Source of the DNA: an uncultured Clostridia bacterium
GTDB lineage: Bacteria; Bacillota; Clostridia; Christensenellales; Borkfalkiaceae
Length of the DNA: 64,000 bases
Direction of reading: 5' to 3'
Assembly (NCBI GenBank): GCA_947625555.1
Contig: CANQOT010000001.1
Span: 62,001-126,000 of the forward strand
Shown: positions 1-64,000 of the stretch, piece by piece
Layout: each line of letters opens with the position of its first letter
Position numbering within the stretch: position 1 is the first letter of the stretch
The notes under the pieces: model-generated
Seen by the model: the letters and a program-made list of their open reading frames with translations, nothing else
Told to the model about the DNA's origin: nothing
Database searches by the model: none
Program-made: the position numbers and the translations under genes

Positions 1-2
1 AG

Positions 3-656
3 ATGAGCGATTGCGCCCTCCTCGACACCCTGTTTTCGTCGAGCGGGAAGCTCGCCCCGCCCGTCTCCGTCCGCCTCGACGCCGCCACGGGCACTGCGCA
101 GTGCAAGGTGGAAGCGCGCGAAGGCGTGTTCTTCGAGGTGCTCGGCGAGCAGTGCGGCGAGGACCTCTCCGACGAGGCCACCCTCATGAACTATGTGCTC
201 ACCCTCGCCGAGGCGAAGCGGGTGTACGAGCGGGTGGGCAAGGCCTTCTGCGATGCGCAGGAATACGGCTACGGCATCGTCCCGCCCGAAGAGGTGGAGA
301 TGAACCTCTCCGAGCCCCATCTCGTGAAGAAAAACGGCAGGGTGGGGGTGAATTTGCAGGCGGCGGCGCCCAGTTATCACATCATCCGCGTCGACCTTTC
401 GGGCGAAGTGCGTCCCGCCGTCGGCACCCTCGAACAGAGCGAAGCCTTCGTCAAGAAACTCAACGAGGACCTCGCGGGCGACCCCGAGCGCGCATGGAAC
501 ACCAGCATGTTCGGAAGGACGCTCAAAGAGATGCTCGGCGAAGAGCTCACCGTCAAGAACCGCTCGATGGGGGAGGCCGTCAGACGCAAGATGCGGCGCA
601 CGGTCACAAGGATCGTCAACGAGGGGAAGGGCGGCGTCATCTGCATTCTCCTTTGA
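3..656 (+). CDS. spoIVA: Stage IV sporulation protein A, C-terminal part (5' truncated)
   Basis: The visible 217 residues match the C-terminal half of SpoIVA, the ATPase that polymerises on the forespore surface and forms the base of the spore coat. The frame is already open at the window edge and the family is about 490 residues long, so the first Met here is internal and the N-terminal GTPase-like domain lies outside the window. The end (GKGGVICILL) resembles the conserved hydrophobic SpoIVA C-terminus that docks on SpoVM and the forespore membrane. A strong terminator follows directly, so it ends its transcript. The identification rests on recognising the sequence, without an alignment. 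Confidence 0.85.
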   Translation: MSDCALLDTLFSSSGKLAPPVSVRLDAATGTAQCKVEAREGVFFEVLGEQCGEDLSDEATLMNYVLTLAEAKRVYERVGKAFCDAQEYGYGIVPPEEVEMNLSEPHLVKKNGRVGVNLQAAAPSYHIIRVDLSGEVRPAVGTLEQSEAFVKKLNEDLAGDPERAWNTSMFGRTLKEMLGEELTVKNRSMGEAVRRKMRRTVTRIVNEGKGGVICILL

Positions 657-662
657 ATTTTT

Positions 663-693
663 GCCCGAACGACACCGTTCGGGCTTATTTTTT
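663..693 (+). terminator. Rho-independent terminator of spoIVA
   Basis: A perfect 9-bp stem (GCCCGAACG / CGTTCGGGC) with an ACAC loop is followed by a T-rich run starting 7 bases after the spoIVA stop codon. Confidence 0.9.
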
Positions 694-713
694 GCAAAAA
701 ACTTGTTCAGTCC

Positions 714-742
714 TTGACATATTTTCGACTGATGGGTATAAT
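714..742 (+). promoter_or_regulatory. Sigma-A promoter of the mscS-family gene
   Basis: TTGACA (714-719), a 17-bp spacer and TATAAT (737-742) form a perfect consensus promoter 34 bases upstream of the start codon at 776. Confidence 0.9.
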
Positions 743-775
743 ATGCCATGAAATCATGGAAACGGAGGCATTCTC

Positions 776-1729
776 ATGGCAGAAGAAACATCGACACCCA
801 AAAAAATCAAACGATCCACCATCGTCGGACTCGTATTCCTTGTAATCTTTGCGGCTATCACCGTGCTCGGCTTCGTCTTTCACGACGAGCTCCGTTCGGA
901 GGACGGCTGGTTCAACACCTACGATACGGGCATAGGATTTTTCAACAGTATCCTGCGCCTCGTCCCGAAGATCGTGACGAGCATCATGATCCTCTTTTTG
1001 ACCCTGCTCGTCCTCTATATCGTTTGCACCGTCATCAAGAAGGTGTTCAAGGGCAATCCGAGAAGGATCACGATCGGCAAGCTCGTGAACAGCATCTTCA
1101 AGGTCGTCGTATGGGTGGTATGCGTCATCGCCATCCTCGCCGCATGGGGCGTGAACGTCGCCGCACTCGTTGCGGGCGCAGGCGTCCTTACCCTCATCAT
1201 CGGGCTCGGCATGCAGAGCCTCATCGCCGACGTCGTCGCGGGCATCTTCCTCGTGTGCGACGGCACCTTGCAGGTGGGGGACATCGTCCAGATCGACGGT
1301 TGGCGCGGCGAAGTGCAGGAGATCGGCATCCGCAACACCAAACTCATCAACGCTTCGGGGGATATCCGCGTCGCGAACAACAGCACCATCAAGGTATTCG
1401 TCAACCAGAGCCGCGTCAATTCCTTCCCGATGGTCACCATCGGCGTGGAATACGGCGAAGATCTCAAACGGGTGGAGAAGGTGTTCGAGGAGAACAGGGC
1501 CGCGATGCGCGCCCGTCTCCCGCTCGCCGTGGACGATCCCCGCTATCTCGGCGTTGATTCCCTCGATGCTTCCAGCGTCAATCTTCTCTTTGCCGTGCAC
1601 TGCAAGGAGGGAGATTTCTTTCAGGTCCAGCGCGATATGAAGCGCGAGCTCAAACTCCTGTTCGACGCGAACCACATCAATATTCCCTTCCCGCAGGTCG
1701 TCATCAATTACAGGGACGCGAAGAATTGA
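776..1729 (+). CDS. MscS-family mechanosensitive ion channel
   Basis: This is a 317-residue small-conductance mechanosensitive channel that would release solutes on hypo-osmotic shock. Hydrophobic segments lie near residues 17-37, 65-90 and 103-150; the last carries the Gly/Ala-rich pore helix typical of MscS (GLGMQSLIADVVAGIF). It is followed by the beta domain (VGDIVQIDGWRGEVQEI) and a soluble C-terminal domain, so the length and order are normal for the family. The start at 776 is set by GGAGG about nine bases upstream; an overlapping ATG at 748 is in another frame. It appears monocistronic, with its own promoter. Confidence 0.92.
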   Translation: MAEETSTPKKIKRSTIVGLVFLVIFAAITVLGFVFHDELRSEDGWFNTYDTGIGFFNSILRLVPKIVTSIMILFLTLLVLYIVCTVIKKVFKGNPRRITIGKLVNSIFKVVVWVVCVIAILAAWGVNVAALVAGAGVLTLIIGLGMQSLIADVVAGIFLVCDGTLQVGDIVQIDGWRGEVQEIGIRNTKLINASGDIRVANNSTIKVFVNQSRVNSFPMVTIGVEYGEDLKRVEKVFEENRAAMRARLPLAVDDPRYLGVDSLDASSVNLLFAVHCKEGDFFQVQRDMKRELKLLFDANHINIPFPQVVINYRDAKN

Positions 1730-1760
1730 GGTTCGCAAGATGAAAAATTTCGGCGGGGCG

Positions 1761-1789
1761 TTGACAACTCCGCCCTATTTTTTTATAAT
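1761..1789 (+). promoter_or_regulatory. Sigma-A promoter of the UDP-sugar pyrophosphorylase gene
   Basis: TTGACA (1761-1766), a 17-bp spacer and TATAAT (1784-1789), 31 bases before the ATG at 1821. Its position rules out the earlier in-frame ATG at 1740, which lies upstream of the promoter. Confidence 0.9.
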
Positions 1790-1820
1790 GATAACAGATG
1801 CACGCCGCGGGAGGAAGGCA

Positions 1821-3023
1821 ATGGACCTTACGGAAAAATTAAGAGCATGCGGACAGGAACACCTTCTCGATACAGAGGGGCTTTCGGAGGCCGAACGGGA
1901 GGCATATCTTTGCGAACTTGCCGCCCTCGATCTCACGGTGCCCGCTGCCCTGCGGGAGACGAAGGGGGCGCGCGGGCAGATCGGGCCCGCAAAGGGCCTC
2001 TCCATTCCCGAGATCGAGGAACGCGGCGAAGAATACTGCGCGGCGGGTCGAGAGGCCATCCGCGGGGGAAAGGTCGCGGCGGTGCTCCTTGCGGGCGGAC
2101 AGGGTACGCGGCTGGGATTCGACCGCCCCAAGGGGACCTTCAACATGGGCACAAAGCGCCGTCCCCGCTACATCTTCCAACTCCTCATCGAAAATCTTCT
2201 CGGCGTGTGCGAACAGTGCGGCGCCTTTGTCCCGCTCTTTATCATGACGAGCGAAAAGAACGACGCGGCGACGCGGGAATTTTTGAAAGAACACGCCTAC
2301 TTCGGCTATCCCGAAAAATTTATCCGCTTTTTCGTGCAGGAGATGTATCCCTGCACCGATTTCGGGGGCAAGATCCTTCTCGAAGCGCGGGGCAAGATCG
2401 CGCTCTCGCCGAACGGCAACGGCGGCTGGTTCTCCTCCTTGAAGAAGACGGACATCGCCAAAGAGTTCCCCGCCGTGGAATGGTATAACGTTTTCGGCGT
2501 GGATAACGTTCTCCAAAAGATCGCCGATCCCGCCTTTGTCGGGGCGACCATTCTCTCGGGCACGCCGTGCGGGGTGAAGTACGTCCGCAAAAAGCGGTGG
2601 AAGGAGCATGTCGGCGTTCTCTGCATCGAGGACGGGGCTCCCTCCGTCATCGAATACTACGAGCTGCCCGAAGAGCTCGCCAAGGCGCGCGACGGCCGCG
2701 GAGGGCTCCTGTATTCCTTCGGCATGACGCTCAACTACCTCTTTTCGGCGCGCTTTTTAGATGAAGTCTCCGTGCAGAAGATCCCCCTGCACGCCGTCAA
2801 AAAGGTCATTCCCTGTCTCGACGCGGCGGGCAACACCGTCGTGCCCAAGAAGCCCAACGGCTATAAGTTCGAGACGCTCATTCTGGATATGGTGCGCCTT
2901 GCGGGGGATTGCCTTCCCTACGAGGTGGAGAGGAGCGAAGAGTTCGCCCCCGTCAAAAATAAACGCGGAAGGGACAGCGTCCGCTCCGCGAAACGCATGC
3001 TTTGGCTGAAAGGAAAACTGTAA
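1821..3023 (+). CDS. UDPGP-family UTP--sugar-1-phosphate uridylyltransferase
   Basis: This 400-residue protein belongs to the UDPGP/UAP1-like family that joins UTP to a sugar 1-phosphate (GlcNAc-1-P or Glc-1-P) to make UDP-sugars for cell-envelope synthesis. The nucleotide-binding signature LLAGGQGTRLGFDRPKG lies near residues 90-106. The family includes both glucose and N-acetylglucosamine enzymes, so the sugar cannot be assigned here. The start at 1821 has GGAGG six bases upstream and follows a consensus promoter. It is likely the first gene of a run continuing through the MBL protein, recX, birA and nnrD, with 3-bp or negative spacing. Confidence 0.88.
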   Translation: MDLTEKLRACGQEHLLDTEGLSEAEREAYLCELAALDLTVPAALRETKGARGQIGPAKGLSIPEIEERGEEYCAAGREAIRGGKVAAVLLAGGQGTRLGFDRPKGTFNMGTKRRPRYIFQLLIENLLGVCEQCGAFVPLFIMTSEKNDAATREFLKEHAYFGYPEKFIRFFVQEMYPCTDFGGKILLEARGKIALSPNGNGGWFSSLKKTDIAKEFPAVEWYNVFGVDNVLQKIADPAFVGATILSGTPCGVKYVRKKRWKEHVGVLCIEDGAPSVIEYYELPEELAKARDGRGGLLYSFGMTLNYLFSARFLDEVSVQKIPLHAVKKVIPCLDAAGNTVVPKKPNGYKFETLILDMVRLAGDCLPYEVERSEEFAPVKNKRGRDSVRSAKRMLWLKGKL

Positions 3024-3026
3024 AAA

Positions 3027-4202
3027 ATGGCAAAGAACAGCAAAGCCGGGAAAAAGCTCGCCAAAAAGGCGGAGAAAGCGGCAAAAACGGCGGCGAAGAA
3101 GAGCCCGAAAAAATTTCTCATCACCGTCGCGGTCATCCTCATCCTCGCGCTCGTCGCGGGGGCTTTTTGGTACTTCTTCGTCTACAAAAAGGAGAAAAAA
3201 GAGGGCGGGACCGTCGTCTCGGGCGAGCTGACCGTTCGCTTTTTGGAGCTCGGCAACGGCAACGCCGGCGACTGCGTCCTCATCAAGACGGGGGATACCG
3301 AGGTGCTCATCGACGCGGGCTCCAAGCGGGGCTCGGCGCAGACCCTCGTCCCCGCCATCAAAGAATATTGCACGGACGGCGTGTTGGAGTATGTCATCGC
3401 AACGCACGCCCACGAGGACCATATCGCCGCCTTTGTGGGCAACAGCGGCTCGGACGGCATTTTCGCAAATTTCCAATGCAAGACCATCATCGACTATGCG
3501 AAAAAGAACACCTCTTCGAAGATCTCGCAGGACTACGAGCGGCTGCGCGACGAGGAAGTTTCAACCACCGAGGGCGCGGCCCATTATACCGCATTGCAGT
3601 GTTGGAATAACGCAGATGGGGCGCAGCGCAGCTATGAGCTCGCCGAGGGCATCTCCTTCGAGATCCTCTATCAGAAGTTCTACGAGAACAGTTCTTCCGA
3701 CGAGAACAACTATTCCGTCTGCACCCTCTTCACGCAGGGAGAGAACCACTTCCTCTTCACGGGCGATCTCGAAAAGGAGGGAGAGGAGAGTCTCGTCCAA
3801 AGCAACGACCTTCCCCACGTGAAGCTCTTCAAGGCGGGCCACCACGGGAGCAAGACCTCGTCCAACGACGTCCTGCTTTCGAAGATCACCCCCGAAATCG
3901 TCTGCGTGTGCTGTTGCGCGGGCTCCTATGAATACACCGAGATCGAGGAGAACACCTTCCCCACGCAGGCCATGATCGACCGCGTGGCGAAGTACACGAA
4001 GAACATCTATGTGACCACGCTCGCGACGGGTATCGACAAAGCGAATAAGAAAACGTCGGGCTTTACTTCGATGAACGGTACCATCACCGTCACATCGAGC
4101 GCGGAGGGCGTCGTCACCGTCCACGGGAACGCAAACGATACCGTTCTGAAAGATACCGAGTGGTTCAAAGAAAACCGTACTTGGCCTGCGGGAGGGCAAT
4201 GA
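3027..4202 (+). CDS. Membrane-anchored ComEC/Rec2-type metallo-beta-lactamase-fold protein
   Basis: This 391-residue protein has a Lys/Ala-rich cytoplasmic N-terminus, one transmembrane segment (about residues 31-53) and an extracytoplasmic MBL-fold domain. The metal motif THAHEDH is near residue 126, and HHGSKTSS near residue 272 is typical of the hydrolase-like domain at the end of ComEC. The ComEC competence-channel domain is absent, so this is a stand-alone hydrolase-like protein whose substrate is unknown. It starts three bases after the uridylyltransferase. A second protein of the same architecture lies at 56312-57301. Confidence 0.85.
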   Translation: MAKNSKAGKKLAKKAEKAAKTAAKKSPKKFLITVAVILILALVAGAFWYFFVYKKEKKEGGTVVSGELTVRFLELGNGNAGDCVLIKTGDTEVLIDAGSKRGSAQTLVPAIKEYCTDGVLEYVIATHAHEDHIAAFVGNSGSDGIFANFQCKTIIDYAKKNTSSKISQDYERLRDEEVSTTEGAAHYTALQCWNNADGAQRSYELAEGISFEILYQKFYENSSSDENNYSVCTLFTQGENHFLFTGDLEKEGEESLVQSNDLPHVKLFKAGHHGSKTSSNDVLLSKITPEIVCVCCCAGSYEYTEIEENTFPTQAMIDRVAKYTKNIYVTTLATGIDKANKKTSGFTSMNGTITVTSSAEGVVTVHGNANDTVLKDTEWFKENRTWPAGGQ

Positions 4203-4205
4203 CCT

Positions 4206-4835
4206 ATGCCCGAGATCACAGCCATCACTCCCCAAAAGAAGGACAAGACCCGCGTCAATATCGACCTTGACGGGCGTTTTTTCTGCGGGATGAAGTTGGA
4301 GACGGTCGTTCAAAACCGCCTCAAATCGGGAATGACGGTGACGCTCGACGAGCTCTCCCGGATGCAGTTCGAGAGCGAGAAGCTCACCGCCCTCGATAAG
4401 GCGCTCACGCACATCTCTCTCACCATGAAAACGGAGCGCGAGATCCGCGATTTCCTCAAAAAAAAGGGATATCTCGACGAGGTCATCTCCTTCGTCGTGG
4501 AGAAGATGCAAAGCTACGGCTATCTCGACGATGGGGAATACGCCGCCCGCTATGCCGAGAGCGCCGCAAAGCGCAAGGGGAGCCGCCTCATCGTCATGGA
4601 ACTCAAACGCAAGGGGATATCCGACGAGGCCATTGCCTCCGCCCTCGAAAATCTCGGCGAGGGGGAAGCGGATAGCGCGCGGGCCGTCCTCGAAAAATAT
4701 CTCCGCAACAAGGATCTTGCCGACCCCAAGACGGTGCAAAAGGCTTATGCCTATCTCATCTCCAAGGGCTACGGCCACGACATTGCGGCGGCGGCCTTAA
4801 AGGGACTTCGCGATGAAAATCATACTGTTGAATGA
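4206..4835 (+). CDS. recX: Regulatory protein RecX
   Basis: RecX binds RecA filaments and limits RecA activity during recombination and SOS induction. The 209-residue protein shows the tandem three-helix repeats of the family, with landmarks REIRDFLKKKGY and YGYLDDGEYAARYAES in the first half and further repeat motifs (RNKDLADPKT, ISKGYGHDIAAAALKGL) near the end. The start has GGAGGG upstream and lies three bases after the previous stop. The 3' end overlaps birA by 23 bases, suggesting translational coupling. Confidence 0.93.
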   Translation: MPEITAITPQKKDKTRVNIDLDGRFFCGMKLETVVQNRLKSGMTVTLDELSRMQFESEKLTALDKALTHISLTMKTEREIRDFLKKKGYLDEVISFVVEKMQSYGYLDDGEYAARYAESAAKRKGSRLIVMELKRKGISDEAIASALENLGEGEADSARAVLEKYLRNKDLADPKTVQKAYAYLISKGYGHDIAAAALKGLRDENHTVE

Positions 4836-5490
4836 GACGACGTCCACCAACGACGAGGCAAAAAAATTCCTCCCCATGCGGGAGGATCTTGTTGTCTGCG
4901 CCGCGAGGCAGACGGGGGGCAAGGGGACCAAGGGGCGGAGTTTCCTCTCGGACGAGGGCGGCCTTTACTGTTCCTTCTTGAAATTTTATAAAAAGCTCCC
5001 CGCATCCGAAGCCTTCCGTATCATGGCGCACGCCGCCACCGCGGTATGCAGGACGGCGAAGTTTTTCGGCGCCGATCCCGAGATCAAGTGGCCCAACGAC
5101 GTATATGCCCAAGGCAGAAAGCTCTCAGGCATCCTCATCGAGAACGGCTTTTTGGGGGAGGAGATCGACCACAGCATCGTCGGCATCGGGCTCAACGTTT
5201 CCAACGACCTCTCCGCGCTCGGGGGCATTGCGGTCAACCTCTCCGAGGCGGCCGGCCGCGCCCTTTCCCTCCAAGAAGTGCGGAGCGTCCTCATTGGGAA
5301 TTTTGAAAGAGAGAGCAGCTTCGAAGAATATCTCTCCTTCGTCCGCTTTTTGGGACGCACGGTCCGCGTGACGGAAGGGGGCAGGACGTACGAGGCCGTC
5401 GCCCGACGCATTTTGCGGGACGGCAGGCTCGAGATCGAGGCGGAAGGCATTCGTGCGCTCTCCGCCGCGGAGATCGCTTTGAGGTTATAA
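4813..5490 (+). CDS. birA: Biotin--[acetyl-CoA-carboxylase] ligase without DNA-binding domain
   Basis: This enzyme activates biotin to biotinyl-AMP and attaches it to the biotin carboxyl carrier protein. The 225 residues carry the ligase motifs in order: TTSTNDEAK near the N-terminus, the adenylate-binding GKGTKGRSFLSDEGGLYCSF, KWPNDVY and KLSGILIENG, then the C-terminal SH3-like part. There is no N-terminal helix-turn-helix, so it is a mono-functional (group I) BirA that should not repress biotin genes. It overlaps recX by 23 bases and ends one base before nnrD. Confidence 0.93.
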   Translation: MKIILLNETTSTNDEAKKFLPMREDLVVCAARQTGGKGTKGRSFLSDEGGLYCSFLKFYKKLPASEAFRIMAHAATAVCRTAKFFGADPEIKWPNDVYAQGRKLSGILIENGFLGEEIDHSIVGIGLNVSNDLSALGGIAVNLSEAAGRALSLQEVRSVLIGNFERESSFEEYLSFVRFLGRTVRVTEGGRTYEAVARRILRDGRLEIEAEGIRALSAAEIALRL

Positions 5491-5491
5491 T

Positions 5492-6355
5492 ATGCAGGAG
5501 ATTCCCATCTTTTCGGCGGCGGACGCGGCAAAGGTCTTTCCCAAGCGTCCCCAAGATATCAACAAGGGCGACTGCGGTTCGGCGGCCATCCTCGCGGGGT
5601 ACGGCTCCCTCGGGGCGCCTCTGCTTGCCGTGGGCGGATGTTTGAAGGCGGGCGCGGGCTATACGCAGCTTTGGTTTCCGTCTACGGGCAGCTCCGGGAT
5701 CGACGAGATGCGACGCACCGTCTTTGCGGCAAAATACCCCGCTTGCATCGTGGACCTCTATTGCGGCGAGCCCTTCTCTGCGAAGTCGCTCGCATTCGGC
5801 ATGGGCGCGGGCGTGGGGCTCCCCCAAACGGAGATGCTCGCCGCCCTCCTTTCGACCTACGGGGGAAGGCTCGTGCTCGATGCGGACGCGCTGAACGCGC
5901 TCGCGGCATACGGCAAAGCGAACGCCCTCAAAGAAAAAAATTGCCCCGTCGTCATCACGCCCCATCCGAAGGAGTTTTCGCGGCTGACGGGGCTCTCCGT
6001 CCAAGAGATCTTGAAAAGTGACGCCGAGCTCGCAGGTGCATTCGCAAAAGAATACGGCGTCGTCGTCGCGCTCAAAAGCCACAGGACGGTCGTCACCGAC
6101 GGCACGCGCGCCGTGCGCATCACGTCGGGTTCGCCCGCGCTCGCAAAGGGCGGGAGCGGGGATGTGCTCGCGGGCTTTCTCGCGGGGACGCTCGCCCGCG
6201 GGGTCCCGCTCTTCGAAGGGACGGCGGCGGCATGCTATGTGCACGGCAGGGCGGGGACGCTCGCGGCCCTCGATCTGGGCGAATATTCCCCCGACGCGAG
6301 CGATATCATAGGCTATCTTCCCGCGGCCGTCAAGGAGCTCGAAGCTCACGCATAG
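5492..6355 (+). CDS. nnrD: ADP-dependent (S)-NAD(P)H-hydrate dehydratase
   Basis: The enzyme repairs hydrated NAD(P)H. The 287-residue protein is the C-terminal (CARKD/YjeF-C) half of the usual repair protein: KGDCGSAAILAGYGSLGAP near the start, ITPHPKEFSRL near residue 155 and the nucleotide-binding KGGSGDVLAGFLAG near residues 220-233. The N-terminal epimerase (NnrE) domain often fused in bacteria is absent. It probably ends the run that starts at 1821. Its last 10 bases overlap the 3' end of the convergent gene on the minus strand. Confidence 0.92.
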   Translation: MQEIPIFSAADAAKVFPKRPQDINKGDCGSAAILAGYGSLGAPLLAVGGCLKAGAGYTQLWFPSTGSSGIDEMRRTVFAAKYPACIVDLYCGEPFSAKSLAFGMGAGVGLPQTEMLAALLSTYGGRLVLDADALNALAAYGKANALKEKNCPVVITPHPKEFSRLTGLSVQEILKSDAELAGAFAKEYGVVVALKSHRTVVTDGTRAVRITSGSPALAKGGSGDVLAGFLAGTLARGVPLFEGTAAACYVHGRAGTLAALDLGEYSPDASDIIGYLPAAVKELEAHA

Positions 6356-7101
6356 CCGAGCACGCGGATAAAGACGGAGGATAGGAGCAAAATGCTTCCC
6401 GTAATGAGGTAATAGAGCGGGAAGAAGGTAAACAGGCTCATAAAGAGGAGCAGAATACCGCCCGTAAAGAACGGGCGGGCATTTTTTTTGGAAAAGACGC
6501 GCCGCAGCCTCGCCTTCAATTTGGGGCGGGGGATCTCGCCGCAGATGAGCCTTTCGGGCGTCGTGCCCGTCCGCTCGAAGAGGGAGAAGATCTCGTCCGC
6601 GCGCATTGCCTTCCGCCCGAAAGAGGCGAGGAGTTTTTCCGCCTCGGGCGTGAGGGCGTTGCATGCGAGCACGAAGGGCGTCTCGCCGAAGGTACGGATG
6701 ACGTTTGCGACCGCGTCTGCCGAAAGGGGTTGCATGGTGAAGAGGGGTACGACGGTCTCGCCCTCCACGACGGGCGCGCCGCCATCCGAAATGACTTGTT
6801 TTCCATCCGCAAGAAAGGCGGCGGAAAGGGCGTCCGCAACGCCCTTCTCCCGTTCGAGTGCGAGGTGCAAAAGCAGTTTTTCTTTTCGCTCCCGCTCCGC
6901 CTTGGTGAGGGAACGCCGTCTGTGGCGATGGAAGATGAGGGCAAAGCTGACCCCGCCCGCCGCAAGGGCGATGAGGGTGGAGGCGAGCATGGCGACCCAC
7001 GTCGTCGCACGGAAATACCGCAAAATCCCGACGGATAAAAACCATGCCGCGACGGTGTAGAAGAGAACATCGAGGATGAGGGGAAGGTCGATTTTTCGCA
7101 T
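6346..7101 (-). CDS. Membrane protein of unknown function
   Basis: I do not recognise this 251-residue protein. It has two N-terminal hydrophobic segments (about residues 8-28 and 33-56), a basic stretch (HRHRRRSLTKAERERKEK), a soluble middle of about 130 residues and two C-terminal hydrophobic segments separated by FFPLYYL. The soluble part reads like a small alpha/beta domain (VVPLFTMQPLSADAVANVIRTFG, FVLACNALTPEAEKLL), but no catalytic motif stands out. It converges on nnrD with a 10-bp overlap and diverges from nadD-yqeK. No clear Shine-Dalgarno or promoter was found, so the start is uncertain. Confidence 0.6.
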   Translation of the reverse strand: MRKIDLPLILDVLFYTVAAWFLSVGILRYFRATTWVAMLASTLIALAAGGVSFALIFHRHRRRSLTKAERERKEKLLLHLALEREKGVADALSAAFLADGKQVISDGGAPVVEGETVVPLFTMQPLSADAVANVIRTFGETPFVLACNALTPEAEKLLASFGRKAMRADEIFSLFERTGTTPERLICGEIPRPKLKARLRRVFSKKNARPFFTGGILLLFMSLFTFFPLYYLITGSILLLSSVFIRVLGYA

Positions 7102-7135
7102 GCACGGATTTTTGACAAAATCTCAAAAATTAAAC

Positions 7136-7164
7136 TTGCAATGGTGGGGGAAGTATAGTATAAT
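7136..7164 (+). promoter_or_regulatory. Promoter of nadD-yqeK, apparently giving a leaderless mRNA
   Basis: TTGCAA (7136-7141), a 17-bp spacer and TATAAT (7159-7164). The -10 box ends only six bases before the start codon at 7171, so the expected transcription start falls on or next to the A of the ATG. Confidence 0.75.
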
Positions 7165-7170
7165 GGGAGC

Positions 7171-8304
7171 ATGAGGATCGCGATCTTCGGCGGGTCTTTC
7201 GACCCCGTTCATAAGGAGCACGTGTGTTTTGTCAAGGCGGCGATCGGGTCTCTGCGGCTCGACAGGGTATTTATCGTACCCGCTTACTCCGCACCGCATA
7301 AATTACAGGGTTCGGATGTGAGCGCGGAACATCGCCTCAAATTGTGCGCCATCGCCTTCAAGAGGGTCAAAAAGGCCGAAGTGAGCGATTTCGAGATCAG
7401 GATGCAGGGTACGAGCTATTCCTACCTCACCTGCCGCCATTTCGCCGATGAGTATCCCGATGCCGAACGCTTCCTTCTGCTCGGCGCGGATATGCTCGAA
7501 AACTTTTATACGTGGAAAAAGCCAGCCGATATCCTCCAACACGCGACCCTCGCCGTCTGCGGCAGGGGGGAAGCGCTCGATGAGGGGGCGCACGAACGCT
7601 TTCGCGAGACCTTTCAAACAGACTTTGTCGAAGTGCCCTTCGTCGGGAAGGACGTATCCTCGACGGCGGTGCGCGTCCAACTTGCGTTCGGCCTCCGTCC
7701 CAAGGAGATCTGCGGCGGCGTTTGGCGGTATATCAAAAAGAATGGGCTCTATCGCCTGCCCGCAATCCCCGCGGCCCTCGAACTGGAAAAACCCAAACGC
7801 CGCGCCCACAGTCTGCGCGTCGCTCAAATGGCATGTGCGCGGGCGAGAGGGCTCGGGATCCCCGAGCAGAAGGCTATGCTCGCGGCCGCCGTTCACGATT
7901 GCGGGAAATATGTCCCTTTGGGAAGCGATCTGCTCGCGGGCTTCGATATCCCGCACGGCGTGCCGCGGCCCGTCATGCACCAATACACGGGCGCATACAT
8001 TGCCGAACACTTGCTGGGGATCACCGACGAGGGCGTTCTGGACGCCGTACGTTACCATACGAGCGGCAGGAGGGGAATGAGCGATCTCGAAAAGCTCATC
8101 TACCTTTCCGACCTTCTCGAAAACGGGCGGGATTTTGCGGGCGTCGAAAAACTCCGCGAGATCTTTTGGCAAGATCTCGACGCATGCCTTTTGAACAGTT
8201 TGGCGCTCCAAATCGATTATTTACGCTCCAAGGGCGCGCCCGTTTACCCCTTGACGGAGGAGGCCTACGCATGGATCAAAGGGGAGAAACATACGGATCT
8301 TTGA
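7171..8304 (+). CDS. nadD: Fusion of nicotinate-nucleotide adenylyltransferase (NadD) and HD-domain phosphohydrolase (YqeK)
   Basis: Residues 1 to about 190 are NadD, which makes deamido-NAD from nicotinate mononucleotide and ATP: the nucleotidyltransferase motif GGSFDPVHKEH is at residues 6-16 and the SSTAVR motif at the end of the domain. Residues from about 195 to 377 are an HD-domain protein of the YqeK type (HSLRVAQMA, then HDCGKY near residue 242), a family that hydrolyses Ap4A to ADP. In Bacillus the two are adjacent separate genes followed by rsfS; here they are one polypeptide and rsfS still follows. The start agrees with the conserved NadD N-terminus. There is no usable Shine-Dalgarno at normal spacing. 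Confidence 0.92.
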   Translation: MRIAIFGGSFDPVHKEHVCFVKAAIGSLRLDRVFIVPAYSAPHKLQGSDVSAEHRLKLCAIAFKRVKKAEVSDFEIRMQGTSYSYLTCRHFADEYPDAERFLLLGADMLENFYTWKKPADILQHATLAVCGRGEALDEGAHERFRETFQTDFVEVPFVGKDVSSTAVRVQLAFGLRPKEICGGVWRYIKKNGLYRLPAIPAALELEKPKRRAHSLRVAQMACARARGLGIPEQKAMLAAAVHDCGKYVPLGSDLLAGFDIPHGVPRPVMHQYTGAYIAEHLLGITDEGVLDAVRYHTSGRRGMSDLEKLIYLSDLLENGRDFAGVEKLREIFWQDLDACLLNSLALQIDYLRSKGAPVYPLTEEAYAWIKGEKHTDL

Positions 8305-8307
8305 GGA

Positions 8308-8334
8308 TTGCAGAGTACTATGCGTGACATAATA
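8308..8334. repeat. 27-bp dyad-containing repeat, copy 1 (upstream of rsfS)
   Basis: The core TACTATG-CGTGA-CATAATA (8316-8334) is an imperfect inverted repeat with 6 of 7 arm positions paired around a 5-base centre. A second copy, 26 of 27 bases identical, lies upstream of dgt at 61939-61965. It begins three bases after the nadD-yqeK stop and lies 55 bases before the rsfS start, so it may be an operator or promoter element. Confidence 0.7.
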
Positions 8335-8388
8335 GCCCGAAAATCCTCACAAAATATTGAAAATAATCAAAATAAGGGAGAAAATCGC

Positions 8389-8739
8389 ATGGAAAGTTAT
8401 GAACTTGCAAGAGCGGCGGCAAAGGCGCTTTCGGACAAGAAGGCGGAGGATATCGTCATCATCAAGGTGGATGAGCAGACCGTCCTTTGCAGCTATTTCG
8501 TCATCGCGAGCGGCAAGTCCGCGACGCAGGTCAAGGCCCTCGGCGACAACGTCGACGAGGCAATCGAAAAGGGCTTCGGCCTTTCCCCCGTCCGCACCGA
8601 AGGTTTGCGCGAAGGGCGTTGGGGCGTCCTCGACTACGGCGACGTCGTCGTCCACATCTTCAACGAGGAATCGCGGCTCTTCTACTACCTCGAACGGCTT
8701 TGGGATTCGGGCAGGAACGTCGAGCGGTACGAGGACTGA
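8389..8739 (+). CDS. rsfS: Ribosome silencing factor RsfS
   Basis: RsfS binds ribosomal protein uL14 and blocks subunit joining when nutrients are short. The 116-residue length is normal, with family features AEDIVIIKVDEQT, SYFVIASGKSATQVKAL and the C-terminal WGVLDYGDVVVHIF. The ATG at 8389 is chosen because GGGAG lies nine bases upstream and the family begins here; the in-frame extension back to 8308 is not conserved-looking and contains the dyad repeat. The gene follows nadD-yqeK as in Bacillus, with an 84-bp gap holding the repeat. Confidence 0.93.
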   Translation: MESYELARAAAKALSDKKAEDIVIIKVDEQTVLCSYFVIASGKSATQVKALGDNVDEAIEKGFGLSPVRTEGLREGRWGVLDYGDVVVHIFNEESRLFYYLERLWDSGRNVERYED

Positions 8740-8745
8740 AAGGCT

Positions 8746-9000
8746 CTATTTCGGATCGTTGAAGGAAATGCGCTTGGGTTCGGAGTATTCCGATCTCACG
8801 CGCTTTTTCTTTTTTTCCACGATATAGTAGACGGGCTCCTTTTCGGGCTCGGAAGGTTTGGGCGCCTCGGGCGGGAGCTTTTTCCCGCGCGTGCGGTAGC
8901 CGAGATAGGCGAGTTTCCCCACATGTACGACGACGATACAGATAAAGAGCAGGATAAGGGTCGCGGCCGCGCCCGTTCCCTGTACGGATAAGAGTTGCAT
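8746..9000 (-). CDS. Small single-pass membrane protein of unknown function
   Basis: The product has 84 residues: one N-terminal transmembrane segment (about residues 9-32), a basic patch (GYRTRGKKL), a Pro/Glu-rich linker and a charged cytoplasmic tail containing PVYYIVEKKKKR and YSEPKRISF. I believe similar short proteins with a PVYY-VEKK tail occur in other clostridia, but I cannot name a function. The ATG at 9000 has a weak GGTGA upstream; an in-frame ATG at 9030 would add ten residues without a better ribosome-binding site. It converges with rsfS. Confidence 0.65.
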   Translation of the reverse strand: MQLLSVQGTGAAATLILLFICIVVVHVGKLAYLGYRTRGKKLPPEAPKPSEPEKEPVYYIVEKKKKRVRSEYSEPKRISFNDPK

Positions 9001-9083
9001 GTCACCATGATAGCGCCTTCGAAATGTCATAACTTGGAAGGTTTTCGCATAATTTTTTACATTTTCGGGAAAGATGCGCGTAT

Positions 9084-9857
9084 ATGGAAAACGGTACCTA
9101 TCTCTCTGCGGCGGAGGCTGCGGAATACGGGGAATTCAAACGCACGAGGCGGGAGGCGGAGATCGCCGTCTCCCTGCATAAGGTCATCGTCGACGCATCG
9201 CGGCGGGAGGCCGACCGCGGCGCCTTGAAGAGCGCATGCGATTGCGTCAGGCGGCTCTTTTCGTACGGCGTGCTCGTCTCGCCCGTTTCGGCGGCGCAGG
9301 CAAAGAAGAAGCTCGAGGGGAGCGAATCGTACGTCGTCGCCCGCATCGGCGGAACGGGGGAGACCCTTCTTTCCGTCAAAAAATACGAGGCGAAGAAGGC
9401 CATCGGGCAGGGGGCGCGGGAGATCAGGCTCATCCCCTGTTATTCCGCCTTAAAAGCGGGCAATGCGGGGTATCTCAAACGCGAAGTGAAGAAGGTGAAG
9501 GGTGCGGCGCGCAAGCTCCCCGTCATCCTCTCGCTCGAAGATCACTCCCTCACGGAGGACGAAGCGGCCTTGGGCGTGCGCGCGGCGTGCGAGGGCGGTG
9601 CGGACGGCGTATGCGTGCGGGGGGAGGCCAACCTCGTCTTGCGGGCGCTCCGCGTGTGCGCGGGCAAGCTCCGCGTCGACGCTTCGGACGTGGAGAACGC
9701 CGAGCAGATGCGGGCACTTCTCAAAGCGGGGGCGTCGCTCATCACGACGGACTGCGCCGACGAGATCGCCGAGGAGATGTACCGCATGGCGCGGGAGGAG
9801 GCCCTGCATATCGGCACGGTCGCGATCCCGCCCGCAGAAGAGAAAGGGGAAGATTGA
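9084..9857 (+). CDS. DeoC-like TIM-barrel protein lacking the aldolase lysines
   Basis: The 257-residue protein follows the deoxyribose-phosphate aldolase fold: EIRLIPCYSALKAGNAGYLKR parallels the DeoC EIDMVINIGALKSG segment, KLPVILSLEDHSLTEDE parallels the IETALLTDEE segment, and GADGVCVRG parallels GADFVKTSTGF. The Schiff-base lysine position reads Cys, the second lysine (KASGGIR in DeoC) is replaced within KLRVDASDVEN, and the EIDM aspartate is missing. Aldolase activity is therefore unlikely, and it may be a pseudo-enzyme or bind another phosphate ligand. It stands alone with a terminator behind it. The family assignment is by eye. Confidence 0.65.
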   Translation: MENGTYLSAAEAAEYGEFKRTRREAEIAVSLHKVIVDASRREADRGALKSACDCVRRLFSYGVLVSPVSAAQAKKKLEGSESYVVARIGGTGETLLSVKKYEAKKAIGQGAREIRLIPCYSALKAGNAGYLKREVKKVKGAARKLPVILSLEDHSLTEDEAALGVRAACEGGADGVCVRGEANLVLRALRVCAGKLRVDASDVENAEQMRALLKAGASLITTDCADEIAEEMYRMAREEALHIGTVAIPPAEEKGED

Positions 9858-9864
9858 ACGTGCG

Positions 9865-9903
9865 CGCCCCCGTCCGATATCCGGACGGGGGCGTACCTTT
9901 TAC
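9865..9903 (+). terminator. Terminator after the DeoC-like gene
   Basis: A 12-bp GC-rich stem (CGCCCCCGTCCG / CGGACGGGGGCG, loop ATATC) begins eight bases after the stop codon and is followed by a short T-rich stretch. Confidence 0.75.
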
Positions 9904-10008
9904 CGAAAAAGGCGCAATTTCGCGCCCGTTTTCTCTCATTTTACAAATTGCCCGCAAAGAAATGTTCCCGCGCGCGGGACAAAATACGAAAAAGCCCGCG
10001 AAAACGCT

Positions 10009-10036
10009 TTGAATTTTCAGGAAAATATTGTAAAAT
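10009..10036 (+). promoter_or_regulatory. Probable secA promoter
   Basis: TTGAAT (10009-10014), a 16-bp spacer and TAAAAT (10031-10036), 47 bases before the secA ATG. A moderate match. Confidence 0.6.
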
Positions 10037-10083
10037 ACAAGGGTGAAAATTCGGCGTGCACAGCATGCAAACGGAGCATATTC

Positions 10084-13050
<2,967 letters not shown>

Positions 13051-13055
13051 TATGT

Positions 13056-13090
13056 TCACAAATTTTGTTGCTTGCAACAAAATTTCGTGA
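13056..13090. other. A/T-rich perfect hairpin after secA
   Basis: AAATTTTGTTG / CAACAAAATTT with a CTTG loop, extended by TCAC / GTGA around one unpaired C, six bases after the secA stop. There is no T-run after it, so it is an atypical terminator. It may instead be part of the structured region that follows or a processing site. Confidence 0.6.
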
Positions 13091-13358
13091 GGAGTTAAGT
13101 GTCATCATCTCAAAGCCCTGTCACCCACTGTGCATGTATGTTCTCAAAGACATTAAGCGTGCGGTGGCTTGGCAAATTGGGGCGCGCAGCACAGGGGAAC
13201 CCTGCTCGCGCAAGTAATTGGAAGCGACGCGGACTGCGGAAATGCTCCTTCTCCTTGCCTTGCTTGCAGCTATGTGATTGAACGGTAACGGGTTATCGGA
13301 GTGTCACGTTCACGTCATGCCCGCTCCTGAGGGTGGGTACGTCTAAATAACTTCCTAC
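13087..13358 (+). ncRNA. Structured non-coding RNA candidate between secA and prfB
   Basis: The 325-base gap between secA and prfB has no convincing ORF but folds well by eye. A closing helix pairs GTGAGGAGTTA (13087-13097) with TAACTTCCTAC (13348-13358). Inside are a hairpin at about 13126-13167 (CCAC, GCATG and ATGT paired with ACAT, CGTGC and GTGG), a GC-rich hairpin at about 13181-13211 (GCGCG-AGCA-GGG), a hairpin with outer arms TGAACG / CGTTCA and inner arms CGGTAA / TTATCG near 13279-13312, and one closed by ACGT around 13313-13342. It could be the raiA-motif RNA or a prfB leader; I could not match a known family with certainty. Confidence 0.5.
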
Positions 13359-13375
13359 CTTATCACCAACCGAGT

Positions 13376-14473
13376 ATGTTCAAAGCAGACGATTATAGAT
13401 TGAAGATCAAATCCCTCGAGGAGACCCTCGGCGAAGCGAAGTACGCCCTCGATATCGACCACCGCTACGAGACGCTCAAAACCTTGCGCGAAGAGCAGCA
13501 GGATCCCGCCGTCTGGCAGGACTTGGAGCGTTCGGCGAAGATCGGGCGGGAGATCTCCTCCAACGAGGCGAAGATCGCCGCATACGAAAAGTGCCGCAAG
13601 GCGCTCGATGATGCGGGAGAGATCATCGACCTCATCGAGGAGACGGAGGAAGAGGGGCTTGTCCCCGAACTCGAACGCATGATGGCCGAGGCGGAGACGG
13701 ATATCGAAGATATGCGCGTCCGTGCGCTCCTTCGCGGGAAGTACGATAACTCCAACGCCCTTCTCTCCATCCATGCGGGCGCTGGCGGGACGGAGGCCTG
13801 CGATTGGGTCTCTATGCTCTACCGCATGTATTGCCGCTATGCAGAGCGCAGCGGCTATAAAGTCACCGAGATCGACCGCCTTCCGGGCGATGCCGCAGGG
13901 CTCAAATCCGTCGATTTCAAGGTGGAAGGGGAGAACGCCTACGGCTATTTGAAGGCCGAGATCGGCGTGCACCGCCTCGTGCGTATCTCGCCCTTCGACG
14001 CCAACAAACGCCGCCAAACGTCCTTTGCCTCCCTCGAAGTCATGCCCGAAGTGGACGACGACGCAGAGATCGAGATCAAGGACGAGGATATCCGCATCGA
14101 CGTCTACCGTTCCTCGGGCGCGGGCGGGCAGAAGGTCAACAAGACGGAGACCGCCATCCGCATCACGCATTTCCCGACGGGCATCGTCGTTACCTGTCAG
14201 AACGAGAGGAGCCAGCTCCAAAACAAAGAGATGGCGTTCAAATATCTCCGTTCCAAACTTCTCGAAAAGCAGATCGAGGAGCGCATGGCAGCCGAAGCCG
14301 CCCTCAAAGGGGAGACGAAGAAGATCGAGTGGGGTTCGCAGATCCGCTCCTACGTTTTCTGTCCGTACACCATGGTGAAGGATCACAGGACGGGCTACGA
14401 AGTGGGCGACGTGCAGTCGGTCATGGACGGAAACATCCAAGGATTCATCATCGACTATCTCAAAAAATCCTGA
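13376..14473 (+). CDS. prfB: Peptide chain release factor 2
   Basis: RF2 recognises UGA and UAA stop codons and triggers peptide release. The 365-residue protein carries the GGQ loop (GAGGQKVNKTETAIR) near residue 250. Many bacterial prfB genes need a +1 frameshift at an internal CTT-TGA-C about 25 codons in; here the equivalent place reads CTC GAT in a continuous frame, so RF2 is made without programmed frameshifting and lacks that autoregulation. No strong Shine-Dalgarno precedes the ATG at 13376. The upstream structured region may influence expression. Confidence 0.96.
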   Translation: MFKADDYRLKIKSLEETLGEAKYALDIDHRYETLKTLREEQQDPAVWQDLERSAKIGREISSNEAKIAAYEKCRKALDDAGEIIDLIEETEEEGLVPELERMMAEAETDIEDMRVRALLRGKYDNSNALLSIHAGAGGTEACDWVSMLYRMYCRYAERSGYKVTEIDRLPGDAAGLKSVDFKVEGENAYGYLKAEIGVHRLVRISPFDANKRRQTSFASLEVMPEVDDDAEIEIKDEDIRIDVYRSSGAGGQKVNKTETAIRITHFPTGIVVTCQNERSQLQNKEMAFKYLRSKLLEKQIEERMAAEAALKGETKKIEWGSQIRSYVFCPYTMVKDHRTGYEVGDVQSVMDGNIQGFIIDYLKKS

Positions 14474-14507
14474 TGCGCCCCGCATGAGGGGACGTAAAGG
14501 CAACTCT

Positions 14508-15515
14508 ATGAAAGAACCTTTGATTTTGGGAATAGAATCGTCCTGCGACGAAACGGCGGCAGCGGTCATCCGCGGCCGCATGCTTTTATCCGACGAGATC
14601 ATCTCCTCGGCCGCCGTGCAGGCAAAGTACGGCGGGGTCGTCCCCGAGATCGCCTCCCGCGCCCACACCGACGCCATCGGCGAAGTCACAGCGCGCGCTC
14701 TCCATGCCGCACACGTTCAAAAGGAGGAGCTCGACGCCGTCGCCGTCACCTACGGGGCGGGACTTCTCGGCGCCCTGCTCGTCGGCCTGTCCTTCGCCAA
14801 AGGCCTTGCATATAGCTTGAATATCCCGCTCATCGGCGTCAACCATATCCGCGGGCACCTTGCGGCGTGCTATCTCGAGGACGAGGACCTGAAACCGCCC
14901 TTTGTGACGCTGCTTGCGAGCGGCGGGCACACGGCCATCCTCTATACCAAAACGGAGACGGAGTTCGAGATCCTCGGCGGCACCCTCGACGACGCGGCGG
15001 GCGAGGCTTTCGATAAGGTCGCGCGGGTGCTCTCTCTTCCCTATCCCGGCGGGCCCCACATCGAGGCCTTGGCGCGCGAGGGGAGGAACGTCATTCCCAT
15101 GCCGAAAATGCTCAAAGGCCTCGGCGGGTACGACTTTTCTTACAGCGGTCTTAAAACGCATATCATCAATTACGCCCATACCATGTCGCAGAAAGGGGCC
15201 CCGTGGAGCAAGGCCGACCTCGCCTGTTCCTTCCAACATGCCGCCCTCGATATCCTCGTCGAAAAGGCGGTGGAAGCGGCGCGGGAGAAGGGCGCGGGCA
15301 CCGTCACGGCGGGGGGCGGCGTGATCGCCAACGGTTATCTGCGCGACAGCCTTGCGGCAGCTTGCGCGAAGGCGGGCCTCAAACTCGTCCTTCCCGCAAA
15401 AAAGCGGTGTACGGACAACGCTGCAATGATCGCCGCGGAGGGGCTCATTCAATACAGGGCGGGCAATTTTTCTCCGCTCACGCTGAACGCCGCCGCGAGC
15501 ATTCCTTTGAGGTAG
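14508..15515 (+). CDS. tsaD: tRNA N6-adenosine threonylcarbamoyltransferase TsaD
   Basis: TsaD transfers the threonylcarbamoyl group to A37 of ANN-decoding tRNAs, working with TsaB and TsaE (not in this window) on the product of TsaC. The 335-residue protein has the ASKHA-fold start (LILGIESSCDETA), the iron-binding HIRGH near residue 113, the ASGGHT loop and GGGVIANGYLRD near the end. The ATG at 14508 is preceded by AAAGG; an in-frame ATG eight codons earlier lacks a site. The PHP gene follows three bases after its stop. Confidence 0.96.
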   Translation: MKEPLILGIESSCDETAAAVIRGRMLLSDEIISSAAVQAKYGGVVPEIASRAHTDAIGEVTARALHAAHVQKEELDAVAVTYGAGLLGALLVGLSFAKGLAYSLNIPLIGVNHIRGHLAACYLEDEDLKPPFVTLLASGGHTAILYTKTETEFEILGGTLDDAAGEAFDKVARVLSLPYPGGPHIEALAREGRNVIPMPKMLKGLGGYDFSYSGLKTHIINYAHTMSQKGAPWSKADLACSFQHAALDILVEKAVEAAREKGAGTVTAGGGVIANGYLRDSLAAACAKAGLKLVLPAKKRCTDNAAMIAAEGLIQYRAGNFSPLTLNAAASIPLR

Positions 15516-15518
15516 AAA

Positions 15519-16196
15519 ATGTACCGCTACGAAACCCATTGCCACATTTCGACGACGAGCGCCTGTTCCCGCCTCTCTGCGGAGGACGCCGTCGAACTCT
15601 ACACCCGCAACGGCTATGCGGGCGTCTTTATCACCGACCATTTTCTGAACGGCAACACGACGGTAGACCGTACCCTTTCCTACCGCGAACAGATCCATGC
15701 CTTCTGCGAGGGGTACCGCGCCGTGAAGGAATGCGCGAAGGATCGCTTACAGGTCTTTTTCGGGCTGGAATTTTCCGACTGCGGCACCGACGTTCTCCTC
15801 TACGGTTGGGACGAGGAAGCCCTCATGCACGAGGAGGCCATACTCAAAATGGATCTCTCCGCGCTCTGCCGCTACTGCGCGGAGCGGGGCGTATTGACGG
15901 TGCACGCCCATCCCTTCCGAGACGCCGAGCGTGCGGACGGCTTCCGGATGGTGCGTGAGGCCGAGGGCGTCGAGGTCATGAACTCCGCCCGTTCCGCTCT
16001 CTCCAATGCCCTCGCACAGACATATGCGGCGGGGTGCGGGAAGCTCATGACGGGCGGTTCCGATTGCCACGCCAAGGGCCAGCCCGTTCTCTCGGGCATG
16101 GAATTTGAGACAAGGCTCTCCTCCGAACGAGACTTTGCCGCCTGTATCAGGCGGGGCGAGGGGAAGATCTTCACTGTGCCCAATGCGCTTGCGTAG
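15519..16196 (+). CDS. PHP-domain phosphoesterase
   Basis: The 225-residue protein belongs to the PHP metal-dependent hydrolase superfamily. The N-terminal THCHIST motif supplies the first metal-binding histidines, VFITDHF the next, FGLEFSD an acidic ligand, VHAHPF another histidine pair and GGSDCHAKGQP the final Asp-Cys-His. All metal sites look intact. The substrate is unknown; relatives act on sugar or nucleotide phosphates. It starts three bases after tsaD and is probably cotranscribed. Confidence 0.85.
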   Translation: MYRYETHCHISTTSACSRLSAEDAVELYTRNGYAGVFITDHFLNGNTTVDRTLSYREQIHAFCEGYRAVKECAKDRLQVFFGLEFSDCGTDVLLYGWDEEALMHEEAILKMDLSALCRYCAERGVLTVHAHPFRDAERADGFRMVREAEGVEVMNSARSALSNALAQTYAAGCGKLMTGGSDCHAKGQPVLSGMEFETRLSSERDFAACIRRGEGKIFTVPNALA

Positions 16197-16237
16197 CCCG
16201 AAACGATAAAATACGGAAAAGGGAGAAAACTAACGGT

Positions 16238-17101
16238 ATGGAACATGTTTTCGACGTCGCCGTCGTAGGCGGGGGGATCGCAGGCTACACCGCCGCGCTC
16301 ACGGCGAAAAATTTGCTTTTGGACTATGTTTGGTTGGGCGCAAGCGCTTTCGGCGAAAAACTTGCCGTCGCCGAAAAGGTCACCAATTTCCCCGCGGTTT
16401 CGGGCAGCGGCAAGGATCTTCTCGCCGCCCTCAAAGGGCAGATGGAGCGGGAGGGGGTGGCCCTTACCCGTTGCCGCGTAGACGGCGTGTATGCCTCGGG
16501 CGGCCGCTATCTCCTGACGGCGGGGGAGAAGGCCTTTTCGGCAAAGACGGTCATTTTAGCGACGGGCGTCGAGACGAAGGGGCAACTCAAAGGCGAGAGG
16601 GACTTCCTCGGCCGCGGCGTGAGTTATTGCGCCGTGTGCGACGGCGCCCTCTACAAGGGGAAGAAGATCGCCGCCGTGCTCTCCTCCCCCGAATTTGAGG
16701 ACGAGGCGCGCTATCTCGCCCGCTTTGCGGAGAAGGTGTATGCTTTTTGCCTCTACAAGGGCCCCGCGCTTTCGGGCGAGAACATCGAGGTGCGCGGCGA
16801 GATCCCCGTCGCCGTCGAGGGGAATGCCCGTATAGAGCGCATCGTGACGAAGGAGGGCTCCCTCAACGTGGACGGGGTATTCTTCCTCAAAAATTCCGCT
16901 CCGCCGCAGGCGCTCGTCGGCGGCCTTCAAACGGACGGCGCGCATGTGCGCGTGGGGCGCGACCTCTCCACCAACCTCGCGGGGCTGTTTGCGGCGGGCG
17001 ACATCACGGGCAGACCCTACCAATACGCGAAGGCAGCGGGGGAAGGGTGCGTCGCGGCACATTCGGCCAAGGCGTATCTCGATAAAACTCTTTCCGTTTG
17101 A
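16238..17101 (+). CDS. Thioredoxin reductase-like flavoprotein without the NAD(P)H-binding motif
   Basis: The 287-residue protein has the thioredoxin reductase layout: an FAD motif VVGGGIAGYTAAL at the N-terminus, a redox pair CAVCDG at Cys131/Cys134, and a C-terminal FAD motif AAGDITGRPYQYAKAAGEG. The second dinucleotide fold, which in TrxR begins with VVGGGNSA, reads KIAAVLSSPEFEDEA (about residues 143-157), so the glycine motif for NADPH is missing. This matches the pattern of ferredoxin-dependent flavin thioredoxin reductases from clostridia. It is probably a thioredoxin-system reductase with another electron donor, which is an inference from the missing motif. Confidence 0.8.
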   Translation: MEHVFDVAVVGGGIAGYTAALTAKNLLLDYVWLGASAFGEKLAVAEKVTNFPAVSGSGKDLLAALKGQMEREGVALTRCRVDGVYASGGRYLLTAGEKAFSAKTVILATGVETKGQLKGERDFLGRGVSYCAVCDGALYKGKKIAAVLSSPEFEDEARYLARFAEKVYAFCLYKGPALSGENIEVRGEIPVAVEGNARIERIVTKEGSLNVDGVFFLKNSAPPQALVGGLQTDGAHVRVGRDLSTNLAGLFAAGDITGRPYQYAKAAGEGCVAAHSAKAYLDKTLSV

Positions 17102-17124
17102 AAAGATAAATTTTGCAAATCATC

Positions 17125-17153
17125 TTGATATTTTTTCTATAATATAGTATAAT
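17125..17153 (+). promoter_or_regulatory. Sigma-A promoter of the CNNM/CBS gene
   Basis: TTGATA (17125-17130), a 17-bp spacer and TATAAT (17148-17153), 44 bases before the ATG at 17198. Confidence 0.85.
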
Positions 17154-17197
17154 GGAAATAAGCGGCTGTATTGCCGCGACGGAGGATACTTTTTTAT

Positions 17198-18265
17198 ATG
17201 GATGGCGGCGACATAGGTCTATTGGTCGCAATTCTTGCGCTCGTCGTGTTGTCGGGCTTTTTCTCGGCGACGGAGACGGCGTACACCAGTTTCAGTACCG
17301 TCCGCATGCGGCGCTATGCGCAAAAGCGCAAGGCGGCGCGCGTCGCGCTCAAATTGAGCGAGGAATACAACAAGGTACTCACCACCCTCCTGATCGGGAA
17401 TAATATTGTGAACATCGCCGCGGCAACGCTCGCGACGATACTTTTTACCGATCTTCTGGGAGGGGAGCTCGGCCCGACGATCTCCACGATCGTCCTCACC
17501 GTCGCCGTGCTCATCTTCGGCGAGATCACGCCCAAGACGCTCGCCAAGGAGGCGCCCGAACGGTTCGCGTGCTTCATTGCCTATCCGCTCCTCGTTTGCT
17601 ACTACATCTGCACGCCCTTCAACTACCTCTTCTCGTGGTGGAAAAAGCTCATCTTCCTCGTTTTCGGCCTCAATAAGAAGAAAAAGAAGATCACCGAAGA
17701 AGAGTTCAAGATGCTCGTCTCCGATGTCCGCGAAGAGGGGGTCCTCAATGAGACGGAGCACGACCTCATCACCAAGACGCTCCGCTACGACGAACTGCAC
17801 GTCGGCTCCTGCATGATCCCCTTGGACAGGGTCGTCATGGCGGAGATCCGCGACGACAGCCACCTCATCTACAAGATCTTCCGCGAGACCAACTTCTCCC
17901 GCCTTCCCATCTTCAAGGGCACGCGGCAGAACATCATCGGCATCTTGTACCGTGCGGATTTCTACGAAAATCTTCTCGCCAAACGGCGGGATTTCGATAA
18001 CATCGTGCGGCCCGTCTCCTTCACGCAGACGGACGAAAAGGTCGCCGACCTCATGGAATGGATGCAATCGCGCCGCGAACACATGGTGATCGTCGGCTCG
18101 GAGGGGAACGCGCTCGGGCTCATCACCCGCGAGGATATCATCGAGGAACTCTTGGGCGACGTCGACGACAAGTACGACCTGACGCCCATCACCTCGCCCC
18201 TGCAACCCTTCATTCCCGAGCCCGAACCCGTCGATCCCGAGACGGTGGACGAGACCGAAGAATGA
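17198..18265 (+). CDS. CNNM-domain (DUF21) plus CBS-pair membrane protein, hemolysin C/CorC-like
   Basis: The 355-residue protein has an N-terminal CNNM transmembrane domain (about residues 5-185, with FFSATETAYTSFS and FGEITPKTLAKEAPERF) and a cytoplasmic CBS pair (about 200-330; VMAEIRDDSHLIYKIF and MVIVGSEGNALGLITREDIIEELLGDV). The family is linked to magnesium efflux or homeostasis; the old hemolysin label is historical. A CorC_HlyC C-terminal domain appears to be missing, since the protein ends in a Pro/Glu tail soon after the CBS pair. GGAGG precedes the ATG by 12 bases. The stop overlaps the methyltransferase start (ATGA). Confidence 0.88.
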   Translation: MDGGDIGLLVAILALVVLSGFFSATETAYTSFSTVRMRRYAQKRKAARVALKLSEEYNKVLTTLLIGNNIVNIAAATLATILFTDLLGGELGPTISTIVLTVAVLIFGEITPKTLAKEAPERFACFIAYPLLVCYYICTPFNYLFSWWKKLIFLVFGLNKKKKKITEEEFKMLVSDVREEGVLNETEHDLITKTLRYDELHVGSCMIPLDRVVMAEIRDDSHLIYKIFRETNFSRLPIFKGTRQNIIGILYRADFYENLLAKRRDFDNIVRPVSFTQTDEKVADLMEWMQSRREHMVIVGSEGNALGLITREDIIEELLGDVDDKYDLTPITSPLQPFIPEPEPVDPETVDETEE

Positions 18266-19407
18266 GCATTTCGGGCGGCAAAATGGACCTTCTCGTCCCC
18301 GTTGCCTACGGCATCGAAGCGGCGGCAAAACGCGAGATCGAACGCCTCGGCTTCGGACATGCCCCCGCCGTCCGCGGTCGCATTGCGCTTTCGGGCGGCT
18401 GGGAGGACGTTGCAAAACTCAACGTCTTTCTCCGTGCGGGCGAGCGCGTTCTCATCCTTCTCGGCGCCTTTCATGCCGATACTTTCGACGCACTCTTCGA
18501 GGGCGTCTTTTCTCTGCCTTGGGAAGAATTTCTCTCTCCTCACGCGTGCGTTCTCATCGACGGGAAGAGCGTAAAGAGCAAGCTCGCCGCCGTAAAGGCT
18601 GCGGGCGGCGTCGTTAAAAAAGCCATTTTGAAACGCCTCGGAGAGAAGCTCCGCGTGCGCACCTTCGACGAAAAGGGGGAGCGCGCCCTCGTCGGCGTCT
18701 CCATCTTCGAGGACGAGGTGCAGATAACGCTCGATACTTCGGGCGAAGGCCTCCATAGGCGGGGATACCGCGTTCTGACGGGCGAGGCGCCCCTGCGCGA
18801 GACGACGGCGGCCGCCATCATCGAGGATTCCGTCTACAAGCGGGATAAAGCCTTTGCCGACCCCTTCTGCGGGAGCGGGACCCTTCCCATCGAGGCCGCG
18901 CTCTATGCGCGGAACATCGCCCCCGGAAAGAACAGACCCTTCGATTTCGAACGCTGGAAGTGCGTCCCGCATGGCATTTCCGCCTCCGTCCGCGCCGCGG
19001 CGCGAGAGGGGGAATACCGCGGGCCGATCGCCCCCGTCTATGCCTCGGATATCTCCCCGAAGGCGGTGGAGACCGCGCGGGAACATGCCCGCCGCGCAGG
19101 TGTTTTCGCGGATATCCGCTTTTCGGTGGGGGATGTGAAGGATTTTTCCGCTCCCGAACGCTACGGCGTCCTCATCTCCAATCCGCCCTACGGGGAACGC
19201 CTCGACGGCTTCGATCTTGCGGCGCTCTATCGCGACTTTGCTGCCGCGTTCCATAGCCTTCCCGATTGGAGCGCCTACTTCCTCACGGCCTTCGGCGGGG
19301 CGGAGCGCGCTTTCGGGAAAGCGGACAAACGCCGCCTTCTCTACAACGCCGGGATCGCGTGCAGCCTCTTCGCTTTTTTCGGCGCAAAGCCTTCAAAATA
19401 TTTGTGA
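18262..19407 (+). CDS. THUMP-domain class I SAM-dependent RNA methyltransferase (RlmL N-terminal/YpsC type)
   Basis: The 381-residue protein is a 23S rRNA guanine-N2 methyltransferase-like enzyme. An N-terminal ferredoxin-like and THUMP region (about residues 8-165) is followed by a Rossmann methyltransferase with DPFCGSGTLPIEA near residue 200 and the catalytic NPPYGERL near residue 307. This NPPY motif is typical of m2G methyltransferases acting on RNA. The ATG at 18262 overlaps the stop of the CBS gene; a start at Met8 (18283) is also possible. Confidence 0.9.
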   Translation: MSISGGKMDLLVPVAYGIEAAAKREIERLGFGHAPAVRGRIALSGGWEDVAKLNVFLRAGERVLILLGAFHADTFDALFEGVFSLPWEEFLSPHACVLIDGKSVKSKLAAVKAAGGVVKKAILKRLGEKLRVRTFDEKGERALVGVSIFEDEVQITLDTSGEGLHRRGYRVLTGEAPLRETTAAAIIEDSVYKRDKAFADPFCGSGTLPIEAALYARNIAPGKNRPFDFERWKCVPHGISASVRAAAREGEYRGPIAPVYASDISPKAVETAREHARRAGVFADIRFSVGDVKDFSAPERYGVLISNPPYGERLDGFDLAALYRDFAAAFHSLPDWSAYFLTAFGGAERAFGKADKRRLLYNAGIACSLFAFFGAKPSKYL

Positions 19408-19432
19408 TTTTTTGTAGATTTTTTAGGGAAAA

Positions 19433-19493
19433 TTGTATCATTTGTTTGACAAACCCAAAACCCGTTTGTATAATAATGTTTAGCATGATACAA
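19433..19493. promoter_or_regulatory. Inverted repeat flanking the marR promoter (candidate operator pair)
   Basis: TTGTATCAT (19433-19441) and its exact reverse complement ATGATACAA (19485-19493) bracket the marR promoter, one arm upstream of -35 and one downstream of -10. This symmetrical placement suits autoregulation by the encoded MarR protein. Confidence 0.6.
19446..19474 (+). promoter_or_regulatory. Sigma-A promoter of the marR-ABC exporter operon
   Basis: TTGACA (19446-19451), a 17-bp spacer and TATAAT (19469-19474), 33 bases before the marR ATG. Confidence 0.9.
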
Positions 19494-19507
19494 AGAAGGA
19501 TTTTTGT

Positions 19508-19978
19508 ATGGAAACAAACGAATATCTGGTAAAATTGTTCAAAATCATCAAGGATATGGAGAGCCTCGATCTCTTCTCCGATGCCGCAAAACTTTCCAAG
19601 ACGGAGTTCCGTCTCGTCCGCGAGATCGTGATGGAGGGCAAAGAGGGGAGGAACATCATCTCCTCGGAGCTTGCGCGCCGTCTCGGCATCACCCGTTCGG
19701 CCGTCTCGCAGGTCGTCACCAAGCTCGAGGAGCGCGACGTCGTCAAGCGTACGGCCGCTCCCGACGACAGGAAGATCGCGTATATCCGCCTTTCCGACCG
19801 TTCGATGGCGATCTTCGAGGAACAGTGCAAGCAGGCGAACGCCATCATCGAGGCCGTCGTCGAAGAGCTCGGCGAGGACAAGGTGCGCCGTCTCATTGCG
19901 GAATACGAGGAATTTTCCGACGCATTGGGTCGCGCCCGCAAGGCCGCCGCGCATACAGATAAAGAGAGCGGAAATTGA
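19508..19978 (+). CDS. MarR-family transcriptional regulator
   Basis: The 156-residue protein has the winged-helix layout of MarR proteins: an N-terminal dimerisation helix, LSKTEFRLVREIV, the recognition helix SSELARRLGITRSAVSQVVTKLEERDVV and the wing RTAAPDDRKIAYIRLS, then C-terminal dimer helices. MarR proteins usually repress their own promoter and a linked exporter. It sits 52 bases before a large ABC exporter gene and behind a promoter flanked by a perfect inverted repeat, so local autoregulation is likely. The effector is unknown. Confidence 0.92.
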   Translation: METNEYLVKLFKIIKDMESLDLFSDAAKLSKTEFRLVREIVMEGKEGRNIISSELARRLGITRSAVSQVVTKLEERDVVKRTAAPDDRKIAYIRLSDRSMAIFEEQCKQANAIIEAVVEELGEDKVRRLIAEYEEFSDALGRARKAAAHTDKESGN

Positions 19979-20030
19979 CCCGTACAGAGAATTGAAAAGA
20001 GAGAATTGAAGAACATTTGGGAGCGTTGCG

Positions 20031-22919
20031 ATGTTAAAACTCACAGATATCACAAAGGATTACAAAGTCGCATCGAACTATGTGCACGCCTTGAAGGGCG
20101 TTTCGCTCGAGTTCCGCAAGAACGAGTTCGTATGTATCCTCGGCGCGAGCGGCTGCGGCAAGACGACGTTGCTCAACATCATCGGCGGTCTCGACCACTA
20201 TACCTCGGGCGATCTCGAGATTATGGGCAAGTCCACCAAGGACTTCAAGGACCGCGATTGGGACGTCTACCGCAACCACCGCATTGGGTTCGTGTTCCAG
20301 ACGTATAACCTCATCCCGCACCAGACGGTGCTCGCCAACGTCGAACTCGCCCTCACCATTGCGGGCGTCGGCAAGGAGGAGAGGCGGAAGCGCGCAAAGG
20401 AGGCCTTGGAGCGCGTCGGGCTCAGGGAAGAGCTCACAAAGCGCCCCAACCAACTTTCGGGCGGCCAGATGCAGCGCGTCGCCATCGCCCGCGCCCTCGT
20501 CAACGACCCCGATATTTTGCTCGCCGACGAACCCACGGGCGCCCTCGACTCCAAGACGAGCGTCGCCATCATGGACCTCATCCGCGAGATCGCGGGGGAG
20601 CGGCTCGTCATCATGGTGACGCACAACCCCGAGCTTGCCGAGCAATACGCCTCGCGTATCGTGCGCCTCAAAGACGGCCTCGTGGAATCCGATTCCAATC
20701 CCTATCACGGAGGGGATGAGACGGAAAACGGGCATACCATGTCCGAGGTCGAGGCGCAAAAAACGCCTTTGGCCGACCAAGGACAGACGGCGGAACAGCC
20801 GCCCAAAAAGGGGAAGAAGGAGAAGAAGGCCCGCGCCAAAATGGGCTTTTTCACCTCGCTTGCGCTCTCCTTCCGCAACCTCCTTACGAAGAAGGGGCGG
20901 ACGATCATCACCTCCATCGGCGGGAGCATCGGCATTATCAGCGTCTGCCTCGTTTTAGCCCTTTCCAACGGCTTCGGCAACTACATCCGCAAGACGGAGG
21001 AGGATATGCTCTCCGCCTATCCCCTCGAAATTTCCGAGAGCACCTTCGACCTTTCGGCCGTCATGCAGGGCATCATGTCCCCCAAGGAGATGCCCGACCT
21101 CAAAAAGCTGGGCGATAAAGTGTATATCAACTCCTTCCTCACGGGGCTCGCGCAGGGCATCGCCATCCAAAACAACGTCACGCCCGAATATGTGGAATAC
21201 CTCGAAGAGGGCATGGAGAAGAACCCGCAAGATTTCGCCGCCATCCAATACAGGTACGGCTTCAACCTCGCCGATGCGCTCTTCACGCCCATGCTCACGA
21301 CGGTGCGCGGCGAGGACAACGTGATTACCGAGATGAAGCCCCGTTATTTCTCGGTCACCGATCTGAAAAATTACCTTATCGAAAAGCTCGTGGCCGAGGC
21401 GCCCGAATACAGGTCGCTCCTGCAATTCGTGCATTTCTTCACCGACGTCATCAATAAGATTCCCGGCACAACGGATTTCACCGATCCCAAGTATGCGGAA
21501 TATGTCTCCTCGCAGTACGATATCGTCAACGAGGGCGGGCACCTTCCCGAAAACGAGCACGAGGCCGTCATGGTCATCGGTCCCAACAACGATGTCATCG
21601 ACCTCACCCTCGTCCAGCTCGGGTTCCTTGACGAGGAGCAGTTCCTCGATCTCTTCCGCGATGCGCAGGAGGCCACCGAGGAGGGTATCGAGGAAGTGAA
21701 GGCGAGCACCACGGCCGTCGAGGACGGCGAAGAGGATCTTACGCCCGAGGAGGCGAAGAAGCGCCTCGCCTTCGACCGCATCCTTCAACAGCAATATGTG
21801 CTCTATTACAGCGATGCTCTGTACGAGAAGAACGAGAGCTACCAAAAGACCGACGATCCCCTCACCAATTCTTCCATGAGGGGGCTGTATCCCTTCACAT
21901 ACAGCGGCGAGGCCGAGGAGGCGTCGTTCACCGAAGTTACGGAGGAAGAGGGCATCGGTTTCCATATTACGGCCATCTTGCGCCTCAAAGAGGGGTTCTC
22001 CTACGGCTGTCTCGAAGAGGGGCTCAACATTCCCGAAGCGACCATCAACGCCTACATTGCGCACAACATGCAGTCGGAGATCGTGAGGTGGATCAGGGAG
22101 GAATCCGCCGTTCCGGAGCCCATCATGGACCTCGTCACGTCCAATCCCAATTTCCCCGCGCTCTATAAGGGTCTCCCGCTCTATTTCTCGCCCGCGGCAC
22201 AGCTCGACGCTTCCTATTCGACGTTCAGTACCGCCTTCGGCAGCATGCACGTCGGCGTGAGCAACAAGACCGCCATCCATTCGCTCGGCGGAAGCGACGA
22301 GGTCTCCGAACTCTCGATCTATCCTTCGGGCTTCGAGGGAAAACAGCATATCAAGGACTACCTCGACGCTTGGAACGACAGTGTCGATTCCCGCAACGAG
22401 GAGATCAAGGTGTGGAACGAGACCCACCCCGACGATCTCAAACCGCTCTACGAGAATATCACCTACACCGATCAGATGGGCATGCTCATGGGCATGGTCG
22501 AGACCATCTTCAACCTCATCTCCTATGTGCTCGTGGCATTCACTGCCATCTCGCTCATCGTCTCGTCCGTCATGATCGGCATCATCACCTACGTCTCCGT
22601 CGTCGAACGCATCAAGGAGATCGGCGTTTTGCGAAGTTTGGGCGCGCGGAAGATGGACATCCGGAATCTGTTCAATGCCGAGACCTTCATGATCGGCCTC
22701 GCATCGGGCGTGTTCGGCGTCGTCGTCGCCTACATTTTCAGCGGGATCATCAGTGCGGTGCTCTTCAAATATACGGGCATTGCGGGCATGGCTACCCTTG
22801 CCCCGCTTGCGGCCTTCGTCATGATCTGCGTGAGCGTTATCCTGACGCTCATCTCGGGCCTCATCCCCGCACAGGCCGCGGCCAAGAAGGATCCCGTCAT
22901 CGCCCTCCGCACCGAATAA
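20031..22919 (+). CDS. MacB-type ABC transporter, ATP-binding and FtsX-like permease in one chain
   Basis: The 962-residue protein begins with a LolD/MacB-type ATPase: Walker A GASGCGKTT near residue 38, signature LSGGQ near 142 and Walker B ILLADEP near 162. A charged Lys-rich linker (about 235-275) leads to a first transmembrane segment near 285-305, a large extracytoplasmic domain of about 500 residues, and three C-terminal segments (about 820-845, 880-905, 930-955) with the FtsX motif YVSVVERIKEIGVLRSLGARK. This is the layout of mechanotransmission exporters for peptides or antibiotics. The preceding MarR gene suggests induction by a toxic compound. The substrate is unknown. Confidence 0.9.
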   Translation: MLKLTDITKDYKVASNYVHALKGVSLEFRKNEFVCILGASGCGKTTLLNIIGGLDHYTSGDLEIMGKSTKDFKDRDWDVYRNHRIGFVFQTYNLIPHQTVLANVELALTIAGVGKEERRKRAKEALERVGLREELTKRPNQLSGGQMQRVAIARALVNDPDILLADEPTGALDSKTSVAIMDLIREIAGERLVIMVTHNPELAEQYASRIVRLKDGLVESDSNPYHGGDETENGHTMSEVEAQKTPLADQGQTAEQPPKKGKKEKKARAKMGFFTSLALSFRNLLTKKGRTIITSIGGSIGIISVCLVLALSNGFGNYIRKTEEDMLSAYPLEISESTFDLSAVMQGIMSPKEMPDLKKLGDKVYINSFLTGLAQGIAIQNNVTPEYVEYLEEGMEKNPQDFAAIQYRYGFNLADALFTPMLTTVRGEDNVITEMKPRYFSVTDLKNYLIEKLVAEAPEYRSLLQFVHFFTDVINKIPGTTDFTDPKYAEYVSSQYDIVNEGGHLPENEHEAVMVIGPNNDVIDLTLVQLGFLDEEQFLDLFRDAQEATEEGIEEVKASTTAVEDGEEDLTPEEAKKRLAFDRILQQQYVLYYSDALYEKNESYQKTDDPLTNSSMRGLYPFTYSGEAEEASFTEVTEEEGIGFHITAILRLKEGFSYGCLEEGLNIPEATINAYIAHNMQSEIVRWIREESAVPEPIMDLVTSNPNFPALYKGLPLYFSPAAQLDASYSTFSTAFGSMHVGVSNKTAIHSLGGSDEVSELSIYPSGFEGKQHIKDYLDAWNDSVDSRNEEIKVWNETHPDDLKPLYENITYTDQMGMLMGMVETIFNLISYVLVAFTAISLIVSSVMIGIITYVSVVERIKEIGVLRSLGARKMDIRNLFNAETFMIGLASGVFGVVVAYIFSGIISAVLFKYTGIAGMATLAPLAAFVMICVSVILTLISGLIPAQAAAKKDPVIALRTE

Positions 22920-22968
22920 AAAGGGGGAGAGCGGCCCATACTTCTTGCAGAACTCTGCGAGGTGAAGT

Positions 22969-23043
22969 ATGGCGAAGAAGAAAGTCAAAAAACTCACCGA
23001 CGAGGAATACGAAGCGTATCTTCGGCGGCTATTGCAGAAATGA
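22969..23043 (+). CDS. 24-residue basic small protein
   Basis: The ORF reads MAKKKVKKLTDEEYEAYLRR followed by LLQK. GAGGTGA lies just upstream of the ATG, and a strong terminator begins five bases after the stop, so the ORF is neatly framed by expression signals. A Lys-rich start and an amphipathic acidic/aromatic helix suggest a peptide that might bind nucleic acid, membrane or a partner protein. It may be cotranscribed with the ABC exporter, whose stop is 49 bases upstream. No homologue is recognised. Confidence 0.55.
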   Translation: MAKKKVKKLTDEEYEAYLRRLLQK

Positions 23044-23047
23044 AGAG

Positions 23048-23071
23048 ACGGAGCCCATCGCTCCGTTTTTT
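23048..23071 (+). terminator. Terminator after the ABC exporter and 24-codon ORF
   Basis: Stem ACGGAGC / GCTCCGT with a CCATC loop, followed by six T residues. Confidence 0.9.
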
Positions 23072-23235
23072 CATATTTATTTACAAAGTCCGTGCCTTGG
23101 CCTGCGTAAAGCCGCATCGTCTCTAAATGGCGCGGCATTCTTTTTGCCCACATCTTCCTAAATCCGACAAAACCCGCCGTGATAATATCCTCCCCGCGTG
23201 CTATCATGGGCAAAAAAGCGCGCGCGGGAGGGGAT

Positions 23236-23970
23236 ATGGCAAGAAAAATCGTGGTAACGTCGGGCAAGGGCGGCGTCGGAAAGACGACCGTCTGTTGCAA
23301 TCTCGGCGTTCAGCTCGCGAAGAGGGGCCTCCGCGTCGCGGTGTGCGATCTCGACTTCGGCCTCAACAACGTCGACGTCGTCCTCGGCGTCGAGAACATG
23401 GCCGTCTACGATATCGTCGACGTCATCGAGGGGAGATGCCGCGCCCGTCAGGCCCTCGTGCGTCACCCGCGCTATCTCACGCTCTATTCGCTCGCGAGCA
23501 ATAAGATCTCCGAACGCTACGTCTCCCCGCAGGCCATCCGCCTCGTCTTGGAGACACTTTCCCCCCGCTTTGATTATATCCTCATCGATTCGCCCGCGGG
23601 CATCGACGAAGGCTTTCACCGCGCCGCATCGTGCGCCGAAGAGGCCCTCCTTGTGACCACCCCGCACATCTCCGCCATGCGCGATGCCGACCGCGTCGCA
23701 GGCATTCTGCGCAGTTACCGCTTCCGCGAGATCGTCTTGGCCGTCAACCTCGTGCGGCGGGATATGGCGCGCAAGGGGGAAATTTTATCGTCCGAAGAGA
23801 TCGCCTCCGCCCTGCGGCTCCCCGTCGCCGCCGTCATTCCCGAAGAGGACGTCTATTTCCTCGATAACATCGCCGACCGCAGCCGCGCCTTCCGCAAACT
23901 TGCCGAACACTATTTGAGCGGCGTTGAAGAGGAAAAGCATTCCTTCATGTTCGGGAGGTGGAAGCGATGA
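23236..23970 (+). CDS. minD: Septum-site determining ATPase MinD
   Basis: MinD is a membrane-bound ATPase that positions the division site. The 244-residue protein has the deviant Walker A GKGGVGKTT with signature lysine near residue 9, DLDFGLNNVD, and LIDSPAGID for Walker B. The C-terminal end (KHSFMFGRWKR) is short but amphipathic, as expected for membrane targeting. GGGAGGGGA precedes the ATG at 23236; in-frame codons upstream are not MinD-like. minC is not adjacent. The next ORF overlaps the stop (ATGA) and resembles MinE. Confidence 0.93.
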   Translation: MARKIVVTSGKGGVGKTTVCCNLGVQLAKRGLRVAVCDLDFGLNNVDVVLGVENMAVYDIVDVIEGRCRARQALVRHPRYLTLYSLASNKISERYVSPQAIRLVLETLSPRFDYILIDSPAGIDEGFHRAASCAEEALLVTTPHISAMRDADRVAGILRSYRFREIVLAVNLVRRDMARKGEILSSEEIASALRLPVAAVIPEEDVYFLDNIADRSRAFRKLAEHYLSGVEEEKHSFMFGRWKR

Positions 23971-24194
23971 AGGGGGAGGAAAGGGGCCGCCTCATGCGGC
24001 TTTTGGAGCGCGACAAGACGGAGATGAACGAGGCCTCGAAGGAGGCTGCGCTTGCCGATTTCAAGCGGGTCGCAGAGGAATATTTCGAGACGGACGGCGG
24101 ATTTTTGCTCACCTCGCGCGAGGGGAAGAAGGGCACGGAGGTCGTGTTCACCTTCCGCATTCTCCGTGTGAAAAACTTCCTCACTTTGAAGTGA
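23967..24194 (+). CDS. minE: MinE-like cell division topological specificity factor
   Basis: The 75-residue product starts with GEERGRLMRLLERDKTEM, comparable to the MinE anti-MinCD helix (AKERLQIVLAHER), then a helix ALADFKRVAEEYFETDGGFL comparable to LKQDILEVIAKYVEID, and a strand-rich end. Gene order directly after minD, with a four-base overlap, supports MinE, the factor that stimulates MinD ATPase. Sequence similarity by eye is modest. GGAGG lies nine bases upstream of the ATG at 23967. Confidence 0.65.
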   Translation: MKGEERGRLMRLLERDKTEMNEASKEAALADFKRVAEEYFETDGGFLLTSREGKKGTEVVFTFRILRVKNFLTLK

Positions 24195-24203
24195 CTTTTC
24201 CCA

Positions 24204-24235
24204 CCTCCCGATGCCGCCATCCGGGAGGATTTTTT
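24204..24235 (+). terminator. Terminator after minD-minE
   Basis: CCTCCCG-ATG paired with CAT-(C)-CGGGAGG, loop CCGC, followed by a T-run, ten bases after the stop. Confidence 0.88.
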
Positions 24236-24280
24236 CTGAATATTTTTTCATTTTGAACCCAATATTTTGCACCCGAATCC

Positions 24281-24309
24281 TTGACATCACGAATGGGGGA
24301 GGGTATAAT
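24281..24309 (+). promoter_or_regulatory. Sigma-A promoter of the giant lipoprotein gene
   Basis: TTGACA (24281-24286), a 17-bp spacer and TATAAT (24304-24309). A 71-base leader with GGAGGAG before the ATG at 24381 follows. Confidence 0.9.
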
Positions 24310-24380
24310 GGTTTCGATAGGAAAAGTTTGCCCTTTTAGTTTAGAAAATTAAATAATATTTTCATAATACGGAGGAGTCT

Positions 24381-27300
24381 ATGAAAAGGAAGTTGTGGGT
24401 TTTATTTGCAACGATCGTGGCGGCGGTGGCGCTCGCCTTCGGTATCTCGGCTTGTTCACCGTTCGTGCAACTGCCCACCCAACCGCAACCGTTGGGGACG
24501 CCCGTTGTCAGCATCTCCGACGAAGGCATAGCGAGTTGGGAACCCGTCGTTCATGCCGTAGGGTATTCCTATCTGATCGACGATGCCGCCGAAGTTTCCA
24601 CGACAGCGCGCAATGTGCAGCTCGAAGATGGGCAAACCATTCAAGTCAAGGCCACGGGCGACGGGTCCCTCTATTTAGACAGCGCGTATAGCGCCCCCGC
24701 CACCTATCACAAAGAACCCGTTCCCGAACTCACGCAGCTTGCAACGCCCGTCGTTTCCATCGACGAAGAGGGCCTTGCGACGTGGGAAGCCGTCCCCAAT
24801 GCGAGCGGCTATCAATATAAATTGAACGGCGGCGAGGAAAAGACCCTCGAAAGCGACGCCGAACTTCAAGTTCAACTCCAAGATAAAGATTCCATCCAGG
24901 TAAAGGCCGTCGGCGACGGCGAGACCTATTCCGACAGCCCTTACAGCGCGGCAAAGACCTACAACGCTCCCGCCAAACCCGAGCCCACCCAGCTTGCAAC
25001 GCCCGAAGTCACGATCGACGAAGACGGCCTCGCAACATGGGAAAGGGTCGAAAACGCGACGGGTTACGTCTGCAAAGTGGGCGGCGAAGAGCAGGAAGTG
25101 CAGACGGAGCTTTCCATTCAACTCCAAAGCGGCGACACCTTGCAGGTGAAGGCCGTCTCGACCGACACCGAGCACTTCACCGAAAGCGCATACAGCGACT
25201 TGCAGACCTATACCAAACAACCCGTCGAGGAGAAGGAAAAACTCCTCGCCACGTTCACGCTCGGCGATGATAATGAGGAGAATAAAGAGGGTACCGGCCA
25301 AAATGGTGATACCCGCGGTGACGGCGACGCTTCGTCTTCAACCACGGTAACGTTACACGATACGCAAAACAAATATACCTTAACGCTTACGGATGGCGCC
25401 AATCTTTATCAAAAAGCTTGGGATAATGCAGGGAACGGCTGCTTGAGATTGGGTTCAAGTAAAAATGTCGGTAAGTTTACTTTCATCGTTCCCGAAGGCA
25501 TCACGAAGGTTGTCATCTATGTTGCCGGTTATAAATCGGAGAGTACGGCCGTAGCTTATACAATCAACGAAAAATCATCGGGAACAATAACCGTTTCAAA
25601 GCATTCCGCTACACCCGAGTATGAGGCAATCGAAATCATCGTTTCGGGCACGACCGAAGCTGAAAGAACGCTCACATTTACTACGGTTAAAGACGTCACG
25701 GGAACGAAGCCTCGTTGCAAGATCAACACCATAGAGTTCTGGGGCGAAGCCATACCCGAGCTCACCAAACTCGATGCGCCGACCCTCAATGTCGACAGCC
25801 ACACGGGCGACGTCACTTGGGAAAAGGTCGAGGGCGCGACGAGCTACACTTATACCATCGACGGCGAGAACGAGACGACGGTCGGGAAGGACGACGAGCT
25901 CAAAGTCACCCTTAAAAACAATCAAACCATTACCGTCATCGCCAAGGGCGACGGCACGACCTACGCCGATAGCGATCCCGCTACCAAACAGTATGTACAC
26001 GAGCACGCCTACAAGACCGAAAACAACGGCTGGGAGAACGATTCCGACGAAGGCCACTACAAGAAGTGCACCTACTGCCAAGAGGAGACCGAAAAGACCG
26101 GGCACACCTACGAAAACGGCGTCTGCACCGAATGCCAATACGCACACACCGACCACAAGTATAGCGAGGAAAAGCCCGGCGAATGCACCGTCTGCCATTT
26201 GAAGCACACCGAGCACACCTATGAAGATAGGAACGGCAAGTGCCATACCTGTTTTGCAGAGCATACGGGCGACGACCACGTTCTCGCGACAAAGACCAGC
26301 TCGACCCACCACTGGACGGAATGCGACGTCTGCGGTGCAAAGACGGCGGAAATTGCGCATACGCACAATACATACGGTTCCGACGAGACCCAGCACTGGT
26401 CCGTCTGCGAATGCGGCGCCACCGTCCCGGACACCACCGAGGATCATACCTATCGTAACCAAAACGGCAAGTGCGATATCTGCGAGAAGGAGCACGCAAC
26501 TCACGACTACGGTAAGTCCTATATCTCCGACGACGCGTCAGGCCATCATCAAGTCTGCACCGTCTGCGGCAACGTGAGCGAAACCGTAGCCCACAGCACG
26601 TTGCAATATACGCACGACGACGACCAGCATTGGCAGGAATGCCCCGATTGCCATTGGATCAGCGGCACGAAGGAAGGGCATACCTATAACAACGAGGACC
26701 AGCCCGACCACTGCGATAAGTGCGGGTTCGACCGAAATCATGTGCACCAATATACCGCTTGGGATTCGGACGATACCTATCATTGGAGATACTGCCCGTA
26801 TCACGAAGGCAATAAGAATTTCACCGACGGCAAGACTTTACACCAATACGACGCGGCGAAAGGGGACGGTATCTGCACCGAAGAGAATTGCAAACACGCG
26901 CACAGCGGGCACACCTTCGAGCAGAAGCACGACCAAGACAACCATTGGCAGGAGTGCACGACTTGCTACTTAAAGCAAAGCATCACCGCTCACTCCTACG
27001 ACTGGAAAGTCAGCGGCAAGCAGCATATCCACGCCTGCACTTGCGGTTATCAAGATGTCGAAGGCCACACGCCTAACATGCAATCGGTCACGACCGACCC
27101 GAATAACCATTGGGAAAAGTGCGAGGAAGAGGGTTGCACCATCACGACCGAAAATGAGAAAGCTCCGCACACCTTCGTTTGCACGTCCATAAGCGACGAA
27201 CAGCACCAAGAAAAGTGTGAATGCGGCGCCACGCATGATGCGCAGAGCCACACCTACAAAAACGGCGTCTGCACCAACGAAGAATGCCGCCACGAGCATG

Positions 27301-30300
27301 AGACGCATGCCTACAAATGGGTCGCCGAAGGGACGACGCACAATCATCAATGCACGGTCTGCGAAAAGATTGAAACAAGCCACACCGCCACCCCCGATAC
27401 CGAGGCGGGCTTGAAACATGAGGACGGCGACACCCACTGGTACACCTGCAAAGGCGCAGAGGGTTGTGACCTTCACGTCAACGAGACAGAGCATGACGAA
27501 GGCACGGTTTTCGTAGAGAAAGATGACACGAACCATACCGTGCAGTGCGTCTGCGGCAAAGTCATCAAAGAGACCGAAGGCCACACCTACGATGGCTATG
27601 AGCAGACCGCCGACGGCACCAAACACTATCAACAGTGCACCAAGTGCGAGCACAAGACCGAAGAGACCCTGCATGAATTTAACGAGACGACTGCAAAGCC
27701 TACGAACGATGAAGAACAGGGCAATCACTATTGGGAATGCGAATGCGGCGCAAAGAAGACCGGCGAGCACGCATACGATCCCGAGACGCACAAGTGCAAA
27801 TGCGGTGCGATCGATCCCGATGTTGCCAAGGCAGAGGCAGCGCTTAACGCTATCAATTTCACCGCGCTGGACTACTACGAGAAGGTAAGCGCGTCCGCGC
27901 TTCCTACCACGACTTTGAATAGTGCTACCGTGACATGGGAAGTGAAGGAAGGGCAGCCCGAGGGCTATGTCAAAATCGAGGATAATAAGCTCACCATTCT
28001 CAAACTTTCGACGACGGGAGATGTGAACGTCACAATTACCGTCAAAGTCACCGTCGGTGCGGTCACGAAAGAAAAGGATTATACTCTCAAGCTCTATCAA
28101 ACCACCGTGCATAAAGGCACGGCAGACGATCCGTTCTCTATCGCAGACACGAAACTTCTTCTCAGTCGTCTCACTAATGTGGGTGACTATTACGAAGACG
28201 AAACAGGCGTCAAAGAAGTGTATGTAAAAGGTATCGTTACGAAAGACGGCGCCGGCTCGATCAATGGAGCATTTGGTATAAAAGATGTTTACATTGGCGA
28301 AACGAAAGATACAGCGATAAATGACGCCATCTATGTTTTCAATATCAATTGGGATGATGATATAATGAAAACGCAGGCTTCATCTCCGCTCTCGATAGGC
28401 GATGAAATCATTGTTCGCGGTTATTTCAAAAACCATAATGGAACGCAACAAATTACACAGAATGGGCAAAGAGATTTCCCCGATCTTGCATATTGGCTCA
28501 AAGCGTCCGACCGTCTTGAGGATTTGTTAGATGAAGAAGGTTGGGAAATAGTTGAACTCGATCTTACAACGGAACTTGCAGAAGGCGGAGATTCCGTTAC
28601 ATGGGATTTCGCGAATCTCGAGCTCGGCTTGCCCGAAGGTATTGAGTTCACACTCACAAGCGGTGACGAACAATATGTTCATGTGGAAGGCAATACCCTC
28701 ACGGCGTTGAAGAGACCCGAATCGGGCACAGTTTCGATTTCTGTCACGGCGACCCTCAAAGTCATGTTCAGAGCGGAGAAGGGCGGCAAGATCACATATA
28801 AGGAAATTACGTCGTCGACGGCAATCGAGGTCACCGTCACGCCGTTCGATTACGAGACCTATCTCCGTGGGGCGCTCGACTCCATTAAAGAGCAGTTGAG
28901 AACGCTTGCTCTCACGAAGGGCGAGACGAGCGGTGAGATCAAACTTGACGCCAAGTATTCCGATGTCACTTTGGAGATCACAGGCGGAAGCGATGACACG
29001 ATTAAATTGAATGTGACCGACGGCGGCTACACATTGCAGGTCGTCGCAGAAAGCGGCACGGTAACCTTCAATGTCAAAGTGACTTACAACGGTATCTATT
29101 CCGTTGCGGGGAGCTACCTCGAGCCCGAACAGGTCGAGGTCACGATCGTTGCTTCCGATAGCCCCGCGAAGTTACTGCAAGATGCCTATGAGGAACTTTA
29201 TAAGGGCAATGGAAAAGAAGAGTTGACGCTCGGTGGAGAAGGTCTCACCTTCACGATTGACGAGGAAACATATTCGGATATTTGGATCGAAGTAACTGAG
29301 GAACCCGAAGCGGGTGTAGTCAACATTGGAGAACAAGAGACATATTTCAGCTACACGGTGAATCCCTCGAAATTAGGGAAAACGACAATCAAGATTGAGT
29401 TGACCTATGTGGGCGAAGGAGAGGTAGATCCGCTTGTTAAGACGATCGAAATCACCGTCGTGCCCGATCTCGACGCAGAGCTTGAAAAGTTCACGCAGGA
29501 GGCGTTCACCAACCTCTTCGGCCAGTTCGAAAATGATGAGGAAGGCTACACGCTTGACGTCAAGAATACAATCAAGCTCACCGAGGGCATAGAAGTTCGT
29601 TATGAATTTAATCCCGAAGGCTATATCTCCGCCGACGGTAACACCTTCACCGTGACGAGACAGAGCGAGGCAAAGCAAGTCCAAATCATCGTCTATGTGA
29701 GCTACAACGGCGAAGAGATCGATAATAGCGGCTCGGGAAAGCAAATCTACGTCACTGTCCCGAAGAAAGATCCCATCAAGGGCTCCTTCGAGATTACAAT
29801 TTCGGATACAACTGTTACAGGTGGATACAGTAACTACACATGGACAAAGAAAAGCAACGATGGTAAATACACAATTGGTGGTAATGTTTACGCTTGCGAT
29901 AATCAAGGTATGCAATTCAATAAGAGTACGGCATACTTCTATAGCGACAAAGCAACACCTGCGCCGATTTCAAAAATTACCGTCGAAGCTTCGTATGGAA
30001 CCGTAGAATGGACACTTTACGTTAATAGTGTTGCATACAGTGGAACCTCAAATCCTTCATCTGGAACCGATTGTGGCAAGCAGACCATTTCTACAACTTC
30101 CAAAGGAGAATGGACGATTACAGACTCGAACGCAACGTATTTCGCCTTAGTAGACACAGGAGCGGCACAGTCTAAAATCTCGAAGATAACTGTAGAATAT
30201 GAACAGCTTACCGATGAAACGAAGGCAAATAGAGCGCTTGAAGCACTTGATTTGAAAGGAATCGACGGTAAAGAGTTCACAGCTCCGACGGAAGAGCCGC

Positions 30301-31001
30301 AAGCACTTCCTGTTGCAGAAGGCGCAACCACCACATGGACAATGCCTGAAAGCAAGTATGCAAAGGTCGAGAACAACCAACTTACGATTTTGAGCCTTCC
30401 GACCGCAGAAGAGGGACAGCAAGACCTTACTCTGAGCGTGACTGTTCAAGTCGGTGAGTATACTACAAGTGCCAAGACAGTAACAATCTCGATCCTGCCC
30501 GAAGGTAGTAAAGAGGAAGAAAAACTTTACACCTTGACGCAAACAAAAGGAAGCAATAGTAATTATGCCAGTTCGGGTATAGTAAAATGCGGAGACATTG
30601 AATGGAATGTCGAAGGCAACGCAACTACAGATCCATGGAGATTTGGCGGAAAGCAAATTACAAATACTAGCCGCTCACTTTCAGGGAAAACCGCAATTAA
30701 AGGTCAAGTAACGCAGATACTCATTACATTAACGAATAGCACTTCGTGTACGGTAAATAGCGTAACGCTCAAAGTATATTCTTCTGATCCCACGAGCGGA
30801 TTGCCCACAGCGCAATATACAAGGGATATAGAATATAAGAAAGACACACAAGTTATAGTTAGTGCAGGAAGTGATGAATGGAAAAATTGCTATTTCCAAA
30901 TCGTTTTCAATGTAACCTGCGGGAAGGCATCATCTGCTAAATCATACGGCAATGAATATGTAGCAATCAGTGAGCTTATATTTATGGGCTATTCTGAATA
31001 A
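24381..31001 (+). CDS. Giant multi-domain surface lipoprotein with Cys/His-rich repeats
   Basis: The product has 2206 residues. A lipoprotein signal peptide ends in the lipobox GISAC, so it should be lipid-anchored outside the cell. Three Ig/Fn3-like repeats of about 80 residues (LATPVVSIDEEGLATWE type; near 35-275) are followed by a beta-sandwich module (about 285-455) and a fourth repeat (460-540). Residues about 540-1145 are a repeat tract with some 20 CxxC or CxCG pairs and many His (GHTYENGVCTECQYAH type). After it come Big-like beta domains, an OB-fold-like segment (about 1245-1370, YVKGIVTKDGAGSINGAFGI) and two C-terminal beta-sandwich modules. No LPXTG motif is present. GC content falls after about 28.1 kb, suggesting a mosaic origin. 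Ligand unknown. Confidence 0.85.
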   Translation: MKRKLWVLFATIVAAVALAFGISACSPFVQLPTQPQPLGTPVVSISDEGIASWEPVVHAVGYSYLIDDAAEVSTTARNVQLEDGQTIQVKATGDGSLYLDSAYSAPATYHKEPVPELTQLATPVVSIDEEGLATWEAVPNASGYQYKLNGGEEKTLESDAELQVQLQDKDSIQVKAVGDGETYSDSPYSAAKTYNAPAKPEPTQLATPEVTIDEDGLATWERVENATGYVCKVGGEEQEVQTELSIQLQSGDTLQVKAVSTDTEHFTESAYSDLQTYTKQPVEEKEKLLATFTLGDDNEENKEGTGQNGDTRGDGDASSSTTVTLHDTQNKYTLTLTDGANLYQKAWDNAGNGCLRLGSSKNVGKFTFIVPEGITKVVIYVAGYKSESTAVAYTINEKSSGTITVSKHSATPEYEAIEIIVSGTTEAERTLTFTTVKDVTGTKPRCKINTIEFWGEAIPELTKLDAPTLNVDSHTGDVTWEKVEGATSYTYTIDGENETTVGKDDELKVTLKNNQTITVIAKGDGTTYADSDPATKQYVHEHAYKTENNGWENDSDEGHYKKCTYCQEETEKTGHTYENGVCTECQYAHTDHKYSEEKPGECTVCHLKHTEHTYEDRNGKCHTCFAEHTGDDHVLATKTSSTHHWTECDVCGAKTAEIAHTHNTYGSDETQHWSVCECGATVPDTTEDHTYRNQNGKCDICEKEHATHDYGKSYISDDASGHHQVCTVCGNVSETVAHSTLQYTHDDDQHWQECPDCHWISGTKEGHTYNNEDQPDHCDKCGFDRNHVHQYTAWDSDDTYHWRYCPYHEGNKNFTDGKTLHQYDAAKGDGICTEENCKHAHSGHTFEQKHDQDNHWQECTTCYLKQSITAHSYDWKVSGKQHIHACTCGYQDVEGHTPNMQSVTTDPNNHWEKCEEEGCTITTENEKAPHTFVCTSISDEQHQEKCECGATHDAQSHTYKNGVCTNEECRHEHETHAYKWVAEGTTHNHQCTVCEKIETSHTATPDTEAGLKHEDGDTHWYTCKGAEGCDLHVNETEHDEGTVFVEKDDTNHTVQCVCGKVIKETEGHTYDGYEQTADGTKHYQQCTKCEHKTEETLHEFNETTAKPTNDEEQGNHYWECECGAKKTGEHAYDPETHKCKCGAIDPDVAKAEAALNAINFTALDYYEKVSASALPTTTLNSATVTWEVKEGQPEGYVKIEDNKLTILKLSTTGDVNVTITVKVTVGAVTKEKDYTLKLYQTTVHKGTADDPFSIADTKLLLSRLTNVGDYYEDETGVKEVYVKGIVTKDGAGSINGAFGIKDVYIGETKDTAINDAIYVFNINWDDDIMKTQASSPLSIGDEIIVRGYFKNHNGTQQITQNGQRDFPDLAYWLKASDRLEDLLDEEGWEIVELDLTTELAEGGDSVTWDFANLELGLPEGIEFTLTSGDEQYVHVEGNTLTALKRPESGTVSISVTATLKVMFRAEKGGKITYKEITSSTAIEVTVTPFDYETYLRGALDSIKEQLRTLALTKGETSGEIKLDAKYSDVTLEITGGSDDTIKLNVTDGGYTLQVVAESGTVTFNVKVTYNGIYSVAGSYLEPEQVEVTIVASDSPAKLLQDAYEELYKGNGKEELTLGGEGLTFTIDEETYSDIWIEVTEEPEAGVVNIGEQETYFSYTVNPSKLGKTTIKIELTYVGEGEVDPLVKTIEITVVPDLDAELEKFTQEAFTNLFGQFENDEEGYTLDVKNTIKLTEGIEVRYEFNPEGYISADGNTFTVTRQSEAKQVQIIVYVSYNGEEIDNSGSGKQIYVTVPKKDPIKGSFEITISDTTVTGGYSNYTWTKKSNDGKYTIGGNVYACDNQGMQFNKSTAYFYSDKATPAPISKITVEASYGTVEWTLYVNSVAYSGTSNPSSGTDCGKQTISTTSKGEWTITDSNATYFALVDTGAAQSKISKITVEYEQLTDETKANRALEALDLKGIDGKEFTAPTEEPQALPVAEGATTTWTMPESKYAKVENNQLTILSLPTAEEGQQDLTLSVTVQVGEYTTSAKTVTISILPEGSKEEEKLYTLTQTKGSNSNYASSGIVKCGDIEWNVEGNATTDPWRFGGKQITNTSRSLSGKTAIKGQVTQILITLTNSTSCTVNSVTLKVYSSDPTSGLPTAQYTRDIEYKKDTQVIVSAGSDEWKNCYFQIVFNVTCGKASSAKSYGNEYVAISELIFMGYSE

Positions 31002-31015
31002 GGATACCACCTCCT

Positions 31016-31250
31016 AATCGACACCCCACAAGCGATCAAAACACAACAAAAAAACAGCCTTCCCACGCGGAAGGTTGTTTTTTGCCCTCATTCTTGCCCA
31101 CCCCTCGAGGGGTGGGTGTCGCCTTCGGCGACGGAAGGGGTGTTTTTCCAATCGACACCCCCTCAGTCTGCTACGCAGCCAGCTCCCCCTCAAGGGGGGC
31201 GCCAAGGGGCATAAAAAAGCTCTACCCCTCTATGAGAGGGGGGAAGGCTT
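31016..31250. repeat. Hairpin-rich intergenic repeat block (REP/MITE-like)
   Basis: Between the convergent surface genes lie several tight palindromes: CCCACCCCTCGAGGGGTGGG (31097-31116), GTCGCC-TTC-GGCGAC (31118-31132), CTGC-TAC-GCAG (31168-31178), a CCCCCT / GGGGGG hairpin (31185-31199) and CCCCTC-TAT-GAGAGGGG (about 31225-31241). The 12-mer AATCGACACCCC occurs twice in the same orientation (31016-31027 and 31150-31161). The CTCAGTCTGC / AGCTCCCCCT string is a style I recall from dispersed intergenic repeats in gut clostridia. No ORF is present. Confidence 0.6.
31046..31083. terminator. Bidirectional terminator between the surface-protein genes
   Basis: An 11-bp stem AACAGCCTTCC / GGAAGGTTGTT (one G-T pair, loop CACGC) has an A-run before and a T-run after. 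It can therefore stop transcription from both convergent genes. Confidence 0.85.
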
Positions 31251-31253
31251 TCC

Positions 31254-33608
31254 TCAATTCTTAAAAGTCACGGTGATGGTCGCGGAGGTGGAAGAGACCG
31301 ACACGATCTCAATATCAAAGTTCACCGTCTTGCCGTCGTTGCGCGCATAGGAGGGGAATTTCTTCGAAAAAATATCGCCCGCCTTCCACAGGTCGTCCGC
31401 CTCTGCAATGCCGTCTTGATTGCTCGAGAACTTCTTATCGCCGTCCGCCTCTACGAGCTTGATAAGAGCATTGCTTGTCACGGAATTGTTACAGTCGGTA
31501 AACGAGCCGTAACCGTCCTCCGCATAGGGGTTTTCGATCGAGGAAGAGACATGATAGATGCGCACGCCGTATTTTGCACCGCCATAGAGATATGTATCTT
31601 GTAAACCCGCGTGCATTTCGTTGAGCCCCGTCGCCGCATAGAGGTCGATGAGAAGGTATTCCGAGAAGTAGGAATTATCGAAATCAAGCGGAATGAGAAG
31701 GGCGGAGGGGATGGCGGAAGGGACCTGTGCCGAGGCTTGGATGGTGATCGTCGTTGTCTCGTTGACGACGGTCGCATCCAGCCAGCCGAGCATGATTTTG
31801 GAGTAAACGTTTTGGTCGCCGATGTTGTAGTCCATCATGTCCGCGCCGCCGAGGCCTTCGTTCGAGCCCTTCTTGAGGTCGGTATCATAGTAATCGTCGA
31901 GCCCAAGCAGGTGCCCCGTCTCGTGGATAAAGGTCTCGGCGTTGATTTTGAGCCCGTCGATCTTATCCTCGCCCGAGCCCGTGTCCTTTGCCGTGTTTTC
32001 ATAGATGAAATCGACACTCGCGAAGAAGTAGTAATATGCACCGCAGTCGTCGTAGGTCTCTTCGCCAAAGTACCAAGTCGTAAACGCCCAATAGAAATTG
32101 GCATATTCGTAATCGATGGGGGCGGAGTAGATGAGGTACACGGCGTCGATCATGCCGTCGTTATTATAGTCGTATTGCGTGAGGTCGAGGCGATCCTCGT
32201 AATATGTAAGCACTTCTTTGAGAATGGTTGTGGCATAGTCGCCTTTGCTCTCATAATAAGATGAAGAGTTTTTTGCGTTGTATACCGTCGTTTGAATGTC
32301 AAATGTTATGTCGAGCGTGCCGTTTGAAGATGTCTTATAATATGAATTTACGCTCTGCCAACCCGTATCGGCGGGGGTGCCGTTGAAGGCCTTCTTCAAA
32401 TTTTCCATTTGCGTAGAAGTGATTGTGTCGCCCTTGAACTGTACCGGTACGACAAGGGCATGGTAGTTGCCTGTCGAGGGGAGACCGATGGAGGGGAGCC
32501 CGTTTGCAGATTTATCCTTCGCCATCTTATCCTGCAAACGCTCATTGTCGAAAGTATTTGAATTATAGACTTGCTTCTCCATCATATTGGGATCGGTGGG
32601 GTCGTCTGTGCCGCCTTGGTTTCCGCCTTGATTTCCGCCCTGCCCGTTCGGAAGGGTGAAGCTCACCGAACCATGTTTGGAGAAGGTGAAGACGCAGGTC
32701 GTTTCGTCATCGAGCGTCGCCTCGATCTTTGAAATGTCGCCGTTCGAAATGTAGAGGTCGAGCTCTGTCCAATCGACGGTATAGAACGTTCCGTCCTCAT
32801 AAGGATCCTCGTATTGATAAATACCGAGGAGCTTTTGGGCATCCGTTCCCGCATTGTTCAGCGTGTATTTGCTGCCGCTCTTCATGAAGGTGACCTCTCC
32901 GAGTTTGGTAAGGTCGACGAGCCGCAGATAGGCGAAGCAGTACTCATAATCATCCGTGCCCTCGGCGTAGGTCTCGTAAGTGCTGCCGCTTTGCGCATAG
33001 AAGGTGTGCTTGTTCGTCGAGGGGTTGAACGAAATATAGTCGGTGTAGGTGGCTTCGTCGTAATTATCGTCGTAGCCTATGTAGACGTTTTTCACATTAT
33101 AGCCGGAATATTCGTATGTTTCGTTGAAGGTATCGCCGTCGTAGGTTTCCGCATAATCGACCGCGAAGCTCCACTTGGACATATCCGCATACTTCTTGAT
33201 GACGGCGGAAAGCTCATCGACGGGGGTATCGGGATCGTCGACGGGATCGCTGGGCTTGGTGGAGCCGCCCTCATCATCGTCCGTTTTCTTCGGCATGACG
33301 GTGAACTTGATCTCCTGCGTCTTTCCCCCGCAAGAGATTTTCACCGTGAAGGTGCCCGGCAGGGAGGTATCCGCCTGGGAGAGGTCGAGCATATCCTCCG
33401 TCACGGTGACGGGGTCGCCGTTTCTGTCCGTCACGAAGAAGTACTTCGTGAAGTCCACTTCCTCGCCGACGGTGAGTTCGACGGACAAGCTCTCGTTGAT
33501 CGTGATCTGATAGCCCGGCCGAACAAATTGGCATGCCGCGATCCCCGCACCCGCAAAGGAAAGCGAGAGCGCCACGCCGAGGACGGCAAAAAACTTGGCT
33601 TTTTTCAT
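31254..33608 (-). CDS. M6-like metalloprotease lipoprotein
   Basis: The 784-residue protein has a lipoprotein signal peptide (lipobox GIAAC), an N-terminal Ig-like region, an acidic Pro-rich linker and a zinc-protease domain. The metzincin-type motif HETGHLLGLDDYYD is near residue 562, and the preceding VVPVQF, YYKTSSNGTL and DYNNDGMIDAVYLIY segments resemble M6 (immune inhibitor A) peptidases. A GGNQGGNQGG linker separates N-terminal and catalytic parts. It should act outside the cell on host, dietary or bacterial proteins. The ATG at 33608 follows GGGGTGA; an in-frame GTG three codons earlier is less likely. It converges on the giant lipoprotein gene. Confidence 0.88.
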   Translation of the reverse strand: MKKAKFFAVLGVALSLSFAGAGIAACQFVRPGYQITINESLSVELTVGEEVDFTKYFFVTDRNGDPVTVTEDMLDLSQADTSLPGTFTVKISCGGKTQEIKFTVMPKKTDDDEGGSTKPSDPVDDPDTPVDELSAVIKKYADMSKWSFAVDYAETYDGDTFNETYEYSGYNVKNVYIGYDDNYDEATYTDYISFNPSTNKHTFYAQSGSTYETYAEGTDDYEYCFAYLRLVDLTKLGEVTFMKSGSKYTLNNAGTDAQKLLGIYQYEDPYEDGTFYTVDWTELDLYISNGDISKIEATLDDETTCVFTFSKHGSVSFTLPNGQGGNQGGNQGGTDDPTDPNMMEKQVYNSNTFDNERLQDKMAKDKSANGLPSIGLPSTGNYHALVVPVQFKGDTITSTQMENLKKAFNGTPADTGWQSVNSYYKTSSNGTLDITFDIQTTVYNAKNSSSYYESKGDYATTILKEVLTYYEDRLDLTQYDYNNDGMIDAVYLIYSAPIDYEYANFYWAFTTWYFGEETYDDCGAYYYFFASVDFIYENTAKDTGSGEDKIDGLKINAETFIHETGHLLGLDDYYDTDLKKGSNEGLGGADMMDYNIGDQNVYSKIMLGWLDATVVNETTTITIQASAQVPSAIPSALLIPLDFDNSYFSEYLLIDLYAATGLNEMHAGLQDTYLYGGAKYGVRIYHVSSSIENPYAEDGYGSFTDCNNSVTSNALIKLVEADGDKKFSSNQDGIAEADDLWKAGDIFSKKFPSYARNDGKTVNFDIEIVSVSSTSATITVTFKN

Positions 33609-33641
33609 GTGTTTCACCCCAAAGGATAATTTTACATGATA

Positions 33642-33670
33642 ATTATACTATTCTCTCCCCAAAAATTCAA
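33642..33670 (-). promoter_or_regulatory. Sigma-A promoter of the metalloprotease gene
   Basis: On the minus strand TTGAAT (33670-33665), a 17-bp spacer and TATAAT (33647-33642), 33 bases before the ATG at 33608. Confidence 0.85.
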
Positions 33671-33781
33671 GTATTTTTTCCAAACGGATATGTGAAAAAT
33701 GGGGGCGCGTCGCCCTCCGAAGCACCCCGTGCGGGGCGCATAAATCTTTCCCGAATACAAAAACTGCATTGGGAGAGCAGT

Positions 33782-34774
33782 ATGGGAAACCAAACGATTT
33801 ACTTCAAAAACGAGCCGCGCATCATCGCGACGAGCACGGTCGCGGGGCCAAAGGAGTGCCGCGGGATCATCGGCCGCTACGTCGAGCGGGCGCTCTCCGA
33901 CGACATGTTCGGCGAGACCACCTTCGAAAAAGCGGAATGCAAGATGCTCTCCTCCGTCATCGACGGCGCGATCAAGAACGCGGGATTGGACCGCGATGAA
34001 GTGGATATGATCGTCTCGGGGGATCTTCTCAACCAGATCATTTCCGCGAGTTTCGCCGCCCGTGATTTTTCCGTTCCCTTTTTGGGCGTGTACGGCGCAT
34101 GTTCGACGATGGCCGAGGCCCTCGCCGTCGCTGCCGCATTCATCGACGGGGGATTTTGCCGCCGTGCCGTCGCCGCAACGGGCAGTCATTTCGCCTCCGC
34201 CGAACGGCAATACCGCTACCCGTTGGAACTCGGATGCACCCGCCCGCCGCAGGCGCAGTGGACGGTCACGGCCGCGGGGGGAGCCCTCGTTTCGCGGGAG
34301 GGGAACGGCGTCCGCATCACCTCGGCGACGCTCGGCAAGGTCGTCGATTTCGGCGTGACCGACGTCAACAACATGGGCGCCGCCATGGCGCCCGCCGCAT
34401 GCGATACCATTTTGGCGCATTTTCGCGGTTCCCACGAGGACCCCGGGGAGTACGACCTCATCGTCACGGGAGACCTCGGCGCTCTCGGCAGCCGCATTTT
34501 GAAAGATCTTACATGGGAAAAGGGGCTGGATATCTCCGCCAATCACGTCGATTGCGGCGAGATCATCTACAATGTCATCGAAGATGAATTTCAGGGCGGC
34601 AGCGGGGCGGGCTGTTCGGCCGTCGTGCTCAATTCCTACTTCTATTCCAAACTCATGACGGGTTCGCTCAAAAAAATACTGTTTGTCGCGACGGGCGCGC
34701 TCCTTTCCACCGTCTCTTCGGGGCAGGGGGAGAGCATTCCGTGCATCGCCCACGCGGTCACCCTCGAACGATAA
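33782..34774 (+). CDS. spoVAD: Stage V sporulation protein AD
   Basis: SpoVAD is part of the SpoVA channel that loads dipicolinic acid into the spore and releases it on germination. The 330-residue protein has the thiolase-like fold of the family, with VYGACSTMAEALAVAA around the former active-site cysteine, VTDVNNMGAAMAPAA, and a C-terminal GALLSTVSSGQGESIPCIAHAV. GGGAGAG precedes the ATG at 33782; earlier in-frame codons are not conserved-looking. spoVAE follows after 26 bases. spoVAC, normally just upstream, is not here. No convincing sigma-G or sigma-F promoter was found. Confidence 0.95.
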   Translation: MGNQTIYFKNEPRIIATSTVAGPKECRGIIGRYVERALSDDMFGETTFEKAECKMLSSVIDGAIKNAGLDRDEVDMIVSGDLLNQIISASFAARDFSVPFLGVYGACSTMAEALAVAAAFIDGGFCRRAVAATGSHFASAERQYRYPLELGCTRPPQAQWTVTAAGGALVSREGNGVRITSATLGKVVDFGVTDVNNMGAAMAPAACDTILAHFRGSHEDPGEYDLIVTGDLGALGSRILKDLTWEKGLDISANHVDCGEIIYNVIEDEFQGGSGAGCSAVVLNSYFYSKLMTGSLKKILFVATGALLSTVSSGQGESIPCIAHAVTLER

Positions 34775-34800
34775 CGGGGCGCCCATGTCCGGGCTACATA

Positions 34801-35178
34801 ATGCAAATCCTCGAAATCGTTTTTATGTTTATAAAGGCCTTTGCGGTCGGCGGGCTCATCTGCCTCATCGCACAGGTCGTCATCAACTTCACCGATCTCA
34901 CGGCGGGGAAGATCCTCGTCATGTTCATGCTCGCGGGAGTCGTGCTCACCGCGCTCGGGCTCTACCGGCCCCTCGTGGAATTTGCTGGCGCAGGCGCCAC
35001 CGTGCCCATCTCGGGGTTCGGGTATCTGCTCGCAAACGGGGCAATGAAGGGGGCGCAGGAAGGGCTTTTTCAGGCGCTCACGGGCCCGCTTGCGGCGGCC
35101 AGTGCGGGCGTTTCGGCAGCCGTCATTTTCTCCTTCATCATGGCGCTCATTTTTAAGTCGCATACAAAGTATAATTGA
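34801..35178 (+). CDS. spoVAE: Stage V sporulation protein AE (SpoVAEb type)
   Basis: This 125-residue protein has four hydrophobic segments and the family landmarks FMFIKAFAVGGLICLIAQ, DLTAGKILVMFMLAGVVLTALGLY and PISGFGYLLANGAMKGA. It is the membrane channel subunit for dipicolinic acid in spores. The start at 34801 gives the usual N-terminus; the ribosome-binding site is weak, so it may rely on translation of spoVAD. Confidence 0.93.
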   Translation: MQILEIVFMFIKAFAVGGLICLIAQVVINFTDLTAGKILVMFMLAGVVLTALGLYRPLVEFAGAGATVPISGFGYLLANGAMKGAQEGLFQALTGPLAAASAGVSAAVIFSFIMALIFKSHTKYN

Positions 35179-35267
35179 AGTGGGTTTTCCACTCCCGAAT
35201 GGTCTGAAATGGCCTTGTTTTTCATAAAATGGAGGGGGAAACTGTCAATAACTCGCCCATTTCGGGC

Positions 35268-35431
35268 TGTGAATAATATTCACGCGGGCGGCATATTCAT
35301 AAAAGATCGAAGAAGTTTTCCACAATTTATCAACATTGAGCACAAAAAATTCCACGTTTCGACATAAAAACGTTCGTTTGTCAAAAAAATCCGAACATTG
35401 ATTTCCACATTTTGAAAAAATCTGTGGATAT
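35268..35431. other. AT-rich stretch with clustered DnaA-box-like sites
   Basis: Two 9-mers fit TTWTNCACA exactly: TTATTCACA (minus strand, 35268-35276) and TTTTCCACA (35316-35324). Three more differ at one position: TTATCAACA (35327-35335), ATTTCCACA (35401-35409) and ATATCCACA (minus strand, 35423-35431). The stretch is much more AT-rich than the rest of the window and carries no gene. dnaA, dnaN or rpmH are not adjacent, and genes on both sides do not diverge from here, so a main replication origin is doubtful; DnaA titration or regulation is possible. Confidence 0.45.
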
Positions 35432-35453
35432 TTCTTTTTTGCCCGAAAAAATG

Positions 35454-35482
35454 TTGACAAAATTCTTCAAAGCGGATATAAT
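35454..35482 (+). promoter_or_regulatory. Sigma-A promoter of the tRNA-Arg locus
   Basis: TTGACA (35454-35459), a 17-bp spacer and TATAAT (35477-35482). The predicted transcript reads through the half-tRNA and the spacer into the complete tRNA. Confidence 0.88.
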
Positions 35483-35540
35483 AGCGAATTGTTCGAGACA
35501 TGGTGCGGGGCAATGCTTCGCCGCTAATCCGAGCATCTTT

Positions 35541-35583
35541 GCATCTTTAGCTCAATTGGATAGAGCGTCGGTCTACGGAACCG
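35541..35583 (+). pseudogene. Duplicated 5' half of tRNA-Arg(ACG)
   Basis: These 43 bases are identical to the first 43 bases of the intact tRNA-Arg at 35675, from the acceptor 5' strand through the anticodon loop to nearly the end of the anticodon stem. The variable arm, T arm and acceptor 3' strand are absent; instead a 91-base GC-rich sequence (35584-35674) with its own hairpins (CCGCGC / GCGCGG, GCCC-GTA-GGGC, GGCT-GGA-AGCC) leads to the intact tRNA. It could be a relic of a tRNA-targeting element, a local duplication or an assembly chimera. Confidence 0.8.
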
Positions 35584-35674
35584 CCCCGCGCGCATTATTC
35601 GTCTACTAAGCGCGGCACGAGCCCGTAGGGCGAAGTAAGGCTGGAAGCCATGCTCGGTCGATAAAATTACATAC

Positions 35675-35750
<76 letters not shown>

Positions 35751-35751
<1 letters not shown>

Positions 35752-35785
35752 AACAAACGGACCTCCGCTGGGGGTCCGTTTGTTT
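35751..35785 (+). terminator. Terminator after tRNA-Arg
   Basis: A stem of at least 13 bp, AAACAAACGGACC / GGTCCGTTTGTTT, starts right at the tRNA 3' end. Its A/T-rich base provides the T-run. Confidence 0.92.
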
Positions 35786-35827
35786 ATCTATTAAGCACCA
35801 AAAGAGTTTTTTCTATGCCGATCATTT

Positions 35828-36673
35828 TCATATAGCCGACAAAATTTCCTCTATATCATAGTTTATGCAGATTGCCTGTTTTTGTATCTGTTCGGGGCAA
35901 AAGGCTTCGCCGTAGTTGATACAGGCGTAGGTGGCTTGCATGTTTTCCGCGGTCAGCTGCCAAAAAGGATATTTGATGATAGTGGGCGTATTATATCCGA
36001 CGCCGAGCTCGAGATAAAGCACTTTTCCTTGGCTGTGCGTATTTATAAACCGTTCATATCGCTTGCAAGCCGCATACCAACCGTCATCCTCAACAAACTT
36101 ATCGTCGGCACGCAAGTTCATCGTCATGGGTTTTCCGCATTTCGGGCAACGGGGAATAAGATCGGTCGGAATACGCATATCCCTTTGTTCCGATGCCATA
36201 CGACGGACGATTTCTTCGTTTTCATACGTTTTGTTGTGGCAGGGCTCGGAACATTGAAAAAGCCCGTAATCTCCCTGTGTATAGAAGAGGCGGGTCTTGT
36301 TAAATCCCGCCTTTTGAAAGCAGTGATCGACGTTGGTCGTGATCACGAAATAATCCTTGTCTTTTATAAGGTCGAAAAGTTCTTGATAGACGGGCTTAGG
36401 CGGATCCATGTAACGGTTGACGAGGATATATCTCGACCAATAAGCCCAATGTTCTTCGAGCGTGTCATACGGGAAAAAACCGCCCGAATACATATCGTGA
36501 AAACCGTATTTTCCCTCAAAGTCGGAAAAATATCTTTCAAAGCGCTCGCCCGAGTAGGTAAAACCCGCCGCCGTGGAAAGTCCTGCACCTGCGCCGACAA
36601 CGAGCGCGTCTGCGCCGTCGAGCGCCGCTTTCAATCTACATATTTGCACCGAGATATCTTGCGTAAATTTCAT
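35828..36673 (-). CDS. Class M sirtuin (SirTM), protein ADP-ribosyltransferase-like
   Basis: The 281-residue protein has the sirtuin Rossmann motif GAGAGLSTAAG (residues 27-37), TTNVDH at 112-117 and a Cys4 zinc site (Cys141, Cys145, Cys176, Cys179). The position of the catalytic deacetylase histidine holds Gln133 (YTQGDYG), with Asn114 as partner; this replacement marks SirTM sirtuins, which ADP-ribosylate proteins instead of deacylating lysines. The gene overlaps the 3' end of a macrodomain gene by 38 bases, the standard partner. AAGGAG precedes the ATG at 36673. The target is unknown, since no GcvH-like or lipoate-ligase gene is nearby. Confidence 0.88.
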   Translation of the reverse strand: MKFTQDISVQICRLKAALDGADALVVGAGAGLSTAAGFTYSGERFERYFSDFEGKYGFHDMYSGGFFPYDTLEEHWAYWSRYILVNRYMDPPKPVYQELFDLIKDKDYFVITTNVDHCFQKAGFNKTRLFYTQGDYGLFQCSEPCHNKTYENEEIVRRMASEQRDMRIPTDLIPRCPKCGKPMTMNLRADDKFVEDDGWYAACKRYERFINTHSQGKVLYLELGVGYNTPTIIKYPFWQLTAENMQATYACINYGEAFCPEQIQKQAICINYDIEEILSAI

Positions 36674-37412
36674 GATCTTGCTCCTTGAACACATTGAAAA
36701 CGACCTTGATCTTGCTTTTTGTCTGCCATTTATACTCCCGTACTGTCCGAATGGCGATCTCGGCGGCGCGCTCGTTCGGAAAATGAAATTCGCCCGTAGC
36801 TATACAGCAAAACGCAAGACTTTCAAGTCCGTTTTTATCGGCGAGAGCGAGGCAGGAACGATAGCAACTTTCCAAAAGCCGTTCGTGTTCTGCGTTGAGT
36901 GCGCCGTACACAATGGGACCTACGGTGTGCAGAATGTATTTACATGGCAGATTGTAAGCGCGCGTGATCTTTGCCCCGCCCGCAGCCTCGTCACGGCGTT
37001 GCGTCCTCATGATTTTTGCGCACTCCTGTCGAAGCTGAATGCCCGCATACGTGTGAATGGCATTATCGATACAGCCGTGATTGGGACAGAAGCAACCGAG
37101 CATTTTGGAATTGGCGGCGTTGACGATCCCGTCGCATTTGAGCGTCGTGATGTCGCCTTGCCAAAGGTAAATGTCGGGCTTTAACGGTGTAAGATCGGCA
37201 ATATCTGTTATTCCTTTCAACCGCAGTTCTTCCGAAAGATATTCGTCCTGCACGCACAAAAATTCTTTGCTCGCCGCGCTCGGCTCCCGCACGTTGAAAA
37301 GGGCGCGGAGTAGTCGTTTTTGCGAAAATTCATCTTTTGGAATTTCCGTTCGCGCGTTTTGTTCGGCGAGCAAATATTCTATCAAGTATTGCCGTCTTGG
37401 CTCTTGATCCAT
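36636..37412 (-). CDS. SirTM-linked zinc-type macrodomain protein (ADP-ribosyl hydrolase)
   Basis: The 258-residue protein has an N-terminal helical region (about 1-70) and a macrodomain: WQGDITTLKCDGIVNAANS (about 84-102) binds ADP-ribose, and CFCPNHGCID (Cys107, Cys109, His112, Cys114) matches the Cys/His insertion that binds zinc in sirtuin-linked macrodomains. HTVGPIVYG and CCIATGEFHFPNERAAEIA complete the fold. It should remove ADP-ribose added by the adjacent sirtuin. GGGAG lies seven bases before the ATG at 37412. The gene is second in the cupin-macro-SirTM operon. Confidence 0.88.
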   Translation of the reverse strand: MDQEPRRQYLIEYLLAEQNARTEIPKDEFSQKRLLRALFNVREPSAASKEFLCVQDEYLSEELRLKGITDIADLTPLKPDIYLWQGDITTLKCDGIVNAANSKMLGCFCPNHGCIDNAIHTYAGIQLRQECAKIMRTQRRDEAAGGAKITRAYNLPCKYILHTVGPIVYGALNAEHERLLESCYRSCLALADKNGLESLAFCCIATGEFHFPNERAAEIAIRTVREYKWQTKSKIKVVFNVFKEQDHEIYARYLGANM

Positions 37413-37467
37413 AATCGTCTCCCAATAAAATGCGCAACCGAGCAAACGGTTGCGCCCTTTTGACATT

Positions 37468-37821
37468 TTATCCGATGATGGCGTCCGACGCGGTGTAAGC
37501 GCCGAGCGAGTTCTCCTTGACCTGGATGCAGATGTATTTGATCGCGCTCTTTTCCGATGCAAAGAATTGACGCTTCGCGGCAGGGGAGATGCGCAGCCAA
37601 TCGCCCGCGGAAAGGGGAATGTTTTCGCCGTCGATCTTTGCAAAGCCCTCGCCTTCGAGAATGCCGTAGATCTCCTCGTTCTCCCTGTGCGCATGCACGA
37701 AGGGCACGCTCGCACCCTGCGGAAGGGTGTTGATGCTGACCTCTGCGCCCGTGAGATGAAGGGCGTCGTGCAGCTCGACGCGCGCACCCTCTTTCACACC
37801 GATCTTGTTGTAATTTGCCAT
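37468..37821 (-). CDS. Cupin-domain protein
   Basis: A 117-residue single-cupin protein. The first cupin motif is PFVHAHRENEEIYGILEGEG with metal-ligand candidates His43, His45 and Glu49; the second is less typical (LSAGDWLRISPAAKRQF). The substrate is unknown; it could sense or modify a small molecule. A perfect AGGAGGT precedes the ATG. It is first in the operon with the macrodomain and SirTM genes (55-bp gap) and diverges from an HxlR regulator, so it may be part of the same stress response. Confidence 0.87.
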   Translation of the reverse strand: MANYNKIGVKEGARVELHDALHLTGAEVSINTLPQGASVPFVHAHRENEEIYGILEGEGFAKIDGENIPLSAGDWLRISPAAKRQFFASEKSAIKYICIQVKENSLGAYTASDAIIG

Positions 37822-37855
37822 AATGATTTACCTCCTGACGAAATCGTTCACCCAT

Positions 37856-37884
37856 AGTATAGCAAACGCTCCCCGGGAATGCAA
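37856..37884 (-). promoter_or_regulatory. Promoter of the cupin-macrodomain-SirTM operon
   Basis: On the minus strand TTGCAT (37884-37879), a 17-bp spacer and TATACT (37861-37856), 34 bases before the cupin ATG. Confidence 0.75.
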
Positions 37885-37891
37885 GAGCGTT
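37865..37891. promoter_or_regulatory. Inverted repeat over the operon promoter (candidate HxlR operator)
   Basis: AACGCTC (37865-37871) and GAGCGTT (37885-37891), perfect 7-bp arms 13 bases apart, cover the spacer and -35 box of the SirTM operon promoter in the region shared with the divergent HxlR gene. Confidence 0.55.
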
Positions 37892-37943
37892 ACCATTCTA
37901 TTATTTGATAATCATTTTAATACAAAGTATCTTTTTTGAACTA

Positions 37944-37972
37944 TTGACAACACTATCAGTTTATGTTATAAT
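37944..37972 (+). promoter_or_regulatory. Promoter of the HxlR-family gene
   Basis: TTGACA (37944-37949), a 17-bp spacer and an extended -10 TGT-TATAAT (37967-37972). Confidence 0.88.
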
Positions 37973-38001
37973 TAAAATAACCATAGAAGGGAGGGAAGGA
38001 A

Positions 38002-38331
38002 ATGTTGACGAGAGAGGAATTGCCCGAATGCCCCGTTGCGACCACCGTGCGTCTCATCGGGAATAAATGGAAGCTCCTCATCATCCGCAACTTGATCTAC
38101 CACGGCAAACAGCGCTTTACGGAATTTATCCGATCCATCCCCGCGATCAGTAAAAAGGTGCTGACGGATAATCTGCGCGCACTCGAAGAGGACGGGCTCA
38201 TCGAGAGGGAAGTCTTTGCCGAAGTGCCGCCGCGCGTGGAGTATTCTCTGACCGCGCTCGGCATGTCCCTCAAACCCATTCTCGACGCGATGTCCGATTG
38301 GGGTACCGAATACAGATCCTGCGCCCCGTAA
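38002..38331 (+). CDS. HxlR-family transcriptional regulator
   Basis: A 109-residue winged-helix protein with the family start (PECPVATTVRLIGNKWKLLIIRNL), recognition region ISKKVLTDNLRALEEDGLIEREV and wing VPPRVEYSLTALG. Cys10 sits at the position used for redox or electrophile sensing in some HxlR proteins. GGGAGGGAAGGAA precedes the ATG. It diverges from the cupin-macrodomain-SirTM operon and is the obvious candidate to control it. Confidence 0.92.
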   Translation: MLTREELPECPVATTVRLIGNKWKLLIIRNLIYHGKQRFTEFIRSIPAISKKVLTDNLRALEEDGLIEREVFAEVPPRVEYSLTALGMSLKPILDAMSDWGTEYRSCAP

Positions 38332-38389
38332 CGGGCGGGCACGGGGGCCTTGAAATGCTTCCCGCGCGGAAAAATTTCCGCCGCGCCTC

Positions 38390-38418
38390 TTGACAATCGG
38401 GGGATTTTTTGGTACAAT
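38390..38418 (+). promoter_or_regulatory. Promoter of the HMA-protein/dtxR-family genes
   Basis: TTGACA (38390-38395), a 17-bp spacer and TACAAT (38413-38418), 34 bases before the ATG at 38453. Confidence 0.85.
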
Positions 38419-38452
38419 CGTTCGCGAAAGCGAACCAAAGGAGATTACGCCC

Positions 38453-38713
38453 ATGTATGAAGTAAAATTGAAGATAGAGGGCATGCACTGCGGCATGTGC
38501 GAGGCGCATGTGAACGACGCGGTGCGCAAGGCCGCGCCCAATGCGCAAAAGGTAGCTTCTTCCGCAGCCAAGGGGGAGACGACCTTCCTCTGCGAGGAAG
38601 ACTGCGTGGAGGCTGTCAAGTCCGCCATCGAAGAGATGGGCTATCATGTCCTTTCGGCGGAGACCGTCCCGTACGAGAAGAAGGGATTTTTCGCGAAGCT
38701 CTTCAAGAGATAA
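38453..38713 (+). CDS. Heavy-metal-associated (HMA) domain protein, CopZ-like
   Basis: The 86-residue protein is a single HMA domain with metal motif GMHCGMC (Cys13, Cys16) followed by a short basic tail (YEKKGFFAKLFKR). Such proteins chaperone copper or a similar soft metal. The ATG at 38453 has AAAGGAG nine bases upstream; an upstream in-frame extension overlaps the promoter and is rejected. A DtxR/MntR-family regulator follows 28 bases downstream. Confidence 0.9.
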   Translation: MYEVKLKIEGMHCGMCEAHVNDAVRKAAPNAQKVASSAAKGETTFLCEEDCVEAVKSAIEEMGYHVLSAETVPYEKKGFFAKLFKR

Positions 38714-38741
38714 ACGGCCGCACTGCGGCGGGGGGAAGAAG

Positions 38742-39104
38742 ATGAGGACGCACGAATCGGAGGAAATGTACCTCGAAACCATCCTTTTACTCAGAGAACG
38801 GGGGGTCGGCGTACATGCAGTCGATATCGCGGGGGAACTCGGCTATGCGAAGTCGAGCGTTTCGCGCGCCGTCGGCCTGCTCCATAAGAAAGGCTATATC
38901 ACCGTCAACGAGTACGACGAGATCGCGCTCACGCAATCGGGCGAAAAGAAGGCGAGCGATATCTATGAGCGCCACCGCGTCATCACCGAACTTCTGATGC
39001 GCATCGGAGCGGACAGGGCGCTTGCGGAGGAGAATGCCTGCCGCATCGAGCACGTCATTTCCCCCGAGCTCTTCGAGATCATGAAAAAGCATGTGAAAAA
39101 GTAA
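38742..39104 (+). CDS. DtxR/MntR-family metal-dependent regulator
   Basis: The 120-residue protein has the N-terminal winged helix (RTHESEEMYLETILLLRER, then AKSSVSRAVGLLHKKGYI) and the dimerisation/metal-binding helices (HRVITELLMRIG, ENACRIEHVISPELFEIMKKH) of MntR-like repressors. The SH3-like third domain of DtxR is absent, as in MntR. Metal could be Mn, Fe or Zn. It lies behind the HMA gene and may share its transcript. Confidence 0.9.
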   Translation: MRTHESEEMYLETILLLRERGVGVHAVDIAGELGYAKSSVSRAVGLLHKKGYITVNEYDEIALTQSGEKKASDIYERHRVITELLMRIGADRALAEENACRIEHVISPELFEIMKKHVKK

Positions 39105-39109
39105 AACGA

Positions 39110-39135
39110 ACGCCCCGCGGCAAACAGCGGGGCGT
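39110..39135. terminator. GC-rich hairpin between convergent genes
   Basis: ACGCCCCGC / GCGGGGCGT (9 bp, loop GGCAAACA) sits between the dtxR-family stop and the convergent VanZ-type gene. It lacks a clear T-run and may act as a weak bidirectional terminator. Confidence 0.6.
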
Positions 39136-39152
39136 AACACATCTAATGGGCC

Positions 39153-40832
39153 TCATGCAGGGCCCTTTTTCTTTTTGCGCGAGAGGAGGAATTTTACGAA
39201 GAGATAGGCGCCATATACGGCCGTGAAGGCGGGGGCGAAGCCGAAATAATCAATGCCCACGTCGCGGAAGGAAGCCCCCCGTCCGCTCGTAAAGATATCG
39301 AGCTGCAAGATCTCCGTGAGCCCCGCGATGAGGAAGCCGATGACGAGGAACAGGATGAGGAAAAAAAGCCGCCGCTTCCAACTTCCGCCGTCGAAGGAGA
39401 TGGCCGTACCCGCAGCGAGGAGCCCGAGAAGGAGGAATGCCCCGAAGTGCCCGAACAGTTTGCGTATCATTGTTGCGAACCCGGTTATCCCGTCGCTGAA
39501 CTTTTGTTTTTGTATTTTGAGCAGCAGGGTGATCGTCTCGGTAAGCGCGCCGTCTTTTTCCGAAAAGTCGGGATCGTCGGAGACCGTCACGATCACGCGC
39601 ACTTGCTTTGTCGCACGGGAGGGGAGGAGCACCCCCGTATCCGAGACGGCGACGGCTTCGGGGTCCTCGGAGAAATAACGCACAAAGTATTCCTCGGGCC
39701 CTGCCGAGACGGCGAGGGGGATCTCCCTTCCCGCGGTCACGGTGAGGGTGTAGACCTCCGCGGAAGTGCGTTGCGCGCCCTCTGCTCCGAGGGTCGCTCC
39801 GAGCGAGCGGTTGCGCACTTCGATATCCACGGAGCATGCGATCTCTCCGCAGCCGTAAGCGGTCACCGTTGCTTTTCCCTTTTTCAACGCCGTGAATGCG
39901 CCGCTCTTCGCGTCAACAGTGAGGACATTGGGGGCGGAACTGCGCCACGACACCGCTCTCGCCGTACAATCAGCGGGGAGAAGGGCCGCCGCAAAGGTAT
40001 CTTTGACCCCCGCATAGACGACATGCTCTGCAATCGACGCGGGCGAAACGATCTCGATCGATTGGGGCAATATCTCAAATCCCGAACGGGGCATGACCGT
40101 AATGTACGCCTCCGCCGTGAGCGTCACGGGGGCGCCGTCTTGCAAGGTTTTCGATGTATAGCGGGCGGTTAGGGTCGCCGTACCCTCGCTGACGGCATGT
40201 ACGGTGCCCTTCGCGTCCACAGTCGCGACGGCCTCGTCGCTGCTCGAAAAGAGGATGGGGACATCGACGCGGGGAGAGGTCTTGACGGAAAGCATCGCGT
40301 ACTCGCCCGCTTCGATCTGCACGGAAGTTTCGCCGCCCTCGAAGGAGAGGGCAAGTTGAGTGGGAACGACCTCCTCGACGGTGATGCGAATGGAACTTGA
40401 AAGGTTTTTTCCCGGGAGAGTTGCGGTCACGGTCGCCGTGCCGAGCCCCGCGGCATAGAGTTTCCCGCTCGCGATCCGCACGACTTCCTCGTCGTCCGAA
40501 CGCCATTCTGCGTTGCGGTAATTGACGGAAGTATCCGAAGGCTCATACCGCACGCCGAGGCTTGCCGAGGCGCCGAGAGAAAGGACGGCGTCACTCTCCT
40601 TCCCGCCGCACAGGGCCGTAATGGAGACGGGGGGAACGTCGCGGATCGTGTCGCTGCCCAATCCCGTCATGACGTCGTCGACGTATTCCCCGACGGCGCC
40701 GCTCTGCACGGAGGAGATCTTTCCGGGCAGGAGAGATTCGACGCACAACAGAATACTTTCGAGGATGAAGAGCGTCAAAAAAATAATGCGGAACGCAAGT
40801 TTGGTTGTGCCCGTTTTGGTCTTTTTACCCAT
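39153..40832 (-). CDS. Membrane protein with extracellular Big_2-like domains and a VanZ-like C-terminus
   Basis: The 559-residue protein has an N-terminal transmembrane anchor (about 15-37), then three or four bacterial Ig-like segments (EEVVRIASGKLYAAGLGTATV, EAVATVDAKGTVHAVSEGTA, NVLTVDAKSGAFTALKKGKA), and C-terminal hydrophobic segments with the VanZ-like pattern FGHFGAFLLLGLLAAG, LTEILQLDIFTSGRGASFRD and VGIDYFGFAPAF. VanZ proteins are linked to glycopeptide tolerance, but the family is broad; the fusion suggests a cell-wall or surface role. The ATG at 40832 follows GGGGTGA and a consensus promoter. A much longer open frame upstream is antisense to ispG. Confidence 0.82.
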   Translation of the reverse strand: MGKKTKTGTTKLAFRIIFLTLFILESILLCVESLLPGKISSVQSGAVGEYVDDVMTGLGSDTIRDVPPVSITALCGGKESDAVLSLGASASLGVRYEPSDTSVNYRNAEWRSDDEEVVRIASGKLYAAGLGTATVTATLPGKNLSSSIRITVEEVVPTQLALSFEGGETSVQIEAGEYAMLSVKTSPRVDVPILFSSSDEAVATVDAKGTVHAVSEGTATLTARYTSKTLQDGAPVTLTAEAYITVMPRSGFEILPQSIEIVSPASIAEHVVYAGVKDTFAAALLPADCTARAVSWRSSAPNVLTVDAKSGAFTALKKGKATVTAYGCGEIACSVDIEVRNRSLGATLGAEGAQRTSAEVYTLTVTAGREIPLAVSAGPEEYFVRYFSEDPEAVAVSDTGVLLPSRATKQVRVIVTVSDDPDFSEKDGALTETITLLLKIQKQKFSDGITGFATMIRKLFGHFGAFLLLGLLAAGTAISFDGGSWKRRLFFLILFLVIGFLIAGLTEILQLDIFTSGRGASFRDVGIDYFGFAPAFTAVYGAYLFVKFLLSRKKKKGPA

Positions 40833-40850
40833 TTCTTCACCCCAAACGCC

Positions 40851-40879
40851 ATTATAGCAAGGAATGGGGAATTTGTCAA
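40851..40879 (-). promoter_or_regulatory. Sigma-A promoter of the Ig-like/VanZ gene
   Basis: On the minus strand TTGACA (40879-40874), a 17-bp spacer and TATAAT (40856-40851), 18 bases before the ATG. Confidence 0.9.
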
Positions 40880-40943
40880 CGGTCGATCGCATTTGGCCGC
40901 CTCCTGTGCGGGGAAGGCTCCCGCCCAACTTTTCATAAAAGAC

Positions 40944-40972
40944 TTTACAAACGGCATATATTGTGTTATAAT
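40944..40972 (+). promoter_or_regulatory. Promoter of nrdR-ispG
   Basis: TTTACA (40944-40949), a 17-bp spacer and an extended -10 TGT-TATAAT (40967-40972), 28 bases before the nrdR ATG. Confidence 0.88.
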
Positions 40973-41000
40973 AAAGGAAGAACAGAGATAGGGGATATTT

Positions 41001-41471
41001 ATGCGCTGTTTGTATTGCAACTGCACGGAGAACAAGGTAATCGATTCCCGCTCGGCGGACGACGACAGATCTATCCGCAGGAGAAGGGAATGTATCGGTT
41101 GCGGGAGAAGGTTCACGACGTACGAGACCATCGAAGTCGCGCCCATCCTCGTCGTCAAGAACGACGGGACGCGGCAGGCGTTCGACGTCACGAAGATCAA
41201 GCGCGGCATCATCAAATCTTGCGAAAAACGGCCCGTTCCCATCGAGAAGATCGACGCCCTCGTCGACGAGATCACGAAGAAGGTCTACAATTCCATGGAA
41301 CAGGAGATCTCGTCGAAGCAGATCGGCGAGATGGTCATGGACGGATTGAAGCAGCTCGACGAGGTCGCTTATGTGCGCTATGCCTCGGTGTACCGTTCCT
41401 TTAAGGATATCTCCTCCTTCATGGCCGAGCTCCAAAGCATGATGGAGAAAAAGGAAAGCGAAGGGAAGTAA
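41001..41471 (+). CDS. nrdR: Transcriptional repressor NrdR
   Basis: NrdR represses ribonucleotide reductase genes in response to dATP/ATP. The 156-residue protein has the zinc ribbon (Cys3, Cys6, Cys31, Cys34) with SIRRRRECIGCGRRFTTYE, then the ATP-cone domain (ILVVKNDGTRQAFDVTKIKRG). Length and motifs are standard. The stop abuts the ispG start codon with no gap. Confidence 0.96.
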   Translation: MRCLYCNCTENKVIDSRSADDDRSIRRRRECIGCGRRFTTYETIEVAPILVVKNDGTRQAFDVTKIKRGIIKSCEKRPVPIEKIDALVDEITKKVYNSMEQEISSKQIGEMVMDGLKQLDEVAYVRYASVYRSFKDISSFMAELQSMMEKKESEGK

Positions 41472-42515
41472 ATGGCGAAGAAGATCGTGAAAATCGGCGG
41501 CGTAGAACTCGGGAACGGCCATATTGCCGTCCAGAGCATGACGACGGTAAAGACGAGCGACGTGGATTTGTGCGTCGCTCAAATTCTGCGCCTCGAAGAA
41601 GCGGGTTGCGAGATCGCGCGTGTCGCCGTTTTGGACGAAGAGGACGCCCGCGCCATCGCCCGCATCAAGCCGCACATCCATATCCCGCTCGTCGCGGATA
41701 TCCACTTTTCGCCCCGTCTCGCCATCCTCTCCGTGGAAGCGGGGGCGGATAAGTTGCGCGTCAATCCGGGCAATATCGGCGGCAAGGGGGACGTTGCCCG
41801 CGTCGCCGATTGCGTGCGGGCCCATAAGATCCCCGTGCGCGTCGGGGCGAATACGGGCAGCATCGCACCCGAATTTTACGCAAAATATGGCAGGAGCGCC
41901 GCGGCCTTGGTTGAAAGTGCGCTTGCAAGCGCCGCCGTTTTCGAACGGTGCGGCGTGGAGGACATCGTTCTCTCCGTGAAGGCTTCGGACGTTGCACTCA
42001 CGGTGGAGGCCTATACCATGCTCGCGGAGAGGACGGCGTATCCCCTCCATGTGGGCGTCACCGAAGCGGGCGGCGGGCGCGCCGCGATCGTCAAGAGCAG
42101 CGTCGGGATCGGGGCCCTTCTCCTCATAGGGATCGGCGATACCATCCGCGTCTCGCTCACGGCCGACCCTGTCGAGGAAGTTTTGGCCGCGCACGAGATC
42201 TTGCGGGCCTGCGGCCTCGAAAAAGATTATGTCGAAGTCGTCTCCTGCCCGACCTGCGGGCGGTGCGAGTACGATTGCATGGGGCTTGCGGCGCGCGTCG
42301 GCGAGCGCGTCGGGAAGGTCCGTAAGCCCCTGAAAGTCGCCGTGATGGGGTGCGTCGTCAACGGCCCCGGCGAGGCGCGGGAATGCGACCTCGGCATCGC
42401 GGGCGGCAGAGATTATTGCGTCATTTTCGAGCGGGGGAAGGAGAACGTACGCGTCCCCGCGGACGGGGCGGAGCAAGCCTTCTTCTCCCGTCTCGAAGCG
42501 CTCCTTCAAAAATAA
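41472..42515 (+). CDS. ispG: 4-hydroxy-3-methylbut-2-en-1-yl diphosphate synthase IspG
   Basis: IspG is the [4Fe-4S] enzyme making HMBPP in the MEP isoprenoid pathway. The 347-residue protein is the short bacterial form: TIM barrel with GGVELGNGHIAVQSMTT and NPGNIGG, then the ferredoxin-like C-terminal domain with cluster cysteines in CPTCGRCEYDC and VAVMGCVVNGPGEARECD. It starts right after the nrdR stop. In Bacillus the polC locus is preceded by ispC, rseP and proS; here ispG takes that place. Confidence 0.96.
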   Translation: MAKKIVKIGGVELGNGHIAVQSMTTVKTSDVDLCVAQILRLEEAGCEIARVAVLDEEDARAIARIKPHIHIPLVADIHFSPRLAILSVEAGADKLRVNPGNIGGKGDVARVADCVRAHKIPVRVGANTGSIAPEFYAKYGRSAAALVESALASAAVFERCGVEDIVLSVKASDVALTVEAYTMLAERTAYPLHVGVTEAGGGRAAIVKSSVGIGALLLIGIGDTIRVSLTADPVEEVLAAHEILRACGLEKDYVEVVSCPTCGRCEYDCMGLAARVGERVGKVRKPLKVAVMGCVVNGPGEARECDLGIAGGRDYCVIFERGKENVRVPADGAEQAFFSRLEALLQK

Positions 42516-42532
42516 AAATACGGCAGAAAGAT

Positions 42533-44050
42533 ATGGCATCGAAGAGTTTGGAATATTTAGAGGAGATCAGGAGGGCGGAGGGCCTCTCACGCGCAGTGCT
42601 CAAAAAGATCTGCGTGGAGGGCGGCGAAGCCGTCTTTCATCTCGTGACGGATAAGAACTATTCGCAGGAGGATGTGGCGTATGCGACCGAGGTCTCCCGC
42701 CGCTATGCGAACGGGCTCAACGCTTCCGCGCGCGTCGTCAAGTCCGTCCCGGGCGAAGAGGGCGTCAAGAAGGCGATCGCAGATTTTCTTCGCTTGCGTT
42801 TTCCCGCCTTCGCCGCATTCGTCTCGCCCGAAGATATCGCGGTCGACCTCGACGGGAGCGGCGGCAGGTTCTTTATCGGCGTGAGCGAATTGGAACGGAC
42901 AAAGGGGATGGAGGACGGCGTTGCGGACGCCGTTTCCGCCGAGCTCAACCGTTCGTTCTGCGGCACATGGACGGGCGAACTGCGCGCCGCCGAGAAGGAA
43001 AGGGGAGAGATAGAGTTGGGGGCGCCCCCTCCCGAAGAATATATTCTTGCCCCGCGGTTCTTTGAGATCTGCAACTATGCTCCCCTCGACGGGGCCGCGC
43101 CCAAGCATGCGATCTATATTGCCGACCTCGAAAAGGAGATGCAGGGCGTCACGGTATGCGGAGTCATCTCCCTTTTGGAAGAGCGGGAATCTAAGAATGG
43201 AAGGCCCTACTTTATCATCGCCGTGAACGACGCGACGGGGAGCATGCGCGCCCGCTATTTCCCGCGGAAGGCGACCTGTGAGAAGGTGAGGGCGCTCTCG
43301 CCGGGCACGTCGGTCTGTCTGACGGGGGATAACGAGTTGTACAACGACAACCTTTCCTTCCGCATCAAATCCATCGACTACGGCGAAGCGCCCGCGGGAT
43401 TTGTGCCCGAGGAACGGCCGTCCCGCCCCGTCCCCGCCCGTTACCGCACGGTGTTCCCCGCGCCCGTCTCCGACTTTGTGCAGGCCGATCTCTTCGGCGC
43501 CGCGCCCCTTCCCGAAGCGTTCGTAAAGGGCAAGTTCGTCGTCTTTGATTTAGAGACGACGGGCCTCAACAATACCCCCGGGACGGGAGCCATGGATCGC
43601 ATCATCGAAGTGGGGGCGGTCAAGATCGAAAACGGCGCCATTTCGGAGAAGTTCTCCACCTTCGTCGCCTGTCCCGTCAAGCTCTCGTCGGAGATCGTCG
43701 ATCTTACGGGCATTTCGGACGATATGCTCGTGGGTGCGCCGCAAGTGGAAGAGGTGCTCGCCGACTTCTACAAATTCACGGCGGGGTGCGTCCTCGTGGG
43801 GCACAACGTGACCTTCGATACCCGTTTCATCCGCTTTTACGGCGAAAAGGATGGGTACTTCTTCGGCCAGAGGGAGATCGATACCGTCTCCTTTGCGCAG
43901 GCGATGCTCCGCCTGTCCAATTACAAGCTGAACACCGTCGCCGACCACTTCGGCTTTACCTTCAACCATCACAGGGCCTACGACGATGCCTTCGTCACCG
44001 CGAAGATCTTCATCGAGCTCGTGCGCATGAAGGGCGGCCTCCCCATCTGA
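42533..44050 (+). CDS. PolC-like protein ending after OB-fold and 3'-5' exonuclease domains (no polymerase)
   Basis: The 505-residue protein has a PolC-like N-terminal region (about 1-180), an OB-fold (about 195-305; KHAIYIADLEKEMQGVTVCG, NDATGSMRARYFPRKA) and a DEDDh exonuclease (about 333-500; DLETTG at 339-344, GHNVTFDTRF near 423, HHRAYDDA near 482). PolC continues with PHP and polymerase domains for another 900 residues; here the frame stops after the exonuclease and no PHP remnant (HLHT) is seen. It sits exactly at the polC position, between ispG and rimP. It is either a shortened polC paralogue or a free-standing exonuclease; all DEDDh residues appear intact. Confidence 0.8.
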   Translation: MASKSLEYLEEIRRAEGLSRAVLKKICVEGGEAVFHLVTDKNYSQEDVAYATEVSRRYANGLNASARVVKSVPGEEGVKKAIADFLRLRFPAFAAFVSPEDIAVDLDGSGGRFFIGVSELERTKGMEDGVADAVSAELNRSFCGTWTGELRAAEKERGEIELGAPPPEEYILAPRFFEICNYAPLDGAAPKHAIYIADLEKEMQGVTVCGVISLLEERESKNGRPYFIIAVNDATGSMRARYFPRKATCEKVRALSPGTSVCLTGDNELYNDNLSFRIKSIDYGEAPAGFVPEERPSRPVPARYRTVFPAPVSDFVQADLFGAAPLPEAFVKGKFVVFDLETTGLNNTPGTGAMDRIIEVGAVKIENGAISEKFSTFVACPVKLSSEIVDLTGISDDMLVGAPQVEEVLADFYKFTAGCVLVGHNVTFDTRFIRFYGEKDGYFFGQREIDTVSFAQAMLRLSNYKLNTVADHFGFTFNHHRAYDDAFVTAKIFIELVRMKGGLPI

Positions 44051-44096
44051 CGGCCGCCGAAATTTCCAAAAATTTCTCAAATTTGCGCGCAAACGC

Positions 44097-44125
44097 TTGC
44101 AATTTATAATAGAGTATGCTATACT
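44097..44125 (+). promoter_or_regulatory. Promoter of the rimP-nusA-infB operon
   Basis: TTGCAA (44097-44102), a 17-bp spacer and TATACT (44120-44125), 104 bases before the rimP ATG. The leader holds a stable hairpin. Confidence 0.78.
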
Positions 44126-44150
44126 ATGCTTACTTGATCGATGAAAAGAG

Positions 44151-44176
44151 ATTGAGAGCGGGTCGCCGCTCTCAAT
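44151..44176 (+). promoter_or_regulatory. Leader hairpin upstream of rimP
   Basis: A perfect 11-bp stem ATTGAGAGCGG / CCGCTCTCAAT with a GTCG loop lies in the 5' leader of rimP, followed by TTCTT. Its strength suggests attenuation or mRNA stabilisation of the nusA operon. Confidence 0.7.
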
Positions 44177-44229
44177 TCTTATGTAGCGGGGTATGCCGCA
44201 GGGGCGTCCCGTTACATCGGAGGAACTGC

Positions 44230-44685
44230 ATGAAAGTCAAGCCGGCAGCAGAGATCGTCGCCTTTCTCGCGCCCATTGCAGAGGAAGTCGGCGTAGAGAT
44301 CGTGGATGCGGAATGGGATATGCGCCGCCGCGCCCTTACGGTCTTTATCGACAAAGAGGGGGGCGTGGACCTTGTGACCTGCGAGGTGTTCCACCGCGCC
44401 ATCGACGGCCCGCTCGACGAGCTCGATCCCACCTTCGGGGCAGCCTATACGCTCAACTGTTCCTCGCCGGGGCTCGACCGTCCTTTCAAGACGGAGCAAG
44501 ATTTTCTTCGCCATATAGGGGAGAAGATCGAGGTCCATCTGTATGCGCCCTTCGACGGGGCGAAGTATTTCGAAGGCGAACTTCTCTCCTTTTCCGACGG
44601 CGTCATCAAGCTGAACGCGGCGCAGGGCGAGAAGGAGATCCCCTTCGGGAAGTGCTCGAAGGTGTGCCTTCTCATCGAAGTATAA
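44230..44685 (+). CDS. rimP: Ribosome maturation factor RimP
   Basis: RimP assists 30S subunit maturation. The 151-residue protein shows the family landmarks EEVGVEIVDAEWDMRRRALTVFIDKEGGVDL, NCSSPGLDRPFKTEQDF and a C-terminal SH3-like part. GGAGG lies seven bases before the ATG at 44230. It is first in the operon and separated from nusA by 75 bases holding a small hairpin (CTTCCGC / GCGGAAG, 44702-44718). Confidence 0.93.
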   Translation: MKVKPAAEIVAFLAPIAEEVGVEIVDAEWDMRRRALTVFIDKEGGVDLVTCEVFHRAIDGPLDELDPTFGAAYTLNCSSPGLDRPFKTEQDFLRHIGEKIEVHLYAPFDGAKYFEGELLSFSDGVIKLNAAQGEKEIPFGKCSKVCLLIEV

Positions 44686-44760
44686 GATTTGGAACCATAA
44701 TCTTCCGCACTGCGGAAGGGACCGTAAATATCACGAATATAAAACATTGGGAGAAACTTT

Positions 44761-45852
44761 ATGATCAACAAGGATTTCTTTGCGGCGCTTGCCGATCTGG
44801 AACATGAACGCGGGATCGGCGAGGAAGTGTTCATCAGCGCGCTTTCGAGTGCGCTCGCATCCGCCTACAAGAAGCAGGTGTTCGGCGAGACGGCGAACGT
44901 CGAAGTCCGATTGAATCCCGAGAAAAATTCCATCCGGTTCTTCCTTCTGCGCACCGTCGTCGAAGATACCGACGAAGAGATCGCAGATGGCGAGATCATG
45001 CTCGAAGATGCGCTCGCCATCAAAAAGACCGCGAAGGTGGGGGATGTGCTCACCGAAGAATTTGTCCCGAAGGACTTTTCGCGTATCGCTGCGCAGACGG
45101 CCAAGCAGGTCATCTTGCAGAAGATCCACGAGACGGAGCGGGATAACACCCTTTCGGAGTTCTCCGATAAGGAGGGCGAACTCATGACGGGCCTTATCCG
45201 CAAGGTGGAGGCCGCCAACGTCTATATCGAGCTTGGGAAGGGACAGGTCGAGGGCGTGATGCTCCCGCAGGATAAGGTGCGCGGCGAACGCTATACGACG
45301 GGCGAACGCATCAAAGTCTATGTGAAGAAGGTCAGGAGCGGCGGAAGGAACGCGCAGGTGCTCGTCTCCCGTGCGGCCCCCGGCCTCGTGAAGCGGCTCT
45401 TCGAAGAAGAGGTCCCCGAGATCAAGGCGGGCACCGTCGTCATCAAGTCGGTCTCCCGTGAACCCGGCCACCGCACCAAGATGGCGATCGCCTCGATGGA
45501 TCCCCGCGTCGATCCCGTCGGCGCATGCGTCGGCAATAAGGGCGCGCGCGTCAATGCCGTCGTTGCCGAGCTCGGCGGCGAGAAGATCGATATCATCCTT
45601 TGGAGCGAAAATCCGCTCGAATTTATCGCGAAGGCGCTCTCTCCCGCCACCGTCATCTCCGTGACGCAGATCGGCGAAAAGACGGCCGTCGCGGTCGTCC
45701 CCGACGAGAAGCTGTCGCTCGCCATCGGCAGGGACGGGCAGAACGCCCGCCTTGCGGCCCGCCTCACGGGTTGGAAGATCGACGTGAAGAGCGAATCGGC
45801 TGCGGCAAAGCTCGACTTGGAGACCGTTCCCGAAGAGGGCGCGGAGGAATAA
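44761..45852 (+). CDS. nusA: Transcription termination/antitermination protein NusA
   Basis: NusA binds RNA polymerase and nascent RNA and controls pausing and termination. The 363-residue protein is the short Gram-positive form: N-terminal RNAP-binding domain (about 1-125), S1 (about 130-200, KVEAANVYIELGKGQVEGVM) and two KH domains (about 205-345, MASMDPRVDPVGACVGNKGARV type and SLAIGRDGQNARLAA). No C-terminal acidic repeats as in E. coli. The ylxR start directly abuts the stop. Confidence 0.96.
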   Translation: MINKDFFAALADLEHERGIGEEVFISALSSALASAYKKQVFGETANVEVRLNPEKNSIRFFLLRTVVEDTDEEIADGEIMLEDALAIKKTAKVGDVLTEEFVPKDFSRIAAQTAKQVILQKIHETERDNTLSEFSDKEGELMTGLIRKVEAANVYIELGKGQVEGVMLPQDKVRGERYTTGERIKVYVKKVRSGGRNAQVLVSRAAPGLVKRLFEEEVPEIKAGTVVIKSVSREPGHRTKMAIASMDPRVDPVGACVGNKGARVNAVVAELGGEKIDIILWSENPLEFIAKALSPATVISVTQIGEKTAVAVVPDEKLSLAIGRDGQNARLAARLTGWKIDVKSESAAAKLDLETVPEEGAEE

Positions 45853-46128
45853 ATGGAAAAGCAGCGCAAGATCCCCATGCGGACGTGTATCGCCTGCCGC
45901 GAGGAGAAGCCGAGGCGGGAACTGATGCGCATCGTAAGGAGCCCCGAGGGGGAGGTATCCCTCGACTTTTCGGGCAGGCTCCCGGGGCGCGGCGCATACG
46001 TCTGCAAGTCGGAAGCGTGTATCAAGCTCCTCGCAAAGAAGAAGCCGCTCGCAAGGGCCTTTTCCGTTCCCGTTCCCGCAGAGGTCTACGCCCGCCTCGA
46101 GGAGGAATTTCTTGTCGCAAAAGATTAA
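45853..46128 (+). CDS. ylxR: YlxR-family RNA-binding protein
   Basis: A 91-residue protein with the DUF448/YlxR pattern PMRTCIACREEKPRRELMRIVR and GRGAYVCKSEACI. YlxR (RnpM) has been reported to bind RNase P RNA and modulate its activity. It is always found next to nusA, as here. The stop overlaps the following gene by 17 bases. Confidence 0.93.
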   Translation: MEKQRKIPMRTCIACREEKPRRELMRIVRSPEGEVSLDFSGRLPGRGAYVCKSEACIKLLAKKKPLARAFSVPVPAEVYARLEEEFLVAKD

Positions 46129-46399
46129 AGCGTATTTGGGTTTCGCGCGCCGTGCGGGCAAGCTCGTCCTCGGCGTGAACGCCGTGAAGGCGGCGCGGGG
46201 AAGGGTTTATCTCCTCGTGGCGGACAGTTCCGCTTCGCCCAATACGAAAAAGGAGATAATATCCCTCGGGAAGAAGTTTTCCTGTCCCGTCGTCGAGGTG
46301 GGAGAGCTGGAACTTCTCACGGGGAAAGCCCTGTGCAAATTGGCTGCGGTGTGCGAGGAGAACCTCGCCCGCGCGATCTTGCAGGACGTCAAAGAATAA
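46112..46399 (+). CDS. ylxQ: YlxQ, L7Ae/L30e-family RNA-binding protein
   Basis: A 95-residue L7Ae-like protein (IKAYLGFARRAGKLVLGVNAV, YLLVADSSASPNTKKEI) that binds kink-turn RNA in related species. A TTG start at 46112 is used, preceded by GGAGG at seven bases. It overlaps ylxR by 17 bases and precedes infB by 23 bases. Confidence 0.9.
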   Translation: MSQKIKAYLGFARRAGKLVLGVNAVKAARGRVYLLVADSSASPNTKKEIISLGKKFSCPVVEVGELELLTGKALCKLAAVCEENLARAILQDVKE

Positions 46400-46422
46400 C
46401 ATCCGTTCAAACGGAGGAATGA

Positions 46423-48954
46423 ATGGCATACGTAAATATCGAAAAATTGGGTGCGATCAAGGCGGATAAGGCAACGGCCCTCCTCAAAGAGACGATTAGC
46501 CAAAGCGAGAGGAAGATCTCCGATCTTCTCAAAAAACTTGCGGAGGTAGAGGCCGCCGAGAATTTGCGCCGCGCCGAAGAGGCCGCCAGAAAAGCGGAAG
46601 AGGAACGTCTCGCCGAAGAGGAGGCCCGCCGTAAGGCCGCCGAAGAGGAGGAGAAGGCCGCCGCATTGCGGGCAGCCGAGGAGGCGAGGAAGGCAGAGGA
46701 GACCGTAAAGGCGGCCGAACAGCCCGCTCTTCCGCCTCAGAAAGAGCGCCCCGCACAGGCGACGCCGCCGAAGCGCCCCGAAGGCTATGTGAGGACGCCG
46801 CAACCCCAGCGCCCCGCAAGCTCCTCCCAGCCCGCACAGCGCACATTCCGCCCCGACCAAAGGCAGGGGCGTCCTACCTATACGCCGCCCGTCCGTCCCG
46901 CGGCAGGGGGGCAGAGACCCACGTTCACGCCCCGCCCTCAACCTCCGCGTCCCGGAATGGGACCGCGTCCGTTGGGCGGCATCCGTCCCGCTCCCGCTCC
47001 CGCGCCCGTTACCACGTCCCGCAGGGAGCCCCAAAAGAAATTCGAGAAAACATACGTCGAAAAGTCGCGCGGTCCCGCCAACAAGCGCGCGCTTCAACGC
47101 CAGCAGGGCGCCAGCATCGGCGATTTCGATAAGGAGAGCGGATACCGCAAGGCCCGCTTCGGCAAGAAGGTCCGCAAAGAGACGCAGACCATCAAGATCG
47201 ACCACGCCGTCGTCACGAGCAAGGAGATCCCCATCAAGGTACTCTCCGAGAAGCTCGGCATTTCCGCCGTCGAGATCACGAAGCGCCTCTTCCGCGAAGG
47301 CGTCATGAAAACGGTGAACGAATCGGTGGATTACGACAACGCGGCATTCATCGCTCTCGAACTCGGCATCGACCTCGAATATAAGCCCGAAAAGACGGCG
47401 GAAGAGACCCTTATCGAAGAGCACGGAGCGGACGATGCGGAAAACCTCGTCGTGCGCGCGCCCGTCGTCACCGTCATGGGCCACGTCGACCACGGCAAGA
47501 CCTCCCTCCTCGATAAGATCAGGAGCACCAACGTCACCGCGGGCGAGGCGGGCGGCATCACGCAGAGCATCGGCGCTTATACCGTCTCCCTTCCCGGCGA
47601 CAGGAAGATCACGTTTATCGACACCCCCGGCCATGCGGCGTTCACCGCCATGCGCGCAAGGGGGGCGAAAGTAACCGATATCGTCGTCCTCGTCATTGCG
47701 GCGGACGACGGCATCATGCCGCAGACGGTGGAGGCTATCGACCACGCCAAGGCCGCCAATGTGCCCATCATCGTCGCCATGAACAAGATGGATAAGCCCA
47801 ACATCGATCCGGGCAGGGTCAAGCAGGAGCTCATGAATTACGGCCTTGTGCCCGAGGAATGGGGCGGCGACGTCATCGTCGTTCCCGTCTCCGCAAAGAC
47901 GGGCGAGGGCATCGATAACCTTCTCGAAAGCATCTATTTGCAGGCAGAGATGCAGGAACTCCGCGCCAACCCCGACCGCCGCGCAAAGGGCGTCGTCATC
48001 GAGGCGAAGCTCGACAAGGGCAAGGGCCCCATGGCGAGCGTCCTCGTGCAGAACGGCACCCTCCGCACGGGCGACAACCTCATTTCGGGTACGACGATGG
48101 GGCGCGTCCGCGCCATGTTCGACGATCAGGGCAAGCCAGTGAAGGAGGCGGGCCCTTCGACCGCGGTCTCCGTTTTGGGTCTTGAAGACGTCCCGGGCGC
48201 AGGCGACGCGATCTTCGCCGTCGAAGCGTCCCTCATGAAGAAAGTGCAGGAGGAGCGCAAGGATAAACAGCGCGAATCCCTCGACATGCAGTCGTCGGGC
48301 AAGAAGTCCTTTGAAGAGATGTTCAAGGACATCGCCGACGGGACGCTCAAACACCTCAACGTCATCATCAAGGCCGATGTGCAGGGCTCGGTCGAAGCCG
48401 TTCGCGCCTCCATCGAAAAGCTCACGAACGAGGAAGTCAAGGTCAACGTCATCCGCGCCGCGGCGGGCGCCATCACCGAGAGCGACGTCTCGCTTGCCGA
48501 TTCTTCGCAGGCGCTCATCGTCGGCTTCAACGTGCGGCCCGACGCCAAGGCCAAAGCGCTTGCGGAACGCAGCCGCGTCGAAGTCCGCATGTACCGCATC
48601 ATCTACGAGCTCCTCGACGAGATGGAGGCCATGCTCAAAGGCATGCTCTCGCCCAAGTACAAGGAAACGCTCATCGGCAAGGCCGAAGTTCGCCAGACGT
48701 TCAACGTCTCGGGCGTCGGCGTCGTCGCGGGTTGCCTCGTCGTCGAAGGCAGGCTCATCCGCGGCGGAAAGCTCCGGATCTATCGCGATAACATCATGAT
48801 CGTCGAGGGCAACGCCAAGACGCTCAAACACTATAAGGATGAGGTGAAGGAGATCGCGGCGGGTCTCGAATGCGGCTGTGCGATCGAGGGCTTCAACGAA
48901 GTCCGTATCGGCGACTTCATCGAATGTTACCTCATCGAGGAGGTCAAGGCGTGA
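46423..48954 (+). CDS. infB: Translation initiation factor IF-2
   Basis: IF-2 is the GTPase that brings fMet-tRNA to the 30S subunit. The 843-residue protein has a long N-terminal region: an Ala/Glu/Arg coiled coil (about 25-95), then Pro/Arg-rich low-complexity sequence to about 245. The IF2_N domain, the G domain (GHVDHGKTS near residue 354, DTPGH, NKMD) and domains II-IV follow. Normal for the family. GGAGG precedes the ATG. The stop overlaps the rbfA GTG start. Confidence 0.97.
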
Positions 48955-49310
48955 CGCGGCGCACGGAACGGCTCGACAGCGAGCTCCGCAAGGAGATCTC
49001 CGCCGTCCTTTCGGGCCCGTTAAAGGATCGTGATTCCCGCATTTCGGGCATCATCAGCGTGACGGAAGTCTCCGTTGCCCCCGATCTGAAAACGGCGAAG
49101 GTCTATGTGAGCGTCTTTGGCGGCTCGCCCGAGAAGAACGGGGAGACGTTCTCCCTTCTGCGCGAGAACGCCGGATTTGTGCGGAGGGAACTCGCAAGGG
49201 TCATGCGTCTTCGCACCGTGCCCGAGCTCACCTTCCTTGCCGACAACAGCTTCGAATACGGCGCAAAAATGGACGAGATCTTCTCCAAATTGCACAAGGA
49301 AGAAAAATGA
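48951..49310 (+). CDS. rbfA: Ribosome-binding factor A
   Basis: RbfA is a 30S maturation factor acting on the 16S rRNA 5' end. The 119-residue protein has RTERLDSELRKEISAVLSGPLKD and VSVAPDLKTAKVYVSVFG, typical of the KH-like fold. The GTG at 48951 overlaps the infB stop and has GAGGAGGT eight bases upstream. The stop overlaps the next gene by four bases. Confidence 0.94.
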   Translation: MTRRTERLDSELRKEISAVLSGPLKDRDSRISGIISVTEVSVAPDLKTAKVYVSVFGGSPEKNGETFSLLRENAGFVRRELARVMRLRTVPELTFLADNSFEYGAKMDEIFSKLHKEEK

Positions 49311-50275
49311 ATACGATCGAAGAAATCGCAAGACTTCTGAAAGCGAAAAAAAGCGCGGTCATCTTTACGCACATGCGCCCCGACGGCGATACGATCGGCA
49401 GCGGCATGGCGCTCGGCCGCGCTCTTTCTATATGCGGGCTCAAATGCGAGGTGGTAAATGAGGGGGAGATCCCCGAAAAGTTCGCATTTCTTCCCGCCGT
49501 GCGAGAGATCAGGAAAAAGCCCACGCTCGACGCCGAACTCTACATCACTGTGGATACGAGCGCCGAGAGCCGCCTCGGCCTTCTGGAACAGACCTTCCGC
49601 GCGGGCGCAAAGAAAAAGATCACGGTCAACATCGACCATCACGTCTCCAACACCATGTATGCCAAGTACAACTTTGTACGCGGCCGCGCCAGCAATGCGG
49701 AGAACATCGCAGAGCTTATCCTCGCGCTCGGCGTGCAGATCGAGGGGGAGATCGCCCAATTTTTGATGCTCGGCATCGCGACGGATTCGGGCGTCTTTTC
49801 GCATGACGACGTAAATGGAGATACCTTCCGCGCGGCGGCCGTCGCCGCCGACGGGGGGGCGAACATCCATCGCATCGCCTACGAGATGACGGAACGCCAG
49901 ACAAAGGCGCGCGCGCAGATGTTCCTCGACGTCCTCTCCCATCTCCGCTTTTTTTCCGACGATACCCTCGCCATCGCCCTCATCACCCTCGATGAGCTCG
50001 CCCGCTTCCGCCAAAAGTCCGATGCGACGGAGGGGATCGTGGATTTTGCCCTCACCATCGACTGCGTAGAGGTGAGCGTCTCCCTTCTCGAAGTGAAGAA
50101 GGGGCAGTTCAAGGCCTCCTTCCGCTCCAAGGGCAAAGTCGATGTGAATGCGGTCGCCCGCACATTCGGCGGAGGAGGGCATGTCCTCGCCTCGGGCTGT
50201 ATGTTCTTCGGCGAGGTAGAAGAGATCTACGATAAGATCCGCTACGCCGTTTGGCAGCATACGGAGGATGTATGA
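49307..50275 (+). CDS. nrnA: DHH/DHHA1 phosphoesterase NrnA (oligoribonuclease / pAp phosphatase)
   Basis: NrnA degrades nano-RNAs and dephosphorylates pAp in Firmicutes lacking Orn. The 322-residue protein has the DHH motifs in order (FTHMRPDGDTIGSG near residue 20, ITVDTSAESR near 78, NIDHHVSN near 109) and the DHHA1 substrate motif FGGGGHVLASGC near 286. The gene is in its usual place between rbfA and truB. ATGA overlaps occur at both ends. Confidence 0.93.
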   Translation: MNTIEEIARLLKAKKSAVIFTHMRPDGDTIGSGMALGRALSICGLKCEVVNEGEIPEKFAFLPAVREIRKKPTLDAELYITVDTSAESRLGLLEQTFRAGAKKKITVNIDHHVSNTMYAKYNFVRGRASNAENIAELILALGVQIEGEIAQFLMLGIATDSGVFSHDDVNGDTFRAAAVAADGGANIHRIAYEMTERQTKARAQMFLDVLSHLRFFSDDTLAIALITLDELARFRQKSDATEGIVDFALTIDCVEVSVSLLEVKKGQFKASFRSKGKVDVNAVARTFGGGGHVLASGCMFFGEVEEIYDKIRYAVWQHTEDV

Positions 50276-51105
50276 CGGGTTTTTTGTGCGTCGATAAGCC
50301 CGAGGGCCGCTCCTCGGGTTTCGTCGTGAATGTGTTGAAGCGCATCACGGGGACTCCTTGCGGCCATATGGGCACCCTCGATCCCTTTGCATCGGGCGTT
50401 CTGCCCGTCGGAGTGGGCAATGCAACGCGGCTCTTCGACTACTTTCTCTCGAAGAAAAAGACCTACCGCGCCACCTTCCGCTTCGGCATGACGACGGATA
50501 CCCTCGACCCCGAGGGGACGTTCACCATGGGAGGGAAGATCCCGACGGCGGGGGAGATCGAAGGGGCGCTTCCCCATCTTACGGGCGAAATTTTACAGCT
50601 CCCGCCCATATACAGCGCGAAGAGCGTCGAGGGGAAACGGAGCTACGAGTACGCAAGGCGGGGGGAAACCGTTTCCCTCACACCAAAAAAAGTCAAGGTT
50701 GACGCGTTCGACCTCGTCGGACAGACGGGGGAGGATACGTTTGAATTTCTCATTGTGTGCGGCGCGGGGACATATATCCGCGCGCTTGCCCGCGATCTTG
50801 CCGAAAAGCTCGGGACGCTGGGCTATTGCACCGCACTCCGCCGCACCGCGAGCGGCGCGTTTACGGAGGAGATCGCCGTTCCATTTGCAGAGCTCACCCC
50901 CGAGACGTGGGAAGGGCATCTCATTCCGACGGACGCCGCAATCGACCTTCCCGCAACCGACTGTGCGGACGCACGCCTCTATAATGGGATTTGCGTCCGA
51001 ACAGACCTTCCCGACGGCCTCTATAAACTCTACCGCGAGGGTATGTTTTACGGCCTCGCGAGAGTAGGGGAGGGGCTTCTCAAAACGGAGAAAAAGTTAT
51101 GCTGA
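50272..51105 (+). CDS. truB: tRNA pseudouridine(55) synthase TruB
   Basis: TruB makes pseudouridine 55 in the T loop of tRNAs. The 277-residue protein has the family start MTGFLCVDKPEGRSS, the catalytic aspartate at residue 37 (HMGTLDPFASGVLP), and YSAKSVEGKRSYEYAR and GTYIRALARDL. ATG at 50272 overlaps the nrnA stop; the ribF start overlaps its end by seven bases. Confidence 0.95.
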   Translation: MTGFLCVDKPEGRSSGFVVNVLKRITGTPCGHMGTLDPFASGVLPVGVGNATRLFDYFLSKKKTYRATFRFGMTTDTLDPEGTFTMGGKIPTAGEIEGALPHLTGEILQLPPIYSAKSVEGKRSYEYARRGETVSLTPKKVKVDAFDLVGQTGEDTFEFLIVCGAGTYIRALARDLAEKLGTLGYCTALRRTASGAFTEEIAVPFAELTPETWEGHLIPTDAAIDLPATDCADARLYNGICVRTDLPDGLYKLYREGMFYGLARVGEGLLKTEKKLC

Positions 51106-51995
51106 CCTATGCGTTCGGCGAAAAGATAGCAAAGCCGTGCGCGCTCGTTCTCGGCGGCCTCGACGGGTTGCACCTCGGGCACCGCGTCCTCCTTGCCGAG
51201 GCGAAGAAGGCGGGGCTTTCCGTCGCCGTCACGACGATGTTCGGCGGCAAGGGCAAAGCGCTCTTTACGCGTGCGGAGAGGGAGTTTCTCTTTGCGCGGG
51301 CGGGGGTGGATATCGTCATCGAGATCGCCTTCACCGAACAGTTCCAAAGCACTTCGGCGGAAGATTTTCTTGCCGTACTCTTTCGGACGATCGATGCGCG
51401 AGAGCTCGTCTGCGGCGAAGATTTCCGCTTCGGAAGGGGCGCCGAGGGGACGGCGCAGCTTCTCAAACGCTATGCGAACGTCGTCCATATCCAAAGGACG
51501 GTCAAGAGACGTTCCGAGGAGAGCGGTCGTGCGCGCAAGATCTCGACGACCTCCTGCAAGGCCTTCTTAAAAGCGGGCGATCTTCCAAGCCTGAATGCCT
51601 GTCTCGAAACGGAGGACTTTTACGGGAGCGCCTACTTTGTGCAGGGCGAAGTCGAGCATGGGCGAGAGGTGGGCAGAACGTACGGCTTCCCCACGCTCAA
51701 CCTCACGCCCCCGCCCGAAAAGCTCCTGCCGCCCGACGGCGTGTACGGCGGCCTGTGCCGTACGCCGAAGGGGAATTATGCGATGATCTTAAACATCGGC
51801 GCGCGCCCCACGTTTGGCGTTGCAGAGCGAAAGATCGAGGCGTATTTAGAGGGATTTTCGGGCGATCTCTATGGCGAAACGGTGCAGATCTATCCCATGG
51901 AGTTCTACCGTCCGATCGAGAGATTTTCCTCGGCCGAAGCACTGAAAGCGCAGCTTGAAGCGGATATCGCAAGACTTCGAAAAAATCATTTTTGA
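51099..51995 (+). CDS. ribF: Bifunctional riboflavin kinase / FAD synthetase RibF
   Basis: RibF makes FMN and then FAD. Residues 1 to about 150 are the FAD synthetase nucleotidyltransferase (LVLGGLDGLHLGHRVLL, CGEDFRFGRGAEGT); residues about 170-298 are the riboflavin kinase (GREVGRTYGFPTLNL, GVYGGLCRT, NIGARPTFG). Standard length. It overlaps truB by seven bases. No FMN riboswitch is seen upstream. Confidence 0.94.
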   Translation: MLTYAFGEKIAKPCALVLGGLDGLHLGHRVLLAEAKKAGLSVAVTTMFGGKGKALFTRAEREFLFARAGVDIVIEIAFTEQFQSTSAEDFLAVLFRTIDARELVCGEDFRFGRGAEGTAQLLKRYANVVHIQRTVKRRSEESGRARKISTTSCKAFLKAGDLPSLNACLETEDFYGSAYFVQGEVEHGREVGRTYGFPTLNLTPPPEKLLPPDGVYGGLCRTPKGNYAMILNIGARPTFGVAERKIEAYLEGFSGDLYGETVQIYPMEFYRPIERFSSAEALKAQLEADIARLRKNHF

Positions 51996-52059
51996 CGAGT
52001 TCCGACCCACCCATGTCCGCGATAGGGGGTCACAAAAGAACATTTTGGGAGGTTTTTCC

Positions 52060-52905
52060 ATGATAAAATTCGGACCGAGCGGCAACAGCCTCTCCTTCGA
52101 AGCCGAGGGGCACAAGAGTACCGAAGAGGCGGCCGCTTTCGTAAGAGCGCGCGGCCTCGACTGCTATGAGTATTCCTTCGGAAGGGGCATTCATATGACG
52201 GAGCAAAAGGCGCTCTCTATCGCCGCAGCCTTCCGTGAGGCGGGCGTGGAGATCTCGGTGCACGCCCCGTATTTTATCAACCTTGCCAATCCCGACGACG
52301 AGATGGCGGAAAAATCCTACGGCTATATTCTCGACAGCGCGAAGATGCTCAAATTTCTCGGCGGGAAGCGGTGTGTCTTTCACCCCGCGGCGCAGGGGAA
52401 GGATGAGCGGAGCGTCGCCGTCGAACGTACGAAAGAGCGGTTCAAGATCCTGCGCGATAAGATTTATCAAAACGGCCTCGACGATCTCATGTTCTGTCCC
52501 GAGACGATGGGCAAACTCGCCCAGATCGGCACGGTGGAGGAGATCGCGGACTTCTGCGAGATCGACCCCGTCTTTACCCCGTGCGTCGACTTCGGCCACG
52601 TGAACGCCCGCGAACAGGGCAGTCTCAAAACGGCAAAGGATTACCGCGACCGTCTCGAATATCTGATCGGGCGGCTCGGCTATGAGCGCATGAAGCATTT
52701 TCATGTCCACTTTTCCAAGATCCAATACGGCGTGAAGGGCGAGCTCAAACACCTGACGTTCGCGGATACCGTGTTCGGTCCCGAATTCGGACCGCTCGCC
52801 GTCGTCTTGAAGGAATTGAAGCTCGAGCCCTACATCGTCTCCGAATCGGACGGCATGCAGGTCGAGGAAGCCGCGGAGATGAAGCGTCTCTACGAGCAGG
52901 CTTGA
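52060..52905 (+). CDS. nfo: Endonuclease IV-type AP endonuclease (TIM barrel)
   Basis: The 281-residue protein belongs to the AP endonuclease family 2 that cuts DNA at abasic sites. Zinc-ligand segments are visible: VHAPYFINLAN, CVFHPAAQGKD, FCPETMGK, CVDFGHVNARE, HFHVHFSK and a late glutamate in VSESDG. GGGAGG precedes the ATG at 52060. It begins 64 bases after ribF; a link with the ribF operon is possible, but no promoter was identified. Confidence 0.9.
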   Translation: MIKFGPSGNSLSFEAEGHKSTEEAAAFVRARGLDCYEYSFGRGIHMTEQKALSIAAAFREAGVEISVHAPYFINLANPDDEMAEKSYGYILDSAKMLKFLGGKRCVFHPAAQGKDERSVAVERTKERFKILRDKIYQNGLDDLMFCPETMGKLAQIGTVEEIADFCEIDPVFTPCVDFGHVNAREQGSLKTAKDYRDRLEYLIGRLGYERMKHFHVHFSKIQYGVKGELKHLTFADTVFGPEFGPLAVVLKELKLEPYIVSESDGMQVEEAAEMKRLYEQA

Positions 52906-52978
52906 CTGTCCGTATTTGGCCGAGCGAAGAAATGGCGAAAAGCCTTTGATACATTTTATTTTTATGGATAAGGGTGTC

Positions 52979-53179
52979 ATGAAGTTTGCCGAAAATCTGA
53001 AGATGCTCCGCACGGCAAAGGGGATCGGGCAACGTGATCTCGCCGCACTTCTCAATACCACCGTCAAGACCATCTCCCATTGGGAGACGGGATACAGCGA
53101 GCCCTCGCTCATGCAGCTCATTCTGCTTGCCGATATTTTTGACGTCACGCTCGACGATCTTGTCGGACGGGATGTTTAG
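52979..53179 (+). CDS. Small Xre-family helix-turn-helix protein
   Basis: The 66-residue protein is nearly all HTH_3 domain: FAENLKMLRTAKGIGQRDLAA, LLNTTVKTISHWETGYSEPS and LADIFDVTLDDLVG. Such single-domain proteins are common in clostridia as local regulators. AAGGGTG precedes the ATG at 52979; an in-frame ATG at 52964 is an alternative. No partner toxin or operator is visible. Confidence 0.85.
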   Translation: MKFAENLKMLRTAKGIGQRDLAALLNTTVKTISHWETGYSEPSLMQLILLADIFDVTLDDLVGRDV

Positions 53180-53239
53180 GGCAGGGCGAAGAGGCTTGAA
53201 CGTTTCCTCGTAGCTTTTTTCGCAATTTTACAAAAACCG

Positions 53240-53268
53240 TTGACTTACAATAGTATATTTGGTATAAT
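53240..53268 (+). promoter_or_regulatory. Promoter of the pepP-efp genes, apparently giving a leaderless mRNA
   Basis: TTGACT (53240-53245), a 17-bp spacer and TATAAT (53263-53268). The -10 box ends six bases before the ATG at 53275, the same geometry as at nadD-yqeK, and no Shine-Dalgarno is present. Confidence 0.8.
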
Positions 53269-53274
53269 ATAGAT

Positions 53275-54333
53275 ATGTTATCGGAAAAACTTCGTAAAAT
53301 CTATGATATGGCGGGAGCGGAAGCGCTCTTTTTGGAGAGCGATTTCCTCCGCAGATACCTCACGGGGTTCTATTCGACGGACGGGTATGTTCTCGTTACG
53401 GAAGATGCTTGCACCCTCGTTGTCGATCCGAGATATTCCGAAGCGGCGAAAAAGAAGCTCAAAAACAGCCGTATTTCCGTTGTCGAGGGGGGATATCAAG
53501 AGGCAATGTCGCTTCTCAAACCCTATCACACCCTCGGCATTCCCTATCCCTTCACTTCGGTCGCCGCCCTTCGCAAATATGAGGAAGAAGGGCACTTCAC
53601 CGTAGACTGCATGCCCGCCTTGAAGACCTCCATGCTCATCAAAGAGGGGTGGGAGCTCGAACGCATCCAAAAGGCCTGCGAGATCGCAGAATCCGCCTTC
53701 AACGAACTTCTCGGCGATATCAGCGAAGGGATGACGGAATCGGACGTCGCCGCCCTTCTCGAATACTACATGCGGGCCTATGGCGCGAGCGGCACTTCCT
53801 TCGAGACGATCTGCGCGTTCGGCTCGAACGCCAGCATGCCGCACTACGAGACGGGGACGAGGGAACTCAAATTCGGCGATCCCGTCCTCATCGACTTCGG
53901 TTGCAAGTACGAGGGGTATTGCTCGGATATCACCCGCACCTTCCTCTTCGGCGACGATAAGCGGCACGAAGAGTTCAAGAAGTTGCACGCCGTCGTCCTT
54001 CTCGCCCACGAGATGGCGAAGGAACGCATCCTTGCGGGGATGACGGGGAAGGAAGCCGATGCGATCGCAAGGAACTATTTGAAGTCCAAGGGCCTCGGCG
54101 AAGAGTTCACGCACTCCCTCGGCCACGGCGTCGGGCTTCGCATCCACGAGGCGCCCTATCTCTCCCCCCGCAGCGAGGAGATCTTGGAGGAAGGGATGGT
54201 ATTCTCGATCGAACCGGGCGTCTACATTCCCGGGGAGATGGGGATCCGCATCGAAGATACCGTGCAGATGAAGGGCGGGAGAGTTCAGTCCTTCATGGGT
54301 ACGACGAGCCGCAAGGCGCTCATCATTCTATAA
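53275..54333 (+). CDS. M24-family Xaa-Pro aminopeptidase
   Basis: The 352-residue protein has a creatinase N-terminal domain (about 1-120; FLESDFLRRYLTGFYSTDGY) and a pita-bread metallopeptidase (about 130-350) with metal-ligand segments VLIDFGCKYEGYCSDITRT, THSLGHGVGLRIHE, VFSIEPGVYIPGEMGIRIED. It removes N-terminal residues before proline. As in many Firmicutes it is followed by efp (32-base gap). The start codon sits at the predicted transcription start. Confidence 0.93.
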   Translation: MLSEKLRKIYDMAGAEALFLESDFLRRYLTGFYSTDGYVLVTEDACTLVVDPRYSEAAKKKLKNSRISVVEGGYQEAMSLLKPYHTLGIPYPFTSVAALRKYEEEGHFTVDCMPALKTSMLIKEGWELERIQKACEIAESAFNELLGDISEGMTESDVAALLEYYMRAYGASGTSFETICAFGSNASMPHYETGTRELKFGDPVLIDFGCKYEGYCSDITRTFLFGDDKRHEEFKKLHAVVLLAHEMAKERILAGMTGKEADAIARNYLKSKGLGEEFTHSLGHGVGLRIHEAPYLSPRSEEILEEGMVFSIEPGVYIPGEMGIRIEDTVQMKGGRVQSFMGTTSRKALIIL

Positions 54334-54365
54334 AAAAATCGGCACAACGATAAGGAGATATCAAT

Positions 54366-54929
54366 ATGGCACAGATCTTGGCAGGCGACATCCGCAAGGG
54401 CACGACGTTCGAATATAAGAGCGGCGTCTATACCGTCGTCGAATTCCAGCACGTCAAGCCCGGCAAGGGCGCAGCATTCGTCCGCACGACGCTCAAAAAC
54501 GTCAAAACGGGACAGGTTCTCTCGGACGAGACTTTTAACCCGACCGCAAAGCTCGAGACGGCGCAGGTCGAGACGAAGAAGATGACCTATTCCTACTTCG
54601 ACGGCGAATTTTATGTGTTCGTCGACGAAGAATGGAACGAGACCCGCCTCACCCTTGCGCAGGTGGAGGATGCCCTCAAATATATCCGCGAGAACGACAC
54701 CGTGACCGTCCGCTTCCTCTACGACGAGGCCTTCTCCGTCGAGCCCGAAAACTTTGTCGAGCTCAAAGTCATCGAGGCGGAGCCGGGCGTGAAGGGCAAT
54801 ACCGCGACCAACGTCACCAAGGCGGCAAAGGTCGAGACGGGCGCTGTTTTCCAGGTGCCGATGTTCGTCAACGAGGGCGATACCATCCGTATCGATACCC
54901 GCACGGGCGAGTATATGTCGAGGGTGTAA
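54366..54929 (+). CDS. efp: Elongation factor P
   Basis: EF-P rescues ribosomes stalled at polyproline. The 187-residue protein has three beta domains with the loop KPGKGAAF (tip Lys34, a possible modification site), [15 protein letters not shown] and the C-terminal [23 protein letters not shown] precedes the ATG. Located after pepP as commonly found. Confidence 0.97.
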
Positions 54930-54930
54930 A

Positions 54931-54965
54931 CTCACGGGATCCGGTTTCACGAAACCTTTCGTGAG
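54931..54965 (+). other. Nested hairpin between efp and dtd
   Basis: CTCACG / CGTGAG closes an inner GGTTT-CACG-AAACC hairpin just after the efp stop. There is no T-run, so it may stabilise or process the transcript instead of ending it. Confidence 0.5.
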
Positions 54966-54982
54966 AAAGTCAGGAAGTCTAT

Positions 54983-55420
54983 ATGAGATTTGTAGCGCAG
55001 AGAGTTTCGCATGCGACGCTTTCCGCAAGTGGCGCGCCCGTCTCCGAGATCGGATACGGGCTTGTCGTTTATTTCGGCGTGAAAGCGGGGGACACGGAAG
55101 CGCAGGCGAAACGGTGTATGGAAAAGCTCGCCGATCTTCGGATCTTTGCCGATGAAGCGGGCAAAATGAACAGATCTGTCCGCGATGTAAAGGGAGAGGT
55201 CCTTCTCGTCTCGCAGTTCACGCTCTACGGCGACGCATCGCACGGCAACCGCCCGAGCTTCATCTCCGCCGAGCGTCCCGAGCGGGCGAACGCCCTCTAT
55301 GAGTATGCGATCGCCTATCTCAAAGACCTCGGCGTGCCCGTCAAAACGGGCGTTTTCGGCGCGGACATGCACATTGAACAGGTCAACGAGGGGCCCGTCA
55401 CCATCATCTTCGAGCTTTAA
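54983..55420 (+). CDS. dtd: D-aminoacyl-tRNA deacylase
   Basis: Dtd hydrolyses D-amino acids from mischarged tRNA. The 145-residue protein has the diagnostic SQFTLYGD and the C-terminal cross-subunit motif NEGPVTIIFEL, plus RPSFISAERPERA. Normal length. It begins 53 bases after efp, with the nested hairpin in between. Confidence 0.94.
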   Translation: MRFVAQRVSHATLSASGAPVSEIGYGLVVYFGVKAGDTEAQAKRCMEKLADLRIFADEAGKMNRSVRDVKGEVLLVSQFTLYGDASHGNRPSFISAERPERANALYEYAIAYLKDLGVPVKTGVFGADMHIEQVNEGPVTIIFEL

Positions 55421-55482
55421 GCGGCGAAAGGCGGCCGCGCGGGGTTTCCCGTAAAAATGCACAAAATAGCCGCGGAGGCAAT

Positions 55483-56334
55483 ATGGGATTTTTTGCCCGC
55501 ATTCGTTTATTCTTTTCCCGTCATAAAAGGGAGCCCGTTCTCGGCATCGCCTTCGGTAGCGGCGGCGCCAAGGGGATGGCGCATCTCGGCGCGCTCAAAG
55601 CGTTCGAGGAGGAGGGTATCTCTTTCTCCGTCATCACGGGTGCGAGTATCGGCGCGATCGTGGGAGCCCTCTATGCGAAGGGCTATTCCTCCGCCGATAT
55701 GGTGGGCATCGTCGAGAGCCTCAATGCCAAGGAGTTTTCGAAGAATTTGAAGCCCTTTGCCGACCTCGGATTTGCCGAACATTTTCTCGAGCCCTATATC
55801 GAGGGGGATATTTCCGAACTCCCCAAACCCTTTGCCGCATCGGTGACCGACGCAAAGACCAACGAAAACGTCACCTTAAAGCAGGGCAAGGCCGCGCGCG
55901 TGCTCACGGCTTCCGCAGCCATCCCGCCCTTTTTCCGCGGCGTCGAGATCGACGGCGTGAAGTACTACGACGGCGCGTTTTCCAACGCCGTCCCCGCCGA
56001 TACATGCAGGGAGCTCGGGGCTGAATTTGTCGTCGGTATCGACCTTGCCGCCTTTGTCCGTCCCGAGGAGGAGAAGGGGAGATTCCAGCGCATTTTGGGT
56101 TCCGCCATCAGTGCGATGACTCCCGTAAAATATCTCGAAAACGCCCGCACCCGCGGCTACGAAGGGTCGGATATCATGTTGCGGCCCAATTTGCTCCCTT
56201 ACAGTGCGACCGACGTCTCACGCGCCGCCATGGCCGAGATGTTCGAGATCGGCTACGGGGAAGCGAAGGAACATATGGCGGAGATCAAGGCCGCCATCAA
56301 GGAGGCGTCCCGTGGCCGCCGCGGAAAAAAGTAA
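55483..56334 (+). CDS. Patatin-like phospholipase (RssA type)
   Basis: The 283-residue protein has the oxyanion loop GSGGAKGMAHLGAL, the nucleophile motif GASIG (Ser55) and the catalytic aspartate DGA near residue 163. It is a small bacterial patatin hydrolase that probably acts on membrane phospholipids or acyl esters. A basic, aromatic N-terminus (FFARIRLFFSRHKR) may bind the membrane. Its end overlaps the next gene's GTG start by 23 bases. Confidence 0.9.
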   Translation: MGFFARIRLFFSRHKREPVLGIAFGSGGAKGMAHLGALKAFEEEGISFSVITGASIGAIVGALYAKGYSSADMVGIVESLNAKEFSKNLKPFADLGFAEHFLEPYIEGDISELPKPFAASVTDAKTNENVTLKQGKAARVLTASAAIPPFFRGVEIDGVKYYDGAFSNAVPADTCRELGAEFVVGIDLAAFVRPEEEKGRFQRILGSAISAMTPVKYLENARTRGYEGSDIMLRPNLLPYSATDVSRAAMAEMFEIGYGEAKEHMAEIKAAIKEASRGRRGKK

Positions 56335-57301
56335 AGCAAGGAGAAAGGACCCCGAACGCCGCGCAATGATACGGCGGCTCATAACCTTTGCGGTCGCAGG
56401 GACGATCGTGCTTGCGATCGCCGTCTTTGCCTACTTTCTTCCCTTCCGCGACCTTCTCCCCGCCGTTAAGATCCCCGCAAGAGGGGAAAATGAGATGCGT
56501 GTGCACTTTATCGACGTGGGCGAGGGGGACGCGACGCTCGTCGAATTTGCCGACGGGGATTGCCTTTTGATCGATGGGGGCGACGGGAGCTTTGTGCATA
56601 CCGAAAAGCTCATCCGCTATCTGCGCGGCATTGATATGCACGCGCTCACCGTCGTCGCGACCCATTCCGATGCGGACCACTGCGGCGGCATAGCCGACGT
56701 TTTAGAAAAATTCGGCGCGCAAAAGCTCTATCTTCCCGTCCTTTCCGCGGAGACGGGCGTCTATTTCCGCATGACGGAGGCGGCCGAAGAAAAGGGCATT
56801 ACGACAGAGACCTTGACGCGCTACGATACCATCGTGAGCGATACGGGCGCCTATGCGGTCTGCCTCTCGCCCTATTCCGTCGACGAGGAGAGCGAGAACG
56901 ATTCTTCGGCGCTCCTGTATCTCGATTATGAAGGGGTACGTTTTCTCTTCGGCGCGGATATTTCCTCCGTCCGCGAGCGTCGGCTCATGCGGGAATACGC
57001 GCTGGACCCCACTCTGTTTGACAGCGGAAATTATACGGTCGATCTTTCCGGGATCGATATCTTGCGCGTCTCACATCACGGCTCCTCGTCGTCCTCCGCT
57101 TCGGAGTGGCTCGAACTCCTCGATGCCGACGTCGCAGTCATATCGTGCGGGCAGGGCAACATCTATGCCCATCCCTCCGAGGAAGCGGTCGGCAGGCTCG
57201 CGGCGACCTGCGGCGAGATCTACCGCATCGACGAGCTCGGCGATATCATCGTCACAGTTTCGGGCGGCACATATACCGCCCGTCGGCTCTCTTCGTTTTA
57301 A
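56312..57301 (+). CDS. Membrane-anchored ComEC/Rec2-type metallo-beta-lactamase-fold protein (second copy)
   Basis: The 329-residue protein has a basic N-terminus, one transmembrane segment (about residues 22-44) and an extracytoplasmic MBL domain: VHFIDVGEGDATLVEF, THSDADHCGG, FGADIS and SHHGSSSSSASEWLE. Like the gene at 3027 it lacks the channel part of ComEC. The GTG at 56312 has GGAGG six bases upstream and overlaps the patatin gene; an ATG at 56366 is the alternative. The substrate is unknown. Confidence 0.85.
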   Translation: MAAAEKSKARRKDPERRAMIRRLITFAVAGTIVLAIAVFAYFLPFRDLLPAVKIPARGENEMRVHFIDVGEGDATLVEFADGDCLLIDGGDGSFVHTEKLIRYLRGIDMHALTVVATHSDADHCGGIADVLEKFGAQKLYLPVLSAETGVYFRMTEAAEEKGITTETLTRYDTIVSDTGAYAVCLSPYSVDEESENDSSALLYLDYEGVRFLFGADISSVRERRLMREYALDPTLFDSGNYTVDLSGIDILRVSHHGSSSSSASEWLELLDADVAVISCGQGNIYAHPSEEAVGRLAATCGEIYRIDELGDIIVTVSGGTYTARRLSSF

Positions 57302-57310
57302 GGAGATTTT

Positions 57311-58441
57311 ATGAAGATCACTACGGCAGGCGAATCGCACGGCAAGGGCCTTTTTGCTATCATGGAGGGTATTCCCGCGGGATTGACGCTCAATATCGGC
57401 GCCATGAACGCCGCGCTCGCGCTTCGGCAGAGCGGCTACGGCAGGGGGGAGCGGCAGCAGATCGAGCGCGATGAGGCCGAGCTCCTATCGGGCGTCAGGG
57501 GCCTCGTCACGACGGGTAGTCCCATTACCCTCGCCGTTTGGAATCGCGACTACGAAAATTGGAAAGACACCCTCGCCCCCGAGGGCTGCGATGAACGCCT
57601 TCGCCCCCTCACGACGCCCCGCCCGGGGCATGCCGATCTTGTCGGGGCGATCAAATACGGGCAAACGGATGCGAGAAACGTCGCCGAGCGCGCATCTGCG
57701 CGGGAGACGGCGATACGCGTTGCGGCGGGGGAGGTCTGCCGCCGTCTCCTCGAAGAATTGGGGGTCGAAATATTGAGTTATACGCGGTCGGTCGGGCCCG
57801 TTTCCGATCCGCGTGAGTATGCGTTCGACATGCTTGCCGCACGCGATGGGGAGCTGCATATGCTCGATAGCGAACTTACCGAGCGGGCGAAGGGGGAGAT
57901 CGACCGTTGCCGAGCGGCGGGCGACACCCTCGGCGGCGTGTGCGAGATCCGCGTGAAAGGCTTGAAGAGCGGCTTCGGCAGCTGTATGACAAGCGATAAA
58001 AAGCTCGATGCCCGCCTCTCCGCGGCCGTCATGGGATTACAGGCGGCGAAGGGCGTGGAATGGGGCGCGGGATTTGCGGGCGCGGCCCTCCCGGGGAGCT
58101 CCTTCCACGACGCTATCTTTTGCGAAGAGGGCCGCGGATACTATCGCAAGACCAACCGCGCGGGCGGCGTCGAGGGCGGTATGTCGAACGGGGAAGAGAT
58201 CGTTCTCCGCGTCGCGATGAAGCCGCTCCCCACGCTCAAAAGCGGACTTTCGAGTGTCGATCTTTCCACGGGGCAGCCCGCGAGGGCCGCGGCGGAGAGG
58301 GGCGATGTCTGCGCCATTCTCGCATTCGGGGTCGTCGCAGAAGCGGCGGTATGCGCCGAACTTGCGGCCGTTGCCATCGAGCGGCTCGGCGGGGACACGC
58401 TCGCCCAGATGAAGAAACGCTACGGGGAATTGCCGCAATGA
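57311..58441 (+). CDS. aroC: Chorismate synthase
   Basis: AroC converts EPSP to chorismate using reduced FMN. The 376-residue protein has the signatures AGESHGKGLFAIMEGIPAG, GRGERQQIERDEAELLSGVRG, RPGHADLVGAIKYG and the C-terminal GVEGGMSNGEEI. AAGGAG precedes the ATG. First in a six-gene shikimate operon in which each stop overlaps the next start. Confidence 0.96.
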   Translation: MKITTAGESHGKGLFAIMEGIPAGLTLNIGAMNAALALRQSGYGRGERQQIERDEAELLSGVRGLVTTGSPITLAVWNRDYENWKDTLAPEGCDERLRPLTTPRPGHADLVGAIKYGQTDARNVAERASARETAIRVAAGEVCRRLLEELGVEILSYTRSVGPVSDPREYAFDMLAARDGELHMLDSELTERAKGEIDRCRAAGDTLGGVCEIRVKGLKSGFGSCMTSDKKLDARLSAAVMGLQAAKGVEWGAGFAGAALPGSSFHDAIFCEEGRGYYRKTNRAGGVEGGMSNGEEIVLRVAMKPLPTLKSGLSSVDLSTGQPARAAAERGDVCAILAFGVVAEAAVCAELAAVAIERLGGDTLAQMKKRYGELPQ

Positions 58442-59487
58442 ACGAGTTCGTCATAAAGACTTCCACCCGGGAGACGTGCACCGTCATCTTGCAAGAGAAT
58501 GCCCTTGCGCACCTCGCAAAGCATGTCGGAACCTCGCCCTTTTACTTCACCGACGAGAACGTCTTTCGCCTCTATCGGACACAGATCGAAAAGGCGCTTC
58601 CGACGGCGCAGGGCTATACCATGTCCGCGGGAGAGGCTTTCAAAACGCCCGAAACGCTCTTCAAACTTCTCGAAGCGATGGCGGGTGCGGGCCTTACGAA
58701 GCGCTCGGCGCTCGTTGCCGTCGGCGGGGGCGTCGTGGGCGATCTCGGCGGGCTCGCGGCGGGCCTCTACATGCGAGGCATTCCATTTGTGTTTGTTCCG
58801 ACGACGCTGCTCGCCGATGTCGATGCCGCGATCGGCGGAAAGACGGCGATCGACTTTTGCGGCGTAAAAAATCTTTTGGGGACCATTCGCCAGCCGCGGG
58901 CCGTCCTCGTCGATTCTTCGTTTTTGTGCACCCTTCCGCGGCGCGAGCTCGTCTGCGGGCTGGGAGAGATCGTAAAGCATGCGGCCCTTCTGCCTTCGCT
59001 CTTCAATCGGCTTTGCAGTTGGGACGGGGGGCTTTTCGACCTTGATTTTTTGGCGGGACTCATTCCCGAAAACCTGCGTTTGAAGGCGGAGATCGTTTCG
59101 CACGATCCCACCGACGCGGGTCTGAGGAAGCGCCTCAACCTCGGCCATACGACGGCGCACGCCATCGAACTTTTCAAGTGCGGGCTCTCCCACGGCGAAT
59201 GCGTCTTGCTCGGCATCTTCTACGAGGCCGAGCTCGCCAAACGCTATCTCGATTGCGACGGGGAATACCTCGCTCGTCTGCAAGCGCTCTGCATGCGTAT
59301 CTCCGAAGTTGGGCCGAAGGAGATCGACGTTGCCTCTTGCGCCCGTCTCGCCCGTCTTGACAAGAAAAATCCGGAGAGCGGAAAGGTCGCTTTGGTCGTA
59401 CCGACGAAGAAGGGCGAATGTGCCATGCTCGAACTTCCCTTCGAAGAGTACGAAGGGGCGCTCGCCGCGATAAGGAGCGCGCTATGA
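58438..59487 (+). CDS. aroB: 3-dehydroquinate synthase
   Basis: AroB cyclises DAHP to 3-dehydroquinate, using NAD and a metal. The 349-residue protein has AVGGGVVGDLGGLAAGLYMRG, PTTLLADVDAAIGGKTAID, GLGEIVKHA and LNLGHTTAHAIE, with the metal ligands present. The ATG overlaps the aroC stop. Confidence 0.96.
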   Translation: MNEFVIKTSTRETCTVILQENALAHLAKHVGTSPFYFTDENVFRLYRTQIEKALPTAQGYTMSAGEAFKTPETLFKLLEAMAGAGLTKRSALVAVGGGVVGDLGGLAAGLYMRGIPFVFVPTTLLADVDAAIGGKTAIDFCGVKNLLGTIRQPRAVLVDSSFLCTLPRRELVCGLGEIVKHAALLPSLFNRLCSWDGGLFDLDFLAGLIPENLRLKAEIVSHDPTDAGLRKRLNLGHTTAHAIELFKCGLSHGECVLLGIFYEAELAKRYLDCDGEYLARLQALCMRISEVGPKEIDVASCARLARLDKKNPESGKVALVVPTKKGECAMLELPFEEYEGALAAIRSAL

Positions 59488-60305
59488 TCCGCCTTGCCGT
59501 GATCGGGGAGGACGTCTCGAAGTCGCACAGTCCCGCGATCCATTCCTTTATATTGCGCCGCTTCCGTCAAGAGTGCGCCTATGAAAGCGTGAGCATTCCG
59601 AGTGCGGAATTTTCCGCGAGGGCGGAAGAGCTCTTCGCCCGCTACGACGGCTTCAACGTCACCATTCCCTACAAGGCAGAGATCCTGCCGCATTTGGAAC
59701 GGCTCGTAGGCGACGCGCAGATCTTGGGAGCGGCGAACACCGTCGTCACGCGCGGCCGCATCGGCTATCACACGGACGGAGAGGGATTTATGCTCATGCT
59801 CGAAAGTTCGGGGCTAAGCGTGCGCGCGAAGTCCGTCCTCGTACTCGGTGCGGGCGGCGCGGGCAGGAGCGTCGTTTGCAGCCTGTTGCGGGCGGGGGCG
59901 CATGTCTCTGTCTACGAGAAGGACGTAACGCGCCTTGCCGATCTTCAACGCCGCGTCCACGGCTTCTTTCCGTGCGAGAGAGTTCCTCTGCGGTCCTTCG
60001 ATCTTATCGTGAACTGCACGGGCGTCGGCATGCACAAGACACAGGGATCGCTCCCCGCCGTCGCAGGTGAGGACGGGGAAGCTGCCGAGCGCCTTATTAA
60101 GGCATGCGGCGTAGCCGTCGATCTCATTTACGAGCCCGCGCGTTCGGAATTTTTGCGCGTCGCCGAGGGGTATAAAAAACCCGTTCTCAACGGCGAGGCA
60201 ATGTTATTTTTTCAGGCATATTTGGCAGACTGTATCTTTTTGGGGCGAGCTTGCGATCGCCTTGAAGCGTGCAGGCTGTGGGAAGAATACAGGGAGAACT
60301 TATGA
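59484..60305 (+). CDS. aroE: Shikimate dehydrogenase
   Basis: AroE reduces 3-dehydroshikimate to shikimate with NADPH. The 273-residue protein has the substrate loop SKSHSPAIHS, FNVTIPYKAEI with the catalytic lysine, the NADP motif VLGAGGAGRSVV and GVGMHKTQGSLP. The ATG overlaps the aroB stop. Confidence 0.94.
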   Translation: MIRLAVIGEDVSKSHSPAIHSFILRRFRQECAYESVSIPSAEFSARAEELFARYDGFNVTIPYKAEILPHLERLVGDAQILGAANTVVTRGRIGYHTDGEGFMLMLESSGLSVRAKSVLVLGAGGAGRSVVCSLLRAGAHVSVYEKDVTRLADLQRRVHGFFPCERVPLRSFDLIVNCTGVGMHKTQGSLPAVAGEDGEAAERLIKACGVAVDLIYEPARSEFLRVAEGYKKPVLNGEAMLFFQAYLADCIFLGRACDRLEACRLWEEYRENL

Positions 60306-60724
60306 AGATCTTGGTGATAAACGGTGTCAACCTCAATCTGACGGGCAGCCGCGAGCAAGATATTTACGGCGAAGAGACCCTCGAAGAGATCGACGCACAG
60401 CTCGAAGCCTTCGCCGCGGAGAAGGGCCATACGCTCGCCTTCTTCCAAAGCAACATCGAGGGCGAACTCTGTACCGCCATCCAAGAGGCGGAGGGACGTT
60501 ACGACGGCATCGTCCTCAATGCGGGCGCCTACTCGCACTATTCCATTGCCATCCGCGATACGATCGCCGCGGTCCGCGTCCCCGTCGTCGAAGTGCACAT
60601 GAGCAATATTCTGGCGCGGGAGGACTTTCGCAGATGTTCGGTTTTGGCGGACGTCTGCAAGGGGACCGTCCTCGGTTTCGGCAAAAAGAGCTATTTCCTC
60701 GCCTTTGAGAGCTTCTTTCTATGA
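60302..60724 (+). CDS. aroQ: Type II 3-dehydroquinate dehydratase
   Basis: AroQ dehydrates 3-dehydroquinate. The 140-residue protein has the type II start (ILVINGVNLNLTGSRE with catalytic Tyr in DIYGEETLEEI), FFQSNIEGELCTAIQ and NAGAYSHYSIAIRDTI. The ATG overlaps the aroE stop. Confidence 0.95.
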   Translation: MKILVINGVNLNLTGSREQDIYGEETLEEIDAQLEAFAAEKGHTLAFFQSNIEGELCTAIQEAEGRYDGIVLNAGAYSHYSIAIRDTIAAVRVPVVEVHMSNILAREDFRRCSVLADVCKGTVLGFGKKSYFLAFESFFL

Positions 60725-61215
60725 ATGTCGTCCTCATCGGCATGCCGGGCGCGGGCAAGACGTCGGCGGGAAAGCTCCTTGCTACGATTTCGGGGAGAAC
60801 TTTCTTCGATACGGACGAGGCGCTCGCCGCGCAGTTCGGTGCGATCGGCACGATCTTTAAGGAGCGGGGGGAAGCCTTCTTCCGCGCCGAAGAGAATAAA
60901 CTCTGCCGCGCCGTCGGTGCGCAGGACGGCCTCGTCGTCGCAACGGGCGGAGGCACGCTCTTAAACGGGGAAAATGCGGCCATTTTGAAGAAAAACGGCA
61001 AACTCATCTATCTTCGCGCAACGTACGCGACCCTCCTTTCCCGCCTCACGGGCGAAAACGCGCGGCCCCTGCTCGAAGGCGATCTTGCGGGGAATCTTCG
61101 CCGCCTTATAGAGGATCGGGCGACGATCTATGCGAAGTTTGCCGACATCACAGTGGATACGGACGGGCTCACCGTCCGCGAGGTCGCAGAAAAATTATTC
61201 GAGGTGCAAGCATGA
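60721..61215 (+). CDS. aroK: Shikimate kinase
   Basis: AroK phosphorylates shikimate. The 164-residue P-loop protein has GMPGAGKTSAGKLLA, FFDTDEALAAQFG, VVATGGGTLLN and a lid region NARPLLEGDL. The ATG overlaps the aroQ stop. The 5-enolpyruvylshikimate-3-phosphate synthase (aroA) needed between this step and AroC is not in the window. Confidence 0.94.
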   Translation: MNVVLIGMPGAGKTSAGKLLATISGRTFFDTDEALAAQFGAIGTIFKERGEAFFRAEENKLCRAVGAQDGLVVATGGGTLLNGENAAILKKNGKLIYLRATYATLLSRLTGENARPLLEGDLAGNLRRLIEDRATIYAKFADITVDTDGLTVREVAEKLFEVQA

Positions 61216-61910
61216 AATATGCGGTGATTTCGGGCGGGACGCGGGGCATCGGCCTTGCAACGGCCAAGCTCTTCTTCGAGAAGGGCTACTGCGTCCGCGC
61301 GCTGTACAGTTCCAACGAGGAGGATGCCGCAAGGGCGCGCGCCCTTCTTCCCGGCGTAGAATTTATGAAGGCGGACGTCGCGAAGGAAGGGGACGTCGTT
61401 GCCGCCCTTCAAGGACTTCCCCATATCGATGCGCTCATCTGCAATGCGGGCGTTGCTCTCTTCTCGCAGGTGCAGGATACGACGTGGGAGGATTACACAA
61501 GGGTGATGGACGTCAATATGGGCGGCGTCTTTCTCCTTTGCAAACATGCCGCAAAGAGGATGCTCGGCCGCGGGGGCGCCATCGTCACAGTCTCCTCCGT
61601 CTGGGGGGAGAGGGGCGGCAGCTGCGAGAGCGTCTATTCGGCCTCGAAGGGGGCGGTCATCGCCTTCACAAAGGCGCTCGCAAAGGAGTTTGCGCCCTCC
61701 GGCATCACCGTGAATTGCGTCTCGCCCGGGGTGATCGATACGTCGATGAACGACCGACTCACGCAGGAGGAGAAAAAGACCCTTGCCGAAGAGATCCCGA
61801 TGGGGCGTATGGGGACGGTAGAGGAGGTCGCCGAAGCGATCTTGTTTCTCGCCGAGCATAGCTACATCACGGGTCAAACGCTCGGCGCAAATGGCGGATT
61901 TGGGCTATAA
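61212..61910 (+). CDS. Short-chain dehydrogenase/reductase (FabG-like)
   Basis: The 232-residue classical SDR has the cofactor motif SGGTRGIGLA, NAGVA, a catalytic Ser in SSVWGERG, YSASK with the catalytic Tyr and Lys, and PGVIDTSM. It starts within the aroK stop, so it is the last gene of the shikimate operon. The position hints at a related alcohol or ketone step, but FabG-like SDRs are too broad to name the substrate. Confidence 0.9.
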   Translation: MKYAVISGGTRGIGLATAKLFFEKGYCVRALYSSNEEDAARARALLPGVEFMKADVAKEGDVVAALQGLPHIDALICNAGVALFSQVQDTTWEDYTRVMDVNMGGVFLLCKHAAKRMLGRGGAIVTVSSVWGERGGSCESVYSASKGAVIAFTKALAKEFAPSGITVNCVSPGVIDTSMNDRLTQEEKKTLAEEIPMGRMGTVEEVAEAILFLAEHSYITGQTLGANGGFGL

Positions 61911-61938
61911 AAGGGGAAAAACCCTAAAATAATCACGC

Positions 61939-61965
61939 TTGCAAAGTACTATGCGTGACATAATA
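61939..61965. repeat. 27-bp dyad-containing repeat, copy 2 (upstream of dgt)
   Basis: 26 of 27 bases match copy 1 at 8308-8334, including the dyad TACTATG-CGTGA-CATAATA (61947-61965). It lies 28 bases after the SDR stop and 90 bases before the dgt start. Confidence 0.7.
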
Positions 61966-62055
61966 CAAGAAAATATCGGGTAATTTTGTAAATTTTCGGA
62001 AAAAAATTTCTCACAAAAAGAGGAGTTTTTTTCATTTTTCGCGAATTATAAAGTG

Positions 62056-63048
62056 ATGAAAGAAAAAACATTTGAAAAGGAAGCCGCCTTCCTCTCGCCC
62101 TATGCGGTGCAGTCGAAGGATACGCGCGGGAGATTGCGCCAAGAGGAGCCGTGTGCGATGCGCACGGATTTTCAGCGCGACCGCGACCGTATCATCTACT
62201 CGAAGGCTTTCCTGCGTCTCAAAAACAAGACGCAAGTTTTCTTTGCTCCCGACGGCGACCACTATATGTCCCGTCTCACGCATACCCTCGATGTGAGCCA
62301 GATCGCCCGTTCCGTTGCGCGGTGCCTCTCCCTTAACGAGGATCTGTGCGAGGCCATTGCGCTGGGGCACGACCTCGGCCATACGCCCTTCGGCCATGTG
62401 GGCGAGCGGGTACTCGACCGCATCTCGCCCTGCGGCTTCCACCATCACGAGCAGTCTCTCCGCGTTGTGGACAGGCTGGAAAAGGACGGGAGGGGCCTCA
62501 ACCTCACCTACGAGGTGCGCAGCGGTATCCTCAACCATACGCCTGCGGGCCATCCCGAGACGCTCGAGGCCGAGACCGTCCGCCTCGCCGACCTCATCGC
62601 CTATATCAATCACGATATCGAAGATGCGATCCGTGCGGGGTATCTCTCGTTCGAAGATCTTCCCAAGGGGCCCATTGCTCTTCTCGGCAACCGCACGTCG
62701 GAGCGTATCGATTCCGTCATAAGCGATATTTGCCGCGTTTCCGAGGGGAAGCCCTTTGTAAAGACGTCGGAGGAGATGGGCGCGGCCCTCAAAGAGCTGC
62801 GCGACTTCATGTTCGTCCATGTCTATGAGGAGGCGAACAAGCTCATTCAGGAGAGTGCGGAGCGCATGCTCGGCGCGCTCTATACATATTTCGCGGGGAA
62901 GCCCGAAGAGCTCCCGCCCCTCTACCACGCCGTTGCGGAGGAGGACGGGGTGCCGCGGGCGGTGTGCGATTATATTTCCTCGATGTCGGACAGATACGCG
63001 ATCGGCCTGTTCAAGACGCTCTTTGTGCCGCGCGAGGGGGCCGTATGA
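62056..63048 (+). CDS. dgt: dGTP triphosphohydrolase-like HD-domain protein
   Basis: Dgt-type enzymes split dNTPs into nucleoside and triphosphate. The 330-residue protein has the YSKAFLRLKNKTQVF start region, a metal histidine in SRLTHTLDV, the HD motif HDLGHTPFGHVGERVLD near residue 105 and NHDIED. It is the short bacterial dGTPase-like type. The ATG at 62056 follows an in-frame GTG; no good Shine-Dalgarno is within 20 bases, and AGAGGAG lies about 30 bases upstream. The stop overlaps dnaG, as is common in clostridia. Confidence 0.9.
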   Translation: MKEKTFEKEAAFLSPYAVQSKDTRGRLRQEEPCAMRTDFQRDRDRIIYSKAFLRLKNKTQVFFAPDGDHYMSRLTHTLDVSQIARSVARCLSLNEDLCEAIALGHDLGHTPFGHVGERVLDRISPCGFHHHEQSLRVVDRLEKDGRGLNLTYEVRSGILNHTPAGHPETLEAETVRLADLIAYINHDIEDAIRAGYLSFEDLPKGPIALLGNRTSERIDSVISDICRVSEGKPFVKTSEEMGAALKELRDFMFVHVYEEANKLIQESAERMLGALYTYFAGKPEELPPLYHAVAEEDGVPRAVCDYISSMSDRYAIGLFKTLFVPREGAV

Positions 63049-64000
63049 CAGGGGGAGATTTTTCCGAATTTATCCGCATCCTTAAAGAGAAGAACGACAT
63101 CGTCGACGTCATCGGATCCTATACCAAGCTCGAGCGGCGGGGGTACACCTATTGGGCGTGTTGCCCCTTTCACCACGAGAAAACGCCATCCTTTGCCGTC
63201 AATGCGGCCGATCGGTACTTCCATTGCTTCGGCTGCGGGAAGACGGGCGACGTCATCGCCTTCGTGAAGGAATACGAGAACATCGATTTCCCACAGGCGA
63301 TCCAGATCCTTGCCGCCCGCGTCGGGCTGGAAGTTCCCGCCTACGACGACCGTTCCGCCGAAGAGGCCGCCGAGAAGAAGAAAAAACGGGACAGGCTCTC
63401 CGCTCTCATGCGCGATGCTGCCCGCTTTTACCTCGGCAATCTCTATTCGGGCAAGGCCACGCCGCACATGGAATATCTTGCAAAGCGCGGCATTACGCCG
63501 TCGGCCATGAAGAAGTTCGGCCTCGGCGCTTCCCTCGACTATGGCGGTCTGCCCGCCCACCTGCTCGCACAGGGCTATACGCCCGGAGAGTGCGTCGAGA
63601 GCGGCGCGTGCGTCAGGACGGTCGAGGGCAAGCTCATCGACGCCGAGGGGGAACGGCTCATCATTCCCATCATCAACAACTTGGACGAAGTGATCGCCTT
63701 CGGCGGCAGGGTCTTAAAGCCCACCGACCGTGCAAAATACAAGAACACGCGCGAGACGATGCTCTTCAACAAGAGCAAAAATCTCTTCAATATCAACCTC
63801 GTCAAAAAGGAAAAGCGGGCGGGCGGCATCCCGTCCCTCATCATGGTAGAGGGCTATATGGACGCCATTTCCCTCTATCAGGCGGGCTTCAAGAACGTTG
63901 TCGCCAGCATGGGGACCTCCCTCACGAAGGAACAGGCGCGGCTCTGCAAGCGTTATACGGATACCGTCTTTATCAGCTACGACGGCGACTTTGCGGGGCA
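63045..64000 (+). CDS. dnaG: DNA primase DnaG (3' truncated by window end)
   Basis: The visible 318 residues hold the CHC2 zinc finger (CCPFHHEKTPSF, FHCFGCGKTGDVIAF; near residues 38-68), the catalytic N-terminal core (DAEGERLIIPIINN, VIAFGGRV) and the TOPRIM start (MVEGYMDAISL, SYDGD). The frame is open to the last base; the helicase-binding end lies outside. The ATG at 63045 overlaps the dgt stop. In Firmicutes dnaG is usually followed by sigA (rpoD), expected just beyond the window. Confidence 0.96.
   Translation, partial: MTGGDFSEFIRILKEKNDIVDVIGSYTKLERRGYTYWACCPFHHEKTPSFAVNAADRYFHCFGCGKTGDVIAFVKEYENIDFPQAIQILAARVGLEVPAYDDRSAEEAAEKKKKRDRLSALMRDAARFYLGNLYSGKATPHMEYLAKRGITPSAMKKFGLGASLDYGGLPAHLLAQGYTPGECVESGACVRTVEGKLIDAEGERLIIPIINNLDEVIAFGGRVLKPTDRAKYKNTRETMLFNKSKNLFNINLVKKEKRAGGIPSLIMVEGYMDAISLYQAGFKNVVASMGTSLTKEQARLCKRYTDTVFISYDGDFAG

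Follow-up and report, generated by a model that had tools for sequence, protein, structure and literature searches.

A class M sirtuin and zinc macrodomain with a cupin and a divergent HxlR regulator in a clostridial genome without detected lipoylation genes

The locus described here, part of a stretch of 64,000 nucleotides from an uncultured gut bacterium of the class Clostridia (the window), joins a class M sirtuin (SirTM) and a zinc macrodomain (Zn-Macro) to a cupin and a divergent regulator, and is best read, with somewhat better than even confidence, as a thiol- or electrophile-induced operon running reversible ADP-ribosylation on a non-lipoylated target encoded elsewhere. According to this proposal, the HxlR/DUF24 regulator, probably sensing through Cys10, would control the shared intergenic region, and induction would lead to synthesis of the cupin, the SirTM writer and the zinc macrodomain eraser, presumably from a common transcript. 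The cupin would probably be a small redox or electrophile-stress protein, while SirTM would use NAD+ to ADP-ribosylate a protein whose gene lies elsewhere and the macrodomain would take the ADP-ribose off again; in this organism lipoylated proteins would drop out as targets, and the cupin is probably not the target either.

The SirTM/Zn-Macro pair is already known, and occurs at this locus as the "lone pair", with neither GcvH-L nor LplA. New from the comparison are the host without detected lipoylation genes, a cupin that is probably no dedicated substrate, the recurrent divergent HxlR, the variable macrodomain and the conserved dyad in the intergenic region. A host in which lipoylation genes were not found allows the chemistry of SirTM to be viewed apart from lipoylation, and a regulator that precedes SirTM at half of the clostridial loci sampled tells under which conditions the modified protein should be sought.

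The sirtuin, the macrodomain and their gene set

All four genes are real and lie where the first-pass annotation had placed them:

35828..36673, minus strand: class M sirtuin (SirTM), with Met8 of the longest ORF as start; Gln133, Asn114, Arg188, four zinc cysteines
36636..37412, minus strand: zinc macrodomain of the protein-ADP-ribose hydrolase family; 38 nt shared with the start of SirTM
37468..37821, minus strand: Cupin_2 protein, 117 aa; HxHxxxEE, invariant Cys98
38002..38331, plus strand: HxlR/DUF24 regulator, divergent; Cys10

The longest ORF of SirTM spans 35828-36694 on the minus strand, and the gene start was set at Met8 because it is this codon that a Shine-Dalgarno sequence (AAGGAG) precedes; the earlier numbering of Asn114 and Gln133 holds with this start. 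Its best solved relative is 5a3a (E 2.8e-78; entry titled "SIR2 family protein"), which we take to be the SpySirTM structure. As in class M sirtuins, QG replaces the catalytic HG and the partners Asn114 and Arg188 are present, with Asn-Gln-Arg spacings of 19 and 55 residues that equal those of Asn118-Gln137-Arg192 in SpySirTM, as given in the accessible part of the source. Among 112 aligned SirTM rows, two of which are copies, the Gln is kept in 110 and the Asn in 111, the exceptions being a fragment (L062) and a remote row (L063), and each of the four zinc cysteines is kept in 110 or 111.

The macrodomain, which also has solved relatives, matches the NCBIfam protein-ADP-ribose hydrolase model NF003163 (359 bits; cut-off 272) and carries LGCFCPNHGCIDNAIH, a Cys-His-Cys zinc motif in the catalytic loop together with Dx3H, so that the Cys/His insertion read from the window at first pass is indeed there. 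Zinc-dependent hydrolysis of protein ADP-ribose has been tested on Zn-Macro homologues (PMC11490716, accessible part), and the activities of both enzymes of the window are predicted by homology to such tested relatives. The two genes overlap in the window, and SirTM is linked to a zinc macrodomain at 63 of the 66 loci of a class-wide sample. Left out of the samples were loci with less than 1.7 kb upstream, identical SirTM rows and, for the SirTM tree, rows shorter than 250 aa.

The first-pass annotation had called for a search of related genomes for conservation of the set; the cupin and the HxlR proved to be kept and the macrodomain to vary. By ORF labels a divergent HxlR stands at every one of the 41 unique cupin-SirTM loci other than the window, and by domain labels at 40 of 42, where both misses (the window and L044) do have an HxlR gene. 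Of the cupin-SirTM loci other than the window, 23 have no linked macrodomain; the interrupted copy of L083 was counted as linked, and L065 and L069 were counted as having a linked macrodomain. A stand-alone zinc macrodomain is found in 21 of 23 genomes without the linked gene versus 2 of 20 with it (Fisher p 5e-8), a contrast that mixes lineages and may be confounded by kinship, the figures within the genus alone being 11 of 13 and 0 of 2. The strict zinc motif is present in all 20 cupin-linked and all 15 stand-alone macrodomains. This cis/trans pattern suggests that genomes retaining the writer also retain an eraser; in G019 and G022, cupin and SirTM are present and no relative of the macrodomain was found anywhere in the genome. 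Of the 14 genomes of the genus that lack SirTM, 11 also have a stand-alone zinc macrodomain and a twelfth (G002) has a partial one; these macrodomains therefore have work besides SirTM. For the macrodomain tree, 35 of the 103 other linked macrodomains were drawn at random, and the program cautioned that long branches come together where the stand-alone clade joins L058.

Relation to known systems

The closest known arrangement is the lone pair or "minimal operon" (for example the source of MorMacro; Rack 2015, Ariza 2024, accessible parts), with which the window shares a Gln-for-His class M sirtuin, an adjoining zinc macrodomain gene and the absence of GcvH-L and LplA beside them, as first claimed from the sequence and now supported; the window differs by the added cupin and divergent HxlR. 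With the extended operon of Staphylococcus and Streptococcus (GcvH-L, macrodomain, SirTM, LplA2, OYE, LLM) it has in common the writer and eraser families and redox-type neighbours, whereas GcvH-L and LplA2 are absent from the locus and their families were not found in the genome. The word "cupin" does not occur in the main texts of PMC11490716 and PMC4518038. In a literature search that left most subscription papers out of reach, no paper combined SirTM with HxlR or a macrodomain with HxlR, the combination of macrodomain, sirtuin, radical SAM and operon was not met, none paired ACGX with radical SAM (the matches for ACGX peptides were unrelated by title), and sirtuin, macrodomain and cupin came together only in a jumbo phage review.

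The regulator and the intergenic region

The HxlR protein scores 116 bits against a cut-off of 20.8 and is one of two HxlR genes in the genome. Of 31 scored HxlRs, 30 retain the N-terminal cysteine (Cys10 in the window), and inspection by eye finds it in the three rows missed by the pattern. In family, conserved cysteine and divergent position next to a redox-type gene it resembles the redox regulators YodB, CatR, HypR and QsrR, although it stays below the NCBIfam cut-offs for RrpB (123 versus 175) and RrpA (82 versus 185). Regulators of the DUF24 type sense quinones, HOCl and diamide through this cysteine (PMC6943732, accessible part). The HxlR formaldehyde sensor requires a Cys11-Lys13 pair (PMC7835342, accessible part), whereas the window reads Cys10-Pro11-Val12, without a Lys two residues past the Cys. 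Redox or electrophile control is plausible; the first-pass annotation had suggested redox control.

In the class-wide sample a divergent HxlR precedes SirTM at 33 of the 66 loci (30 of 63 with three copies of earlier loci dropped), a frequency to be set against the two HxlR genes of the window's entire genome, and is absent at the other 33 within 2.0-6.8 kb upstream. The cargo behind it changes from locus to locus and is redox-type: a nitroreductase, a PNPOx-ferredoxin, a PIG3 quinone reductase, an NAD(P)H-binding protein, or an ACGX peptide with a radical SAM protein. The Cys-rich ACGX peptide is present in 13 of 68 class-sample SirTM regions.

In the intergenic regions, the following elements were located:

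37432..37455, minus strand: terminator-like hairpin of 9 pairs, 7 of them G-C, between cupin and macrodomain; possible attenuator
37856..37884, minus strand: candidate promoter of the cupin operon, TTGCAT-17-TATACT; placed by eye, absent from the promoter scan list
37865..37891, no strand: inverted repeat of the first-pass annotation; at chance level, left arm not conserved
37926..37942, plus strand: conserved imperfect dyad AGTATCTTTTTTGAACT (ideal AGTTTC-N5-GAAACT), candidate HxlR operator adjoining the HxlR -35
37944..37972, plus strand: HxlR promoter TTGACA-17-TATAAT, 12/12

Alignment of the divergent region shows the dyad and the promoters to be conserved; the dyad count covers 47 regions, including the copies L068 and L089, with the best match in L074 sitting elsewhere. 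Over 45 rows the majority frequency of the candidate cupin promoter is 0.87 at the -10 and 0.71 at the -35. The dyad may be the HxlR operator. An operator common to all cargo types was not established: at loci that do not belong to the cupin group the resemblance to this dyad is unconvincing, p<0.05 being reached in 12 of 31 regions, including three of cupin type. The site that the first-pass annotation had offered to HxlR, the repeat AACGCTC/GAGCGTT, does exist and was rejected in that role: a 7-bp repeat of this kind turns up at least once in 24% of 1000 Markov resamplings of the 180-nt intergenic region, and over 44 aligned relatives the mean identity to the window is 0.34 for the left arm and 0.71 for the right.

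The target and alternative readings

The first-pass annotation had named a distant lipoylated protein and the cupin as possible targets, and neither fared well. A lipoylated GcvH or E2 subunit would follow the pathogen operons, and GcvH-L is the only known SirTM substrate, its lipoylation strongly favouring the reaction (PMC4518038, PMC11490716, accessible parts). Profile searches of the window's own genome, which is 99% complete, found no GcvH and no ligase of the LplA/LipB family (the search control was positive in 13 of 14 known genomes), and its single Biotin_lipoyl domain has the biotin-type motif AMKM, so that only a biotin carrier is present. Neither gene exceeds the cut-off in any of 23 same-genus SirTM genomes; sub-cut-off PF21948 matches in four of them (G007, G015, G023, G031; about 19-20 bits versus 27) are probably biotin ligases. 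Because of these absences a lipoylated target is very unlikely, so much so that we give it next to no credence and reject it for this genus; the ADP-ribose is probably attached to a target different from the lipoylated protein of the pathogen operons. The lipoylation-free claim is restricted to the genus, since SirTM and a ligase co-occur in G042 and G050 of the wider order. Within the genus only G035 and G036, both without SirTM, have GcvH or a ligase above cut-off, and no statistical claim of anti-association is made because the genes occur in only 2 of 37 genomes. The 2024 paper, in its accessible part, states the targets of SirTM outside lipoylation operons as open (PMC11490716). Perhaps, although we hold this to be distinctly unlikely, the lipoyl-GcvH-L of pathogens is one specialised client and the ACGX peptide a candidate client elsewhere. 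The cupin (Cupin_2, 34.7 bits versus a cut-off of 27.2), in which the usual fourth His seems replaced (Lys83/Arg84), could be imagined as a dedicated substrate in place of GcvH-L: it leads the operon, stays with SirTM even at the 23 loci without a macrodomain, and its alignment has invariant Asp/Glu and Cys98. Against this, of the 21 cupin genes in the genus six have no link to SirTM, five of these six have a divergent HxlR and four of the six genomes have no SirTM match; all 12 class-sample cupins outside the family sit away from any SirTM found, and 65 of the 66 class-sample SirTM loci are without a cupin of this family. In no alignment column is an Asp, Glu or Cys confined to the linked cupins (46 linked rows, including two copies, versus 18 unlinked rows, from which the window itself, L273, was removed). 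The uncharacterised cupin 3cew is a full-length match (E 1.4e-44, about 60% identity by eye, Cys kept) and differs in having no tie to SirTM here. As HxlR-cupin pairs are also found where SirTM is not, and the candidate acceptor residues are common to cupins with and without the link, these comparisons make a role of the cupin as dedicated substrate improbable.

Two further readings dispense with a protein target or with the link between the genes. Sir2-like enzymes of defence systems deplete NAD, and nucleic acids are substrates of some macrodomain and transferase relatives; the pair might act on a substrate that is not a protein side chain, or might form an NAD-consuming defence module. This is quite unlikely, as no PADLOC model, phage defence of the Sir2 type included, matches SirTM, macrodomain or cupin with any weight (best 12.9 bits, E 0.004) and those neighbours that could be named in the locus maps are redox-type. 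Alternatively, HxlR and cupin could be an independently regulated pair with macrodomain and SirTM merely downstream and without a functional tie, in keeping with the occurrence of HxlR-cupin on its own and with the hairpin past the cupin, which is found in the window and, by script, in 7 of 45 rows, with further hairpins by eye. We regard this as unlikely, given that a divergent HxlR also precedes SirTM loci with quite different cargo and that in 16 of the 45 rows the next scored domain overlaps the cupin stop or lies at most 15 nt from it. The hairpin also speaks against the favoured reading of one induced operon, as it could uncouple the cupin from the macrodomain-SirTM pair.

The SirTM locus and its enzyme pair

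The locus consists of four genes:

35828-36673, minus strand: class M sirtuin (SirTM), from the start with a Shine-Dalgarno sequence (to 36694 as the longest ORF)
36636-37412, minus strand: zinc macrodomain
37468-37821, minus strand: cupin
38002-38331, plus strand: HxlR regulator, divergent from cupin-macro-SirTM

By homology, SirTM is predicted to be the writer, the macrodomain the eraser and HxlR the regulator of the system. SirTM scores 22.5 bits against the Pfam SIR2 model, under the cut-off of 24, and matches structure 5a3a, SpySirTM (E 2.8e-78). A second sirtuin in the source genome (GCA_947625555.1) is canonical, with the usual HG. The macrodomain passes the NCBIfam threshold for protein-ADP-ribose hydrolase; the solved structures that match it best (8rsi, 5kiv and 8rsl) are zinc macrodomains. 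The class M residues Gln and Asn indicated by the first-pass annotation are indeed present in SirTM, where Asn, Gln and Arg are spaced identically to Asn118, Gln137 and Arg192 of SpySirTM. According to an excerpt of PMC4518038, mutation of these residues strongly reduced the activity of SpySirTM.

Distribution of the cupin and HxlR beside SirTM

SirTM matches were found in 23 of 37 same-genus genomes (the source genome counted) and in 67 of 391 class-sample genomes. Neighbourhoods were mapped in genus and order relatives, at the best 80 loci among the matches listed in a contig search, and in the class sample; a locus was counted if 1.7 kb or more of DNA upstream was available, and the first two sets were cleared of duplicates. 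A cupin beside SirTM marks a single group, the window's family and its surroundings, because it adjoins SirTM at 15 of 28 loci in genus and order relatives and at 25 of 64 among the matches listed in the contig search, but at only 1 of 66 class-sample loci (three same-genus genomes left out). Named members of this group, among the matches listed, are mostly rabbit-gut genomes by title. The SirTM tree places all 44 rows that have a cupin in a single open cluster (50 rows, support 82), where macro-bearing and macro-less rows are interleaved. The association of both cupin and HxlR with the enzyme pair, as first described, is upheld: by ORF labels, HxlR is divergent at 41 of 41 cupin-SirTM loci.

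HxlR is a wider feature of SirTM loci than the cupin, standing divergently upstream at 33 of 66 class-sample loci, 32 of them without a cupin. As the source genome has just two HxlR genes, chance adjacency is very unlikely. Cargo between HxlR and macro-SirTM varies among other genomes. An ACGX-repeat peptide (TIGR04341) occurs in 13 of 68 class regions, and its radical SAM enzyme (TIGR04340) was scored at 12 of 66 class loci; other cargo comprises nitroreductase, PNPOx-ferredoxin, PIG3-type quinone reductase, SnoaL-like and NAD(P)H-binding proteins, and DUF1848 and DUF5131 proteins. Redox or electrophile chemistry is what this cargo has in common. As PMC6943732 describes, DUF24 regulators use an N-terminal Cys to sense quinones, HOCl and diamide. 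A formaldehyde-type sensor is unlikely, because the window HxlR lacks the Lys given as a requirement in PMC7835342.

The ACGX-repeat peptide and radical SAM/SPASM enzyme open SirTM/Zn-macro operons, with HxlR divergent, in a number of Clostridia (loci L118, L120, L195-L197, L200, L201, L203, L204, L206, L211, L218 and others); no paper on operons led by this pair was found. Genes inserted within the operon, upstream of macro or SirTM, encode a short-chain dehydrogenase in L069 (4444-5286), a DUF5131 protein in L071 and L082, and a DUF1848 protein in L090 and L106.

Candidate targets of the modification

A distant lipoylated protein and the cupin had been named as candidate targets; the present comparison adds that, judged from sequence, a lipoylated substrate is very unlikely, and the cupin is an unlikely one. 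Against the former, neither GCV_H nor a match to the LplA/LipB catalytic family was found in the source genome, and its single Biotin_lipoyl domain carries the biotin motif AMKM and adjoins a sodium-pump-like membrane protein (label by eye). Of the 37 genus genomes, G035 and G036 alone gave a GCV_H match; they are also the only ones with an LplA/LipB family match over the cut-off, and both are without SirTM; sub-cut-off matches occur in four SirTM genomes. Beyond the genus, other members of the order have SirTM either with a ligase (G042 and G050) or without one (G046, G054 and G058).

Among solved structures the cupin is closest to 3cew (E 1.4e-44), itself an uncharacterised cupin. HxHxxxEE and Cys98 are invariant across 27 aligned sequences, and the usual fourth cupin ligand seems to be replaced by Lys/Arg. 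Among 37 genus genomes 21 have the cupin, 15 of them linked to SirTM, and five of the six unlinked genes have a divergent HxlR. It also occurs in 16 of 391 class-sample genomes, 12 of them outside the family; no SirTM was found beside these 12, three have a divergent HxlR, and two more that were checked adjoin an Rrf2 regulator. Under the criterion applied, 46 linked and 18 unlinked rows differ only at positions 33, 61 and 86, none of them Asp, Glu or Cys. Both this and its occurrence without SirTM speak against the cupin as target, and it is rather read as a putative co-regulated stress protein.

Predicted eraser in cis or in trans

Twenty-three unique cupin-SirTM loci (window not counted) have no macrodomain beside SirTM. 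A stand-alone zinc macrodomain elsewhere in the genome was present in 21 of these 23 genomes (11/13 and 10/10 in two sets; none found in G019 and G022) versus 2 of 20 genomes with a linked one (0/3 and 2/17; G450 and G456), a contrast (Fisher p 5e-8) that may carry lineage effects because part of the compared genomes come without kinship information. The 20 leave out G252 (L192), and the second macrodomains of G446 and G451, ordinary GGGG types, were not counted. Within the genus alone, the figures are 11/13 without and 0/2 with a linked gene. The zinc motif was read in 20 of the 21 counted genes and also in those of G450 and G456; the G465 gene is cut by a contig end and has the same neighbours as the others. 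Fifteen stand-alone macrodomains form one clade (100/99), and their conserved neighbourhood comprises a PH-like protein and glycerol kinase-, phosphoglucosamine mutase- and GlmS-like genes (by eye). Since 11 of 14 SirTM-free genus genomes also have it, the stand-alone gene looks like the genus default, absent where a linked gene is present. Loci L176-L190 and L275-L289 are stand-alone zinc macrodomains in a conserved chromosomal setting away from SirTM.

Regulatory DNA and neighbouring genes

The inverted repeat at 37865-37891, initially proposed as the HxlR site, is not conserved in its left arm (majority frequency 0.48), and a candidate cupin promoter, TTGCAT-17-TATACT, overlaps it. In 45 aligned cupin-type intergenic regions a conserved block runs from ~37885 to 37972. 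Within it, immediately 5' of the -35 of the HxlR promoter (a perfect TTGACA-17-TATAAT), lies an imperfect dyad with the ideal AGTTTC-N5-GAAACT, whose best site has at most 3 mismatches of 12 in 40 of 47 regions (3 in the window; shuffles average ~4). The dyad is no more than a candidate operator, because its symmetry is far from complete in most rows (13 of 42 reach at least 5 of 8 complementary positions) and the AT-rich positions next to it match it in conservation (0.80). A hairpin lies 3' of the cupin in the window.

Two lipoprotein-like ORFs elsewhere in the window had no Pfam match: one of 2206 aa (24381-31001, plus strand) with many Cys-x-x-Cys/His repeats, and one of 787 aa (31254-33617, minus strand) with a HETGH metalloprotease-like motif. 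Just past the operon end lie SpoVAD (33758-34774, plus strand) and then a SpoVAE-like ORF (by eye), and immediately 3' of HxlR are an HMA metal-binding protein and a DtxR-type iron repressor (38453-39104, plus strand).
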